Positions 1 to 64,000 of a DNA stretch of 64,000 nucleotides are shown here, in pieces. The DNA comes from Hexactinellida sp. DTS-2022 (lineage: Eukaryota > Porifera > Hexactinellida), in contig JAPNXP010000002.1 of assembly GCA_028753945.1 (NCBI GenBank), positions 5,208,001-5,272,000 of the forward strand, written 5' to 3'. The notes under the pieces were generated by a model. The model saw nothing but the letters and a program-made list of their open reading frames with translations, was not told the origin of the DNA and searched no databases. How positions within the stretch are numbered: position 1 is the stretch's first letter; every line of letters begins with the position of its first letter. Made by a program: the position numbers and the translations under genes.

Positions 1-440
1 GATATAGAATTCTGAAAGTTTGCTTGGTATAAGTTAGTTTGAAAAATTCCCTAGAATTACATATGTCTTCATTAGTTCAGACTTGGTTTCAAACAATTTG
101 GACCAAATTTGCAATAGCTGAACCAAAAATGAATCTATTTTTAATTTACTTTTCACACTATTATGAGCGTATTCCGGTGAATATATAGGATACCAATCTT
201 TTCGAACTCGTTTTCAATTGTTAATCTAATGGGTTTGCAATATTACATTGATGTGATAGGAAATTAGTGCTAAGCTCTAGAGTTTATAGTTTTCGATAAA
301 AATATATAATAAATCATCAAAAATGGGCATGCTTTATGCCCATATATGGTCATTTGGAAAAATTGTGCGAGTTAGGGTCATAAAATGTATTATGGAGGGA
401 TGGGAAACAGGATATTGCGAGCATTTTGAAACCCAAAATT
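1..440. repeat. Fragment of a foldback-element arm family
   Basis: From about 230 to 440 this stretch resembles the arms of the inverted-repeat element at 54268-57061. Shared signposts, in the same order, are a 'taagctctagagtttata'-type block, a 'tgggcat..atgcccatatatgg' palindrome and 'agggtca.aaaatgtattat'. A further fragment lies around 16170-16400. No coding potential was found. The left end of this copy is cut by the window edge. Confidence 0.6.
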
Positions 441-756
441 TTATTTATTGGACGACGGGTTTCTGAGATTCAATATAGAGATGTGAAAGGACCACCCAAT
501 GAGTTGGAAGGTCAGAAAGTTTAAAATGCTCAAGCGTTCACAGTTTTTATCCAAATTGTTTGAAACCAAGTGTAAACTATTGAATATATATTTAATTTAG
601 GAATGAGCCTTGATCTAAACTTTGCAATACAAACTTTCAGAGTTACTGCCCTTTCAAGTCAGACTTGGCACCTTGACAGTCCAAATCTGACTTCAAATGA
701 CTATAACTCCGAACTTAATTTTTGGAATGTTGAAAATTTTGCTTTACAACCTAAGT

Positions 757-1850
757 AGATATGCAAATATACTTTTGTATGAATAACAACGAGATTGAAA
801 ACAAATTAACAAAGGTAATAATTCTATCTTAGATAAACAAAGAGTTACAAAAGCATTCTAACACCCAATTATGTTTTGCTGCTCCCTACCATCCACAAAC
901 AAACGGTCTTGACGAATCTAACAACAAATCAATTCAACAGTAAGCGATCAAAATATGGAATTTAGAATTAATGATTAAGATTGAACACTGTTACTTCATA
1001 CATTGTCCGCCATATTAAATTGTCTATCTAGACTATCTACTGCGATCCCCGGATTATGATCCAATCAGGTTGGTCAGGTTGAAACCAGACCAACAGTTTA
1101 TACAAAAAGTATTATGCAATTTGATCATATTTAGTCAGGTTGTACTACTAATACGCTTTCAATCTGACCAAATCAAATTAGACTGCAGGGGCATGATATT
1201 GTGATAATATGCAATTATTATTAAATTCGCCTTTAATTCTCTATCACCATTAGTAGGTTAAAGAAAATCTTGATGGGACATTTGTATCACTGGCGAGATT
1301 TCCTTGAAGCGGCTACATTTTCAATTAATAATAGAATTCGTGAAGCAACAGGATACTCTGCTCACGAGTTGATGTATGGAAGAAAGGCTCGTTTACCCAT
1401 AGAAGCAGAAAAAAGCTTTGGGGGAATCAGATGGAATTGATGACATTATATCTGCTACTAATGAAAAGTGGGATGAAGATGTTGATAAATTCATTGAGGC
1501 CTCCAAAAAGATAATTCAGAAAATCCATCAAGTGGCAGAAAATAACATTCGATCTGCTCAAAAGTCAATGAAGACGATTTATGACAAGAAGTTAAAGAAA
1601 GTTCCTAGGTAATGATTCTGATTTTCATGAATTGGCTAAAAATTTCACAATCTGTTTATTCGTATTAGGGAGCAGATACAACCCAGGAAAATTCGTTTTG
1701 GTCATCAATCAAGCAAAGGGTAAGCACTTATCGGGAAGCAAATATCAATCAAAATGGTCAGGTCCATATAAAGTGGAAGATGTTCATGGATCCATCGTCA
1801 AGGTTGCAATTGGTAGTAAGATGAGGAACTTTCAAATTGAATCTGTTTGA
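757..1850 (+). pseudogene. Ty3/Ginger-like integrase, C-terminal half, spliced and decayed
   Basis: Integrase of the Ty3/gypsy or Ginger DNA-transposon class, which inserts element DNA in the nucleus. Visible in order: a weak core segment (757-841), the hallmark AAPYHPQTNGLDE (about 871-920), a segment reading EATGYSAHELMYGRKARLP (about 1345-1400), a lysine-rich linker (1418-1608) and a GPY/F-type C-terminal module with KWSGPYKV (1676-1847). The frame is restored by removing two introns with canonical ends: 940-1256 (GTAAGC..TAG, 317 bp) and 1609-1675 (GTAATG..CAG, 67 bp). Defects: about one extra base in the A run near 1409-1414, an in-frame TGA at 1848-1850 where family members continue, and an 18 bp insertion with a TAG at 815-832. 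The catalytic Asp of the second DDE position appears to be Asn. Introns are typical of Ginger elements or a domesticated gene rather than an LTR retrotransposon. The other half of this gene type lies at 17817-18833. Confidence 0.75.
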
Positions 1851-2133
1851 CCATTTAAAAAGCGAAAAGAATCTACTACAAAAATATTCATAGATAAGGT
1901 GATTTTAAAATAATTTTGTTGATCATCACAACACAGTTTGGAATATCAATACTATATTCCTCATATTTTTGATCAATGACAAGCTTTAGATTTTCGATCT
2001 AAAGATTGTATTCGATCAATTGCATGCTCCTCAGCAGAACTTCAATTACTAAGGAAGCATGGGATGGGCTAAATGTGAATTGTCCAAAATTTCCAGTTTA
2101 TAGAGGTTACACTGTAGTTTTGTTAATTACGAG

Positions 2134-2580
2134 TCCTTCGGTCTCGGTGGGCTTGGCGACGGATCGTGCCTCGCACCTCAAGTTAACGGCCGCTGTGCGG
2201 CCTTACTCCTCACCCTTTTCTGCCATGGAAAATGGTAGAAAGGGACGTTATATACAACCCTTTCTACCATTTTCCATAGTTTTAACTTGTTCACCAATAA
2301 TACAACTCAGAAGCTAACTTCTACTTTGATTTTGAATTTTCATTAAATTGTTTACCTATTTTAGGTAAACAACAACAACAATTATTAATATTCGAAATTT
2401 ATAAATTCGAAAATCGTTATCAGCATACTTGTTTACCTATTATAACAATTGGACTTAGTTAATATCTCATATATAAATGCGGTTTCTATTCCCTCATCAC
2501 TTTAATACAATCCGGACAAACACACACAAACACACAAACAAACAACAATCGAGATTTATAATCTAGATTATAAATTTAGA
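2134..2580. repeat. Interspersed repeat, also at 20790-21290
   Basis: About 450 bp shared with 20790-21290 in the same orientation. Both begin with a GC-richer head (cgag.ccttcggtctcg, then cgacggatcg, then ctgtgcggcc), carry a hairpin built on 'ggaaaatggtagaaaggg' and its complement, have AT-rich repeats of 'catacttgtttacctat', and end in 'ccggaca' followed by an ACACAAAC-type tail and an 'aatcgaga' motif. The tail suggests a SINE-like or LINE-3'-derived family, but no promoter boxes or ORF support that. The 103-codon frame here is incidental to the repeat. Confidence 0.65.
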
Positions 2581-2703
2581 TTGATGATACTAGTATGATA
2601 TGATTCAAACCTACTTAAAGCCAGGATTACCTGATCAAAATCCGTCGGTACATGTAAACCAAGATTCCTTGGTAAATTCATTGAAAGAAATTTAACAATT
2701 TAA
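2581..2703. other. Short spacer before a TTAA MITE
   Basis: AT-rich sequence with no gene. It ends in the TTAA at 2700-2703 that serves as the left target site of the next element. Confidence 0.4.
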
Positions 2704-3136
2704 GGTTCAGGTATACTCTACAAAATTCGAAAATTTAGATAAAATCCAAATCATTGTCTATCTCTCTTTTATTGCATTTTTGGATTGTATTGATAGGATA
2801 GGAAAATTTAGGATAGGAAAATTTCTATTAAAAAGTTGACATCACGTAATATTCAAGAAAAGTAAAATAAATAAAATTGGAACAATCCCAGACGATAAAG
2901 GATAAACAAGATATAGGTAATCGCATTTAAACAGTATTTACTAAAGTAAGGTTCATTACTACAAAAAAATCTCTTACACAAATGAGTAAAATTTGAAAAC
3001 CTAAAATTTCCCAGTTACTTGTCATTGAAATATTATTGCATTTTTGCAAATAGAAGGAAGATTCAAATCCGCAGTAAAATTTCAAGTAAATGAGGTAAAT
3101 ATTTTTGGTAGAAGTGCATTACCGTATACCTGAACT
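2704..3136. mobile_element. TTAA-target MITE, internally rearranged copy
   Basis: Starts GGTTCAGGTATACTC directly after TTAA (2700-2703) and ends in the complementary 'gtatacctgaac' before TTAA (3137-3140). It is only about 433 bp, against about 698 bp for the full copies at 13646 and 47503, so it carries internal deletion. TTAA targets and GG..CC ends fit piggyBac-type non-autonomous elements. It shares its right TTAA with the next copy. Confidence 0.7.
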
Positions 3137-3140
3137 TTAA

Positions 3141-3831
3141 GGTTCAGGTATCCTCTAGAGCACTTCTAATAACTATTCACCCTAATGATTTTAATTTTTT
3201 ACAGCGGATTTACTTCATCCTCAGGATGCCAAAAATACAATAATATTGGCAAATAAACCCATAGAGGAAAAATCTTTTTTTAAATTTTACCATTTTTGCG
3301 GAATAGATCAATCAGAAAAGATAAACAATACCAAGAATATTATTGATAAAATGTGTTTAGCTGGATGTAATATAACTTTTGAGTGCAGGAATTGTGAATA
3401 TCTACATTTTTCTGGATTTCAAATACTTTTATGTGATGTCGATTTTCAAATTAAGATCTTCCTTATCAAAAATCCAAAAACAGATGAACTATTCATATTA
3501 GGGTAAATCGCTGAAAAGTTGTATCTTTACGAGATCTCTCCGAAACCGTTGAGTTTTTGATTCTACGACTAAAATTGACAAAATGACTTCTTCCGCAAAT
3601 CTGAAAATGTTACTTTTGAGATAGAGGCTTTTGAAAAAAAAATTTACAGCAATTATTCCTAAATTGAGGTGACCAAAGTGTGTCAAACTGGAAAAATAAT
3701 GGGAATCTTTCTTAGAAATCTCTTGAGAGTACTCATTGGTATCAATACAATCCCAAAATGCAATAAAAGAGAAATAGACAATGATTTGGATTTTATCTAA
3801 ATATTCGAAATTTTTAGAGTTTACCTGAACC
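3141..3831. mobile_element. TTAA-target MITE, near full-length
   Basis: About 691 bp between TTAA at 3137-3140 and TTAA at 3832-3835, with inverted ends GGTTCAGGTATCCTC / 'tacctgaacc'. Internal blocks ('gcggatttact', 'ccaaaaatacaataatattggc', 'agctggatgtaa') match 13646-14343 (inverted) and 47503-48200. The 86-codon frame at 3246-3506 is repeat sequence, not a gene. Confidence 0.8.
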
Positions 3832-4084
3832 TTAATTGTACCTCGTACAGAACGACATAATGCCCATCTATCTGCACTTTCTACTTCCCCTTGTTTGTGA
3901 AGCTACTATTTTGACCAAAACCCTACTATATTTTATTAGATATAAAGGAAATTCACATTGAAGATTTGAAGGCTGAAATCCTTTGATGATACCAATCACT
4001 CATATTACTGAAAAAATAATCTCACTCAGAGTAAGAATAAGTGTATACATGAAATTTTCAAATAATTGACTTCCCTTATTATAG

Positions 4085-5494
4085 GAGCAACTCGTGAAAT
4101 CAATAAGAGAAAAGAAACCCCTAAACAATTTACAAATCGAACTAGAGAAACGATATTTTCCAAACCCAAAGCGTTATGAATGTATTCCACCATGTTGTAG
4201 CTTACTCTTACGTGGAGGGGAGGAAAGTGCTGAGGTTAATTTTCTAACTATTTATAATTGTGGAACCTTGATCTTAATTCCCTCCATCTCTTTGTTTAGT
4301 CTGAAAAAATATTCCAGCTCGTCGTGGATATTTGTTTAGAAGCAATGGATACTGCAAATGTAGATCCTAAAACTCCTTCTCATTATGCATATTCAGTGGC
4401 ATTACCAACGGTTAGTTTGTAACGGTTTTCAGATCAATCTATCCAGTGCTCAAACTTAAATTTAATGAGTTTAACACAACCATATATATGTAAATTCAAA
4501 GAATTTGCTATTTTATTATACTTTACATATCGTTTAATGTAAATATCAGTGTTGATGCATTACCAATGCTATTAGACTGCTTGAAGCTTGAATGTATAAA
4601 TACAAGTTATTGCTGTTCTAATACTTTTGGCCGGTTAGTGTATATTCACTATGATAATAATCACTAAGTATTAAGTATTAAGTGCCTGTCCTAATCAACA
4701 TGTATAATATATATTGAACCCATTTATGTTTTTACCTAGCTTGATCTGCTCTTCACTACAGAGTTTAAATTAGGGCTGAAACGAATATACCGAATATTCG
4801 AATATTCGTTCGAATGATTGAACGAATATTCGTTCGTTTGCAAACGAATATTCGTTACAAAACGAAGATTCGTTTGGACGAATATTAGATTGAAACGGAT
4901 ATTCGTTAACTAATTTTGGGCAACAAAAAGACTTTTGTATAGCTGAGAAATATTGTAGATATATATTCACACTTAAACTAGCTGATTATTAGTCAACTTG
5001 TGTATAATACACTTTGTGACTATTATTATACCATTCTAGCATTATCAAAAACCTATTTTCCAATGTATTTTGTCTCTTGAAATTGATTTAATGCTTAGTC
5101 ATCCAAACGAACGAATATTCGAATATTCGTTCGTTTAGAAAACGGTTCGTTCGTTACATTTCGAATATTCGTTTCAGCCCTAGTTTAAATACACAGGGGC
5201 TATAAGTACTTCTGGTATATATACGCAAGAACCCATTATAGAAGGTATTTTCTATCTAGATTTGAATTATTCTCCTATTAATATGTGTATACCATCTATT
5301 TAGAATATTTAAGTCGATGTTTATCATGGGGAGGAAAAAACAAAGAAGTATATCTAACTAATACCTGCCCAATTGACAATTTTCTGACCAGCTTAAGTGT
5401 TTATACTAGCGATGTTGATAAAGCAATCACTATTTCAGAATACTTTTATCAAGATACTTGTTTACAAAAAATCAGAATACATTTACACGCAAAG
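4085..5494 (+). CDS. Fragmentary spliced gene with a CPIDNFLT motif, probably element-associated
   Basis: Three exon-like segments. Exon A, 4085-4234, has acceptor 'ttattatag' and donor GAG|GTTAAT and starts EQLVKSIREKKPLNNLQIEL. Exon B, 4300-4410, has acceptor 'tttgtttag' and donor ACG|GTTAGT and contains LVVDICLEAMDTANVDPKT. A and B join in phase with no stop. Exon C, 5304-5494, has acceptor 'catctatttag' and donor AAAG|GTGAGA and contains SWGGKNKEVY followed by TNTCPIDNFLTSLSVYT. B and C do not join in phase with the canonical B donor; either B ends at 4414 (A|GTTTGT) or an exon is missing. The NTCPIDNFL motif recalls an uncharacterised, multi-copy domain seen in metazoan element-encoded proteins; that is my recollection and not proven. 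Two mobile elements (4465-4641 and 4771-5182) sit in the B-C intron. No further exon was found after 5494. Confidence 0.5.
4465..4641. mobile_element. Tc1/mariner-type fragment
   Basis: The right end reads 'acttttggccggttagtgta', the complement of the Tc1-type end 'tacactgaccggccaaaagt' present at 61336. The remaining roughly 170 bp match 61336-61515 in inverted orientation ('aagcttgaatgtataaatac', 'tgttgatgcatta', 'aatgagtttaacac'). No transposase is present. It lies in the putative intron of the 4085-5494 gene. Confidence 0.65.
4771..5182. mobile_element. hAT MITE with perfect 8 bp duplication
   Basis: 412 bp element with ends TAGGGCTGAAACGAATAT and the complement 'gaatattcgtttcagcccta'. 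It is flanked by a perfect target duplication GTTTAAAT (4763-4770 and 5183-5190). The 8 bp duplication and the TAGGG start are hAT features. Both subterminal regions are packed with cgaatattcg palindromes, probable transposase-binding repeats. Non-coding. Confidence 0.92.
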
Positions 5495-6528
5495 GTGAGA
5501 TGTTTCACCGTAGACTGCCGGGCTGATATTCCGGAAAATAGTATTCACTGCAGTTCTTTGAATTTTATATTTAGAAAATAGTAATTTGAAATCCAGCTTG
5601 AGCACATTAATTCCATAAAATCGATATTCAAACATATAGATTATTGATTTTACAAAATCAAAATTTAATTACAATTTTTATATTATAATATCGAGACCTT
5701 AACAAAAATAGGTAATATATATATATATATTGCTTAAACTCTACACATTATATCAAAAACTAACAAAATTATTATTGTGTATCAAAGCTTCAAAGGTAAC
5801 TTACTTTAAAGTCCCATTACTTGACGGAATACAGAAGTATTCAGAAAGCCAGCTTGCTTTTAATATTCTATAAATGAATACATAAAATTACAGGAAATGC
5901 CTTACTTTACTGTTTAAGTAGAAATGAGCCTTACATTCCTGTTTTGCCAATTTCTATAAACATGATAGTAGGAATTGCTTCAAAATGAGATTTTGCTAAA
6001 TCTGGGACACAATTTCCTCCACATATTTGACTAAAAGATATAAATTACATAATCAATAACTAGAAAAAGACGAGATAATAATGGAGACTCCTTTATTAGT
6101 GTAAAACAATTAGTACTATATGAGGCAAAGTTGTAGACTTACAGTATGCATTTCTGTATGTAGATCTTATTCTCAATACTCGTGGCTATGTCTTTCTTAG
6201 GATGGCTACAAAATGATTATTAATATGTATACTTATTTAAGTGAATCGTTTAAGTGGAAGTACCAACGCGAAGCGCTGGTACACTCTCAACGTAAATATC
6301 AAATCTTTGATGTGAATACTTACAATTAAATATGTTCCTAGAATTATACTGTTTGCCAACTATGACACTGTGATTTATTGACAGGAGTTGAACAATTACC
6401 TATTCTGATATCTTCAAAAACTTTTTATTGTGTTCAGCATTATCGATAAGCTAGGTAACTGTTTTACAGTTAAAAATTCAAAGTAGAATTAGAAATATTA
6501 AAACACAAGGGTGTATGTGTGTGTGTAT
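5495..6528. other. About 1 kb without a recognisable gene
   Basis: AT-rich sequence. A small 'gcgaagcgc' palindrome at about 6268-6278 recurs in variant form around 8010 and 35385. A (TG)n run precedes the next element. No supported ORF or RNA gene. Confidence 0.4.
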
Positions 6529-7555
6529 CAGGGGTTCTTAACCTTTTTTATGCAATTTCCCCTTTTGGCCTGTTCACTCTATCCTATTTCCCCAATCATT
6601 TGTAAAAGGAAAAAAGTAGCCATGGCATGAACAACCTATTGTATGTCTGCTGGTTGCATATTTAGCAAACCATAGTGCATAACATCAATATGATCTGTGA
6701 AGGCTCTCCAGCCCTACTGAATAAAAAACCCCCCAAATTTTACGAAAAATCGAGGTCTTTCCTGAATGTTGCATATAATATATGGCTAAATGCTTCTGCA
6801 AAGTTTGAGCAAATTCTATTCAATAAAAATCAAATTATGTGCATCCAAGGTTTACATAGGGAAGAAATCTCATCAGAAAAATCCCGGGGATCAGCAAAAC
6901 CAGACCCCAATTCATAAAAGTTGGTAAGAACAGTGTCCATAGTAGAGCTATGAACTTTAGTGTAATCAATAGATAAATGTATTAGGTAGGGAGCAATGGA
7001 GAGTTATTTCCAAAAATAAAACATTAACTTGTGTAACACTAATAAAATAGACACATGATATATGTTTGATAGCCAAATTCTGGAAAATTCCGAAGGGATG
7101 ACGTGTTATAAAAGAAGTTATAAGCATTATTGTGAATCTTGCTTCATAGCTCCCTACCTGGATATTTTATACAAGTGGTCCATAAGCATATTGACTTAAT
7201 ATATAACCATAGCAGAATAATCGTAAAGTAACCAGTATAAATAACTATATGGAGATTTGTATTGATTCCATATAATGCTATTTTTGTAATTGATGCTATT
7301 GGAAAGGTATGCAATCGCAAGTTGAGTTGAGAATATTCATATATTCATTATATGATGCAGTCATAAAATAACAGTTAAAAACGAGTTTGCTCAGTAGGGG
7401 AGAAGAGCATGAACAGTACTTTGGAAATGACCTATGTAGATAAAATATATGGTTTGTAATATTATATTTTATTAAGTTTAATTATTGATATAAATTTTGT
7501 CTAGATTGATTTCCCCCTTATATTCCAGAAATGTCCCCCAGGTAAAGAACTGGTG
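6529..7555. mobile_element. Non-autonomous hAT-type element
   Basis: The left end CAGGGGTTCTTAACC and right end 'ggtaaagaactggtg' are imperfect inverted repeats (11 of 15 positions), with C-rich 'cccc' tracts just inside both ends. The flanking 8-mers (gtgtgtat and ttatatat) match at only 5 of 8 positions, so the copy is old. The frame at 6675-6917 resembles nothing I know. Confidence 0.6.
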
Positions 7556-8352
7556 TTATATATATATATATTTATTTGTATTTTCTGAGTTGATTGAAGA
7601 AACTGGACGGTTTCCATATGAGATTTTTGGCATATAGGGATAATGTTTAGCAAACGCCAACAAGTTGAGGTTTCCACTCAAGGTTTCTCACACCACGACA
7701 AGTTATGACGTCATTGTCACATTTCGAGAACGCTGAAAATTCACTTAATCGCACATAATTCGCGCCTTTAAAGGATAAAAATCTGAAAATTTAATAGAAT
7801 ATGTACATTAATGATGCGGACACGTTGGTCACACCAGATCGCCACTATGCTGACTTATTGTTGCATGATGACGTAATCATTAAAATTTCACTTTGTTAAA
7901 TTTATGGCTATTTGCGCATTATAATCAATATTAGGAGTATATAAATAAAGACACCAACCGCTACGCGATTGGTGTGTGGTTGTCTTCTGCCGCGAAACGA
8001 CCTAGCAAGCGAAGCGCGTTAGTTAGAAATATGATGCAGTGTCTATAGTTGAATGGCTAAATAAATTTGTAGAAATTTTTGACTAACAATTATGCATCAT
8101 TTAATGCTCGTGTATCTCATTAGGTTTCGATCAGAATTTGCTAATACTTTCAGTGTTTAATTATAGACTTAGTTTAAATCATCCTAAACTGTGGAATACT
8201 CTTCATAGAATTATTTGTCTTTAGTGTAATTATCAATGCAAAATATGATTAGCTGGAAGTGTCCGAACTTCTAAATTCGATGTATTGGTATTGCGCATAT
8301 TGTAGTGTCGTCTCGTTTCGTTTACTAGCCCTATTATTATATAAAGTATAAC
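7556..8352. other. Intergenic, low complexity and repeat scraps
   Basis: Begins with a TA microsatellite (7556-7571). Around 7955-8020 is a mixed GC-richer piece with 'gctacgcgattgg' and 'agcaagcgaagcgcgttagt', the latter resembling 33395-33415. No gene seen. Confidence 0.4.
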
Positions 8353-8750
8353 CAAGATTGCAACCAAATAGTTGACCCAATAGTTGTTTGCCGATTAGCT
8401 GAGAATCGTTCGGGTACCCAAATTTAGGTTTATTGGTTTTATATGAACCCTGATGTATTTAGCTCATCAAATAAAGGCATTTGCCTTCCCTGTTGAAAAT
8501 ATTTACTGATCTGATATTACTATTCGGTTGACCAAATAGTAATATTCGGTTGACCGAATAGTACAATTTGTCAACCGAATACTAAGATATATTCAACAAA
8601 CTATCATTATCAGGTTAAGCAAATACTAGGATTTGTAGGCATGGATATATTTGCGGTCCAAAATGAAAAATAATACTGGGTTTCGGTAAGCGACCGATTC
8701 TTAACTAATCGGCAAGCAACTATTCGGTCAACTATTCGGTTGCAACCTTG
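8353..8750. mobile_element. hAT-like MITE with iterated ATTCGGTTGACC motifs
   Basis: 398 bp with long inverted ends: CAAGATTGCAACCAAATAG on the left and the complement of CAAGGTTGCAACCGAATAG on the right, extending about 60 bp. Flanks AGTATAAC (8345-8352) and AGTTTAAC (8751-8758) agree at 7 of 8, consistent with an 8 bp hAT duplication. Internal copies of a 'ttcggttgacc' motif occur in both orientations. Confidence 0.8.
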
Positions 8751-8934
8751 AGTTTAACACGAACAACTCATTTAGTAAAGATATATACGTCTGCAGTGAA
8801 ATAAGTTAATTTAGTATGGACGTAAACGAGCACCAGTAAATTAGGTGAACTTGAGTAAAATATATACGATTGCAGTGAATTAGGTGAATTTGAGTATGGA
8901 TATAAACGAGCCCCAGTGAATTAGATGAACTTAA
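8751..8934. repeat. Short direct repeats of a 'tgaattaggtgaa' unit
   Basis: Roughly 60 bp units recur at about 8795, 8850 and 8905, each with 'cagtgaa.ta.gtgaacttgagta' and 'ataaacgagc.ccagt'. This is a small decayed tandem repeat ending at the TTAA of the next element. Confidence 0.5.
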
Positions 8935-9827
8935 GGATACCGTGGCTAATTTTGGCTAATTTTAACATTTTTGTATGGGATTTCTGAACAAATTTATTCA
9001 GAACGCTCCAATTGCAATTGCACCGTGACTGGACGTTGATAATAAGACTTTTTAAAATTTACATCGGAACAATCTAAATTATAGTCTCTTCAGGAACAGT
9101 CGAAACGTCTCAAAATATGCTTAAAAATCGGACAAAAAGCCACTAAACCCCCTGGCAGCCGATATTTTTGGCGGATATAAATAAGCTTGTACTATACTTG
9201 TAAACATGTTGAGGAGTTATTGAATATGTCGCTGATAATACCTGGAAGTAAGAACTAAGCTCTAGGGGATTTTTCAATTTTGCTGTCATCAAATTGTCCC
9301 AAAACACCTCCATATATGGAATTCACTATCTTATATCGTAAAACTTCAAATTTGGAGTTCCACATAGTGGCCTAATGGATTTGTCTTGGCAAATAGATGT
9401 CATTACATGGTTAGAGCTAGTCGCCTCGACTTGTCATTCGTGAGAAAATATTTGCTGCGTCATCAAAAAATGTCACATCCATATGCCCATATATAGTCAT
9501 AATAATTAAATTTGCAAAATTGCAAAATTTAGTGGATCTACTGTTGATAGACATTCTAAAATGTCTTTATCCATTTTTGGATGTCGAATATGAAGTAATT
9601 TGAGGGACTTGTATTTGTGGCACATTTTTTGACCCCTGTGTGCTGGATTTCAAGGTTTTTGAACTATCCTGAAGAGACTATAATTTAGAATGTTCCCGAG
9701 TAAATTTTAAAAAGGCGTATTATCAACGTCCAGTCACGGTGCAATTGCAATTGGAGCTTTCTGAATAAATGTGTTCAGAAATCCCATACAAAAATGTTAA
9801 AATTAGCCAAAATTAGCCTCGGTATCC
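8935..9827. mobile_element. TTAA-target MITE with about 130 bp terminal inverted repeats
   Basis: Bounded by TTAA at 8931-8934 and 9828-9831. The ends GGATACCGTGGCTAATTTTG / 'caaaattagcctcggtatcc' continue as inverted repeats for about 130 bp (through 'gtgactggacgttgataata'). The interior includes a piece at about 9400-9510 resembling the foldback-arm family ('tggttagagct', 'tgcgtcatcaaaaa', 'atgcccatatat'). Non-coding. Target and ends suggest a piggyBac-type family distinct from the GGTTCAGG MITEs. Confidence 0.85.
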
Positions 9828-9849
9828 TTAAAAGCAGTATGTGGCAATG

Positions 9850-10580
9850 TCCCGGAATTATCCATTTCTATGGGATACTGCAACATTTAACTTAAGCGAA
9901 TGGTAGCTTAAGGTTAAATTACCCCACGGGAATGAAATCTCTTGTATTAATCTGTAATTGTTAGAAATAGATCAAGGTACGATACAAAGCAATAAACAAA
10001 AAAGAAAATGTCTCAATATATTATACTTTTTATTTTTTGTCGGTTTCAATATTTGGCTAATACAAATCTCCCATAGGGCGATTTCAAAAAGTGGTGGTCG
10101 ATATTATAGTGTAATTTGGCAATGCGGCCATCAATGTTTGTTATCAGAATCAATACTGAAAGATTATAAGCGTACGGAGTTGGTAGTCGGTTTACATTTT
10201 TGAATTATGACTCTGAAATTATTTTTCAAACATTTTATCAAATATCTCATAAAAAACATGACCTTTTTAATGATTTCTTTAGTTCAAAAGGTCGCAACTT
10301 TTTTTATTTAGGTCAAATCAAAATTCTAAACCAGTCACCTACAGCATATAACGATGATCTATGTGATATATCGCACATAATATGTCTTTAGCTAATAATG
10401 ATCTTGAGATCGACACACTTATCAGGTGGAGTCTGAAGAAATCCCCCTATGGGACTTTTGTATTACCATAAAACTGCACGCCCCATAAAATCGAATTTAT
10501 TCAAAATAATTCGATTTCGTTTTCAGTTTCGATATAGCTATAATGTCTTCTATTATATATGTGAAAATTAAACATCTTAC
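9850..10580. repeat. Interspersed repeat X (also 60905-61330 and 61835-62345)
   Basis: Shared blocks include 'tacgatacaaagcaa', 'caaatctcccatagggcgat', 'gtacggagttggta' and 'gatatatcgcacataatatg'. The last part (10400-10570, 'aaatccccctatggga' to 'actgcacgccccataaaatc') appears inverted at 61140-61320, so the family is rearranged between copies. The 81- and 63-codon frames at 9958-10391 are open only because of sequence composition; the other copies do not preserve them cleanly. Confidence 0.7.
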
Positions 10581-11404
10581 TTCAAAACGAAATTTATGTG
10601 TTTTTTTACATGAATCTGCCGTAATTTAACCTTAACTGATGAATCCATACCGGCATGAAACACCTCGAAAAAGAATAGTTTTAGAAGAATTTTGACGAAA
10701 AAACTTTGAACGTCCTTAGCTAAAAACCGTTTTTTGTGAACTGTCATAGATTGTTACATAAAAAGTATTCAATTTATCTCTTGAAAATTTTAATGCATAT
10801 TAGGATACACTGTAACCAAGATATTTGACCATTATTGAACAGAAACAAGATTTGGTTCCTGTTCATTACCTGAAAAAAATGCCCAAAATTGGATAATTTT
10901 ACTAAATATCACGCTTATACGGCATTTGTAATTACAAAATATTTTTATATGCTCTGATCAGGCTCAGAATGGTCAAATTTATAGTACTAATACAGTTGAA
11001 TTTAAGGAGATTGCCCCTTCGATTCGGACCAAAAATTAAAAATTGTTCAAATAAGGGTTATACCTGTGCAATCATAGATACATGTGTAAACTTCCAGAAT
11101 ATGAAGTAAATTTCAATTGGATAATTTTTTGGGTTTATATACAAGAGAAAAACGAAACAACCAAAGTTTCAGTTACATGGATTTCTAGCTTTTGATTAAC
11201 GTATAGATAAGTTAATTATTGTCTCTAATTAATTTGTAATGTAACATTTATTGAAAAATTCATGATATTGATAGATGAATTTGTGTAATCATTCAACATT
11301 AAATTTTTGAAAAACTATACCCGTTGGGAGAAAACGGCTTTAAAATTATTAATCAGCACCACTAACTTAGTATAATCCAGCTAATATCTTAAAATCATCA
11401 AAAT
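10581..11404. other. No recognisable gene
   Basis: AT-rich sequence with no long frame, no clear inverted repeat and no match I could find elsewhere in the window. Confidence 0.4.
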
Positions 11405-11760
11405 ATTTTTTACATTTTGTATATCAGTATAATGGCTGAGGTTTTAATTGGGCAGTATAGAATGGCGGAGTTCGGAATTGGGGTTAGTCGAATGGCTGAG
11501 GTGCGAATTGGGGGGTAAATATTTGGTTAGGTAAGAAAGGCTGGAATCGGGGAGGAATGCTGGAATCGGGGAGGAATGCTGGCTGCGGCGCGGATAGAAA
11601 GGGCGTCATAATGCTGGAATCGGGGAGGAATGCTGGCTGCGGTGCTGCGGTTCGGGTGGAAAGGACGTCATGATGCGGGAATCGGGGAGGAATGCTTGCT
11701 GTGATGGATGGGGCGCGGGTGGAAAGGGCGTCATGAGCCCAGATAGAGAGGGTGCAACGG
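11405..11760. repeat. GC-rich minisatellite
   Basis: Degenerate tandem repeats. The first part (11430-11520) repeats 'aatggc.gag.t..gaattggg'. The second repeats 'gctggaatcggggaggaat' (four copies or more between 11540 and 11700) with intervening 'ggtggaaagggcgtcat'. This is a sharp G-rich contrast with the surroundings. Open minus-strand frames here result from the repeat period and I do not call them. Confidence 0.75.
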
Positions 11761-11835
11761 GGGTCCCCTGAAGAGTGAAATCATTCAGATCATTCTGACC
11801 AGGGGATAGCACAATTTCGGTGATAATTTCGGGTT

Positions 11836-12625
11836 GCGACCAGTGGTGTATTAAGGGGGGGCGGATGGGGCGGTCGCCCGGGACCCGAGCATAAAGGGGG
11901 CCCAATACAAAGCTGTAATATTAGTATTGAGAAATGTGTTGCATTATAATGTTGGAGTAGTGAAGCAATAACATGATATTGATAGTTAATTGAGTTTGAA
12001 CAGTGAAGCAATAACAATGATACAATTATTAGACAGCACACCTTAAAAGTAACAAGCCTAGTCCTGATCTACTTTTACATTAAATTTTTCGAGTCTAAAT
12101 ATATTCTCCACTTCTAAGTAATTATATGCATCCTATTCACAAGTCGGGGGCAACTAATAGTAAAGAAAGTCGCCTTCGCGAAGAACAACTAAATAAGAAA
12201 CGTCTAAAGTTCCTAAACTAGACACATTCTCTAACTTACAATCACAATCCCAAGAATTGACAGCCGAAGATTATGCGCTTTCTACTTCAACATCCTCCTT
12301 TGCACCTCTTGGCAATTAATTTGTATATAATTCAAACGAATAGTTGCAGTATGGGACTCCAGTTTTATCGAGTCAGAGTATCAAGTTCCAGAGGTTGTAG
12401 AAGAGCACACGGTTTTAACTCAGAAAGAAATACAACTTGAGAATAACATTGGGTTGTGGGACAATATATCAGAATACTTAAGAAATCGTTGGATAGCAAA
12501 AGGTAGTGAAGATTGCAGAAACAATTGTAAGGACTCTGTAGGATTATATTCAGGGGTGTCCTCAAAAGATCTCCTAAAGGCCCGTGGTTGATGTCCGCCT
12601 GGGGCCCATTATCACTTAATCCGTC
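11836..12625 (+). pseudogene. Decayed hAT (ZMYM/TTF-type) element with transposase N-terminus
   Basis: The left end CAGTGGTGTATTAAGGG and a right border near 12600-12625 ('cctggggcccattatcactt') resemble hAT ends of the 'CAGTGGCGTA..GGGGGC' type. Between them lie two plus-strand coding remnants. The first, about 12135-12215, reads KSGATNSKESRLREEQLNKK, like the basic N-terminus of ZMYM1-like hAT transposases. The second, about 12360-12590, reads KEIQLENNIGLWDNISEYLR, matching the 'D.glWp..ls...r..li..G' block upstream of the TTF zinc finger. A stop separates them and the catalytic region is absent, so this is an internally deleted, dead copy. A second remnant of the same type lies at 46918-48312. 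Confidence 0.6.
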
Positions 12626-12890
12626 TCTCGTTGCGACGCGGGGGCGATCGCGGGGACGATCGCTGAGGGGTTTCCCAACCTGTCGCGGTGGGGAGCCCTA
12701 GCCCGATTTCCCAAACGCTCGTGCGGCGGACCTAGCCCGATTGCCAACCGCTCTTTGGGGGGGGGGCTCTGGCGGTAGTGCAACTGCTCGTGGGGGGGGG
12801 GCGCTCTGGCGGTAGTGCAACCGCTCGCGTGGGGGGGCGCTCTCGCGGTAGCCCTCGCGAGGGGGCTCCTCTCGCGGTAAGTTATTCTCC
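12626..12890. repeat. GC-rich island of short repeats
   Basis: Very G/C-rich for this window. It contains iterated 'gctctggcggtagtgcaac', 'ctcgcggtag' and 'gggggggg' runs plus 'gcgatcgc' blocks. It looks like expanded GC-rich repeat; there is no ORF and no evidence of rRNA. Confidence 0.6.
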
Positions 12891-13145
12891 CTACCCTCTC
12901 AGCTCTAAATAGGAGAATACAATATAATTAGATAGTCCCCTAAGATAATCCCAATATAATTAACCATGTTAACTTTTCTTTCGCTATAATTTGTTAAAAT
13001 AGTATACAGTGTACATTCATACTAGCAAAAAATTACATCCTGTGGAAGTTTATAGTAATTAATCTAATTAAAATACAAGATTACTTACATTTCTTTAAGC
13101 TCGTTTTTGCGAATGAATTGCCTGAAATAAATTTAATACAAATTA
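12891..13145. other. Short AT-rich spacer
   Basis: No gene or repeat seen. It ends at the TA target of the following element. Confidence 0.4.
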
Positions 13146-14393
13146 CAGTCTACTCCGCCTAATTGGGACACGTTTGTTCCAGGCCTCTTGTCCCAATTAA
13201 GCGGAGATCCCAATTAACCGAAAATATTCTGCAAAGTAGTGATCTACCTACGATTTACCACAATTTTAGTTTTAAACATGTTATAACGATTGCACCAATC
13301 CTGCGTAAACTTGATTCTACTCAAACGCATAGCATGACCCTTAATATTCTGTGGACCGTTTTAAATTATGCCTGAACCAAAGTTCATAATCCCATGTGAA
13401 TTTCGATTTACACAATTTCAATAATAAAATTTGCCCTATTAGGTATTTTTTCATGCCTTAATGAGAATTGACCAAGATTATTTAAATTTGTTTTGATCAA
13501 TATTAACTTTATATTTTTCGAGGACAATTTTGTACCCAATTTGTTGATTTTGTCCCAATTAAGCGGAGTTTGTCCCGATTAACCGAATATTTTAGTATTA
13601 GCTTCTATGGAAAGGATTCGGTTCTTGGGGAGTTGTCCCAATTAAGGTTCAGGTATACTCTACAAAATCCCAAAATTTCGATAAAATCCCAAATATTCTA
13701 AATCTCGTTTTTATTGCATTTTCGGATTGTATTGACACCAATGTGTACTCTCAAGAGATTTCTAAGAGAAATTCCTATTATTCTTCCAGTTTGACACACT
13801 TTGGTCACCTCAATCTAGGTATTATTGATGTAAATTATTTTTTCAAAAGCCTCTATCTCAAAACCAACATTTTCAGTTTTGTGTAATAGGTCATTTTGTC
13901 AATTTTGGTCGTAGAATCAAAAACTCAACGGTTTCGGAGAGATCTCTTAGAGATACAACTTTTCAGTGCTGCGATTTAGCCTAATATGAATAGTTCATCT
14001 GTTTTTTTGATTTTGGATAAGGAAAATCTTCATTTGAAAATAGACATCACATAAAAGTATTTGAAATCCAGAAAAATCCAGATATTCACAATTCCTGCAC
14101 TCAAAAGATTTATTACATCCAGCTAAACACATTCAATCAATAATATTCTTGGTCTTGTTCATCTTTGCTGATTGATCTTCTACCCAATAGTGGTAAAATT
14201 AAAAAAAAGATTTTTCCTCTCTTAGTATATATGCCAATATTATTGTATTTTTGCATCCTGAAGAAGAAGTATATACGCTGTAAAAAATTGAGTTAAATTG
14301 GGTAAATACTTTTGGTAGAAGTGCTCTAGAGTATACCTGAACCTTAAGCGGCTGTCCCGATTAACCGGTGTCCCAATTAAGCGGAGTACACTG
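13146..14393. mobile_element. pogo/mariner-like MITE, carrying a nested TTAA MITE
   Basis: Ends CAGTCTACTCCGCCTAATTG and complement of CAGTGTACTCCGCTTAATTG, flanked by TA (13144-13145 and 14394-14395). Subterminal copies of 'tgtcccaattaagcggag' occur near 13190, 13550, 13632 and 14352. Without the nested element (13646-14343) it would be about 550 bp. TA targets and CAGT starts fit pogo/Tigger-like Tc1-mariner relatives. The 70-codon frame at 13163 is not a gene. Confidence 0.85.
13646..14343. mobile_element. TTAA-target MITE, 698 bp
   Basis: Flanked by TTAA (13642-13645 and 14344-14347), with ends GGTTCAGGTATACTCTAC / 'agagtatacctgaacc'. It has the same length and content as 47503-48200, in opposite orientation. 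Inserted into the pogo-like MITE at a 'cccaattaag' repeat, so it is the younger element. Confidence 0.92.
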
Positions 14394-14689
14394 TATATAA
14401 TTCTCTCATATTCTATAATTTAATTTATTCAATAGATATATTAGTGAATATATCCCAGCTATTTCCCCTTCAGTTTTCGTGCTTACTAGATGTTTATTAG
14501 TCATATACTGAAATCTAGACAATGATTTCAAGATTTTTTGGCATTTTTTTAATTCTAAATATTACAACAATTCTTTAGATCTAATTGCAACGTTAATATT
14601 TAAAAAAATTGAAATCCTACAAGAATAGGATGTTATTAGCAATAAGGCTCTAATTATGAGGTTCCACTGTACTTATTACTCATTCTCAT

Positions 14690-14772
14690 ATTGAGGCTCT
14701 CGGACCACACTGAAGTGCATCGCGGGCAGCATGCGGCCCGCGGGCCACAGGTTGGCAACACTTGCACTAGTG
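14690..14772. repeat. hAT end fragment
   Basis: 'cggcccgcgggccacaggtt' followed by 'ggcaacacttg' looks like the 3' terminus of a Charlie-type hAT element. The opposite end is not visible. Confidence 0.45.
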
Positions 14773-14975
14773 TATAGGAATTTAACATTATCGAAATAAT
14801 AAAAATCAAAAATCAAAAAAGTATTTGTTAAATCGAAATTTCAATGGTTGTTTCATCATATACTATGTATAACGCTACCTACGACTAGTCAGGACTGTGA
14901 CATAATGGGTAAATCAAAACCATTAACAATGTCATTTCAATTAGTATATCAGTTCCTTTACCTTACTATAGAGTA

Positions 14976-15416
14976 CAGCAAAACCTCCAAGATCCGGACC
15001 TCTCAGAACCGGGCACCTCCTTAAACCGGGCAACATTTTTGTATAAGTTCAAAATTTATTCGCCATTTTTCAGGGAATTAGCCCCAAATCTAGTTTGCAG
15101 ATTTGTATGTCAAACATGTTGCTAAAGTAGAACCACCCTTATCTGGGCGGTAAATATTAGTTTGGATTTGGCCATATGGTAATCTCGCTAATTCATCTAA
15201 GATTGATATTCGAAATTTATGAACGATTTGGGTAAACTTATACCAAGATCAGATGTCAGAGGTGCGTATCAGGTTAGACAACAGGTATTGAGACATCAGA
15301 ACATAAACACTAGTTGATTATACAATATAGATTATGATTATTTCCGAGATCCGGGAAAGTTCTAAGATCCGGGCACCCTCCGGGCGAGGCTGCCCGGAAT
15401 TGGGGAGGTTCGACTG
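14976..15416. mobile_element. pogo/mariner-like MITE
   Basis: Ends CAGCAAAACCTCCAAGATC and complement of CAGTCGAACCTCCCCAATTC, flanked by TA at 14974-14975 and 15417-15418. Subterminal 'gatccggg' and 'ccgggcac' motifs are repeated near both ends. About 441 bp, non-coding. Confidence 0.75.
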
Positions 15417-15418
15417 TA

Positions 15419-17528
15419 TTTGAAAAATAACTAACATCATTGACTTCATTCTTAATCTTACCTATATTCAATGAAAACATATATAGCGTTGCTATGTAAT
15501 ATAAGCCATAGATATATCTAGTAGAAAATCACGATAACTTGAAACACTTTGTTTTACTTCATTTCTATTCAAATCAATATGCATTCAAATTGTGTGGACG
15601 TTAATACAACAAAACCGATTTTTTAAGTGCACATACTACATGAATTTAATTTATTTTAATCATAGGACTGAGAAATATAATCTAATATAACCTCGTCATG
15701 TTTACGTTTTATTCTAAGATTACCCAGAACTTTTATTTGGGAGTATATGTCTTATAAACGCCACTTTTCATGGGTTTAGACATTTTTTGTAACTAAACTG
15801 CCCACATTAGATTAAAAAAACAAGTAATCAAAATTATTTGTATTTTTTTATTGTTATTCTTGTTCTCAACACTCTATTAAATTTTCAGACAAATTCATTT
15901 GCTACTTTTCGAATGAAATCTTTACCGCTGTTCCACTTTTCACAAACTGCACAATTTATTTGTGTGGAAGTGGCTGGGACCTGAACTTGAAAGTGCGAAG
16001 AAAAGGAGTTCCAAAACTGCGTAAAATATATAATGGCTTTCGAAATTGAATTAGATAATTTAGTAATTTAGAGCTAAGCTCAATCTCTTTCGGATCAGAA
16101 GTTGGATTTTTGTCACGAATTAAAATATTGCCACTTGCCACCACCATAAATGGGCATTTAAATCAGAACACATCATTCGAATTAAAATATAATCACAAAA
16201 GGTTATCCAATGAGTAAGAAATAGTATCAGGATGTGATTAGAATTTTAGAGCTAGTTTCTGCAGTACATAGATCAAGAGTTAGAAATTTTGCTTCGTTTT
16301 CAAAATTGGCAACATAAAATTACCCTATATGGTCATGTTGAAAATAATGACACCTAGGGTTCCTAAATGTATTATATACGTAGGGAAACTCAGGTATTTA
16401 CAGTATTTTCTAATAGCTATAATCATTTTATCTCAAGCGTTTCTGAAATATCAATAGGTGTGAAATGTGTTATTTTTTTCCCCCTTCGGAGGGGCAGAAG
16501 TCCATAATCTATTGAATAATTATGGGATCGTGTCGTGTAACGTCACATTTTGTGCGCAAATGCTATTTCCATCTTTGTATTAACCGTAGACTGCCTAATC
16601 GCCACACAGTGTGGCAGTACCAAGAAACGTAGTAAATAAACTCCAAATATCAAAAGATTTTCGAATTAAACATGGTTTTAAATACTGTATCGATTTCGAT
16701 CATAAAAAAGTTTTTTTGAAATTTCAAGATGATGACATAGCATAAAAGTGTCATCTGCCACTTGAATGCCACCTCAATTAGAAATAATAAAATGTAAACT
16801 TTGGCTGTGCAAAACATGTTAGTTATGGAATTGAAATTATAGACCCTTTTTTGAATGTTTACTTGTATATTTATACAGTTGTGGGACATAACGGAATTTT
16901 CTAATATTTTTTCGTCATCCTTGGTTCAAAAAAACAAACTTTGGTGGTTTTAATTTATTGATGTAGATTTAGTAGTATGCGTCCAAATCGTTGTTATCCA
17001 AAATGGTATATTATGGCTCCACATGATGTAGTTTTCAAAGTAAGACTAACTTCCTAGATTCTCAGGATATTTAGTTTCAACGAAAAATTGTTTGTCACCA
17101 TTTTTTGGACAAAATATTGAACAAAACTTTGCAAAAAATTTTAAATGTCGACAAAATATTAATGTATCGATGACTTTTAAATATAAAAGTTCATTCTTTT
17201 GATTCAAAAGAATTGAGTGAATTAGAAATTTATTAAAAAGCTTTCGGCAGAATTCAGTTAATGATTCAATACTACCAAACTAGAAGCTACAATTTACCGT
17301 CCAGTAATGGGGGTGTGGAGAACTGGGGTTCTCCACAGTGGCGAGGCCAGGGGGAGGGGTTTGGGGTTAAGCCCCACCAAATCAGAAATGTAGCCCCATA
17401 ATACTGATGATGTTTGGGTATAAATAGTACAACATTGGTAAATTTAATTTGATAATTTTTGAAATTAATATTTTATTAATCAATGTTCCCATTTACATTA
17501 GTGTTGTTTCGTTAATTAATTCTTTAGA
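15419..17528. other. 2.1 kb without a convincing gene
   Basis: Mostly AT-rich. A foldback-arm fragment is recognisable at about 16170-16400 ('tgggcattta', 'cctaaatgtattatatacg'). At 16580-16625 'actgcctaatcgccacacag' and 'tgtggcagta' match, inverted, a piece at 46295-46345. At 17310-17400 is a G-rich scrap ('ccaggggg', 'ggttaagccccaccaaa'). Frames at 15956-16147 and 16650-16889 look incidental. Confidence 0.4.
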
Positions 17529-17816
17529 TTAGGGGTCTCCAAACTTCGGCACGCAGGAGCAAAATATGCAGGCCCGCAAAATAATATTGCCAATCGAAAT
17601 ATTTAGTTATGCTCCAATTGCATTTTTGTTCCATACTGATCTATATTTTGAATGGTAATGATAATGTTTCGAGTGTTTCAAATTTACAATTAGAAATTGA
17701 CAAATTAGTTACTTACAAATAGAAGCAGATCTCAAAAGATTGAAATACGTATATCTGTCGAAGGAATTCTTTCTATGTATTATGTCTTGCGGCCCTCAAT
17801 CATGTTTTAAGGAAGA
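17529..17816. mobile_element. hAT (Charlie-like) fragment interrupting the integrase gene
   Basis: Starts 'taggggtctccaaacttcgg' and contains 'caggcccgcaa' and 'ttgcggccctcaatcatg', typical of non-autonomous hAT elements. It abuts the point where the minus-strand integrase frame (17817-18833) ends. No clean duplication was seen. Confidence 0.45.
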
Positions 17817-18833
17817 GACTACATTGACTGCTTCCTTTGATGGTAATGCTTTTCCCCAGCCATATTTCGTAAAATAATCAGTCATTGTAAGAATGAAACG
17901 ATTTCCATTCTGAGTAGTAGGAGAGATCGGACCAATGAAGTCTATTCCAACATGATACATGGGAGATTTCACAGGAATGGGGTAAAGTAAGTGTTTTTTT
18001 TAAGGCAAATTAGAGGCCCAAAATGGACCTCTAATTTTTCTCAATGGTCCTCTAATTTTTAACGTGCTAAGTACTCAATATCATGAAATGTAGAGTGTGG
18101 GCCTCTAATTGTTGGGGTGAGGGCCTCTAATTGTTGGCAGAGCCCTCTAAGCAAATCCTTAAAAAAACACTGGGTAAAGTTGTGGTCGTTCAGTGTTGAC
18201 CTTAGAATTCAAATGCTGACATACTTCACAATAGTCTATCTAAAATGCTTCATTAATTAAACAAATTATTTGGCGACAAGTATAGTATATTATAGAAATA
18301 TAAGATTTATTAATTATTCTACTCACCATTTCCTTTATTTGTTTCATCATGCCTTTCCAGTAAAAACGTTCTGATGCTCTCTTCCTTGTCTTGGTAACTC
18401 CAAAATGACCCGAAGTTGGATCGGAATGACAAGCATTTAATATCTTGACTTGTTCTTCCGTTGATAATATAACTTTTACACTTCTCTTTCTCTTTTGCAA
18501 GTATACGTCGCCATTTTCAAAAATCAATGTAGAAGCTCGCCGCCGTATTGATCTTTTTCGTTTAGTGTCAGCAGTCAAGGGATAAGATCTTGTTAACAAA
18601 TAATCTATTGCGGGATCTAACGATGTTTTATCGAGTAAATTTTGATCATTGGATTTTTCATCAGAAGAGGAAATTTCATCAGAGCAATTATAGCTGTCCA
18701 TGAATTCAGGAACAGAAATTATGGAATCCTCGGGAAATTGACAAAGTTTGTGCAAAAAATGCGATAAGTGAAAGATATAATAATTTTTGCCTGTTATATT
18801 AGATTTGATCCCCTCAGTTGTGTTGACATTCAT
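17817..18833 (-). pseudogene. Ty3/Ginger-like integrase, N-terminal half, with intron
   Basis: Reading down from 18833: a poorly conserved N-terminal part, then the H2C2 zinc-binding domain (CHSDPTSGHFGVTKTRKR at about 18430-18375, and C..C in YCEVCQ at about 18235-18215), then the start of the DDE core with GIDFIGPISPTTQNG and TMTDYFTKYGW (about 17950-17860). The zinc domain is split by an intron, 18240-18326 (ATG|GTGAGT..TTTTAG, 87 bp); removing it joins the frame exactly and brings the C..C pair next to its histidines. The core is also split by a 184 bp hAT MITE (17989-18172). The frame stops at a hAT fragment at 17816, before the second catalytic Asp motif. Gene type and spliced nature match 757-1850, suggesting a Ginger-like transposon or domesticated integrase rather than an LTR element; no LTRs were seen. 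Confidence 0.78.
17989..18172. mobile_element. hAT MITE inside the integrase coding sequence
   Basis: 184 bp; ends AAGTGTTTTTTTTAAGG and complement of CAGTGTTTTTTTAAGG. The flanking duplication GGTAAAGT (17981-17988 and 18173-18180) is perfect. Internal 'gcctctaatt' repeats occur in both orientations. Removing the element plus one duplication restores the integrase reading frame, which proves the insertion. Confidence 0.9.
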
Positions 18834-20110
18834 ACTATATCATATGACTATTATACTCATCCAATCAAATTTCTCTTGTATTAATAATAAATTATCACAC
18901 ACACAAATTAACTATTGTATGATTGTGTTAGAAACATATGATACTTTCTATGAGATAACATTATACCAGGGCTTCACATTTTTACTTTGAGAGGCACTGG
19001 GCTAACTATTAGTCTATTATATACTCATAACAAGAATATACACAAGTTAATGGAGTCACACATAACATACTTGTGAGCCACGTTCAACTCGCGAGCCATT
19101 GTATGAAGAGTATTGAAGACCCCTGCTAAATGCGTACTAAAGTAGATTTTCAAATAATTCTTAGTAAATTCAATTAACTGTCTATTTTCTAAAATAAATT
19201 AAGAATCAACCCGGACCAAATATTTCTGATATATTTGGTCCGGCCGGACCGAAAATAGCCCGGACCAAAAACATCTAGAATATTTAGTCCGGCCGGACAT
19301 TTTTCGAACCCGGACAAAAATGACTGAAATATTCGTTCCGGGAAATTTTATGTCCGGCCGGACCAAATATTTCTGATATATTTGGTCCAGCCGGACCAAA
19401 TTTATCCCGGACCGAATATTTCGTGAGAGACCAATAAAATCTTTGAAATCTGATTGGTCATTGTCAGTAGAATCGTAGTGTGAAATATGTTGCATGCTGT
19501 ATTAAGTGATTTAAGTAAAAATTGAGGAATTTGTCTAAATTAAGGCAACCCAGTTGGCAGTAACTAATATGATTATTCCCCCGTTTGTAGTGTACACCAT
19601 GGCCTACTATATTATACGGCTAGATAAGTCAAGTATTGCTCATTTCAATTCCAGGCCAGTGTTTACTTTTTAATTGCTCGTTTAATGAATTACCTATTGT
19701 AATGGAATATACTAAACTTAGGTTTTCAAATACGCTAGAAACATCTAAAATACTTTTGAGAATGATTTCACATCGGATTTAACCACAATGACGTAATCAA
19801 ATATACATACCCATATATATATATATATGATATATGATATAATATAGGAGTACACCCTTGCTAATCCAAACAGCAGGTCCCAAATATTTTTATTATAAAA
19901 GTGGGAAAAGATTCGTGCACTGTGAAAAGGTGTGGAATTAAATTATCTGTCGAATGGTATAAGTTTAATATTCGGGTACTATTTATTGTTCCTTTTGCGA
20001 ATCAGTGTAAACTGTATCAAAAAAATGTAGTCAAATTCGGGATTCAAGGTGCATATCAGTGAGTAACCAATGAGACACCTCCTTAAAATTTTGCTCAAAT
20101 TAAAAAAACA
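18834..20110. other. Intergenic with a palindromic repeat cluster and TA microsatellite
   Basis: No supported gene. It contains the CCGGACC palindrome cluster (19205-19415, separate entry) and an (AT)n run at about 19810-19845. The rest is AT-rich single-copy-looking sequence. Confidence 0.4.
19205..19415. repeat. Cluster of CCGGACC palindromes
   Basis: A self-complementary module, 'cggaccaaatatttctgata' followed by 'tatttggtccggccgg', occurs at about 19211 and again at about 19357, with degenerate versions between. It resembles the iterated ends of hAT MITEs such as 4771-5182, but I could not find matching termini or a duplication. Confidence 0.6.
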
Positions 20111-20142
20111 ACTATGTTCTGGAAAGATGATACGGATAAGAA

Positions 20143-20620
20143 GTGGGCAGTGGGCCAAGTACCAGTCCTAGCATCAGTGGCTTCAGTTCCAATCCCAGCA
20201 TCAGTTGCTTCAGTTCCAGTCCTAGCATCTGTTGCTTCAGTTCCAGTCCCAGCATCAGTTGCTTCAGTACCAGTCCCAGCATATGTTGCTTCAGTTCCAG
20301 TCCCAGCATCTGTTGCTTCAGTTCCAGTCCCAGCATCAGTTGCTTCAGTTCCAGTCCTAGCATCAGTTGCTTCAGTTCCAGTCCCAGCATCTGTTGCTTC
20401 AGTTCCAGTCCCAGCATCTGTTGCTTCAGTACCAGTCCCAGCATCTGTTGCTTCATTTCCAGTCCTAGCATCTGTTGCTTCAGTTCCAGTCCTAGCATCA
20501 GTTGCTTCAGTTCCAGTCCCAGCATCTGTTGCTTCAGTTCCAGTCCCAGCATCAGTGGCTTCAGTTCCAGTCCCAGCATCTGTTGTTTCATTTCCAGTCC
20601 CTGCATCAGTTGTCTTTCAA
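20143..20620. repeat. 27 bp minisatellite, open in several frames
   Basis: About 17 copies of a 27 bp unit (cagttccagtcccagcatct plus gttgctt). Because 27 is divisible by 3, each frame gives a 9-residue repeat: VPVPASVAS (20114-20770 plus), SSPSICCFS (20143-20655 plus) and LGLELKQQM (20636-20112 minus). The plus frame begins MFWKDDTDKKWAVGQV and extends beyond the array to 218 residues. No splice sites or promoter single out one frame. Copies differ mainly by a few recurring substitutions (tct/tca, ccc/cct), not strongly at synonymous sites, so I treat it as a repeat with possible but unproven coding use. Confidence 0.85.
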
Positions 20621-20789
20621 GTGTCCCCAGTCTCAATTTCCTGGTACACTTTTAATGTATTCTATTTAACGTTTTTGTTGTGTTTTGATCAATTATTAGT
20701 TTTATATACTTCCCAAACTCTTACATTTACCTTAATCCTCCATCTTCGTTTTGAAGACTGCAACCTTTAGAGCTTTCTAACTTATATTG

Positions 20790-21290
20790 TCACGAGCCCT
20801 TCGGTCTCGATCGCTTTGCGACGGATCGGTGCTGTGTACCTCAAGTTAACGACCGCTGTGCGGCCTTTTTCTCATCCTTTCTGCCATGGAAAATGGTAGA
20901 AAGGGACATTATATACATCCCTTTGTAAGATTTCCATAGTTTTACTTGTTTTTCATATTCTAAATTTATAAATGCGAAATTCGTGTTCAGCATACTTGTT
21001 TACCTATAATACCCGTTGAAAGCTAACTTCTAGGGTGATTTTGAATTTCATTAATTTGTTTACCTGTTTTGTGTAAACAACATCAATAAGTATTCATATT
21101 AGAAATTTCTAAACGCGAAATTCGTGTTCAGCATACTTGTTTACCTATTATAATATTTGTTTACCTTTTATAACATTTGAAAGTTAGTTTCTATCTCAAT
21201 ATTAATTGCGGTTTCTATCCCCCGTCACTTTACTACATTCCGGACAACACACAAACACACACACAAACAAGAATCGAGATTTCATAATAT
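20790..21290. repeat. Interspersed repeat, partner of 2134-2580
   Basis: Same order of blocks as the copy at 2134: 'cccttcggtctcgatc', 'ctgtgcggcc', the 'tgccatggaaaatggtagaa' hairpin, 'catacttgtttacctat' repeats (one extra here), 'ccggacaacacac' and an ACACAAAC tail. It ends immediately before the pogo-like element. Confidence 0.65.
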
Positions 21291-21959
21291 AGATAGTCAA
21301 CTCACGTTATAACCAAGTTGGATATAACGAAGTACCTGCTTATAACGAAGTCATTTAATGGTCCGAAAATGTTTCTATCTTATTACATTATTATAACTTC
21401 GGTTACAACGAAATGGATATAACGAAACTCCGCTTATAATGAAGTGATTTAAATCCCATATAGCCTCTAAGCTATTGATTTTACTCCGGTTATAACGAAT
21501 TCTGCATATAACGAACTCCGGTTATACTAAACTCCGGTTACAACTTACAACGAAATTCAGCTTGTAATGAACTCTTTTTAGATCGAACTCCGATTATAAC
21601 GAACTCCGCTCATAACGAACTCCGCTTTTAACAAACTCCGCTTATAATTAAATGAAACCACGGTCCCGAGCACTTCGTTATAACGCAGTGGTTCCCAACC
21701 TGGGTTGCATGAACCCCTTGGAGGTGCACGGGACACATCTCGGGGGTGCACGGGATATGGAGTGGAGTGAATATTGAGCATTTTAAAATAAAGTTTATAA
21801 AATATAGTTATAATCTATAAGTTAAATTCTGATTACTCGACTATATTGATTTATTACTTTTGTCTTATGTAAGTTACCCGACGCTTTTTCGAAGAGGGTT
21901 TGGTCCGTAATAGTTCATTTACCACAAGCAGGGATGAAAAAAATCAAATTGATTTTGTG

Positions 21960-22560
21960 TTATGATTTTGATTCATTTAAGAAAAATCATAAAAAAATGA
22001 TTTATTAATTATCCGTAAACATCGAACTTAAATTTTTGTTTGATCCTGTGGGTTTGTTAATATTACATTCAAGTGTATTTGAGATCAAAATACATCAAAA
22101 AATCATAAATCTAATAATAAAATCATTTTGATTTTTGATTTATTCTATATAACGATTCTATTAATTAATTTGTTTTCACTGTTTCATAAAATCATGTCAT
22201 AAATCATTTCGATTTTCTACTTGTTCCATAAAATCATTTTGATTTTTGATTTATTTTATAAATTGATTTTCAGAAATCATTTCGATTTTCCACTTGTTTA
22301 ATATAATCATTTTATAAATCATTATGATTTACTTGTTTTGTAAAATCATTTTATAAATCATTTTGATTTTCTACTTGTTTCATAAAATCATTTTATAAAT
22401 CATTTCGATTTTCTACTTGTATCATAAAATCATTTTGATTTTTGATTTATTGTATGAAATGATCTTATAAATCAATTTGATTTTGATCTATTTCATAAAA
22501 TCATTATATAAATCTGTATAATTCATTTATTTATAGTGACTCGATAAATCAATCCTTTTC
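21960..22560. repeat. Left subterminal repeat array of the nested hAT
   Basis: More than ten degenerate copies of 'aaatcattttgatttt' and 'ttctacttgtttcataaaat'. The counterpart is the array at 25790-26165. Such iterons are where hAT transposases bind; that function here is inferred. Confidence 0.75.
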
Positions 22561-23107
22561 ATAGAAAAATGATTTAGATCTTTAATATACGAGCACACTT
22601 GCTCGCTCTACGCTGGTGTCAAACATTTTGTATTTGCTCTCGGGCATTCGGACTTCGATTAGGAAACATATTTAGGAGTTGAATTTTTACAATACCATAT
22701 ATGGAATCAGCGTACCCGATTACACCAATAGAACCGTTGAAACCATGTTTAAGTGATTATTTTAAAATTTGTTTTGCTTATATAGTATATCAAATTAGTA
22801 ACCGTTGGCTAAGAATATAGCATAGCATAAAGATTACACACACGAATATCTTGTGGTTAGTACTTCCTGTCAGGTGCATATTCGTAGAAATCTCTAGAAT
22901 ATATATATTCTCATTGATCTAAAAAGTATGAGTTGCGCTGCACTCTCAACGAAGTTTCACCATACGGAATATCAATTTTTATTCTGCTTTGATAACCTTA
23001 CTCCCCTTTAGTGATAATTATTTTTGACTGCTCTGAGCTTTCTGTCGACCTGTTTTGAAATCACCTATTCAATTATTTTAATTAATTTAAATTTATTAGA
23101 ACCTTTA

Positions 23108-25216
23108 ATGGCTGATATTGACTTTCAACCGCCAGAAATTGATAATTCTCAGCTCATCGAGGAACACACAATTCGGAAGTACAATGTTCCCGTGACTCGC
23201 CCAAATTGGTACTTACGCTTTTTTATTCCTGTAGAAGGTTCAAATTATACCCGACACAAATGTGTTGAGTGTGGTTTCGAGGGCATGGCCCCTCTGTATG
23301 CACTGACTAACCTTCATCGTCACTTTACTGCGTAGAAATACAAAGAGTGTGGGGTGAAATACGATAGTTGGAAGATTCAATATGGGGGCAAAAATGCAGT
23401 TTCGAAAGAAATATCACGTCATCAAGTTAACTATAAGACTTGTTCGAAAGGACTGCAATCGGATGATATTGATGATAAACTTGGAGACTTGTTTATTAGT
23501 GCTGAACTCCCATTCACATTCGTAAAACTTGAGGAGTTTGCGACTTTTTGTGCAGCGCTCAATCCCCACTATACTGTACCTTCAATATATAAGCTAAAAA
23601 ATATGATATTGAAGAATAAATATATTGAAGGTGACAAATCACTCCGTGATCAGCTGACTAATAGTCCTTTTGTTACTATTACCATAGACGGTTGGAGTTC
23701 CCGTCGGCTAATCAGTATGATGGGGATCATCGTACACTATTATGTAGAAACTATTCCTAAGTCCAGTGTTTTGTCGATGGAGATGTTTAAAGGCACTCAT
23801 TCAGGTAGGCGAATAGCGGATTTTACTCTCAGTACTTGTGGAGATTGGAATATTACCAATAAGATTGTTCGAATAGGAACAGATAATGGGTCGAATATGG
23901 TAAATGCATTTTCTCATTTTGAAGAATTATTAGAACTGAACGAAAACCTAGAGAATTTGGATGATGGCTCACCAACTGTTGAACATCTAGATGAGGATTA
24001 CGATTCTTTCGATGAGGAAACGTAGGCGTTTGATGAGATTGACAATTCTGTTATAGAGAAAGCTGTCGAGAATCTAACTGAAGATTTGGAAAAAGCACAT
24101 CCTAAATCACTACTTATAAAGTTGCGAAATGCTGGCCTGTTAAAGAATTGGTTCCCATGCGCGTGCCATGCGGCGCAATTAGCAGTAAAGGATTTATTGG
24201 CTCGTAATCTTGGCCACCGTGGCCAGGTCAACGTTCTAGTAGCCAAGGCTCACGAATATGTGAAATGTTGCAAAAACTCGACCAAATGTGCCGAAATCTT
24301 CCTTAATGAACGTGTGTCCTTGGTTTCAATGAATAAAACTCGATGGAACAGCATGTATAATATGCTTAATTCATTATTGAAGGCAGATGACAGAAAGATA
24401 TTAGAACAGTTGCCACCATTAAGCTGTCAACCCCCTAAGAACTTTGAGATGAACATACTTCGCGAAGTATGCGAAGTTCTTCAGCCCATTTCTCTTTTTA
24501 CAATTGAGATGCAAGCTACTCACGGCACAAGTGGCATGATTATCCCTGCGATAGAAATGATTTTGAACGAATTGGACGAGGGAGACTTAGCCTTAGTTTT
24601 ACGTGATATCATTAAAGAACGTTTTGCTTATCTCAAGTTAGACAAATTTTTCTGGATTGCAAATTGTCTCGACCCACGATTTGCGTTAGAGACATTTGAG
24701 AAAGAAAATTACATGAGAGCGTTAAAGCAGGCTTTGAAATCTGTAGTGGAACACAATAACATCACTGATGGAGAGAATACAAAACAGGATGTCGTAGTCG
24801 TAGAGCCCGAAGGTGAACATGCTATCAAAAAAAGGAAGAGTCTATTTCCTGTTAAGAGGTTTTCGGATTCACATCTACAAGGTGTTTCTGAAGATATCAT
24901 CGATATGGAATTAACTTTATTCAGAGCAGAGGCAAGAATGATACACGGAGTTATTGAGGTCGATCCAGCTAGGTGGTGGGTTAGAAATTCTTCCAAATTT
25001 CCCTTGATGTCTCAACTCTCTATGATATATCTATTGGCTCCAGCATCGACCTCTGATGTGGAACGTTTATTTAGTGTAGCGGGTCGTATCAGTCGCCCGC
25101 ATCGCTCTAAGTTAAACCCTGATACAATTTCGCAACTGGTAATTCTTAAATATAGAATGAATGCCGAAAAGCGTGCGATTGCTTCAATAGTTAAAGATGT
25201 TGAGAACCCGAAGTAA
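23108..25216 (+). pseudogene. hAT transposase with two in-frame TAG codons
   Basis: 702 codons from the ATG at 23108, one continuous frame broken only by TAG at 23333-23335 and 24023-24025. Domains in order: BED-type zinc finger (HKCVECGFEG .. LTNLHRH, residues about 58-77), first catalytic Asp in TITIDGWSSRR (about 195), second in RIGTDNGSNMV (about 258), the conserved CACHAAQLAVKD (C-x2-H class), TRWNSMYNML, and the C-terminal dimerisation and catalytic Glu region PASTSDVERLFSVAGR (about 646-661). All family landmarks are present and there is no frameshift, so inactivation is recent or the stops are suppressed. An upstream alternative start at 23024 adds nothing conserved. It acts as a nuclear DNA cut-and-paste transposase on the flanking CAGGG ends. 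Confidence 0.93.
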
Positions 25217-25789
25217 TTTATACACTTCCTGGAAATAGTCTTAGATTTAATCCTTACAACTTATATCTACTCATCCTACTTCAGTTCCCTCTACTATTAT
25301 TTACTCACACATCTCTCAATATACCTCATACATCTCCTCACTAATATTTACTCACACATTTAAAAGTGCCTCTACAATTTTTCAGTAGTAGTATATTTTA
25401 ATATATCACTACTGTTAATTTTCAGTGAACCTTATATATACTGTATGTATTCCTATGGATTACGATTACCTTATATATTTTATTTCTTTCAATACAAATA
25501 CATTATACAGTAAACTCTCGTTAAAAAGAAGCGCTTGGGACACCAGCAGCCGTATTATCTAAGAAGATGAATCTTAACTAAGATCGATCTTAAGTTTAAG
25601 ATCTTAGTGAATACGGCCGCAGTTTCATTCGTTATAAGCGGTATTTCGTTGTAAGCGGAGTAAAATCATTTTCCTTCAAGTAATAAAGGGGTAAAGAATC
25701 AATTCGTTATAACTATTAACCAATCGAAAGTAAATGAATTTAGAATGATTCGATATAATTCATATGACTCTGGATATTTGAATATACAT
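25217..25789. repeat. 3' region of hAT with a pogo-like scrap and small foldback
   Basis: At about 25508 'tacagtaaactctcgttaaa' looks like a pogo-type end, with 'ttcgttataagcgg' motifs at 25628-25660. Between them is a small inverted repeat, 'gcagccgtatta' to 'gtgaatacggccgc', whose arms carry 'gatcttaag'. This is probably a MITE nested in a MITE; boundaries are uncertain. Confidence 0.45.
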
Positions 25790-26165
25790 TATAACCAAAA
25801 TGATCAAAATCATTTTTATAATTTGATTTGCAAATTAAATCAAAAATCAATTTGATTTTAGATTGATTTTGAAAAATCAAAATAGAGTCAAAATGATTTT
25901 TGATTTGGATATAAAATCAAAAATCAAAATGATTTTAGATTGATTTTGAAAAATCAAAATAGAGTCAAAATGATTTTATGAACTGATTTGGAAATTAAAT
26001 CAAAAATCAAAATGAATTTTTATTTGATTTGAAGATTCAAAAATCAAAATCATATGATTGAATTAAAATGTTGTAAAAAATTAAATGATTTTGAATTATC
26101 TCATTAAAGGCTGATAAATAAAATCATTTTTTACTGATTTTGATTTTAAATCAAAATCATTGATT
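25790..26165. repeat. Right subterminal repeat array of the nested hAT
   Basis: Repeated 'aaaatcaaaatgatttt' and 'gattttgaaaaatcaaaata' motifs, mirroring 21960-22560 in opposite orientation. Confidence 0.75.
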
Positions 26166-26646
26166 TAGGGTCAAGCCTGACCACAAGTTCACAACCTACC
26201 TTGGGCATTCGCCCTGCACCTCATAATTTTATCCTCCCTAAAATCAGCATAATATTTTTGGCAGAAATTGTTAGTAATACTCATTAATATTCGAAAATCC
26301 TCTTCACCCCAGAAATTTTTTCTCGCTCGCTTCGCTGCGGTCGCTCGTCTATAAATCCATGTATACTTAGATTAACATTGTGATATTATTACATACTGAC
26401 GCTTTTCATCCTAATGAGACCATATGATGTTCACCCCCATCCTGTTTTTATAATCGACGCCCTTCTCAATAGACTCCTTCAAACTTAGGTATGTGCTGGG
26501 TGCACCACCAAATTTTCAGGTATCAGGGGGTTCACGAGTTAAAAAAGTTGGGAACCACTGTTGTAACGGGAATTGACTGTATTATAGATAATTATCATTT
26601 AGTAGTCTAACTAATCTTATGCTACTGAATTGTTTATAGTCTGTTA

Positions 26647-26887
26647 ATGGCGTATTATATTGATGACTCACCCGGCCCCGGCCCCGGCGGAGAGTTTCTT
26701 ATTGGGGGGAGCGAGGGTGCCTCACCTGGATTCAAGCCATCACGGGAGCAGATGGAAATATTAAGATATTTCCTCTGCTCCCGTGACCCAACCGAACGCT
26801 CCGTCCTGCTGGACATTGTGGCCAGAACATTTGGCGTCCCCCTCGGAAGCCAGAGGGGGGCTCAATTTGTAGACACATGCATTCGGT
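26647..26887 (+). CDS. Unidentified first coding exon with canonical splice donor
   Basis: Opens at ATG 26647 (MAYYIDDSPGPGPGGEFL) and runs 80 codons to a donor CG|GTAAGT at 26887-26888. It is G/C-richer than its surroundings, as coding sequence would be here. The N-terminus has a Gly/Pro/acidic stretch. Residues about 30-80 (KPSREQMEILRYFLCSRDPT, ending QFVDTCIR) look like a folded helical domain, but I do not recognise it; a weak likeness to the start of a homeodomain is not supported, as no WF.N helix follows. No downstream exon could be found before the element at 27572, so the gene is incomplete or truncated by insertions. Confidence 0.5.
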
Positions 26888-27265
26888 AAGTATTAATGTT
26901 GTTTATTCTCCACTTTAATTCGTTTGTTTGTTTCGAAACGGATGACTCAAGTCCTATAGGTTCATTTTTATTTTTGTCAACTTATTTGCTCTCTGTATAT
27001 AACATAATCATATTATAAATATATAAATGCGAAATTCGAAATCAGCATACTTTTCGAGTATGCCGAATTAACACATTATATCCTAACTAATCTAACTTGA
27101 TGATGAATCGTTATTCGTGACCCAGGTACACATCTTTAACCCGTTGGCATAGTATTATGAATTTTTTAGCTCTTAAACATGCAAACCTTGGCCAGTATAT
27201 AGTACCTAGAAAAATAGATAACTAACAAACAGTCATTTTTTAGCGTCAGTAAGTAGTTGGCACAT

Positions 27266-27430
27266 TTATCATTTAGGCCCAGTATTGAAATGACTGCGGT
27301 TAGTTATTATTATTATTATTATTATTATTATTCCGTATCCCCTCCAAAGAAGTTTATTAACAGATGTGCACCTGGGGTCACGATATTGATAATTCACATT
27401 TCCATCCCAGAAGGTGACAATACTTTCAAC
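27266..27430. repeat. Repeat with ATT microsatellite, also at 58845-58990
   Basis: Common order: 'ggcccagtatt.gaat.actgc', an (ATT)n run (27301-27333), then 'tgcacctggggt.acgat'. It may be the 3' part of a non-LTR retroelement, but no coding sequence is present. Confidence 0.5.
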
Positions 27431-27571
27431 CAATTAAACTCGAGGGTTGTCCCAGTATCGATTATCGACTAGCATTCATTAGTATAAAAGGACTTTCTAT
27501 CAATTGTTAAGTGTGCGTTATAAAATGCCTAACTGAGGGCCTGAGGCTGTAATTTAATTGGTCGTATTTAT

Positions 27572-27902
27572 TAGGGGGAATCATAGAGGTCTAAATTTCT
27601 TCTATCCTTCCACAACTCTGGGGATTTTTACTATATATATTTCGTATTCCTCTTCTAAAAACCTAGGCCAATCAAAGCAACTCTAGGTGTCGCACATCTT
27701 GACGAAAGGTCAAATTTCATCGTTTTTTCCCAAATTTTTGGTTTTTCGATGTTAGGAGAACTATATTTTTGTATTTGTTCAATTATTTGCTCCTGAAATT
27801 TACACATTAGGACTGTAGTTGTACTCTAGAATATGTAAGATTATATTTATCCCTATCAACTCGTGATAACCACTTGTGGAAGCTGAATTCGGTCACAAAC
27901 CC
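27572..27902. repeat. Left long terminal inverted repeat
   Basis: Begins TAGGGGGAATCATAGAGG and ends near 'gaattcggtcacaaaccccc'. The two arms look almost identical by eye (one difference seen at 'tatccctatc' versus 'gatagcgata'), implying recent transposition or gene conversion. Confidence 0.9.
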
Positions 27903-28182
27903 CCCAAATAACCTATACTTTAAATATTAATCTAATTGTATATTGTGTTATTTTGGTATAGCACAATATATAATGAAATTAATATTGTAACTATCTATTA
28001 TTCCATAATAAAGTGGGCTATGTGTATCATTCAACTTGACGACGTTATATGGTAGCAAGAATGTAGATACTATTTCAACCTAGCTACCGCAAAGTAAATA
28101 GAAATTTTTATAATTTGATATAATGAACACTATAAAAGTAAAGATTTGATTGATGATTACTGTGATTGTAATTTGACTATCG

Positions 28183-30417
28183 ATGACTTCCACAAAACCA
28201 CTCACACGCAGTTATACAGAACACAGTGTCTTTGGACAACCAGCTGATTTACCTACATCAATAATACCATCGGAGAAAGATGTCTTTAGGTACATACTGT
28301 TGTTTCAACAAGAAAGGAAAAGTTCTGGGCAAGTGTTCCCAAATAATCGCGAAAGCTACAGATCAGTTGCAGAAAAAGTGATCCAATTATGGGATACTTT
28401 TTCTTTTCCTACTATCTCAAGGGAAGGAGTGATTAAGAAAGTACAAAATCTTCATAATCGGGTTAGTGAAGTAACAAAAATATCACTGGATAGAAGAGAT
28501 TCTGATATATTTCTCAAGAGACTCGCCGAGTTTGATCGCATGTTTGATATTTGTTCTTGTACCTGTTATGATCGAGGAATTGAGAGAAGTGAATGTCAAT
28601 GTAAGCAAAAGATAGCAATTAAGGAATGGATACCTTATGTCCAACAGAAAATCCGTGTTGGCCAACTTGCTGGCATTGATCTGAGGACAACAACTAATCT
28701 TCGCGAGAAGGAGAAGAGACAGGATGCACAAGCGAAAAGACAAAAGGTATGATGCCGAATTCCTCCAAACGATTTCTTTTGATCAAACAACCATTGAGCT
28801 TGAAAGTCCGGATTTAGTAAACTATGATATCGAAAGTGACGACCCAGATTTTGAAGTGGATAGCATGCCATACATTAAACACAACTCCAATAGAAACACT
28901 CATTTATTCCCCAAATTAGCTGTCACTGCGGATCGTTTTGGCTTAAGTAACGTGGCAGTTGCAGCTATAGCCAATGCAGCCTTCAAGACTTAGGGCTATT
29001 GAGTGATCAAAACAAGCTGGATAAAAACAAAGTTAGCCGGGAAAGGAAAAGAATGCGAAAATCAAGTATACTTGAAAATGTAACCAATGTAATTGATGTT
29101 CAGTGTATTGGTTATGATGGACGTAGGGACAAAACCAAAGAGATTACAAGTGTTTTAGTTAAGGGTGAAGAAGACACAGGCCACATTAAAATGATGCAGG
29201 AAGAAATAGAGGAGCATTTTGTTGTCTTAAAACATCCAGGAAACATATTTCCAGATCACTTTTCACCAGAATCAGGTAAAGCAATAGATGTCGCGAGAGA
29301 AATTATTGGAATTATTCAAGAACGCAATAGCATGGCCTCCCTTGTTGCCATCACATGTGATGGTTGCAACGTCAATACAGGAAAACATGGTGGTGTAAAA
29401 AAACGAATTGAATTGGAATTGGATCGTCCATTACAATGGTTAGTATGTCAACTACATCTGATAGAATTACCACTGAGAGAGATGTTCAGAAAAATAGATG
29501 GAGTTACCAGTGGGCCACGTACATATCAGGGTGAAATTGGGAAAAATATTCAGCCTGATCTCCGGACATTACAAATAGTAAAATTTGAGAAAATCTTTGG
29601 GGAGGTAGAAGAAATAGAAGATCAAGTTCTTAAGAATCTTAGCAGCGATCAAAAGTATTTGTATGAGGTAGCTTTATCAGTTCAAACAGGTAACTTTCCC
29701 ATAAGACTCGCTACTCGGTCACCAGGAACTCTGAATGAAGCAAGATGGCTTACTAAAGCAAACAGAATCCTAAGATTATACGTTTCGACAAATAATCCTT
29801 CATTTAACTTAGTGAAGCTGGTGTCATTCATATTAAAGTTGTATGCTCCTGCATGGTTTAAGATTAAGTCAAATCCAAGAGCTGTAGATGGTGCCAAGAA
29901 TTTCTTTTACATCTTACAACTGTTATCCAAACTACCGGAAGATGATCAGATCATTTGTAAACCAGTTTTACTTCGCAATGCATACTTTTTACACTGTGAA
30001 AGTATATTGTTAGCTTGTGTTAATGATCCTGATCCAAAGATTAGAACAGTTGCTATCGATAGAATATTGCAAACAAAAACTAAAGCCGCGTCCCTGCGTA
30101 ATTTTCTACTCCCTAACAAAATAAACTGGAATGCAATGGAGTATCCTGAAATGATAGAGTGGCTTCCAGAAAAGATCTCTGTTCCACCTATCCTACAATA
30201 TTGGAGTGAAGAACAAATCAGGGAGGGATTTGAGAGACCATTAGAAATCCCTGAATACCCTTGTCACAATCAGTCGGTAGAAAGAGGTGTTCGTTTGCTT
30301 TCTGAAGCAAGTAGACGAGTTTATGGCTATGAGGAGAGACAGGGATATATTTTGAATACTCTAGCTTCAAGAGATAATATGCCCTCTTTTAGGTCCAAGA
30401 AAGATTACCCTTCGTAA
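28183..30417 (+). pseudogene. Transposase of the long-TIR hAT-like element, two frameshifts
   Basis: Frame 1, 28183-28752, starts MTSTKPLTRSYTEHSVFG; it holds a Cys-rich knuckle (FDICSCTC .. SECQCKQK, about residues 123-148), possibly a zinc finger. Frame 2, to 28993, is acidic and contains LAVTADRFGLSNVAVAAIA. Frame 3, to 30417, holds the RNase H-like core: VAITCDGCNVNTGKHGG, LVCQLHLIELPLREMF (C-x2-H motif), NEARWLTKANRILRLYVS (hAT RW motif) and near the end HNQSVERGVRLLSEAS (ER motif), closing with SRDNMPSFRSKKD. One-base shifts lie near 28745 and 28985. The order D, C..H, RW, ER is that of hAT transposases but the sequence is far from typical; I recall the family as uncharacterised multi-copy proteins in invertebrates. 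A splice explanation for the first shift (donor-like AAAG|GTATGA at 28747) has no matching acceptor. Confidence 0.8.
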
Positions 30418-30575
30418 ATATTTTTGTATAGTTGAGAAAAAATACATTAGTGAATAGGCAAACTAAAACTTCATATGTTCTCAAGAATAGTGCAAAAGTG
30501 TCTAGTAAATTAAGTGATAAAGTATATATATATATATTATAATTATTTTCAGTTTTGTTAGGGTGCGGGCTGCGG

Positions 30576-30906
30576 GGGAGTTTGTGACCGAATTCAGCTT
30601 CCACAAGTGGTTATCACGAGTTGATAGCGATAAATATAATCTTACATATTCTAGAGTACAACTACAGTCCTAATGTGTAAATTTCAGGAGCAAATAATTG
30701 AACAAATACAAAAATATAGTTCTCCTAACATCGAAAAACCAAAAATTTGGGAAAAAACGATGAAATTTGACCTTTCGTCAAGATGTGCGACACCTAGAGT
30801 TGCTTTGATTGGCCTAGGTTTTTAGAAGAGGAATACGAAATATATATAGTAAATCCCCAGAGTTGTGGAAGGATAGAAGAAATTTAGACCTCTATGATTC
30901 CCCCTA
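30576..30906. repeat. Right long terminal inverted repeat
   Basis: Inverted copy of 27572-27902, ending ATGATTCCCCCTA at 30906 just before the duplicated GTATTTAT. Confidence 0.9.
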
Positions 30907-30959
30907 GTATTTATGCATCCAATCGTTATTTGTGTTCTTCAGTTTTTTAATCAGTTATT

Positions 30960-31065
30960 TTCATAGCATTTTCTCATGGAGGCACTATAATCAACCAACG
31001 ACCAAAATATAGTGCCTCCAAAGGACATGCTGTCGGTGCAGCTGTAATTTTACATTTTTTTTTTG
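30960..31065. repeat. Small foldback, same family as 55780-55915
   Basis: Inverted arms 'ggaggcactata' / 'tatagtgcctcc' followed by 'aaaggacatgctgtcggtgc' and a T-run. It is a partial version of the longer foldback at 55780-55915. Confidence 0.6.
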
Positions 31066-33257
31066 TATATCTCATTCAGACATCTCACACCCCGCAGGTA
31101 ATTTTATATTTTGAGAATTTAGTAATAACTATCACACAGATCTGAAATACGTTTGTATTTTGTTTACAAAGTTTTAGAATACAAATGCCAAAATCTAATT
31201 TGAGTAATTAGTTTTGGAAATAATCTAGAATAGTACAACTGAGGCAAGAAATGAAATGATAAACGGCGAGTTTCCTTATAAACGAGACTTTAATACTTTC
31301 TTTATTAGGGTCATTCCACGGCCACTGCCCATTCCCCCTTCCCCATTCACCCCAGGAAATATTACGTGAGTTAAATTTATTTCTAAACAAAACATCTTTA
31401 TTTCTAAAGGTTGCGACCGATTAGTTCTGTTTGATTGGACCAAATACTATTTTGCTAATACATATAGTAAAACCTTGTTAATAAGAACGTGTTATTAATT
31501 ATTCAAACCTGCTTATAGCTAAATATAGTTCTTGTATTAAAAGGGATCTTCTTTATTGAAGAACTCTATAGTGCAATCCCTGTCATGAAAAATGCTTGAC
31601 TTATAAATATAAATAAAATTATAAATTATTCTTAAAGAATTCCCACCTCAAAAAGAGAAGGAAAAAAGAAAACCATTGGGAAAATATTGACAACCTACTA
31701 TGTAGTATTAATTCAAACAAATCATTTGTTCAGAAAACTTGGATTTCTGCTTCGGCAATCTAAAAGTTATTATGATAATTATTCGCTCAACCGAATATTA
31801 CCATTGAATAACTTGAAAGAATACTTATTCGGTTAGATTATGATTTATTTGTGCGGTTTTATCATGAGAGAGCATGTTTTCTGACTTCCAGAAACACCAG
31901 GGACACCTGCCAGACCCCAAAGGGGCCTGATAGACAGGTGAGCTAATTATCAATGTTATTATGGTGTATTAGAAATTTATATACTGGTAGTTATTGGATT
32001 TACTAGATTTGCCCCATTTTGTGTAAAATATTTCGCGTGGCCATAATAAGCTATCTACGAAAATCAGAGTTTTTCTAAGGTAATACTATATTGTTTGATG
32101 TTAAAAACTAATTTACCCTTTTAGGCTTCTAAGGAGGTATGCCTTTGCAGTCAGTTATATCTACATCTATTTTGATGTTTTTATACACATCAATACAAAG
32201 CATGATCTAGTTTAACTTACAATAATTAAATCTATGTATAATATACATATTGACGCTATCTATGATACACCGTGATCATGTAACCCCACTAGCGCTAGTC
32301 CAGACGTGTATCTTTGAAAGGAAGCTAAATTTTGGCGAATATTTTTCCTGGATGAAAGCCTGGCTAGTAGTACTTAGAGTTCTAGTTACAATTACATCAC
32401 TAGTATCTATGTCGATGTAAATATTATGTATATACTTTTGTATCACTTTACACATGCGATTATAAGTTTAGATTTTAGACCTGTTCTTTTATAGGTCCAA
32501 ATGCAGCCCGAAAGCTACAGGTGTGTAAATATTTTGTAAATATTTATTTGAAAGATGGTCCCAGGCCCCCTCAACATTTTATTACCTGAAATTTGTACGC
32601 GTAAAACATATGGGGCATGTTTGGATATATACCTGTAATATCTTTTATTTTATTTGGATTTACCTAATTCTCACTACTATAGTGACAAAGAAGATCGACG
32701 TGAGTTAAATATACTTAATATGACTTAATGCTTATATAGTATAATAAATTACTTGTTTTATCTACGACCGTGCCAAATTTTAACTTCCTCAGTTTTATTT
32801 ATTTTCTTCTTGTACATACTAATATACGTATTTATTAGTTGCAGACACATATGAACCATGCTCATACATATATCAATTTACATACTGTCTTGTATCTATA
32901 AATAATAAATACATGTATAATAATTGGGAATTGCATTGTGGTCTCTTAATTTATTGAATAGTAACCTTTATTCTTTAACTTTTAAAGTTGTACAGTATAT
33001 CATTTATCAATAAAAATTTAGAGAAAATTCCGACGCTGTCCGTATTCCTAAAATCAAGATTATACAAAATAATTCATTTACAGTCTAAAATCGAGATTAT
33101 ATATTCTATTTTCATCACGTTTTACTGTGTTTACTACGACCAGTATTTAAATGCATTTCTTTCTTTGTTTCTTCTAGTACTCCTAGAAATAACCCTATAT
33201 GTATAATAAAACTGAGAATTTCTCCCAAAATAAAAAATGAATTTAGTTAACTTGCAA
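31066..33257. other. 2.2 kb AT-rich, no gene
   Basis: Scraps only: at 31469 'gtaaaaccttgttaataaga' resembles a pogo/mariner end, and at 31785-31845 'ctcaaccgaatatt' and 'ttattcggtta' recall the 8353 MITE family. The 72-codon hydrophobic frame at 32988-33206 has no start context, homology or repeat support, so I do not call it. Confidence 0.4.
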
Positions 33258-33392
33258 CATGGGCGGTCGCAGGATGTTCCCAGCCCGGGGCAGGAGAGGG
33301 GAATTTACTAATTATCCGGAGCATGCCTCGTACAAATATATTCACAACCCGGGTTGGGCCGGGGCAAATATCCCGGTCTTGAACCGCCCCTG
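33258..33392. mobile_element. Short GC-rich hAT-type MITE
   Basis: 135 bp; ends CATGGGCGGTCGCAGGA and complement of CAGGGGCGGTTCAAGA; paired 'cccggggc' and 'gccggggc' blocks inside. Flanks ACTTGCAA and TCTAGCAA match at 6 of 8, so assignment is tentative. Confidence 0.5.
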
Positions 33393-33417
33393 TCTAGCAA
33401 GCTTAGCGCGCTAGTCA

Positions 33418-33468
33418 GGGACAAACACACAAACAAACGAACACACAAACACACAAACAAACAATTGC
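33418..33468. repeat. ACACAAAC tail repeat
   Basis: 'ggacaaacacacaaacaaac' and variants. The same tail closes the repeats at 2520 and 21245. Confidence 0.6.
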
Positions 33469-36400
33469 GCTTTTAATATATACTACTGTAGTTCAATGTT
33501 AAACATTTTTGTTCACAATTCATTTTATATTTATAGTTAAGGGACAGTATAAGTGGTATAGAGGAATCAAAACGAATTTTCTATTTGTCGCTAGCCAAAT
33601 TATAGGATAATCTCTAAGATCTTGTATTTAGTTAACCAAGATTACAGAAAAATAATTTGCAATTATATTAAACATTTTTTGCAACTATTTCTTGAGTAAC
33701 AAAATAGCATATTTGAACATTTTCGTGCTCCCCCTAAATAGATTAACGCATGACACTACGTATATTGAAACAATATATCTAAGTTGGTAGGAATTCAATA
33801 AATCAAAATAGGTAAATAACTAGATAGTAAAAGGAATTAGAAAACGGTGTAAGAAAATTAATTTAGAACAGGGCAAAAAACTATATTTATGACTAGTGCC
33901 GAAAAATACGTATTACGCCCTTTTACTAAATAACCTTAACAAGCAAGCCTTGCAAAGTTAAGACACATAAAAGAGATTCTGCTCCCTCACAATCAGACAC
34001 TTGTAAGTCCACAATTTCCCATGATACTCTAATTCCATTTAACTTTATATCTCTGATCTAGCAGTGCACAGTCTGCTCACAGATATTCGCTGGAAGTGAA
34101 GAGTGAATCGGAATTCTTCGTTACAACCTGCTAACTCTTTTACAGACAATGCTCTTACAGATTTAACAAACCAAACATTCTCCACCTCCTTCCTATCGAT
34201 ATTTGATGCCCTATACGTTCTAACATACTACTTTATAATTAGAAGAAATTTTGCTGATTAATTTTGCTGAATTTAGAACTAGCATTAATTGCTAAGTTCA
34301 CTTTGTGCCTTTCGATTGTACCAAATGACTTTTTCTCTTTACAATCAGCTAGCAATTCATACTATTTTATGCTCTCTCTATACAGTAGAACCTCGTAAAT
34401 ACGAACACCAAGGTTGGCCGTTTCCTTAATTCGTATTAACTGGTGTCAATGGTTTTGAAAATCCTTTGAAAGGATATTATTAATGGCTTATTTGAGTTGT
34501 AAATTATTACAAGTTGTTTACTCGGGATTATTTTGAGGAAAGTTTATTTTCTCTTAATTAATTAATTAATTAAATATTTGTTTTCGAAAACTGGAAATCC
34601 GTATTAACTTCGTTGATTATTTCTTGATTATTCGGCTCGATCGAAATGGCCTTCTCAAACATAACATTGCAGGCCCGGCGGAAGCAGTTTTAAAGTGGTC
34701 TGGGCATGGCTTGACCTGCCAACTAGTTACGTAAGAGTGGTAACCGCCCCTGCAGGCTTGGTAGTGATAACTTATCATAACTTATCATAACTTATATAAC
34801 TTATCATAAATATATACTTCCCAATATGGCAACTAGGAACTTGCACTAACTATGACAGTATTGGTATTAATTTACAGTCGGATAACCTGAGGATTGAAAA
34901 CTTTCATAGTATTACTTTTTTGAATTACTAATCACTTTCAATCTTACATAGTGACAATTGTAATCTTCTGAAAAATTGGGGCAATACCAACTAATCACTC
35001 ATATAGAACTGAAAGTGATTAGTAATTTAGTTATTCCAAAATGTTGATCTATCATCAGATACTAGTAACACTAACTTTATATAATAATTATGCGATTGAG
35101 TCTAATCGAATTATCTATCTATATTTAATACATTGATTTATCATTGGCAGGTTTTCAGTCAGATTTTAAATACAAAAAGTGCTAAATTAAGAAAAGTAAT
35201 TTCTAGAGGCAAGCTTAGGGTCCTATGTTACAATAAGTTATAAAACAGCTTATTGAAATTGAACGTAATGAAGTTATTCAAATCAAGGATACAAAGTCAA
35301 TACGTTTTACATAATATACACGTATATAATATAGTATCCACGGGTTTAACTCATTCACAATGAACAGTTATTTTATGTAAGCAAAGTTGCGAAGCGACCC
35401 AAAAGGGCTCGTTAGCATTAATTAATGCTTCCTTGGATACTAAAGTAACTTTGTAATAACGCAATATTTATATAAAATAATATGTATATTCATATCGTCA
35501 TTAGGCAACACTATAGAATTGATTTATAGGACAACCATAATGTTTAGAAATAATTTAAATATTAAAGGTATAATTTGTCATAATAACTGACACTTGTGGT
35601 TACTTAACAAATCTTGGTCATTTCTGAACTATGGATCCAATGACAAACTATTATTTTTGAGTGATCTTCAACAAATCCATGGAACTTTTAATACTCCTGC
35701 ACACTGGCAGTAAAAATACTTCAGATTGATTGCTCTCATGTCTAAAAATCGTAATTAAGAGAAAACAAACTTTTTCCGAGATCAATCCAAGTAAACAACT
35801 TGTAATAGCATATACAATTTGGTGCCCTTAATTATTAACAACAAATTTTGTTTCGAATATTTGTTAATCGTAATCAGATAAGGTAGTGTTGGCTATTGAC
35901 GTAAATGATCCTGAATTATAATTACGTATGTTGCTATCAAAGTTAAGTATATCTATATACTTTGTGGAACATATTCATAAACGATTAATGAGAAGTAATT
36001 GCCACTTAAGGGTGCTTAAGGTGAAAAATGTATTAGCGGTATGGGTGGTTTTTGCGTCTTTGTATATATTGATGTGTAATTCTCCAATCTGCTCTGTAAT
36101 TGCATAACTAAGCTTAAAATGTATACAGCATATCTTAGTTCAAACTATTTTTCGAGTAGCATTAAATTCTTTAGGAAATGCCTCTCCATAGGGGTAATAC
36201 TGTTTTATTAGATTTCACTGAATTAAATTTTATAAAGTATATTCGCTATAGCTCCAAAAATTTTGTATGATTGATCAGTACTATTAGCACTACATTTGCT
36301 TAGCTCACAAGACGCCTATCCCAAGTTTAACAAATTCTTAACCTACGAATCCTAAAATTCGTCAAAAAAGAGGCCATAAAGAGGTATATTTGCTACTTGC

Positions 36401-37206
36401 TTGGTCTCTACTCAGACACTAATCGTTAGTTTGCTTCAATGAGCTTGCAAAATGATCTTTATACGATTAAGAACTATATCTGAATTTTTGAAAGCAATCC
36501 TTGTCAACTTTATTAGATAAAATTTGGGATATGTCAAAAAAACAATAATTGAGTAATTGAAGGCTGAAGTTTTTTGATTGTGAAATGCATATGTGCTATA
36601 AAATTTGTCCGTATTACAACCGGATTTAGTTTCAATATACTAGATAATTTTCATACTATATACTAAATATGTATTGAAACATCATAGTAAACAAACGACT
36701 TGATTAAATCGAATTCTATGCAAGTTTCTGACATATTAATGCAGTCCGCTTTCTTTTGGGACATCATTATCAGCGATAAATCATGGCAAACGTAGTGAAA
36801 AATGCTTTAATATACATAATATGTCTACACTAGTTGGGATACAGTATGGATATACTAATATATATTACAATTGAGTTGAATTATATAATATAGTCAATTA
36901 ATCTGTTGATGATGCATAAAAAATATAAAAAATATGCAGATCAGAATTTCTATCCCATTATCAACTGGTTTTGGCAATAATAATCACTGAGATATTTGTG
37001 CATATAAATATTAGTATAACTACACAAAGTATATAAGTGCACGATTTAGTACATATAAAACCAAGGAATGTCAATTGAGATAATAAAAATGCTACATCAT
37101 CAATAATGACGTCACCAAATTAAGATTTTGAAGACTTTGTAGAATATTTTTTCAAAAAAATTCACTTCTCACATAATTTTATGATACATTAGCTTCATTT
37201 CACAGT
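33469..37206. other. 3.7 kb without a recognisable gene
   Basis: AT-rich. Identifiable bits: a pogo-like end at 34385 ('tacagtagaacctcgtaaat') with 'ccgtattaact' echoes to about 34640; a GC-richer scrap at 34670-34765; a 'cttatcataa' microsatellite at 34765-34810; 'gcaaagttgcgaagcgaccc' at 35381. I searched this interval for a RAG2-like or other partner frame for the adjacent RAG1-like element and found none. Confidence 0.45.
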
Positions 37207-37211
37207 GTAAA
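37207..37211. repeat. Left target-site duplication GTAAA
   Basis: GTAAA here and at 40327-40331 exactly flanks the RAG1-like transposon. Five bases is the duplication length known for Transib and RAG-family transposition. Confidence 0.9.
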
Positions 37212-40200
37212 CACAGTGGCTTAATTTGGCATTTGGTAAGTAATAGGTATCTGGGTTAATTTTTACCGTATATAATGTATTATTTGCCTATAGGTTATCG
37301 AATATTAGGAATCGATTGCGATAATTAGACCTCCCCTAAGTCTTGCGGTTTTGGAATTATGACGTAATCATAATTTTGCAAAATTTTTAAAGCAAGAAAT
37401 ATTTTTACAAATTTTTGTATTTTTTAGTATCAAATCTATTTAACAATAAGAGAATGTACTAGACTATCTATAGATGACTCTATTGTGTTGTTTGAGTCGT
37501 ATTTGCTGCAACACTTGGCAGACCTTCTAGTGTGACCCTCTTCGCCGCATCTCTCACAACTCAATTTAGAGCGAAATCCTAATAAAACTGGATCACTTTC
37601 ACTAGCTAGCCTAACAAAGATGTCAATAATGTTATCTTCAAAGGATGTCTTTCTTGCTAAATGTTCTCTGTATTTTCTAATTAATTTATTACAAGCCTCT
37701 GAACCTTCTTCAGAGAAACATTTAAAACCATACCCAGAATTAACGTCCCTTAACAATTCTTCGGAGTGTGCCAAAAATTTGTGCAATGTGGGAGTGATGT
37801 TTGCCCATGGAAATGATTCAAGGATTAAGAGATAGGTACCTTTACAAAGTTTTCCAAGTTCATTGGTATAGATCTTTCTTCCACTGTTGAAGATTCTCAG
37901 AATTGCAGATAATTGTGTATGAACTTTTGAGAGTGCTTCTTTGTGCTGTTGCTCAACTAATGAAGATACACACTCAATGAACTGGGACTCGCTAGAAAAT
38001 GCTTTTCGTGCAACGCTACCAGTAGACGTCGTTCCACCTGAAGGATCCGGTAGGTCTACTTTTAAGCCGATCCCTTCAAGTATCACGTTGCGCACAAAGT
38101 TCATCGATTGGTGGATAGCAGGGGAAGTAGGTGCCCATTTTAATTTCCCACTGTTCAAATGGTATACTAGTAAATTAAACCATCGGAAAATACACGTATA
38201 AGAGTGTAGAGGAGAAGCCGGTGTGATATTGATGGTTGAAACAGGTTCGTGTGTTAAATTGAATCGATCATTGGATGGAAGAGAGAAAAATGATTCGATA
38301 TCTTCCATTTCTCCAAACATTTCTATCGCATCAGAAATATGCCTGTTAATGGGGAATCCTTGCAGTATTAACTGTGGATCCTTCAGTTCTTTATGAGTTG
38401 CTGTGCATAACTGACAGCTTGCTCCCCCTGCCCCTGAAAGTATTGCAGCCATTTTCCCATCGAACATCGATCTAGTAAAATCTACAGATACTTGACCCAT
38501 TCCAGGTATCTCAAATCCTTCATTCTTCAATTTGTCAGTGTCAGGGTTTATTATGATAGTCATAAATTGTCTGATATTCGACTCATTTTCTTTAGCAGCG
38601 CACAAAAAGATTGGCCGTTGACAAAATGGAGAGTTAGGTGTAGTATCTTTCCAGAGTTCGTTTCCACTTGAAGACTTGATGGAAATAGATTTGAAACAAA
38701 AAAATATCAATGACTTGGTAGAAGTATTTGTATTTTGTTGGTTGTAAATTGTATGACTTCCCGATCCATCTAAACCATCTACTATTTGAAAACTAAGCGG
38801 GAAATCCTCTACCAATGGACGAGATATTGTAGAAAGGATTCTGATAAATGTATGCTCCACATATTGGGCGTAGGTTACACATGCACCAAGCGGTTCTAAA
38901 TCGTTAGGATACAGCTTTATTGAAGAACGTAAAATTATACTGTTTCGCCTATCGACAAGCTTCTGATAAGCAGGAAATTGAATATAACTAGATAGTAAAA
39001 GTTGACGCAGCTTAGTATATTGCCTCTTGCCAATTTCCAGCATATCAAGAAGGAACAATGACTTATCAACATCAACTTCTTTCTTGACTACTTTACCAAA
39101 ATCCCCAGGAAAATTGTCAGTTACAATTAACTTAGATACCTTAGCTATTTGTCTGGTATCATACTCATTAGAAACCAACTGTTGAGCGAGTGCAGCAATT
39201 TTGATTTCTGAAATGTTCTCAATTTCAGCAAGTACTCTGATAGAGTCTAATACATTTGATAGCCTTGATCGCTGTTGCTTAAATGAAAGGGTGTCAATAC
39301 TCTACCTATGATGTACTGAAGGATTTGGTGTATCAGCATCGGAAGAAAGACGCCTCTTCTTCAAATCTGGTTCAAGAAAAACAGCAGAGTTCCAGAATTC
39401 TCCACCCAGTGAGTCAATCGATTTCTTAGACTTCCTGATTGTATCCCGAACCCTGGTTAGGATTGTGTATATACTATCTCTCTTAGCAACGTCTAATTCA
39501 AAATATTCCTCCAATTTGACAATCGTTTGAGAAATATTGTTGTCATTTTCTATTCAAAATTCTTGCAAAATCAAGCCTGGTTTGTGGTATGGTAATTGGA
39601 ATTTCAGCCATAGATGAGGAAATAAATACCTAATTCGTTATTGAAATAATCTTTATTCCATATATTATCTTACATTTACGTATATATATTATAAATTTGT
39701 AGATTGTCAACATGCCATTTGCATATTCCGAAAGGTATATTGTTACATAGCAACAAATAACAATCACTGGAATTTCCTTAGCAACGTAAATTAACAATGG
39801 AATTCGATAACTTTTTAAAAGTTGCGCACTGTTTCGGGAGCTAAGATTTCCATGATTATTTCTTACAACATTAATCTATAACCTGTAAAAAAATCTCGTT
39901 GTTGTCCGATGAACATTTTTTTTCCGCATACCTGAAATTTCAAATTTAATAATATTGAAGAATTTTGGACATAGAGTTTTTATCCCCTGTTAAAATAAAA
40001 ATGTATCAGTGTAACAGTAAATCAGAAGAGAAATATATATTTAGCATACTCATATTGTATATATTAGAAAACAATATAACCGCGATTCCTTATACATTGT
40101 AATTCAGAGTAAAATGAAATGTGTTGGATTTTTGGAATTCTCAAAACCACAAATGGAACTATATATTTGATGTAATTCAAAATTATATTTATAGGCGTAG

Positions 40201-40326
40201 TTTATATTCAAATCAATTGAAATTTCAAATGAATGTTAGTATACTATCTAACTTGAATTTAATACCATTTAGAATCATTTTGATTACCACAAATATTTTC
40301 CTATTTCCAGGTGTTAAGCCAATGTG
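37212..40326 (-). mobile_element. RAG1-like (Transib/RAGL class) transposon, complete
   Basis: 3115 bp. The left end reads CACAGTGGCTTAATTTG inward and the right end, read inward on the minus strand, CACATTGGCTTAACACC; the first 13 bases match at 12. CACAGTG is the V(D)J recombination-signal heptamer and CAC(A/T)(A/G)TG is the Transib terminus. The target duplication GTAAA is perfect. One gene fills most of the element on the minus strand. I see no convincing nonamer 12 or 23 bp inside either heptamer. The right end (5' side of the gene) has about 700 bp of non-coding leader. All of this is read from the sequence; class assignment follows from the transposase. Confidence 0.93.
37436..39611 (-). 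pseudogene. RAG1L: RAG1-like transposase
   Basis: DDE recombinase of the RAG1/Transib family, cutting at CAC-type termini. Start ATG at 39611; about 725 codons. The main open part (from 39178) contains, in order: catalytic Asp in GLDGSGSH (codon 38770-38768, equivalent to RAG1 D600), the conserved DTTPNSPFCQRPIFLCAAKE, second Asp in SMFDGKMAA (38461-38459, D708), zinc-binding CQLC (C727/C730), HKFLAH (H937/H942) and catalytic Glu in SEEGSEACNK (37699-37697, E962), then KYREHLARK. Spacings between these residues are close to RAG1. The tail has C-x2-C-x3-GH-x6-C (37558-37511). Defects: TAG at 39302-39304 in an otherwise continuous frame, and one apparent base shift near 39545. There is no RING or N-terminal RAG1 domain. 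Codon 39178 is an internal Leu, not the start. RAG1L and Transib are hard to separate without a tree. Confidence 0.92.
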
Positions 40327-40331
40327 GTAAA
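40314..40331. repeat. Right terminus and GTAAA duplication of the RAG1-like element
   Basis: 'ttaagccaatgtg' (40314-40326) is the inverted counterpart of the left end, followed by GTAAA at 40327-40331. Confidence 0.9.
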
Positions 40332-40736
40332 CTCGCATTTCAATTTTGTCATAAAAAAACCTAAAATTTCAACCGAAGCATCCTTAAATTGAAAGTGAGA
40401 GTAATTAATGATTTATTAATAAATTGAATTGCAGCAGGGCAACATACAATTAATTAAGCAAATACGTTATAATATAATTGATAAATTGGTAAATAACATA
40501 TAATAATCAGGAGGAGGCTTTCTGAAATGCTGGTCTTGCTTGGTTATGCTATATAGAAATTTACATAATAATTGTTTGGTTATTATTAGAATGAACAATA
40601 AATTGAATGTTAAACTTACTTGAAACATTATATGCGACAGTCAATTTCAAATTCGTGATTTGAGTATTACCCTAAATGTAAAATTCACATAAAAATTACG
40701 ATAATGCATAATATGCAAAGAACCATACCTGTAGAA
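40332..40736. other. AT-rich spacer
   Basis: No repeat or frame of note. It precedes, on the minus strand side, the putative intron of the NPKDT exon. Confidence 0.4.
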
Positions 40737-40992
40737 TGTCATTTAAAATCTTAATTTTTTTAAATTGGAGTGCAGTTTCAGCTGCCCCCCTCTTTTTCCC
40801 GCCTCTCTTCTCCCTTTTTCTACCGTTTGGCTTTCGGTCCTTAGGGTTTCGGTCCTTTGGGTTTGTGTCCTTTGGGTTTGTGTCCTTTGGGTTTGTGTCC
40901 TTTGGGTTTGAGTCCTTTGGGTTTGTGTCCTTTGGGTTTGTGTCCTTTGGGTTTGAGTCCTTAGGGTTGTCCTTAGGGTTGTCCTCATCCAT
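40737..40992 (-). CDS. Exon encoding an NPKDT-repeat, lysine-rich protein
   Basis: From ATG at 40992-40990: MDEDNPKDNPKDSNPKDT, then about eight further five-residue NPKD(T/S/R) repeats, a strongly basic stretch (RKREKRGGKKRG) and AAETALQFKKIKILNDILQ, ending at a canonical donor CTACAG|GTATGG near 40737. The repeat is a 15 bp minisatellite (about 40848-40985). The non-repetitive end and the splice donor argue for a real coding exon; the plus-strand frame (FGFVSFG..) is the mirror of the repeat. No downstream exon was identified; the RAG1-like transposon lies in that direction and may sit in the intron or have destroyed the gene. Function unknown; the charge pattern suggests a disordered nuclear protein. 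Confidence 0.45.
40848..40985. repeat. 15 bp minisatellite (tcctttgggtttgtg)
   Basis: About nine copies of tcctttgggtttgtg with g/a variants, giving the NPKDT peptide repeat on the minus strand. Confidence 0.9.
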
Positions 40993-41089
40993 GTATATGA
41001 AAAATAAATAAAAATTGTTAAGTTAATAACATCATTAATCAAGGTATTTATACTAATTTGAAGTTTAACAGTCTAGTAGAAAAATATTT

Positions 41090-42490
41090 GGCGCTAAAAG
41101 CATCTAGATTCTCTAATCGAAAATACCAAAGTTAACACAACTAATTTATCTGAAGAAATAATGTCTAGAGTATGAATTAATTAAATCGAAACATATTGCA
41201 CCGTGTATAGTGGGCTTAAGCGCAACCTGTTTTGCACCGGAAAAAAAGCCACATGATGTTTGTACCATCCTATTGTAGCCAGCGAGTGTTTGTTTCACAA
41301 CAGTCGCAATGTACGTACATATTACACGTTTTTATTTTGTAAATTGAGTACATACCAAGGCAATAAATGTAAATTATTAAAGGCTTCCCTTTCTATATCT
41401 GGTATTTTTGCAACTATCAAAGCCTGGATATAGGAAATAAATTATTAGATGCACTGTATAATAACAGAGTCGATTCATTTATATATAATCAGTAATTCTA
41501 TAATGTACAATAGTGGTTGTTATAAATTGGGTACAAAATTTTGCATAATTAATTGAGACCCTAGGAATTTATACAACTCAATATATTGCAATGCAATCTG
41601 TACTATTGAGATCCAACTCGGCTACTATTTAGTAAATCGTCAGCTCCTGTATGAATTTCAAAAGTCAGATATGCATCGTGAGATTGAATTCAGTAATATC
41701 TTGGTATTATGTATTCTGTTTCTAGATGATACGCCTTTCTTTAGGGTATATAGGAGACCTAATGGGAAATAAATTTAAACCATCTTACTGTATGTATACC
41801 AAAAGTTAACAGAACTAATTTATTTGAACAAATAATGTCTAAAGTATAAATTATTATATTACTGGTACTACCAGAAGTTCTAGAACATTCTCTAATCTTA
41901 AATACCAAAGATAACAGAACTAATTAATCTTAAGAAATAATGTCTAAAGTATTAATTAACTGATATAGAACATTCTCTAATCTTAAATACCAAAGTTAAC
42001 AGAACTAATTAATCTTAAGAAATAATGTCTAAAGTATTAATTAACTGATATAAAACATTCTCTAATATTAAATACCAAAGTTAACAGAACTAATTAATCT
42101 TAAGAAATAATCTCTCAATGTAGGAATTTATTGATTAATGACTAATCACTGGTACCAGAATTCTAGATCATTCTCCAATCTTAAATACCAATGTTAACAG
42201 AACTAATTAATCTTAAGAAATAATGTCTAAAGTATTAATTAACTGATATAGAACATTCTCTAATATTAAATACCAAAGTTAACAGAACTAATTAATCTTA
42301 AGAAATAATGTCTAAAGTATTAATTAACTGATATAGAACATTCTCTAATATTAAATACCAAAGTTAACAGAACTAATTAATCTTAAGAAATAATCTCTCA
42401 ATGTAGGACTTTATTAATTAATGACTAATCACTGGTACCAGAATTCTAGATCATTCTCCAATCTTAAATACCAAAGTTAACAGAGCAAAT
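41090..42490. repeat. About 85 bp tandem repeat with higher-order structure
   Basis: The unit contains 'cattctctaatcttaaatac', 'caaagttaacagaactaatt' and 'aatcttaagaaataatgtct'. A diverged copy lies at about 41105-41185 and a dense block of about eight copies at 41800-42490. A variant unit with 'aatctctcaatgtagga' and 'cactggtaccagaattctag' occurs at about 42110 and 42395, so the block contains a repeated multi-unit register of roughly 290 bp. The stretch 41190-41790 between them shows no gene. Confidence 0.85.
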
Positions 42491-42507
42491 TATTCCCAAA
42501 TCCCAAC

Positions 42508-43010
42508 TATTCTGTTAGTTTAGTTGATTTAAATGGTGAAGTTACTGATCTATAATAACGTTTAAAATAGTGAAACTAAATATATATACATTCTCACCAT
42601 TAATATGTCTTCAAATCTATTCCAATGAGTAGCATTATGAATCATTGATCATGATTGGTCATCTCTTGATCCCAATTAATAGATGTCCAATTAAAGTATT
42701 GCTGATTGTCTTGGAAATTATAAGGAATTAACATCTGAAGTATTAATTAACAATACATATTCTGTTAGTTTAGTTGATTTAAATGGTGAAGTTACTAATC
42801 TATAACAACGTTTAAAATAGTGAAACTAAATATCTCTACATTCTCACCATTAATATGTCTTCAAATCTATTCCAATGAGTAGCATTATGAATCATTGATC
42901 ATGATTGGTCATCTCTTGATCCCAATTAATAGATGTCCAATTAAAGTATTGTTGATTGTCTTGGAAATTATAAGGAATTAATATCTGAAGTATTAATTAA
43001 CAATACATAT
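42508..43010. repeat. 250 bp tandem duplication
   Basis: Two head-to-tail copies starting 'tattctgttagtttagttga' at 42508 and 42758, differing at only a few positions. They lie immediately after the 85 bp array. Confidence 0.9.
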
Positions 43011-43556
43011 AAAAGTATATACTCACCAAATAAAATTCCAATAAACCTCCACTCATCGAGAAAATTGTAGATGAAAGATATTTTCAAAAATAGTAGATGA
43101 AAGACGTACACATGTGTCTAGTATTCAATATGGTTAATTGCGTGTCAATTTAAGCTCGATAATTTGTCAATTTGAAAGAAAGTAGCTTAAAATAGAATCA
43201 TAAGGCGCCACAATCATCATGATAGTGTGTACTATCATTATGAAGGTGTCAGCACTGGGAGCCAGAAATTGGAAGTCATGTTAGCACTACTTCAGTAGTA
43301 CGGTCAGTCATTCTTACCTAAAACGTCTCACCTGAGGCGCCACAATCAGACAATATCTGAAAGCGTCGCACAGCAAGATTCCTTAGAGCTACCGGATTGA
43401 AAAAAATGATGAGTATCAAGAGATATTAGAAGTATTTTCCTAGATTGAAAGAATGAACTCATCTTATGAACTCATATAGAAGGGCGCTAGTTCTGACCTT
43501 AGAGAGCCTGAACTGTAAGCAGCCGACGTAATATTCATCATTGCGATGAAACATTA
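43011..43556. other. Spacer with short hairpins
   Basis: Contains 'tgatagtgtgtactatca', 'actacttcagtagt' and two copies of 'ggcgccacaatca' (43205 and 43336). No gene. Confidence 0.45.
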
Positions 43557-44179
43557 CTAAGCAAAAAAGAAGGAATCAAAATGTTCATTTCCTTCTAGAC
43601 GGCTGCTAAGTCTATGATGTAAAATACTGACTTTATGTGCATTAAAAATCGGATCACAATCAATAGGAGTGTCTAACTTATTGTGTAAATAGTTAGGGAG
43701 AATGTTCCAATTCATTGAGTTGACATGAGTACAGTCAACTGATAATATGTCAATTCCAGCCAAGGCGGCTAACATATTAATTTCAACATTTGTACCCCAA
43801 GCATTGGGTGCAGAAATAGCGTTAATATGTTCATGCAATTCCTGCTCACTGTGTATGCCAGATGTGCGCATAACATTGTAGTGATGCTGGGTACTGGTAA
43901 TAAATGTATTAATTAGATTGTTCTTTAATATCTCGAAAAAATTTCAGTGCCAAATATTATATGAGATAGAGTACGGTACAAACAGTTACCATCTGGTTGA
44001 ACATTATACACTGAAACATTCTGACCAAAATATGTTGTCAGTTGTGCTTTAAGTGAGGTGTAATAATTGCTTACTGCACTTCGAGTCTCACGAATAGGTA
44101 AAATTAGTATCTCGTGTAATCCAATACAATGCGCAATCTTCTGCCGCATTGGGATAGTAAGATTCGTCACGGTGGGCAT
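43557..44179 (-). pseudogene. OTU-family cysteine protease, one frameshift
   Basis: OTU enzymes are deubiquitinating cysteine proteases. From ATG 44179 the frame carries QPDGNCLYRTLSHIIFGTE with the OTU D-G-N-C catalytic motif (Cys codon at 43984-43982), then shifts by one base in an A/T run at 43935-43941 and continues into WGTNVEINMLAALAGIDI and a terminal NEHFDSFFF whose His fits the second catalytic residue. Total about 207 codons, the size of a bare OTU domain. The first four codons lie inside the 80 bp tandem array that starts here, so the array has grown from, or into, the gene start; the true N-terminus may be lost. OTU domains are often carried by mobile elements, including Ginger-type elements, but no element boundary was found. 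Confidence 0.8.
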
Positions 44180-45540
44180 AACTAATAATTTGAGTACAAT
44201 GGGAGCGGAAAATAATCAAATAAGATATCTACAGCTAATTACTTCGTTTTGGGGGCATAACTAATAATTTAGTACAATGGATACGGGAATATAATCAAAT
44301 AAGATATCTACAGGTATTTACTTCGTCTTGGGGGCATAACTGATAATTTTGTTAAATGGATACGGGAAAATAACCAAATAATATAGCTACAGCTAATTAC
44401 TTCGTCACGGGGGAATAACTAATTATTTTAGTACAATGGATACGGGAAAATAATTATATAAGATAGCTACAGCTAAGTACTTCGTCACGGGGGGCATAAC
44501 TAATAATTTTAGTACAATGGGAGCGGAAAAATAATCAAATAAGATATCTACAGCTGATTACTTCGTCTTGGAGGCATAACTAATAATTTAGTAGCATGGT
44601 TACGGGAATATAATCAAATAAGATAGCTACAGCTAAGTACTTCGTCATGGGGCCATAAATAATTATTTTAGTACAATGGATACGGGAAAATAATTAAATA
44701 AGACTTATACAGCTAAGTACTTCGTCACGCTGGGCATAACTAATAGTTTTAGTACAATGGGAGCGGAAAAATAATCAAATAAGATATCTACAGCTAATTA
44801 CTTCGTCTTTGGGGCATCACTAATAATTTTAGTACAATGGATACGGGAATATAATCAAATAATATATCTACAGCAAATTACTTCGTTTTGGGGGCATAAC
44901 TAATTATTTAGTACAATGGATACGGGAAAATAATTATATAAGATAGCTACAGCTAAGTACTTCGTCACGGTGGGCATAACTAATAATTTTAGTACAATGG
45001 GAGCGGTTAAATAATCAAATAAGATAGCTACAGCTAATTACTTCCTCACGGGGGCATAACTAATTATTTTTGTTCAATGGATACGGGGAAATAATTAAAT
45101 AAGATAGCTACAGCTAAGTACTTCGTCACGGGGGGCATAACTAATAATTTTAGTACAAATAGATCGGAAAAATAATCAAATAAGATATCTGCAGCTAATT
45201 ACTACGTCTTGGGGGCATAACTAATAATTTTAGTACAATGGATACGGGAATATAATCAAATAAGATATCTACAGCTAATTACTTCGTCTTGGGGGCTTAA
45301 CTAATAATTTAGTACAATGGTTACGGGAAAATATCCAAATAATATAGCTACAGTAAATTACTTCGTCACGGGGGCATAACTAATTATTTTAGTACAATGG
45401 GAGCGGGAAAATAATCAAATAAGATATCTACAGCTAATTACTTCGTCTTGGGGGCATAACTAATAATTTTAGTACAATGGATACGGGAATAAAATCAAAT
45501 AAGATAGCTACAGGTAATTACTTCGTCATCCGTCGCATTG
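44160..45540. repeat. 80 bp tandem array, about 17 copies
   Basis: The unit includes 'gggcataactaataatttta', 'gtacaatggatacgggaata' and 'aatcaaataagatatctaca'. Copies begin about every 80 bp (44172, 44252, 44332 ... 45451). Two recurring variants, 'ggatacgggaa' and 'gggagcggaaa', alternate irregularly. No coding frame spans it. Confidence 0.93.
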
Positions 45541-46917
45541 CTAATAATTTTAGTCTTCGGGAGCACTAAGGTTTGTGATCTCTTAGCAGGTTCAGCATAT
45601 TCGGCTCGTGAGATTTCCGTATAGGGAGGCTATTAGCACCATATATGAGATCACCTATCTTCAAAGCATCTTAGTTTGAGATCAATAAGATTAAATTTAG
45701 AGAGGGTTAGCCTCACCATGCCTACATTACGCTCCGTACTTTCTGCATAGGGACTGGACCGTCAACCTAATTAGTCTTATTGAGGCTGATCCCTTGAGTA
45801 GTTGCGACACCACTTGGCCTTGGAGCGCCCGTTGTCAGGAACTGTGGCAACTTGACGAGTTCCCATAGCTTCATGACACTAAAGATGCTACAGCAGCCTA
45901 GTTACACAATATTACGTCGTTGAGTAGAGGGACATAAGGACATAATATTAGTATATTACGTCGTTCGCAAAGTGGCTAAGGTACACAATATTCCCTCGGA
46001 AGGGCAGGGCAAAATACACAATATTACCTCGTGGGGTAAGGGGCATTTTTCCTGTTAGGGTACTGTTGACTAAGTACTCATAATTCAATTATGGGTTTCA
46101 TAATAATTTAATAATTTTTGAACCATGGATAACTGGTAAGATACTATATTTGTATGACATCATAATTATAACAATTTCTTTTAAATTCCCAAAAAATAGG
46201 TCATTAGTTGAAAATTTATCATATACTTCGATTTGTCGTGAAAAAAAGGGATTAACTTGAAATTTCAGACGTGTATGGACAGTTGACGAATTATACTTAG
46301 TGCTGCCACACTATGTGGCAATTCGGCAGTATACGGTTAAAGAATAAATTCGTATAAATTGCATTACCAAAGTGAAAATGCATCTTTAAACAGTTAACAC
46401 GTATATAAATTGTGACAGTTAACACGTATATGAAATCATTCGAGTCTAGTTTTGCAGATTAGATAATCAACAGAAAATCTTCTGTAGTTTAAGGTGACAA
46501 GAGTTTGTTTGGATAAATTTACCTTAAAGCAACAAGAAAGAGATATTTATGGAATTTAGAAAGTTTAAGTACTTCTGTAGCCATCATATAATAGTTTGTT
46601 GTTAGGATCGTCGCAGCAACTGTAAGTAGAAGAATCCCAAGGTAGGCTAGGTCGTTCCCCTGGATCTTGTAGAGCGATTTGTTTCAGGTAACATGATCTA
46701 GAAATAAACCTTCATAGCCCTCGCAGACCCAGGAGCCAAATCCATCGAAATCGCATTCCTCCTCCTGAACTGTTGTAATGTCTTATTCACACATGATTTA
46801 AGTAAATGTTAATTTAGTGCAATATTCTAAGCTATAATTGTATTTATACCTTTCTAACACCATATTCAGAATGATCTTGGAGAGATTAGCGTGATAATTA
46901 CAATGAATATGGTGTCC
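45541..46917. other. 1.4 kb mostly unassigned
   Basis: 45541-45900 is GC-richer and unrepeated. 45905-46050 has three degenerate copies of 'cacaatatta.gtcgt' with G-rich linkers. 46295-46345 matches 16580-16625 inverted. 46690-46790 read on the minus strand gives a short Cys/Trp stretch (CDFDGFGSWVCEGYEG) that is too short to call. Confidence 0.4.
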
Positions 46918-48312
46918 AGTAGCTTAGCCATTGCGGGAGCAGGAGGAGCACTCGCTCCCCCTGATAAAGTAATTCCTAAATTTTATGTCAATAGCGGGTA
47001 ACGCTTCCTGCGTCGTTTGGCGACGCCAACGCGAGTGTTTTAATGTTTTAGTTTAAATCTACTCGTATATCTGATACCATTTTACTTACTCAGTATCTTT
47101 ATTATTATTTAAATTGCCTATTTTCCTATTATTATATCATTAGTAAATAATTTTGACGAATCTAATGTCAAAAAGGAAATCCATCATAATACAATGATTC
47201 CCCTGCGAAAGAGTATAGATTAGATGTGGAATTCTCCTCTGACATCTCAGTGCCAAATCATTCTGGATCGCAATCACAGCAGCAGATTATTGCAAACCAA
47301 CCGTGCACAGACATTTCATTAATATTGCACTCTAGTCCAATTGAGTTAAATATATCTAATGAAAATTTCTTACATCTGCAAACCAACTAATTCAAGAACA
47401 AATATTTGTGCCACTGTTAAACCTCACAGAAACGTACACCACGGATCCTGCTCATTTTATCCATACATCAATGACACCTCAACTACTAACAGCAATTGTT
47501 AAGTTTCAGGTATACTCTAGAGCACTTCTACCAAAAGTATTTACCCAATTTAACTCAATTTTTTACAGCGTATATACTTCTTCTTCAGGATGCCAAAAAT
47601 ACAATAATATTGGCATATATACTAAGAGAGGAAAAATATATTTTTTAATTTTACCACTATTGGGTAGAAGATCAATCAGCAAAGATTTACAAGACCAATA
47701 ATATTATTGATTGAATGTGTTTAGCTGGATGTAATAAAACTAATGAGTGCAGGAATTGTGAATATCTGGATTTTTCTGGATTTCAAATACTTTTATGTGA
47801 TGTCGACTTTCAAATGAAGATTTTCCTGATCCAAAATCCGAAAAGCACATGAACTATCCATAATAGAATAAATCTCTGCACTCATTAGTTTTATCTTCAC
47901 GAGATCTTTCCGAAACCGTTGAGCTTTTGATTCCCCGACCAAAATTGACAAAATGACCTATTACCCAATACTGAAAATGTTGGTTTTGAGATAGAGGCGT
48001 TTGAAAAAATAATTTACATCAATAATACCTAGATTGAGGTGACCAAAGTGTGTCAAACTGGAAGAATAATAGGAATTTCTCTTAGAAATCTCTTGAGAGT
48101 ACACATTGGTGTCAATACAATCCGAAATGCAATAAAAACGAGATTTACAATATTTGGGATTTTATCGAAATTTTGGGATTTTGTAGAGTATACCTGAACC
48201 TTAACTATGGCCCTTGTCAACCAGGAATTGGTTGCAAAGATTTCTTTTTCCCTCTTGATAAAAAAAACCGGTGTTTTCATTCAGATTGGTATTATAACAA
48301 ATTACCTAAGGG
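46918..48312 (+). pseudogene. Decayed hAT (ZMYM/TTF-type) transposase, interrupted by a MITE
   Basis: The left end at about 46918 reads CAGTAGCTTAGCCATTG followed by 'cactcgctccccctgata', the start of this hAT subclass. Coding remnants: MSKRKS at 47171, a serine-rich stretch around 47215-47330 (DVEFSSDISVPNHSGSQ) and, after the TTAA MITE at 47503-48200, a TTF zinc-finger start at 48206-48312 (YGPCQPGIGCKDFFFP .. NRCFHSDWYYN) ending in a stop. Several frameshifts are needed. The catalytic part is absent. The first remnant of this type is at 11836. Confidence 0.6.
47503..48200. mobile_element. TTAA-target MITE, 698 bp
   Basis: TTAA at 47499-47502 and 48201-48204; ends GTTTCAGGTATACTCTAG / 'agagtatacctgaacc'. 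It has exactly the length of 13646-14343. It sits inside the hAT remnant, so it is younger than that element's insertion. Confidence 0.92.
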
Positions 48313-48961
48313 GATAGCCTAGTATACATAAGGCCTCACAGTAAATCTGATATCTGGGCCAGGGATGCGGTCGCTTCAGGGAAACGAAAATTATGGTATT
48401 TCAATTTTAGATCAATTATAGTGACTTACTGCTTAAAAACAGCTACCTCAATAACTAGCAACTGTAATAATGTAATACGTATACTCTCATTATACCATTA
48501 ATCTTGTTACTTTGTGAGTTTGAATACAGTTACATGACATACACAATACAGAAACTACTAGAAAATCTCTATTTACTCTGGTAGATATAGTTACTTCACA
48601 TAAGACAACTAGCTCGTATCTAAATAATCAGGAATCGAACTTTTTCAATTTCCGTATTATTAATCCCTTTAATGGAAATTTTTGCTAGGCTTGCGCATGT
48701 TGCAATCACTTTGACTAAAAAATGTTTTCAAAATCTTTACATTAGTATGGAGAAGAATGTAGTTTAGGTGTTGATATTTTCCAAAGTATTTGGAATTTCT
48801 GAATGAAACATTCAGACAATACTATAGACTTATCGAGCATGGTAAATATGCAATTAACTAAAATCTATTTTTTAGCACATTAAATGGAACTTCATTTTGA
48901 ACTTGGGGGTCGGTCAATAATTTTATTTCGGCAGGGGTGCAATAGGATATGTTTGGATGTT
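48313..48961. other. No recognisable gene
   Basis: AT-rich sequence without long frames or visible inverted repeats. Confidence 0.4.
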
Positions 48962-49620
48962 ATTAAGGTTCAGGTATCCTGTAAACCACTTCTTCCAAAA
49001 GGATTTACCCGTATTAATTAAATTTTTCCCGCGGATTTACATCATCTTCTAGATGGCAAAAATTCAATAATATTCGATCTAGGCAACTCTGTGAAAACAA
49101 ATTTTTCTATAAAATCATGTTTTGCGGAAGCGATAAGTTTTTTCCTGTTAATGATCAAGAGTTAATTGTTGTTGCATTACATGGAGAAACTTGTAATCTA
49201 TCATATGAGTGCACAAATTCTTTTAATCTCTTATGAGTCGAATTTTTGATCAATAACTGTGGACATCAATTTTTTTGATCATTAAGAAATTTAATAAAAT
49301 TGGAAATAAAATTTACAAATGAAATCCCTGCACTCATATGATAGAACTAATTGAGAGCTGTCCAAAACCGTTGCGATTTTGTTTCTAGTCGGTATATGAG
49401 TCAAAATATGTCTCCGCAACGGCTATGATTGTGTTTGGAGATGGCAGGGTTTGAAAGAAGTGACCCCCTATGGAAGTGGCTTAGGTGGAGGACACTAAAA
49501 GTCACTATCATAGAAAGTTTTCAATATTTTTGAATTAGATTTGAAATTTAGATGCGACATATGCTGTTCTATCCAAATATTAGATAAAACCTATATGTCG
49601 CAATGTCCAGGAATTATCAA
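48962..49620. mobile_element. Diverged or truncated TTAA MITE copy
   Basis: 'ttaaggttcaggtatcctgt' opens the element, followed by equivalents of the family's internal blocks ('gcggatttacatcatcttc', 'gcaaaaattcaataatattc'). No matching right end was found. From 49585 to 49615 'cgcaatgtccaggaattatc' resembles 9840-9890. Confidence 0.5.
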
Positions 49621-49639
49621 GTTTCTATGGTATACTGCA

Positions 49640-50130
49640 ACCAGGCTTGTCAAAAGGTCAGGTCATGACCTGACCTGACCTGAACTTTGAGTGACCTGAA
49701 CCTATTTTCTGAATGTCTTGACCTGACCTGACCTGACCTGAAGCTAATCTTGCATGATTTTGAACTGACCTGAACTTTTTTGACCTGAATTGACCTGAAA
49801 ATGACCTGAAATTGACCTGAAATTGACCTGAAATGACCTGAAATTGCCCTGAAATTGACCTGAAATTGACCTGAAATTGACCTGAAATTCAGGGATTTTC
49901 ATTTGATTGACTCGATGACTCGCAAGTCACCACGAGTCATCGAGTCAGACTCGAATCACTGAATTTTTTCACGAGTCAGATTTCTCGGTGACGCGAGTCA
50001 GTTGACTCGGTGACTCAGGAAAGCCCTGCTGAAATTGACCTGAAATGACCTGAAATGACCTGGAATTGATCTGAAATTGACCTGAAATGACCTGAAATTG
50101 ACCTGAAATGACCTGAAATTGAGCTGAAAT
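49640..50130. repeat. TGACCTGAAAT minisatellite
   Basis: More than twenty copies of TGACCT in direct orientation, mostly spaced by GAAAT or GAAA. It begins with a small palindromic stretch 'ggtcaggtcatgacctgacc'. TGACCT is the nuclear-receptor half-site, so the array contains many DR4 and DR5 arrangements; whether anything binds is unknown. Preceded by a hAT-like start 'caggcttgtcaaaagg' at 49644. Confidence 0.9.
49890..50028. mobile_element. 139 bp hAT MITE within the TGACCT array
   Basis: Ends CAGGGATTTTC / complement of CAGGGCTTTCC; perfect duplication CTGAAATT (49882-49889 and 50029-50036). The interior is full of 'gactcg' and 'cgagtca' repeats. Confidence 0.9.
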
Positions 50131-50740
50131 TGAACTTAACTTTGCAGAGACGTTCTATAGAAAATGGCCATAATTAACTTCCTGACTCATTAATAGCCGC
50201 TAGAAGTAAACTACGTTAAGAATTGTTTAGAAATTAGGAATAGAACCACTAACTATTTTCAGTAGAAGTTCAATAATAAGCGAAATAGAATTTCATTGTC
50301 AAACTATCTTTATTCAGAAATTCGTTAGAAATGAGATCGTTTCGGATGACTTCAGCCAGAAATAGACTTTACCCAGCAACCAGTGGTATTCCATTCACAC
50401 CTTCCTTTCGGAATATTAAGTTATTTCCCGATTCCGTTTTTGATAATTTCTAACTTCAAATATACGATAGAGACCGTTGGGTTACATAAAATGAAATTTC
50501 TAACTCTATCAACAGATATTCTTAGCTTGTTTGTATTTGGTACGTGTTCCATCTTACCCTTCAAATTAATGTAACGGAGTCGTGATTTAGGCCCTAATAA
50601 TGTCTTTGGGTGTAATTTAACGCCAGAAAAGTCATTAATCTTACATTCTATTGTCTCGATAAGTCTGTCTATAGATGTATTTCCAATTGATTCCAATTGA
50701 TTTATCATCTTACTAACATTTTCACCAGAGTATTTCTTAA

Positions 50741-51034
50741 GGAACAAAAAAATGTTTTTTCTTATTTTGGCGGAATAAAAAAAATTATTTTCGGAATAAT
50801 AAAAATTATTTCCGGAGAATCATTATCCAGATACAGTATATCACTCATTAAATATGATAATCAGCATCACAAGCTAATGTGGAATGGATTAGAATTCAGG
50901 AAGGATTTCGGAAAGTGATAGATAGTCACTAGTCAGCTGTAGTAAGAAAATTAATAAAATTTATTCTCGAAATTTTTATGCCAGAAAAACATTTTTATGG
51001 AATAAAAAAATTTATCTGGAATAAAAAACAGTGC
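50741..51034. mobile_element. TTAA-flanked insertion in the split gene
   Basis: 294 bp between TTAA 50737-50740 and TTAA 51035-51038. 'ggaataaaaaaa' blocks near both ends are in direct rather than clearly inverted orientation, and the terminal match is weak. The best evidence is that removing it rejoins the flanking reading frame. Confidence 0.6.
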
Positions 51035-51159
51035 TTAAGAAATACCCTGATTTTCACCCATCGTTGAACGAATTTCTACAATTATTTAGTGAGGTTTTCA
51101 ATTTGCATATTTTGTAGTCGATTAGTTGCTTCTTGAAACTCAAGCCTTTGAGTCAGCTC

Positions 51160-53643
51160 TAGTGATGATAACCGATTAGTAAATAATCGATTATTTAATC
51201 GATTAATGAATTTACTTATTATCGATAACCGATTATTCTACTTCAATTAATCGGTTATTTTCAAAATTACACCTTCTAATAAACAATAAGGTTTCTACTA
51301 TAATTTCTATTAAAAAATCACACAATTGTCATTATATGTATCCTTGAATTATGTTTTAACGGCTAGAGACCTAATTGCTAGACATAGTAGTTTCTAGACA
51401 TACGCATATTTATATGTATAATTTTCTGTAAACGTATGTATTTGTTACAGCATAATATTGAATCTTCACACTTTTCTATAAATCGTTACTTCTATACTTA
51501 CAATACTCTACGTTATTATATAATGACTAAAAGGTCTGATGTGTGGAAACATTTCGAGAAATATGGGGAAGAAGCCAAATGCCTTATTTGTAAGAAGAAC
51601 TTAAGTTGTAAAGGCAGTACAACAACTGGGTTAAGAAATCATCTTTTGATACATAACATCCAATTGGGCCTGGATCACATTTGTGACAACGAACCCCCAT
51701 CCAAGAAACACAGTACTCAAAGTTTGTTACCATCATTTTCCAAAAAACAAAGTTTAGATGAGGTAATTGCTAGGTTAGCTGCTGAGGATGGTTTCAGTTA
51801 TCTAAAAATCAGCCAAAGTAAATTTATTCGTTCTTCGTTAAAAGAAAAGGGTTTCACCCCAATTCAAGACCATTCTACAGTTTCAAGAATGGTTTTGAGG
51901 TATGCAAATCATGTTAAGGGAGTGATCACTTCTCACTTAGAGTTTTTACTTGCTAATGGAAAAAGGATGAGCGTGTCCTTGGACGAATATACTTCTGTCC
52001 AAAATAAACGGTATATGAATGTCAATATACATAGCATCAATGAGTTTTGGAACCTAGGAATGAAGCGTATTTATGGAAAGATGCCAGCTGAGAAGGTTCT
52101 TGAACTTTTGGAAAGGATATTAATTGAATTCAATATTGAGTTGCAGAAGCATATTGTTAGCATCACCTGTGACGGAGCCCCTGTCATGGTGAAGATGGGA
52201 AGACTAAGTGGTATTAATCAGCAACTTTGTTTGGCTCACGGGGTACATTTAGCAGTAGTTGCTGTATTATACTCCAAGAATAATATTCCTATTTATGATG
52301 AAGGAACGGACGAAGAGCCAAATGGAACATCTCAAATTCAGTCGACTATCTCTGACTCATACGATGGCCTTTGTGGTGCAGAAGATACTGAGGGTGAATT
52401 CATTTCCTCAGATGAAGATGACGGTGAAATCGATGAAGACGTGTATATCCCGCCTTTGAAAATAAATATAAAAACTGTTATCGTTAAGTTTCGAAATATC
52501 GTTCGCATATTTAGGAAGTCCCCATTAAAAAATGAAGTACTTCAGTCGTACATAAAGGAAGATTTAGGAAAAACTTTGAATCTAGTCCTGGATTGCAAGA
52601 CTAGGTGGAATAGCTTAATTAGTATGATTAGTCGATTATTAAATGTAAGAAAACCACTATGCAAAGCTATGATCGACATCAATTTAAAAATGGAAATTTG
52701 TGAACTTGATTGGCAAGTGTTGGAAAACATTTGCAGTTGTTTAAAACCCATCGAAATGGGAATATCTGCTCTATGCCAGCGTGACGCAAATTTACTTAGT
52801 GCAGAAGGGATATTCGATTTTATGTTCCAGAAACTTGAAATGGTTGGTTCAGATTTCGCCTTAGAATTACTGCAAAAGCTAAGACAAAGATTTAACGAGA
52901 GGCGGCAGTCTAATCTTATCAATGTTATGAAATATTTATTGAATCCTGATTCGATAAGGGAGGATCCGTGTATTAAAAGAAAAGAAGTGCAAAAGACAAT
53001 GAAAATCATCCTTTCACAATTGTATTCACAGCATGGAACTGAACAAAGCGATAATGTAATTGTAGATTCTCAGGAGATTTTGGAAGACATTGAAGATGTT
53101 GAAATACATAACTCTCCGATATTACTTACTGACCAATTAAAAAGAGCTATACAAAAGTCTACAACTCATGTAAGAACCCCGAAAGAAGATATTGGATTCC
53201 TATTTTTAATAAAAGAGATGGCCTTATTTGAAGCCACTGGAGACAAATCCAAAAATATTTCTTCTATAGAGGAAGCACTGAATACAATTCCTCCGACAAG
53301 CGTTGAGGCAGAACGGGCTTTCTCAGCGGCAGGACTTTTTGTGACGAAGTTGCGATCACGTTTGAGTGAAAACTCGGTTGATAGCTTAATGATCTTAAAG
53401 TCATATTTCAAGAAGCAAGAGATAAAGTAATAGTAAATTAATAGACTTTAGGATTTCTTCATTATTAGTCATTACTCATTATTATATCTAATTTGATACA
53501 CCAAAATACAGGAGAGTACTAGAAATTAGAGGCAGAATATAAAGTTAATTGATTAACCGATTATAACCGATTAATCGGTTACTTTGCGAATTAACTATTC
53601 GATAACCGATTATTTTATAATTGAAGTTCGTTCAACATCACTA
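51160..53643 (+). mobile_element. Apparently intact hAT transposon
   Basis: 2484 bp; ends TAGTGATGATAACCG and complement of TAGTGATGTTGAACG; perfect 8 bp duplication GTCAGCTC (51152-51159 and 53644-53651). Subterminal regions carry iterated 'ataaccgatta' and 'aatcgattaa' motifs at both ends. It contains one uninterrupted transposase gene. Inserted in the coding exon of the split gene at 50421-57355. Confidence 0.95.
51523..53430 (+). CDS. hAT transposase with BED zinc finger, intact frame
   Basis: 635 residues from ATG 51523 (MTKRSDVWKHFEKYG); an upstream in-frame start at 51436 adds only low-complexity sequence, so the BED finger supports the later Met. Domains: BED finger (CLICKK .. GLRNHLLIH, residues about 17-43), first catalytic Asp in MSVSLDEYTSVQNKRY (about 155), second in SITCDGAPVMVKMGR (about 220), CLAHGVHLAVV (C-x2-H), an acidic loop with EDDGEIDED, CKTRWNSLISM, and the C-terminal PPTSVEAERAFSAAGLF with the catalytic Glu, followed by SRLSENSVDSLMILKSYF (dimerisation). 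All landmarks of a working hAT transposase are present with no stop or shift. It acts in the nucleus on the TAGTGATG ends of its own element. Overlapping frames on the other strand are shadows. Confidence 0.95.
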   Translation: MTKRSDVWKHFEKYGEEAKCLICKKNLSCKGSTTTGLRNHLLIHNIQLGLDHICDNEPPSKKHSTQSLLPSFSKKQSLDEVIARLAAEDGFSYLKISQSKFIRSSLKEKGFTPIQDHSTVSRMVLRYANHVKGVITSHLEFLLANGKRMSVSLDEYTSVQNKRYMNVNIHSINEFWNLGMKRIYGKMPAEKVLELLERILIEFNIELQKHIVSITCDGAPVMVKMGRLSGINQQLCLAHGVHLAVVAVLYSKNNIPIYDEGTDEEPNGTSQIQSTISDSYDGLCGAEDTEGEFISSDEDDGEIDEDVYIPPLKINIKTVIVKFRNIVRIFRKSPLKNEVLQSYIKEDLGKTLNLVLDCKTRWNSLISMISRLLNVRKPLCKAMIDINLKMEICELDWQVLENICSCLKPIEMGISALCQRDANLLSAEGIFDFMFQKLEMVGSDFALELLQKLRQRFNERRQSNLINVMKYLLNPDSIREDPCIKRKEVQKTMKIILSQLYSQHGTEQSDNVIVDSQEILEDIEDVEIHNSPILLTDQLKRAIQKSTTHVRTPKEDIGFLFLIKEMALFEATGDKSKNISSIEEALNTIPPTSVEAERAFSAAGLFVTKLRSRLSENSVDSLMILKSYFKKQEIK

Positions 53644-53834
53644 GTCAGCTCCCTTAGAGATGGTTCATATGGCACAGAATTGAAGTCAGAAAATGTTGTT
53701 TCTTTTGTATCTACAGACTTCAATCGTTCAATTAATTTATTTGCGTAAATTGTTTGTCTATAACGGGTCTCTGAAATCATAATCTCGGTCAAAAAAATAC
53801 GGACCTTACGAAATTTACAGGTTAGAAAGAGCAT

Positions 53835-54267
53835 TTCATTTACTTTTTAAATTTGTTTTGAATAAAATATTTCCTTCACACAATTTTTACCTAGTGTGAA
53901 TTCATAATTTGGAGTCAAATATAAATTAGCTTTCATCTCTTTAGTTCCGATTTGAGGTTGTTTTTGATAAAACTCCTTTTATTATAATAGCTTAGAGTTA
54001 TTATTCAATCAGTAATTAGAATCCTGCAAATTAGATGTGGTTTACTTATTAATGTGATTATTGAAGTTTCGAGGTAATTGAACTCAAGATCATGTATCCC
54101 TAATAGTATACAAATTTTTTTTACCTTAATCTCTGGTGAATTTCTCAAAAAAGTCTGGCATTTAGTCCGGCATCTGGTCAATCCAAATATTCCAGGAAAA
54201 ATGGTAAAGAGGGGTTGCAACCTTGTGGAGAATTGTTTTATACCTTATAAAACTTTACCTCAAACAT
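53835..54267. other. Intron sequence of the split gene
   Basis: AT-rich, no features beyond its position between the acceptor at 53771 and the foldback element. Confidence 0.4.
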
Positions 54268-54365
54268 GAAATGGATTATTGATATTACTAGGAAGTTAGA
54301 GCTAAGCTCTCGTATATTAATTAATTTAGGGGTTTATTGTCACATCACTGAATTGACACCACCAT

Positions 54366-54626
54366 ATATAGTGGGGTCAAAAATTAAGGTTCCGTGACCA
54401 ACCTCTGGCTAGTTAAGTTTTATGCCTGATTCTGATACTTTAGGATATAACTCGCGATTTAAGCTCCCATGCCGCTCTGGAAAGTTTGGGCAAACTTTTT
54501 TATAGCGACAAATTCAAAGGGCCTCCGGCAATAATTTTGAAAAATTAAGGCCCCTCTGTGAACATTTCATGAATTGAGATTAGAGTATTTTTGGTCACGG
54601 AACCTTAATTTTTGACCCCACTATAT
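54366..54626. mobile_element. TA-target MITE with visible empty site
   Basis: Ends 'agtggggtcaaaaattaagg' followed by 'ttccgtgacc', and their exact complement, flanked by TATA. The homologous position of the right arm (about 56955-56965) reads straight through without it, so the insertion is proven. TA target and arms of about 35 bp suggest a Tc1/mariner-type MITE. Confidence 0.9.
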
Positions 54627-55338
54627 ATGGACATGAGAATTTATAGGATTGTCACAATTTGGATATTGGTATCATTTGTACTTCCAATGAGTTTGTAGTG
54701 GGATATTGATGTGAATAGATGGTTAGAGCAAAGCTATAGAGTCTATACTTTAGGAGAGAATAAATTTGCTGCGTCTTCAAAAATGGGCACATTAAATGCC
54801 CATATATGGATCATTCTGAAAACGGTGGGTGTTAGGGTCACGAAATGTATTATTGACGGATAGGAAGTCGTGTATTGCGAGTATTTTGAGACGTATTATG
54901 TGATTCTAGCACCTCGGGTTTCTGAGAAAGAAAAAGGACAAGAAAACGTACCCTCGAATCAGATTATGGCCCATAAAGTTTCACATTTTCACTTTTTTCG
55001 AATTTTTTTTGATGAATTGTTGATTATTTTAGTCAATGATTGCTTGAATAGAGTATTGAAAACATCAATCGTACCAATGTTTAGGAATACAGTATTGAGA
55101 ATCGGTAAAAAGTTGTGAAACAATTGTTTTGCTGTAGAAAATAGCTCATAACAATGAAAATATGATTGGTAGAGACTCAAAACTAAGTACATACGTTAGA
55201 TTTGGTAGTTTTGCTGTACTTTCACAACAACAACAAAATCGGGTTATGTTGTATTTTTATGGTAATTTCCGATTTATTTCTATGCGTGGACACCCTTAAA
55301 TAGCAAATAGTAGCCTTACTCAAGTTATAGCTCTATAG

Positions 55339-55456
55339 CAGTGTTTCTCAACCTTTTTCAGTCGATCGCCCCCCTTAGCAGATAGTGCTAGTGCTTATCG
55401 CCCCCTCCAATTGTAACATAAAAAAAGAACCATTCAACTAAGACAGATATTGTATA
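55339..55456. repeat. hAT-type end fragment
   Basis: 'cagtgtttctcaaccttttt' with C-rich 'tcgccccc' repeats. Similar to 58269-58400. The other end is not visible. Confidence 0.5.
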
Positions 55457-55722
55457 AACCGTATTTCCCTGAATACGCGCATGGGCTTATAAAAGCGCCG
55501 GCTCTATAAAAATGGTATCTGTATGTTGAAATTTCTTCCCAATAAATGATAACTGCAATGGAATTGTTGTGATTTTGGCAATTATAGAGGGTTTACTCTC
55601 ACTGGGAACCATTTGAATGCGCATTAATATTATTTTCTGGAAATTTCATGAAAAAATGAAAGCAAATTTTCACCATGAAATCAGTAAGCGCCGAGGGGCT
55701 TATTCGGGGAATACGGTTTTCG
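55457..55722. mobile_element. MITE with AAACCGTATTTCCC ends
   Basis: About 266 bp; 'aaaccgtatttccctgaata' pairs with 'ttcggggaatacggtttt', and 'gggcttataaaagcgcc' pairs with 'gcgccgaggggctta'. Duplication not clear. Confidence 0.7.
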
Positions 55723-55779
55723 GTATATATACATTTGACAACCATGTTCAGTGTGAAAGTTGGGCATGGTGCCCAGTGG

Positions 55780-55915
55780 CGTAGATTTAAAATCCAAAAT
55801 TGCAGCCTGTGCCGACGCATGTTCCTTTAGTGGCACTATATTTTGTTGGTTGTTTATTGATAGTGCCTCCAAAGGAACATGCTGTCGGCGCAGGCTGCAA
55901 TTTTGCATTTTTTTT
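55780..55915. repeat. Small perfect-looking foldback
   Basis: The arm 'ccaaaattgcagcctgtgcc' + 'gacgcatgttcctttag' is matched in inverted form by 'aaaggaacatgctgtcggcg' + 'caggctgcaattttg', with a loop of about 30 bp. A partial relative is at 30960. Confidence 0.8.
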
Positions 55916-57061
55916 CGCCAAGTCATCAACGCCCAAGGTGTGAAGAAGCATTTGTTAATTGGTCCGAGTCACAAGGAACGGTAGATAAATTTGAAGTTTG
56001 TTTCTATCTTAAACCATCTTGAGTTTGATGCCATTCATTCATTATGTATTGATAATAAATTATATTATTAGTTATTTATATTAGCATTGTTATCCACGGT
56101 TGAGTTGAATTAAGTCAACAAATTCCTTAAATTATATTATTTTATTTAATCCATTGTATGGTAAATTAAATAGAAGCCAGCTGCAATTTATAAGTTAAAT
56201 CAATTTAATTATCGCAAGTTGAATCAATAGAGTAAGATTTAACAAGTTAAATCAATATAATTATTACAAGTTGAAACAATGGAATTAGATTGGGTGTCCC
56301 TTATAGGGAAAAAATCGGAAATTTCGCTCCAAAAAACAACTTAAATTAATTTTTTTGTTGTACCAAACACTGCCGAAGGACCATAACTGACGTTTGTATA
56401 TGGTTTTGAGCCACGTCCACGCGTATTTTCAGAGTTATGATCTATTTTGCACAGCGTATCACTGGTTTCTACACTTTGGACTATTATCAGTACTGTATTC
56501 CTCAACAATGGTAAGATCGGTGGTATCATTACTCTATTCTAGCAATCAATGACGAAAATAAACAACAATTGATCAAAAAAAAATCGAAAAAAGTGAAAAT
56601 CTAAACATTTATGGTCAATAATCTCATTCGAGGGTACGTTTTCTTGTCCATTTTCTATCTCAGGCACCCGAGCAGCTAGAATCAACATCTACGTCTCAAA
56701 ATGCTAGCAATACCCAACTTCCTATACGTACATAATACATTTTGGGAGCCTAATACCCTCCGTTTTCAAAATGATCCCTATATGGGCATGTAATGTGCCC
56801 AATTTTGATGACACAGCAAAATTTATTTCAACGAAAGTATAAACTCTAGAGTTTAGCTCTAACCATCTATTCACATCAATATCCTACTACAAACTCATTG
56901 GAAGTACAAATGAGACTCATAACCAAATGGTCACTCTTCTATAAATTTACATACCCATATATGGTGGTGTCATTTCAGAACTGAAACCATGAACTTTGAA
57001 ATTAAATAATAAGCTAGAGCTTAGTTCCAACTTCCTAGTAACATCAATAATCCATTTTAAG

Positions 57062-57333
57062 TTAGATGGTATAGTTATCGAATACTACTTCGTAAATTTA
57101 ATCGTGCGGGGATTCTTTACGGTCTTGCTCTCAATAAAATATAAATGCCGGTGTTTGGGGGCTAATGTCACGGAGTGTGACGAAATCAAGATAGGTTAAG
57201 AGCTAAAAAAATTTCTACAAGTTCTATACCACTAACATATAAAAAACATAGATTGAATAAGCAAAAAACACCAAACTTCTACTAATAAGAAAGAAACAAT
57301 CTCAAAATAAAAAAAACAATCAAAAAACCTTAC
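57062..57333. other. Intron 5' part of the split gene
   Basis: AT-rich. It follows the GTAAGG donor of exon 1. Confidence 0.4.
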
Positions 57334-57415
57334 CTTTAGGCGCTCTCCCCTTCATATTCGTTGATGGAATTTCGAAATCCGATGTTTGTTGGTCTTTGAC
57401 TGGAAAGATTAGGCC

Positions 57416-57423
57416 TTTATATA
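57416..57423 (-). promoter_or_regulatory. TATA box of the minus-strand split gene
   Basis: Reads TATATAAA on the minus strand (CTATATAAAGG context), 60 bp upstream of the ATG at 57355, giving room for a start site about 30 bp downstream and a short leader. Supported by position only. Confidence 0.45.
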
Positions 57424-57701
57424 GTTGAATTGAGCTAGAGAACATTCTAGAACAATTCGAAACTAAGTAAGATGCCTGACACTGCCTATGTTATATTGAA
57501 TAGATGCACATAACTGCATATTAAAAGAATCCATACCTAGACAAAACAATTTCATATTCACTTGAATGAATAAATTATTCGCTATTTTTATCCAGATGAA
57601 GTTCTGAGGTTACTTAGAAGTATTCAGAGAATCTATAGACATGTTTTGTAGTGATTTATCAGTCTCCTATAAGGGATACCCTTTTTAAACATTTAATTTA
57701 G

Positions 57702-58015
57702 ATAATGCTGATGAGGAAAAACTTTCATTAAATCTCATTTATGTTCCATGCATCTTTGATAGTAATTGGTGGATTGGTATGGTTGAAGAGCTATCTGAAG
57801 ATCAATTAGATGCAGAAATTAAATTGATGCAGTTCAATCCAGGATTTAAAACCTTCAGATGGCCCACTAAGGATGTCAAATGTTGGATTCCTTGCAACAA
57901 TATCTTGACTAAGATAAAGACACCATCACCATTATCCGAAAATAGTCGTCAATATAAAATTACGAAAGAGGAGTTAAGTGTAATTCTCAAGAAATGGAAA
58001 AATTGGACGAGCTAA
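57702..58015 (+). CDS. Last exon of an uncharacterised element-type protein (WWIG/FRWP domain)
   Basis: Acceptor 'aacatttaatttag' at 57701; the exon starts in phase 1 and runs to TAA at 58015. It encodes IYVPCIFDSNWWIGMVEEL followed by FKTFRWPTKDVKCWIP and SRQYKITKEEL. I recall this arrangement (Trp-Trp-Ile-Gly, then F.WP...D.CW.P) as the C-terminus of a large, multi-copy, uncharacterised protein family in invertebrates whose central part is present, on the other strand, at 59203-60075. A polyadenylation signal AATAAA lies at 58081-58086. Upstream exons on the plus strand were not found; between 57424 and 57700 nothing is coding. Confidence 0.55.
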
Positions 58016-58108
58016 TGATAAAAATTGAGAATTAAGTAATTGTGTTTACAAATGTATATTGTATGTTTTTTGTTACAGTAAATAAATCCAGTTGAGATTG
58101 GTGTAAAA

Positions 58109-58850
58109 TGATTTCAAACTGGCCCACTACATAGTAGTCGGCACAATAATATAACATAACTAAAACAGTTTACAAATATACAAAAGAAAAATGTTGTCAA
58201 AAATTTATCAGTACCGTAGTTTACTCGAATAGCCCGAGTGATTATTAATCTTTAGCCTTCCTATAGAGCAGTGTTTCTCAACGTGATCGATATCGCCCCC
58301 TAGGGGCAATATGAGAGTCGAGCGGGGCGATAAAATGGTCAGGGGCGATTGGGGGGTGATAAGACTGTAAGGGGGCGGTAGGGGGGCGATGTACTTTGTG
58401 TTGATTTACTTTAGCTCGAATCTAGAAATTTACATGTTCATTTCGTCTATTCTTGACCTAATTCAATCCCAATCTGAAAAAACCTGTATTGGGGACCATC
58501 AAGGGCCTCGATACTGGGGGTTCTTCGACCCCCCGAAGTCAATACATTCATGCGAGAGCCTCATTTCTCTCCCCAATATTTTGTGCGTCTCATGTATTTA
58601 TCTCCCTTAAAATCAATGAAATATTGTAGTCTTAAAATTATTTAGTTATACTCAATGCATTTGATTTCAACTTCTCTCCTAAATTTTTTTCTCGCTCGCT
58701 CCGCTCGCTCGTTTATAAAATCCTGATATTCTTATGCGTATTAGAGGGTAAATCAATTTGTAATTTTATATAACTAAAAATCCCTGTGCTTCGCCCCCCG
58801 ACCCAAACTGCTTTTTACTGTGCCGACTATACTATAGTATAGTGGCCCAG
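58109..58850. mobile_element. MITE with GGCCCACTA..TAGTCGGCACA ends
   Basis: Left 'ctggcccactacatagtagt' + 'cggcaca' and right complement 'tgtgccgactatactatagt' + 'atagtggcccag'; each end holds a short internal palindrome. A hAT-like start 'cagtgtttctcaacgtgatc' with G-rich sequence is nested from 58269. A lone end of this family is at 60446-60477. No duplication could be fixed. Confidence 0.65.
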
Positions 58851-59202
58851 TATTAGAATCACTGCCTTTATTATTATTATTATTTTTTTCTCCGCAGACG
58901 GTGCCCTGGCCTGAGCTTTATAGTTGATGGGCTGAAACTTGGCATGTAGGTGCGATGGGACCGTCTAATTTGCACCTGGGGTTACGATCTTTGATTAACA
59001 AATTTTTGACACATCTTTAACACCTTTCAAAATTTGTCTGGTCCATAACACAAAATGTGTTTTACTAAACCCCCAAATTTTATTTCACATTTGGATTCAC
59101 CATAAAATTCTGCGTCTGATGGGAGAAGAAAACTTTCAATAAAGAGTTTTATTTCTGCCATAAATGGGGGTTGAAATTTCTTTGTTTACTCACACTTCAG
59201 TT
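58851..59202. repeat. Repeat related to 27266-27430, then spacer
   Basis: 'cactgcc', an (ATT)n run and 'ttgcacctggggttacgatc' as in the 27266 copy, here with an extra 'ccgcagacggtgccctggcc' block. 59000-59202 shows nothing further. Confidence 0.5.
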
Positions 59203-60075
59203 TCAGTATAAAGGAGAATCATCCTGCTCACTTGTTAGCATAATCTCGAGAATTGAAAAACCAATTGGTTTTAATCGAAGGTAACTTCTTGTTCCTGGTA
59301 TTCCCTTAGCATAGGAATATCTTCTTCGTAAATTAGCTCGTATCTCACTGATTTCTTCCTTAGAAATGTAAAAGAATGTGATGTTGCTAAAATGTTGTTT
59401 GTAAAAAATATACATTCTTTAGGATGTAGAATTTGGTTATGGTTGAATCGTTTTAGACTTTCTATCGCTGTAATACGTTAGATATTACCTCCAATACCAT
59501 CACATGGAGACTTTCCAAGTGCAGTTGCGAAAAAATTCCACTCTGCATCAAACTCAAAGTCATGTTTATGCAAACATAAATTTGCAAGATTTTATTTATT
59601 CTTGTATTGTGCTGCGCGTCCATCGGAAAAGAACTAAATTTTGGAGACATTGGGGGGAATTATTTTATTATAGTCCAGAAATATTTTTTGAATTCAGATA
59701 AACCATAGAGACATCATGGCGCAATTCATCTGAAATAAAGCAGAATGATTTATGCCTATTTATCCCATTATCATCAAAATATTTTACAATTGGGTGGAGA
59801 GTCGCTTGTTCCTTAGACCAATGATAACTTTGGACTTCATCTTGTACAACAAATGTATAGTTTTCTGGGAAGTCGCCCAAAAAAATAATGCAAGTATTAT
59901 CAATATTCTCATTTCTCTTTTTAAGATAGTTTGATTGTGCTTTGGCAACAATTGAGTTTACAACCATATCAATTAATTCATGAATAGAAGCTAAATCAGA
60001 TAGGAGTGTAGTCCGATCTGTCGCTACCCATTGTTGAAAAATTAATCCGATTCTGAATGATTTTCAAGAGAATCA
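59203..60075 (-). pseudogene. Decayed copy of the DFPENYTFVVQDE protein family
   Basis: Reading down from 60075: LIFQQWVATDRTTL, then IIFLGDFPENYTFVVQDE, VQSYHWSKEQATLHPI and SFCFISDELRHDVSMVY (open to 59668), then in shifted frames FSDGRAAQYKNK, DAEWNFFATALGKSPCDGIG (about 59500-59625) and finally ISKEEISEIRANLRRRY .. KGIPGTRSYLRL (to 59203). At least two frameshifts and one stop. I recall these motifs in this order from a multi-copy invertebrate family of unknown function; the conserved acidic positions (GDF, SDG, DG) are compatible with an RNase H-like DDE enzyme, but that is inference. The matching C-terminal domain lies on the opposite strand at 57702-58015. Confidence 0.65.
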
Positions 60076-60838
60076 TACAAATAATTGCTAAGATTGTCTA
60101 TACTTGGACATCTCTCACACATAAATATTGAATATTTTGAATTAGAGAGTGTAAGTATACATAAACGAAACGTTTAGTTCAAGTTTCTCGGGAAATTAAT
60201 TGAAAATACCTGTGTATCATGCATTGTCGACTTTCTGTTAAACATACAACGTATTTCATCAGGTCTATATATTTTCTTTTATCTGAAGAGCATCAACTAG
60301 TAACTTAACATTTTGATGAATAATGCATACACACACAGAATGGGTCTCACTTGAACCGGGTAAGATACACCATTTTGGGCGTAAAGCGCAAAATTTTGAG
60401 AAGCCGATCTTAACCTAAATATTTTCCAACAGTTTAATCTTAATAAGAATAGAACTGGGCCACTATAATATAGTATAGTCGGCACAGTAAAAAAAAGAGA
60501 ACATTTAAATTCAGTAGGAGCAATCATTTTTGTTTATATTGCTTTCTTCCAACACTAACAAAATCATTTTAGCCAAAAATATTTATAAATATAATGATAG
60601 GGTCTGATCCAGGGGGAAGGGTGGCTTGGGTGAATAACCAGCCACCCACACTTTGAAATTAGTATAACATAATTCAAAATGTAGGAATTAATATTTTTAA
60701 TTATTGTCAGGTATGTGACAGAATTAATTAAATTTAACTCTGTTTTTCAGTTATTTCCATACCAAATTCTATTTTGTTGTGCTGGGGGGAATTATAGCAA
60801 AAATATAGCTTAGGGGGGGAATATCCTGACTTTTTTGG
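60076..60838. other. Intergenic with one MITE end
   Basis: 'gggccactataatatagtat' + 'agtcggcacag' at 60450-60482 is a single end of the 58109 family. Otherwise AT-rich, no gene. Confidence 0.4.
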
Positions 60839-60857
60839 AAAAGATTGGGAACCACTG
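60839..60857. repeat. Isolated hAT MITE end
   Basis: 'aaaagattgggaaccactg' is the 3' end of a CAGTGGTTCCCAA-type hAT MITE, the same end type as at 26545-26560. G-rich sequence precedes it; the left end was not found. Confidence 0.55.
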
Positions 60858-60904
60858 CGTTAGAGCTTAGTTCTCAGCGTGTTCACATCTATATATCATA
60901 GATC

Positions 60905-61335
60905 TATACTACGTACAACACAAAGCAATAAACCAAAAAGAAAATGTCTCCATCTATTATACTTTTATCTTTTGTTGGTTTCAAAATTTGGCTAATATAA
61001 ATCTCCCATAGGGCGATTTCCAAAAATGGTGGTCGGTATTAAGGGGTAGTTTGGGAATGCGGCCATCAACATTTGTTATCAAAATCAATATTTAAAGATT
61101 ATAAGCGTACGGAGTTGGTAGTCGGTTTACATTTTTGAATTATTACTCCGAATTTCACATACATATATGATAGAAAACATTAAAGTATATCGAAACTGAA
61201 AACGTAATCGAATTATCTCCTATAAATTCGATTTTATGGGGCGTGCAGTTTTATGGTAATACCAAAGTCCGATAGGGGGATTTCTTCTGACTCAACTTGA
61301 TAAGTGTGTGGTTTGCAAGATCGTTATTTGCTAAA
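60905..61335. repeat. Interspersed repeat X, second copy
   Basis: 60905-61140 matches 9965-10205 in direct orientation; 61140-61320 matches 10395-10570 inverted. The copy therefore contains an inversion relative to the first. Confidence 0.7.
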
Positions 61336-61337
61336 TA

Positions 61338-61515
61338 CACTGACCGGCCAAAAGTATTTGAACAGCAATAATTTGTATTTATACAATCAAGCTTTTGGAA
61401 GCAAAATAACAATGATAGATTCATCAACACTGCTATTAACTTGAAACGATATTTAAAGTATATTAAAACAGCAAAATCTTTGAATTTACATTTATATGGA
61501 GGTGTTAAACTCATT
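61338..61515. mobile_element. Tc1/mariner-type fragment
   Basis: Starts 'cactgaccggccaaaagtat' after TA (61336-61337), a recognisable Tc1-type end, and continues with the sequence found inverted at 4465-4641. No transposase. Confidence 0.65.
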
Positions 61516-61834
61516 GACTATATAATTAGCTAATTAAATATATAATTTCTGATCATCAAGATTTAATGAGAATATACAAGAACTGATTTCAGATTTGAAT
61601 TCCACATGGTCGAATTACTCTGGTACATAATTTCAAATGATTATGTTCATTTTCTACTGAAATACAGTCACGATTCCAATTGTGCCACTTGTGCCACAAG
61701 TGGAACGTTGCAGATACACTTGTGCCACTTGATCAATTATGACTAAAATTACGTGAATTCAAAGTATTTGTAATGTATAACTATAGCAATATATTTATAT
61801 TCATTTCAGAGTAGTTTGAACAACCGTTAAGGTT
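61516..61834. other. Spacer with a short duplication
   Basis: 'ttgtgccacttgtgccacaa' and a second 'acacttgtgccacttgat' form a small local repeat at 61680-61732. No gene. Confidence 0.45.
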
Positions 61835-62345
61835 AAAATACCCCAGGTGAATGAAAGTTCATGTACTAATTTGTAATTGTGAGAAATGGATACCTATACG
61901 ATACAAAGCAACAAACCAAAAAGAAAATCTCTCTATCTATTATACTAAATAAATTTTGAAACCGACAAAAATAAAAAAAATCTTTTGTAGGTTTCAAAAT
62001 TTTGCTGATACAAATCTCCCATAGGGCGATTTCCAAAAGTGGTGGTGGATATTAAGCGGTATTTTGGCAATGCGGCCATAAATGTTTGTTATCAGAATCA
62101 ATATTGAAAGATTATAAGTGTACGGAGTTGGTACTCGGTTTACATTCATGAATTATGACTCAGAACGTTTTTTCAAACATTTTATTCAATATTGCACAAA
62201 GATATGATCTTTTTATTCATTTTTTGTGTCCAAAAGGTCACACCTTTTTATATTTAGGTCAAATAAAAATTGTAAACCGGCCACCAACCGCCCATAACGA
62301 AGATCTATCCGATATATCGCACATAATATGTACACTAACTTGCCA
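61835..62345. repeat. Interspersed repeat X, third copy
   Basis: Matches 9865-10385 in direct orientation, including 'taccccaggtgaatgaaa', 'acaaatctcccatagggcga' and 'gatatatcgcacataatatg'. It ends where 'tacactaacttgccaaagta' (a second Tc1-like end) begins. Confidence 0.7.
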
Positions 62346-62679
62346 AAGTATTTGAACAATTGGAATTTTATTGCAGACACAATAGTCGTCTGGTAACTTA
62401 TTAATGCCGATCTTGGTATCAAATTTGTAACAAGATCTGTGGGAATTACACCACTACTCGGATCGGCAGCGGCCGCTACAGTGTTGAGTTACCCCAATGC
62501 CGCGCTGAGTTGCACCAAGATCTGAACCTTGAAAGAAACCCTGCCCTACATCACATTATTAACCATTTGTAAATTAAATAGACGGGCTGTCACATTGGTA
62601 TAAAACTAAACCCCTAGAGCATAACTTAATATCAGGTTGATTATATTACAGGAATACATAAAGGAATATTTAGGTTGCC
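62346..62679. other. Spacer
   Basis: Contains a GC-rich patch, 'ggatcggcagcggccgctac' at about 62460-62480. No gene. Confidence 0.4.
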
Positions 62680-64000
62680 GCTAGTGACCCACGTAACAGT
62701 AATACTACTGTTTCAGAGTAGGGAGGTGCCCAGGGTTTATTTAGGCGCCTAGTCGGCACATTCAGGTGCCATCCAGGGTTGGTTTAGCTTCAAAAGTACT
62801 TGCAATATGGTTCAATTTGGTGCCAAGTGCTGTCCAGCATTCTTGCCCAGAAAGTCCACTTTAGTTTGACTCTAATTGTCCAAATTTCTCTAATATACTC
62901 CCACACATCAACAGCCCCTAACGCCAGGTGCCCGAGGAGACTGTTCCCGTGGGTATAATGTTTGACTTAGACCACTTTGATTTGACTCAATTTTTGCTTA
63001 ATTCTATAATATAGATTCACACCTCAACAGACACTAGCGGCATGGAGGTGGGGAGGACGGTCCACTTACTATTATTGCATGTCGTAGTCCACTTTAGTTT
63101 GACTCTAATTATGATTATTTCTCTATTATAGACTCACACCTCTACAGACACTATCGGCCATGAGGTGGGGAGGACTGTCCACATAGTATTATTGCTTGAC
63201 TATAATTGTCCAAATTTCTTTAATATACTCCAACATATCAATAGCGACGCCAGGTGCCCGAAGAGACTGTGCTCATAGGAATATTGTTTGACGTAAGTCC
63301 ACTTGGTTTTGATTCAATTTATGCTTATTTCTCTAATATAGACAAACACCTCTACAGACACTAGCGGCCTGGAGTTGGGGAGGACTGTTCCCTTATGTAT
63401 ATTGTTTGACGTGTCCACTTTGTTTAAACTCTAATTATTCATATTTGTCGAATATATACCCACACTTCCACAGTCCCCAACACCAAGTACCGAAGAGAAT
63501 GTGCTCGTAGGAATATTGTTTGACGTAGTCCACTTTGTTTTGAATCAATTTATGCATATTTCTCTAATATAGAGTCACACCTCAACAGACACTAGAGTCC
63601 AGAAGGAGGGGAGAACTGTCCACTTAGTATTATTGCTTGTCGTAGTCCACTTTAGTTTGACTCTAATTGTCCAAATTTCTCTAATATACACCCACACATC
63701 AATAGCCCTAACGCCAGGTGCCCGTGTTGACTGTTGAAGTAGGTATATTGTTTGAGGTGTCGACTTTGTTTAACTATAATTTATTGGAATTTGTCTATAT
63801 ATAACCACACTTCTACAGCCCCTTACGCCAGGTGCCCGAGGAGACTGTTCCCGTAGGTATATAGTTTGACTTAGACAACGTGGATTTGAATCAATTTATG
63901 CTTATTTCTCTAATATAGATTCACACCTCTAGAGGCACTATCGGCCATGAGGTGGGGACGACTGTCCACATAGTATTATTGCTTGTCTTAGTCCACTTTA
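62680..64000. repeat. About 115 bp satellite array, continuing past the window
   Basis: Units recur about every 115 bp from roughly 62800 (anchors at 62903, 63020, 63128, 63233, 63350, 63460, 63575, 63690, 63805, 63920). Two unit types mix: one with 'aacgccaggtgcccgaggag' and one with 'acagacactagcggc' + 'atggaggtggggagga'. Each has 'tttgac..agtccacttt' and 'ctaatata' anchors. Degenerate units lead in from 62700. Confidence 0.9.

Follow-up and report, generated by a model that had tools for sequence, protein, structure and literature searches.

In vertebrates, antibody genes are put together by the RAG1 enzyme. The locus described here raises the question of whether it holds a complete transposon of the RAG1 family and, if so, where in that family the element belongs and how its two ends are built. 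The locus lies in the window (C11:5208001-5272000), by which we mean the whole 64,000-nucleotide stretch of DNA that was analysed; the genome searched comprises 112.4 Mb in 18 contigs. A first-pass annotation had proposed a recently active RAG1-type element without RAG2, related to the Transib and RAGL transposons.

Boundaries, insertion site and siblings

The element spans 3115 bp. Its left end reads CACAGTGGCTTAA and its right end, on the reverse strand, CACATTGGCTTAA; the two are alike in 12 of 13 bases and are flanked by a perfect 5-bp duplication. Both the inverted ends and the duplication are exactly as the first-pass annotation had given them.

37062-37211, plus strand: left flank, belonging to the dispersed repeat into which the element inserted; about 56 bp more of this repeat lie to the right of 40331
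37207-37211, no strand: target site duplication GTAAA, left copy (end inspection, scan, empty site)
37212-40326, minus strand: DNA transposon of the Transib superfamily, 3115 bp, with the transposase on the minus strand
40327-40331, no strand: target site duplication GTAAA, right copy (end inspection, scan, empty site)

Across 36-42 kb, CAC...GTG pairs were sought at a separation of 1.5-6.5 kb; they had to agree in at least 10 of 14 end bases and be bordered by a perfect 5-bp duplication. The single pair to pass was 37212/40326. A genome-wide DNA search with the element returned at least 47 matches (best 40 of 304 candidates scored). The nearest sibling, at C16:1660085-1663208, is 92% identical over bases 1-3115, ends at the same two places and has its own duplication, GTAAG; differing sibling boundaries, which the first-pass annotation had named as a refutation, were thus not observed in it. 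In addition, the two flanks were joined with one GTAAA and searched against the genome (best 40 of 164 candidates scored). The junction was crossed in 38 of the 40 matches listed, all of them copies of a dispersed repeat, and the remaining two are the element's own flanks. Four of these empty-site copies were aligned, and they carry a single GTAAA and are gap-free at the junction. Together, the sibling boundaries, the empty site and the sibling loci with the same ends make a chance pairing of the ends untenable.

The target repeat (37062-37211 and 40332-40387) is concentrated on one contig, 29 of the 38 copies listed sitting on C11. It has a CACAGTG of its own at 37201-37207, adjoining the insertion, and the final G of this heptamer opens the duplication. 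A CACAGTG within the left 25 bp of flank was seen in one of 15 elements examined, and may reflect either coincidence or a target preference. The neighbourhood is less quiet than had been claimed: the absence of a competing element does not hold, given hAT-like transposase frames at 23336-25216 (with a stop between its two parts) and 51391-53430 (with a BED zinc finger), and the element itself sits inside a copy of this dispersed repeat. The window also contains an open frame of 488 residues (28951-30417), to which no Pfam model matched, and another frame at 28177-28752.

At the protein level, at least 84 matches were found in the genome (75 of 1003 candidates scored). Among the matches listed, 13 cover at least 500 of the 580 query residues in stop-free open frames of 711-757 residues. 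Twenty sibling loci were fetched, and 14 have CACAGTG at both ends together with a perfect 5-bp duplication; such ends were not resolved in the other six (L019, L025, L029, L031, L034, L036). Several pairs are nearly identical: L026 and L027 share 99.1% over 3082 bp and have different duplications (AAATG and TAGTA), L023 and L024 share 99.0% over 2764 bp, and L021 and L022 share 98.5% over 3326 bp. Since near-identical full elements are bordered by different duplications, recent movement in this genome, as judged from these copies, is well supported, in agreement with the activity proposed earlier.

The transposase and the search for RAG2

The transposase is encoded on the minus strand, and its parts are the following:

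39549-39611, minus strand: transposase N terminus (MAEIPITIPQ...), in a different frame from the remainder (sibling proteins)
37436-39538, minus strand: main transposase frame, with a TAG at 39302-39304 and a frameshift between 39538 and 39549
38768-38770, minus strand: catalytic Asp D177 of the 620-residue frame, presumed equivalent of RAG1 D600 (alignment)
38459-38461, minus strand: catalytic Asp D280, presumed equivalent of RAG1 D708 (alignment)
38405-38416, minus strand: zinc ligands C295 and C298 (alignment)
38216-38359, minus strand: 48-residue zinc-domain segment, alignable with amphioxus RAG1L but lacking in HzTransib, at the position of the RAG2-binding alpha11-alpha12 region
37766-37783, minus strand: zinc ligands H506 and H511 (alignment)
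37706-37708, minus strand: catalytic Glu E531, presumed equivalent of RAG1 E962 (alignment)
37511-37558, minus strand: C-terminal zinc-knuckle-like tail CX2CX3GHX6C (sequence motif)

The 620-residue open part of the main frame runs over 37436-39301, with its terminal stop at 37436-37438. Similarity to sibling proteins begins at 39611; the reading frame then changes somewhere from 39549 to 39538, the TAG follows, and the remainder is open. Thus, comparison with the siblings bears out both the one stop and the one shift (near 39545) noted in the first pass. The window copy does not yield a complete transposase, yet a sibling's enzyme could still mobilise its ends.

The three acidic residues and the four zinc ligands (D177, D280, E531, C295, C298, H506 and H511) are invariant in an alignment with HzTransib and amphioxus RAG1L (BbRAG1L), as the earlier reading would have it; we take the acidic residues to be the equivalents of D600, D708 and E962 of RAG1. 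Against proteins of solved structure, the window protein matched HzTransib (E 3.3e-23), amphioxus RAG1L (3.6e-11) and RAG1 (2.6e-5), and a 13-member family profile matched the same three (HzTransib 1.3e-46, BbRAG1L 3.9e-18, RAG1 2.5e-14), with its N-terminal part aligning to the nonamer-binding region of RAG1. The profile comparison, which by the first-pass annotation would have refuted the reading had it pointed outside RAG1/Transib, thus assigns the protein to the Transib/RAG1 family. The Pfam RAG1 model scored above its cut-off in seven of nine sibling proteins tested and below it in L021 and L033; the window protein alone reaches 20 bits against a cut-off of 25, which counts against our reading. 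No Pfam match to N-terminal RING or zinc fingers of the RAG1 type was obtained at E up to 1 in the nine sibling proteins, and PMC7204232 describes the RING part as missing from some RAG1L as well. A structure prediction for the window frame was set aside and not used because its mean pLDDT was 34.3. No relatives were found in the prokaryote or viral contigs searched.

The element was described earlier as RAG1-only, and this stands: it contains no RAG2-like frame of 60 residues or more, and in the 20 sibling loci no frame inside the element other than the transposase appeared among the two longest frames per locus. The search for Kelch genes beside sibling copies, also proposed in the first pass, gave no Kelch match within 650 kb of the transposase copies listed (43 Kelch matches; 18 cluster representatives compared with 75 places). 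A Pfam RAG2 search of the genome yielded no candidate, its positive control likewise giving no match. Kelch genes of the KLHL type are present in the genome.

Asymmetry of the two ends

The ends of the window element, together with the terminal stretch kept by short copies, are as follows:

37212-37224, plus strand: 13-bp end element CACAGTGGCTTAA with heptamer CACAGTG, on the transposase C-terminal side
37225-37237, plus strand: 13-bp spacer of the long-spacer end (block analysis)
37238-37247, plus strand: second end block AAGTAATAGG, positions 27-36 of the end, with 7 of 9 matches to GGAAATAGG, a motif defined a posteriori
40314-40326, minus strand: 13-bp end element CACATTGGCTTAA, on the transposase N-terminal side
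40310-40313, minus strand: 4-bp spacer of the short-spacer end (block analysis)
40300-40309, minus strand: second end block TGGAAATAGG, positions 18-27 of the end, with 9 of 9 matches to GGAAATAGG
39770-40326, minus strand: terminal 557 bp common to short non-autonomous copies; 26 of the 47 matches listed cover about this stretch only

In the window, therefore, 13 bp, a 4-bp spacer and TGGAAATAGG stand at one end, and 13 bp, a 13-bp spacer and AAGTAATAGG at the other. The heptamer of the right end is one change away from CACAGTG, the sequence given as the consensus heptamer of vertebrate recombination signals in PMC8289069.

Three analyses (of shifts, blocks and short copies) recover this asymmetry. 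In 10 of the 15 elements whose two ends were compared with each other, the best match lay at an offset of 9 or 10 bp, and in one at 14 bp; it fell elsewhere in four (the window, L021, L022 and L035), the window's own being a chance shift, which counts against our reading. The mean match to GGAAATAGG over 11 subfamily representatives is highest at position 19 in the N-terminal-side end and at position 28 in the opposite one, and none of 1000 shuffles was as high at either end, for a motif that was chosen after inspection of the ends. Three of the 11 subfamilies depart from the 4/13 places (the block is not recognisable in L021 and L035 and is shifted in L028), and this too counts against us. 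Elsewhere the second block has diverged, with TTCGAATAGG at both ends of L033, and GTCGATTAGG and GTCGATTAGA in L032, from which it appears that the two ends change together.

The short copies provide the third line. Their matches cover about bases 2559-3115; 14 of the 26 were fetched and 13 examined, L044 being excluded as its match stops short. Wherever the other end was found, the 13-bp spacer is retained opposite the 4-bp one (seven of seven copies, three of them with equal duplications), but the seven should not be counted as independent cases since they probably descend from one deletion copy. On these sequence comparisons, we would hypothesize that the ends are paired asymmetrically.

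A nonamer was looked for in the window's own ends and not found (best 6 of 9 bases), and a nonamer-like AAAAAAATC follows a 20-bp spacer in three of the 15 elements (L018, L021 and L022), at a single end in each. Further inside the C-terminal-side end (37212-37290), AATGTATTATT near positions 63-73 is conserved among the 11 subfamily representatives and may either form a third block for binding or signal where a transcript ends.

Placement of the element and possible implications

The locus shows what characterises a Transib: a D/D/E transposase homologous to the RAG1 core and a 5-bp duplication with CAC heptamer ends, while a RAG2 partner was not found within the element. Transibs are split by Tao et al. 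2022 (PMC9435367) into Subgroup I, which is nearer to RAG1L, and Subgroup II. The traits of Subgroup I, whose holders include ctenophore and Hydra elements, are a zinc domain that includes the alpha11-alpha12 region, the CTT1 tail, asymmetric ends and the lack of RAG2L; asymmetric ends also occur in some Subgroup II elements (PMC9435367). The common RAG2-binding-type region, the asymmetric ends and the lack of RAG2L liken the present element to Subgroup I, a likeness drawn from the published description rather than from sequences.

The zinc domain is of RAG1 length. Thus, from the second zinc Cys to the first zinc His there are 208 residues here, 202 in BbRAG1L and 165 in HzTransib; by alignment and length, the alpha11-alpha12 position is filled, and the loss of this region typical of Subgroup II is not seen. 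A tail of the form CX2CX3(G/S)HX3-6C is present in the window and in 11 of the 20 sibling loci, and none was found in the other nine. Among these 12 tails the last spacing varies (X3, X5 or X6), and the exact X4 that PMC7204232 gives for the RAG1L tail (CTT1, CCGHC motif) was seen in none; this difference from CTT1 counts against our reading. So does identity over shared columns, which is 26-30% to HzTransib and 22-24% to BbRAG1L. On the other hand, BbRAG1L is matched at 45.7 bits by the window protein versus 19.0 bits by the HzTransib piece. In a tree built from 13 members of the family and two references, one Transib (HzTransib) and one RAG1L (BbRAG1L) with no Subgroup I sequence, the family's own copies grouped at 66/97 and both references sat on very long branches. 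As the tree did not place the family, membership of Subgroup I is deduced from the traits, namely zinc-domain length, the tail with its altered last spacing, and the asymmetric ends. From these sequence features, we consider the element very probably to be a cut-and-paste Transib, most likely of the RAG1-near Subgroup I, that inserted in a dispersed repeat and whose transposase was later broken.

An ordinary Subgroup II Transib resembling HzTransib, with a tail and a longer zinc domain of independent origin, is an unlikely alternative. HzTransib (Helicoverpa zea; 6pqn and others) shares with our element a RAG1-type core without RAG2 and is the closest solved relative and best match of protein and profile alike; moreover, the tail is missing in part of the family and variable in spacing, and asymmetry is not foreign to Subgroup II. 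The placing of HzTransib in Subgroup II is our own, based on how names are ordered in a legend of PMC9435367 and on the missing zinc-domain region. What speaks against this alternative is that the extra 48-residue segment aligns with BbRAG1L and has no counterpart in HzTransib, and that BbRAG1L is better matched by the window protein than by the HzTransib piece. HzTransib differs in lacking about 35 residues of the zinc domain found here, and its ends are described as symmetric in PMC8289069.

Less probable still is a degenerate RAGL transposon of the ProtoRAG type that has lost its RAG2L gene. RAGL transposons (amphioxus ProtoRAG, bivalve, nemertean and algal) have in common with our element a RAG1L core, 5-bp duplications, CAC ends and a CCHC-type tail, to which the RAG1-length zinc domain can be added, and the algal AanRAGL has ends of the same geometry, with a 13-bp element, 4/13-bp spacers and a 10-bp element (PMC9435367), all lengths found here. 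They differ, however, in carrying RAG2L beside RAG1L and in their end sequences: the protostome RAGL consensus, CACTWMCAAAC with AAA at positions 8-10 according to PMC7204232, is not matched by the sibling ends. Further, HzTransib was matched more strongly than BbRAG1L, and, as detailed above, neither a second long frame among the two longest of each sibling locus, nor a Kelch cluster within 650 kb of the transposase copies listed, nor (its control also without a match) a Pfam RAG2 candidate was found. Thus, sequence match, end sequences and the lack of a RAG2-like gene among those sought narrow the kinship with Transib/RAGL proposed earlier, itself supported, to Transib rather than RAGL. The reading that the locus is no transposon copy, but a host gene of domesticated origin or two ends paired by chance, has negligible probability. 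It has in its favour a mostly open frame and nothing more, and faces the empty site, same-ended siblings elsewhere, the short copies, and the stop and frameshift; at this locus, the empty site refutes it.

For the Subgroup I Transib thus preferred, the following mode of action may be envisaged. The transposase, without RAG2, would bind the heptamer CACAGTG and a second block lying 4 or 13 bp beyond the 13-bp terminal element, and one short-spacer end would pair with one long-spacer end. DNA would then be cut at the heptamer by a nick and hairpin and joined to target DNA with a 5-bp stagger. Nick-and-hairpin cleavage at the heptamer is known for RAG1 and HzTransib, and it is from these that the cleavage step is borrowed; the ends, the duplication, the empty site and the catalytic residues are seen directly. 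Vertebrate RAG1 has the same catalytic residues and zinc ligands, and its recombination signals the same heptamer, but these signals follow a 12/23 nonamer arrangement, unlike the different second block, spacers and absence of RAG2 here.

The element is one more member of an already known transposon type, of interest for its asymmetric, recombination-signal-like ends without RAG2. Tentatively, we propose that RAG2-free RAG1-family transposons of an early-branching animal (probably a sponge) might pair V(D)J-heptamer ends whose second blocks differ in placement by roughly a helical turn (4 against 13 bp), and that a 12/23-like rule and the RAG2-binding surface might predate RAG2. This touches the debate on V(D)J origin, which asks whether RAG2 brought with it the asymmetry of the signals and the part of RAG1 that binds RAG2, or found both already in place. 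Many diverse, seemingly recent RAG2-less elements with the 4/13 offset and a RAG1-length zinc domain would offer natural variants for testing that origin, and a sponge host would extend the RAG1-family record to an early animal branch. No literature on sponge Transib or Amphimedon RAG1 elements was found by title or opening of the abstract, which is weak evidence since the hundreds of metazoan Transibs in the supplements of PMC9435367 lie outside the scope of such a search.

Several other features of the genome were recorded. Four-unit telomere runs of six common motifs were absent from the sequences examined, and a satellite of about 180 bp (TTCGTTCCCAGC...) lies at several contig ends (L009-L013, L016, L060-L062). 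There are only 16 homeobox matches in the genome, among them Msx, NK2 and POU kinds, named by reading the sequences. Together with the KLHL-type Kelch genes and the SRCR domains described next, they suggest that the host is a sponge. An arthropod is improbable, since Chitin_bind_4 gave no match in a search whose positive control likewise gave none. SRCR domains gave at least 153 matches, with large tandem clusters on C13, C15, C6, C5 and C14; large SRCR sets are a feature of sponges.
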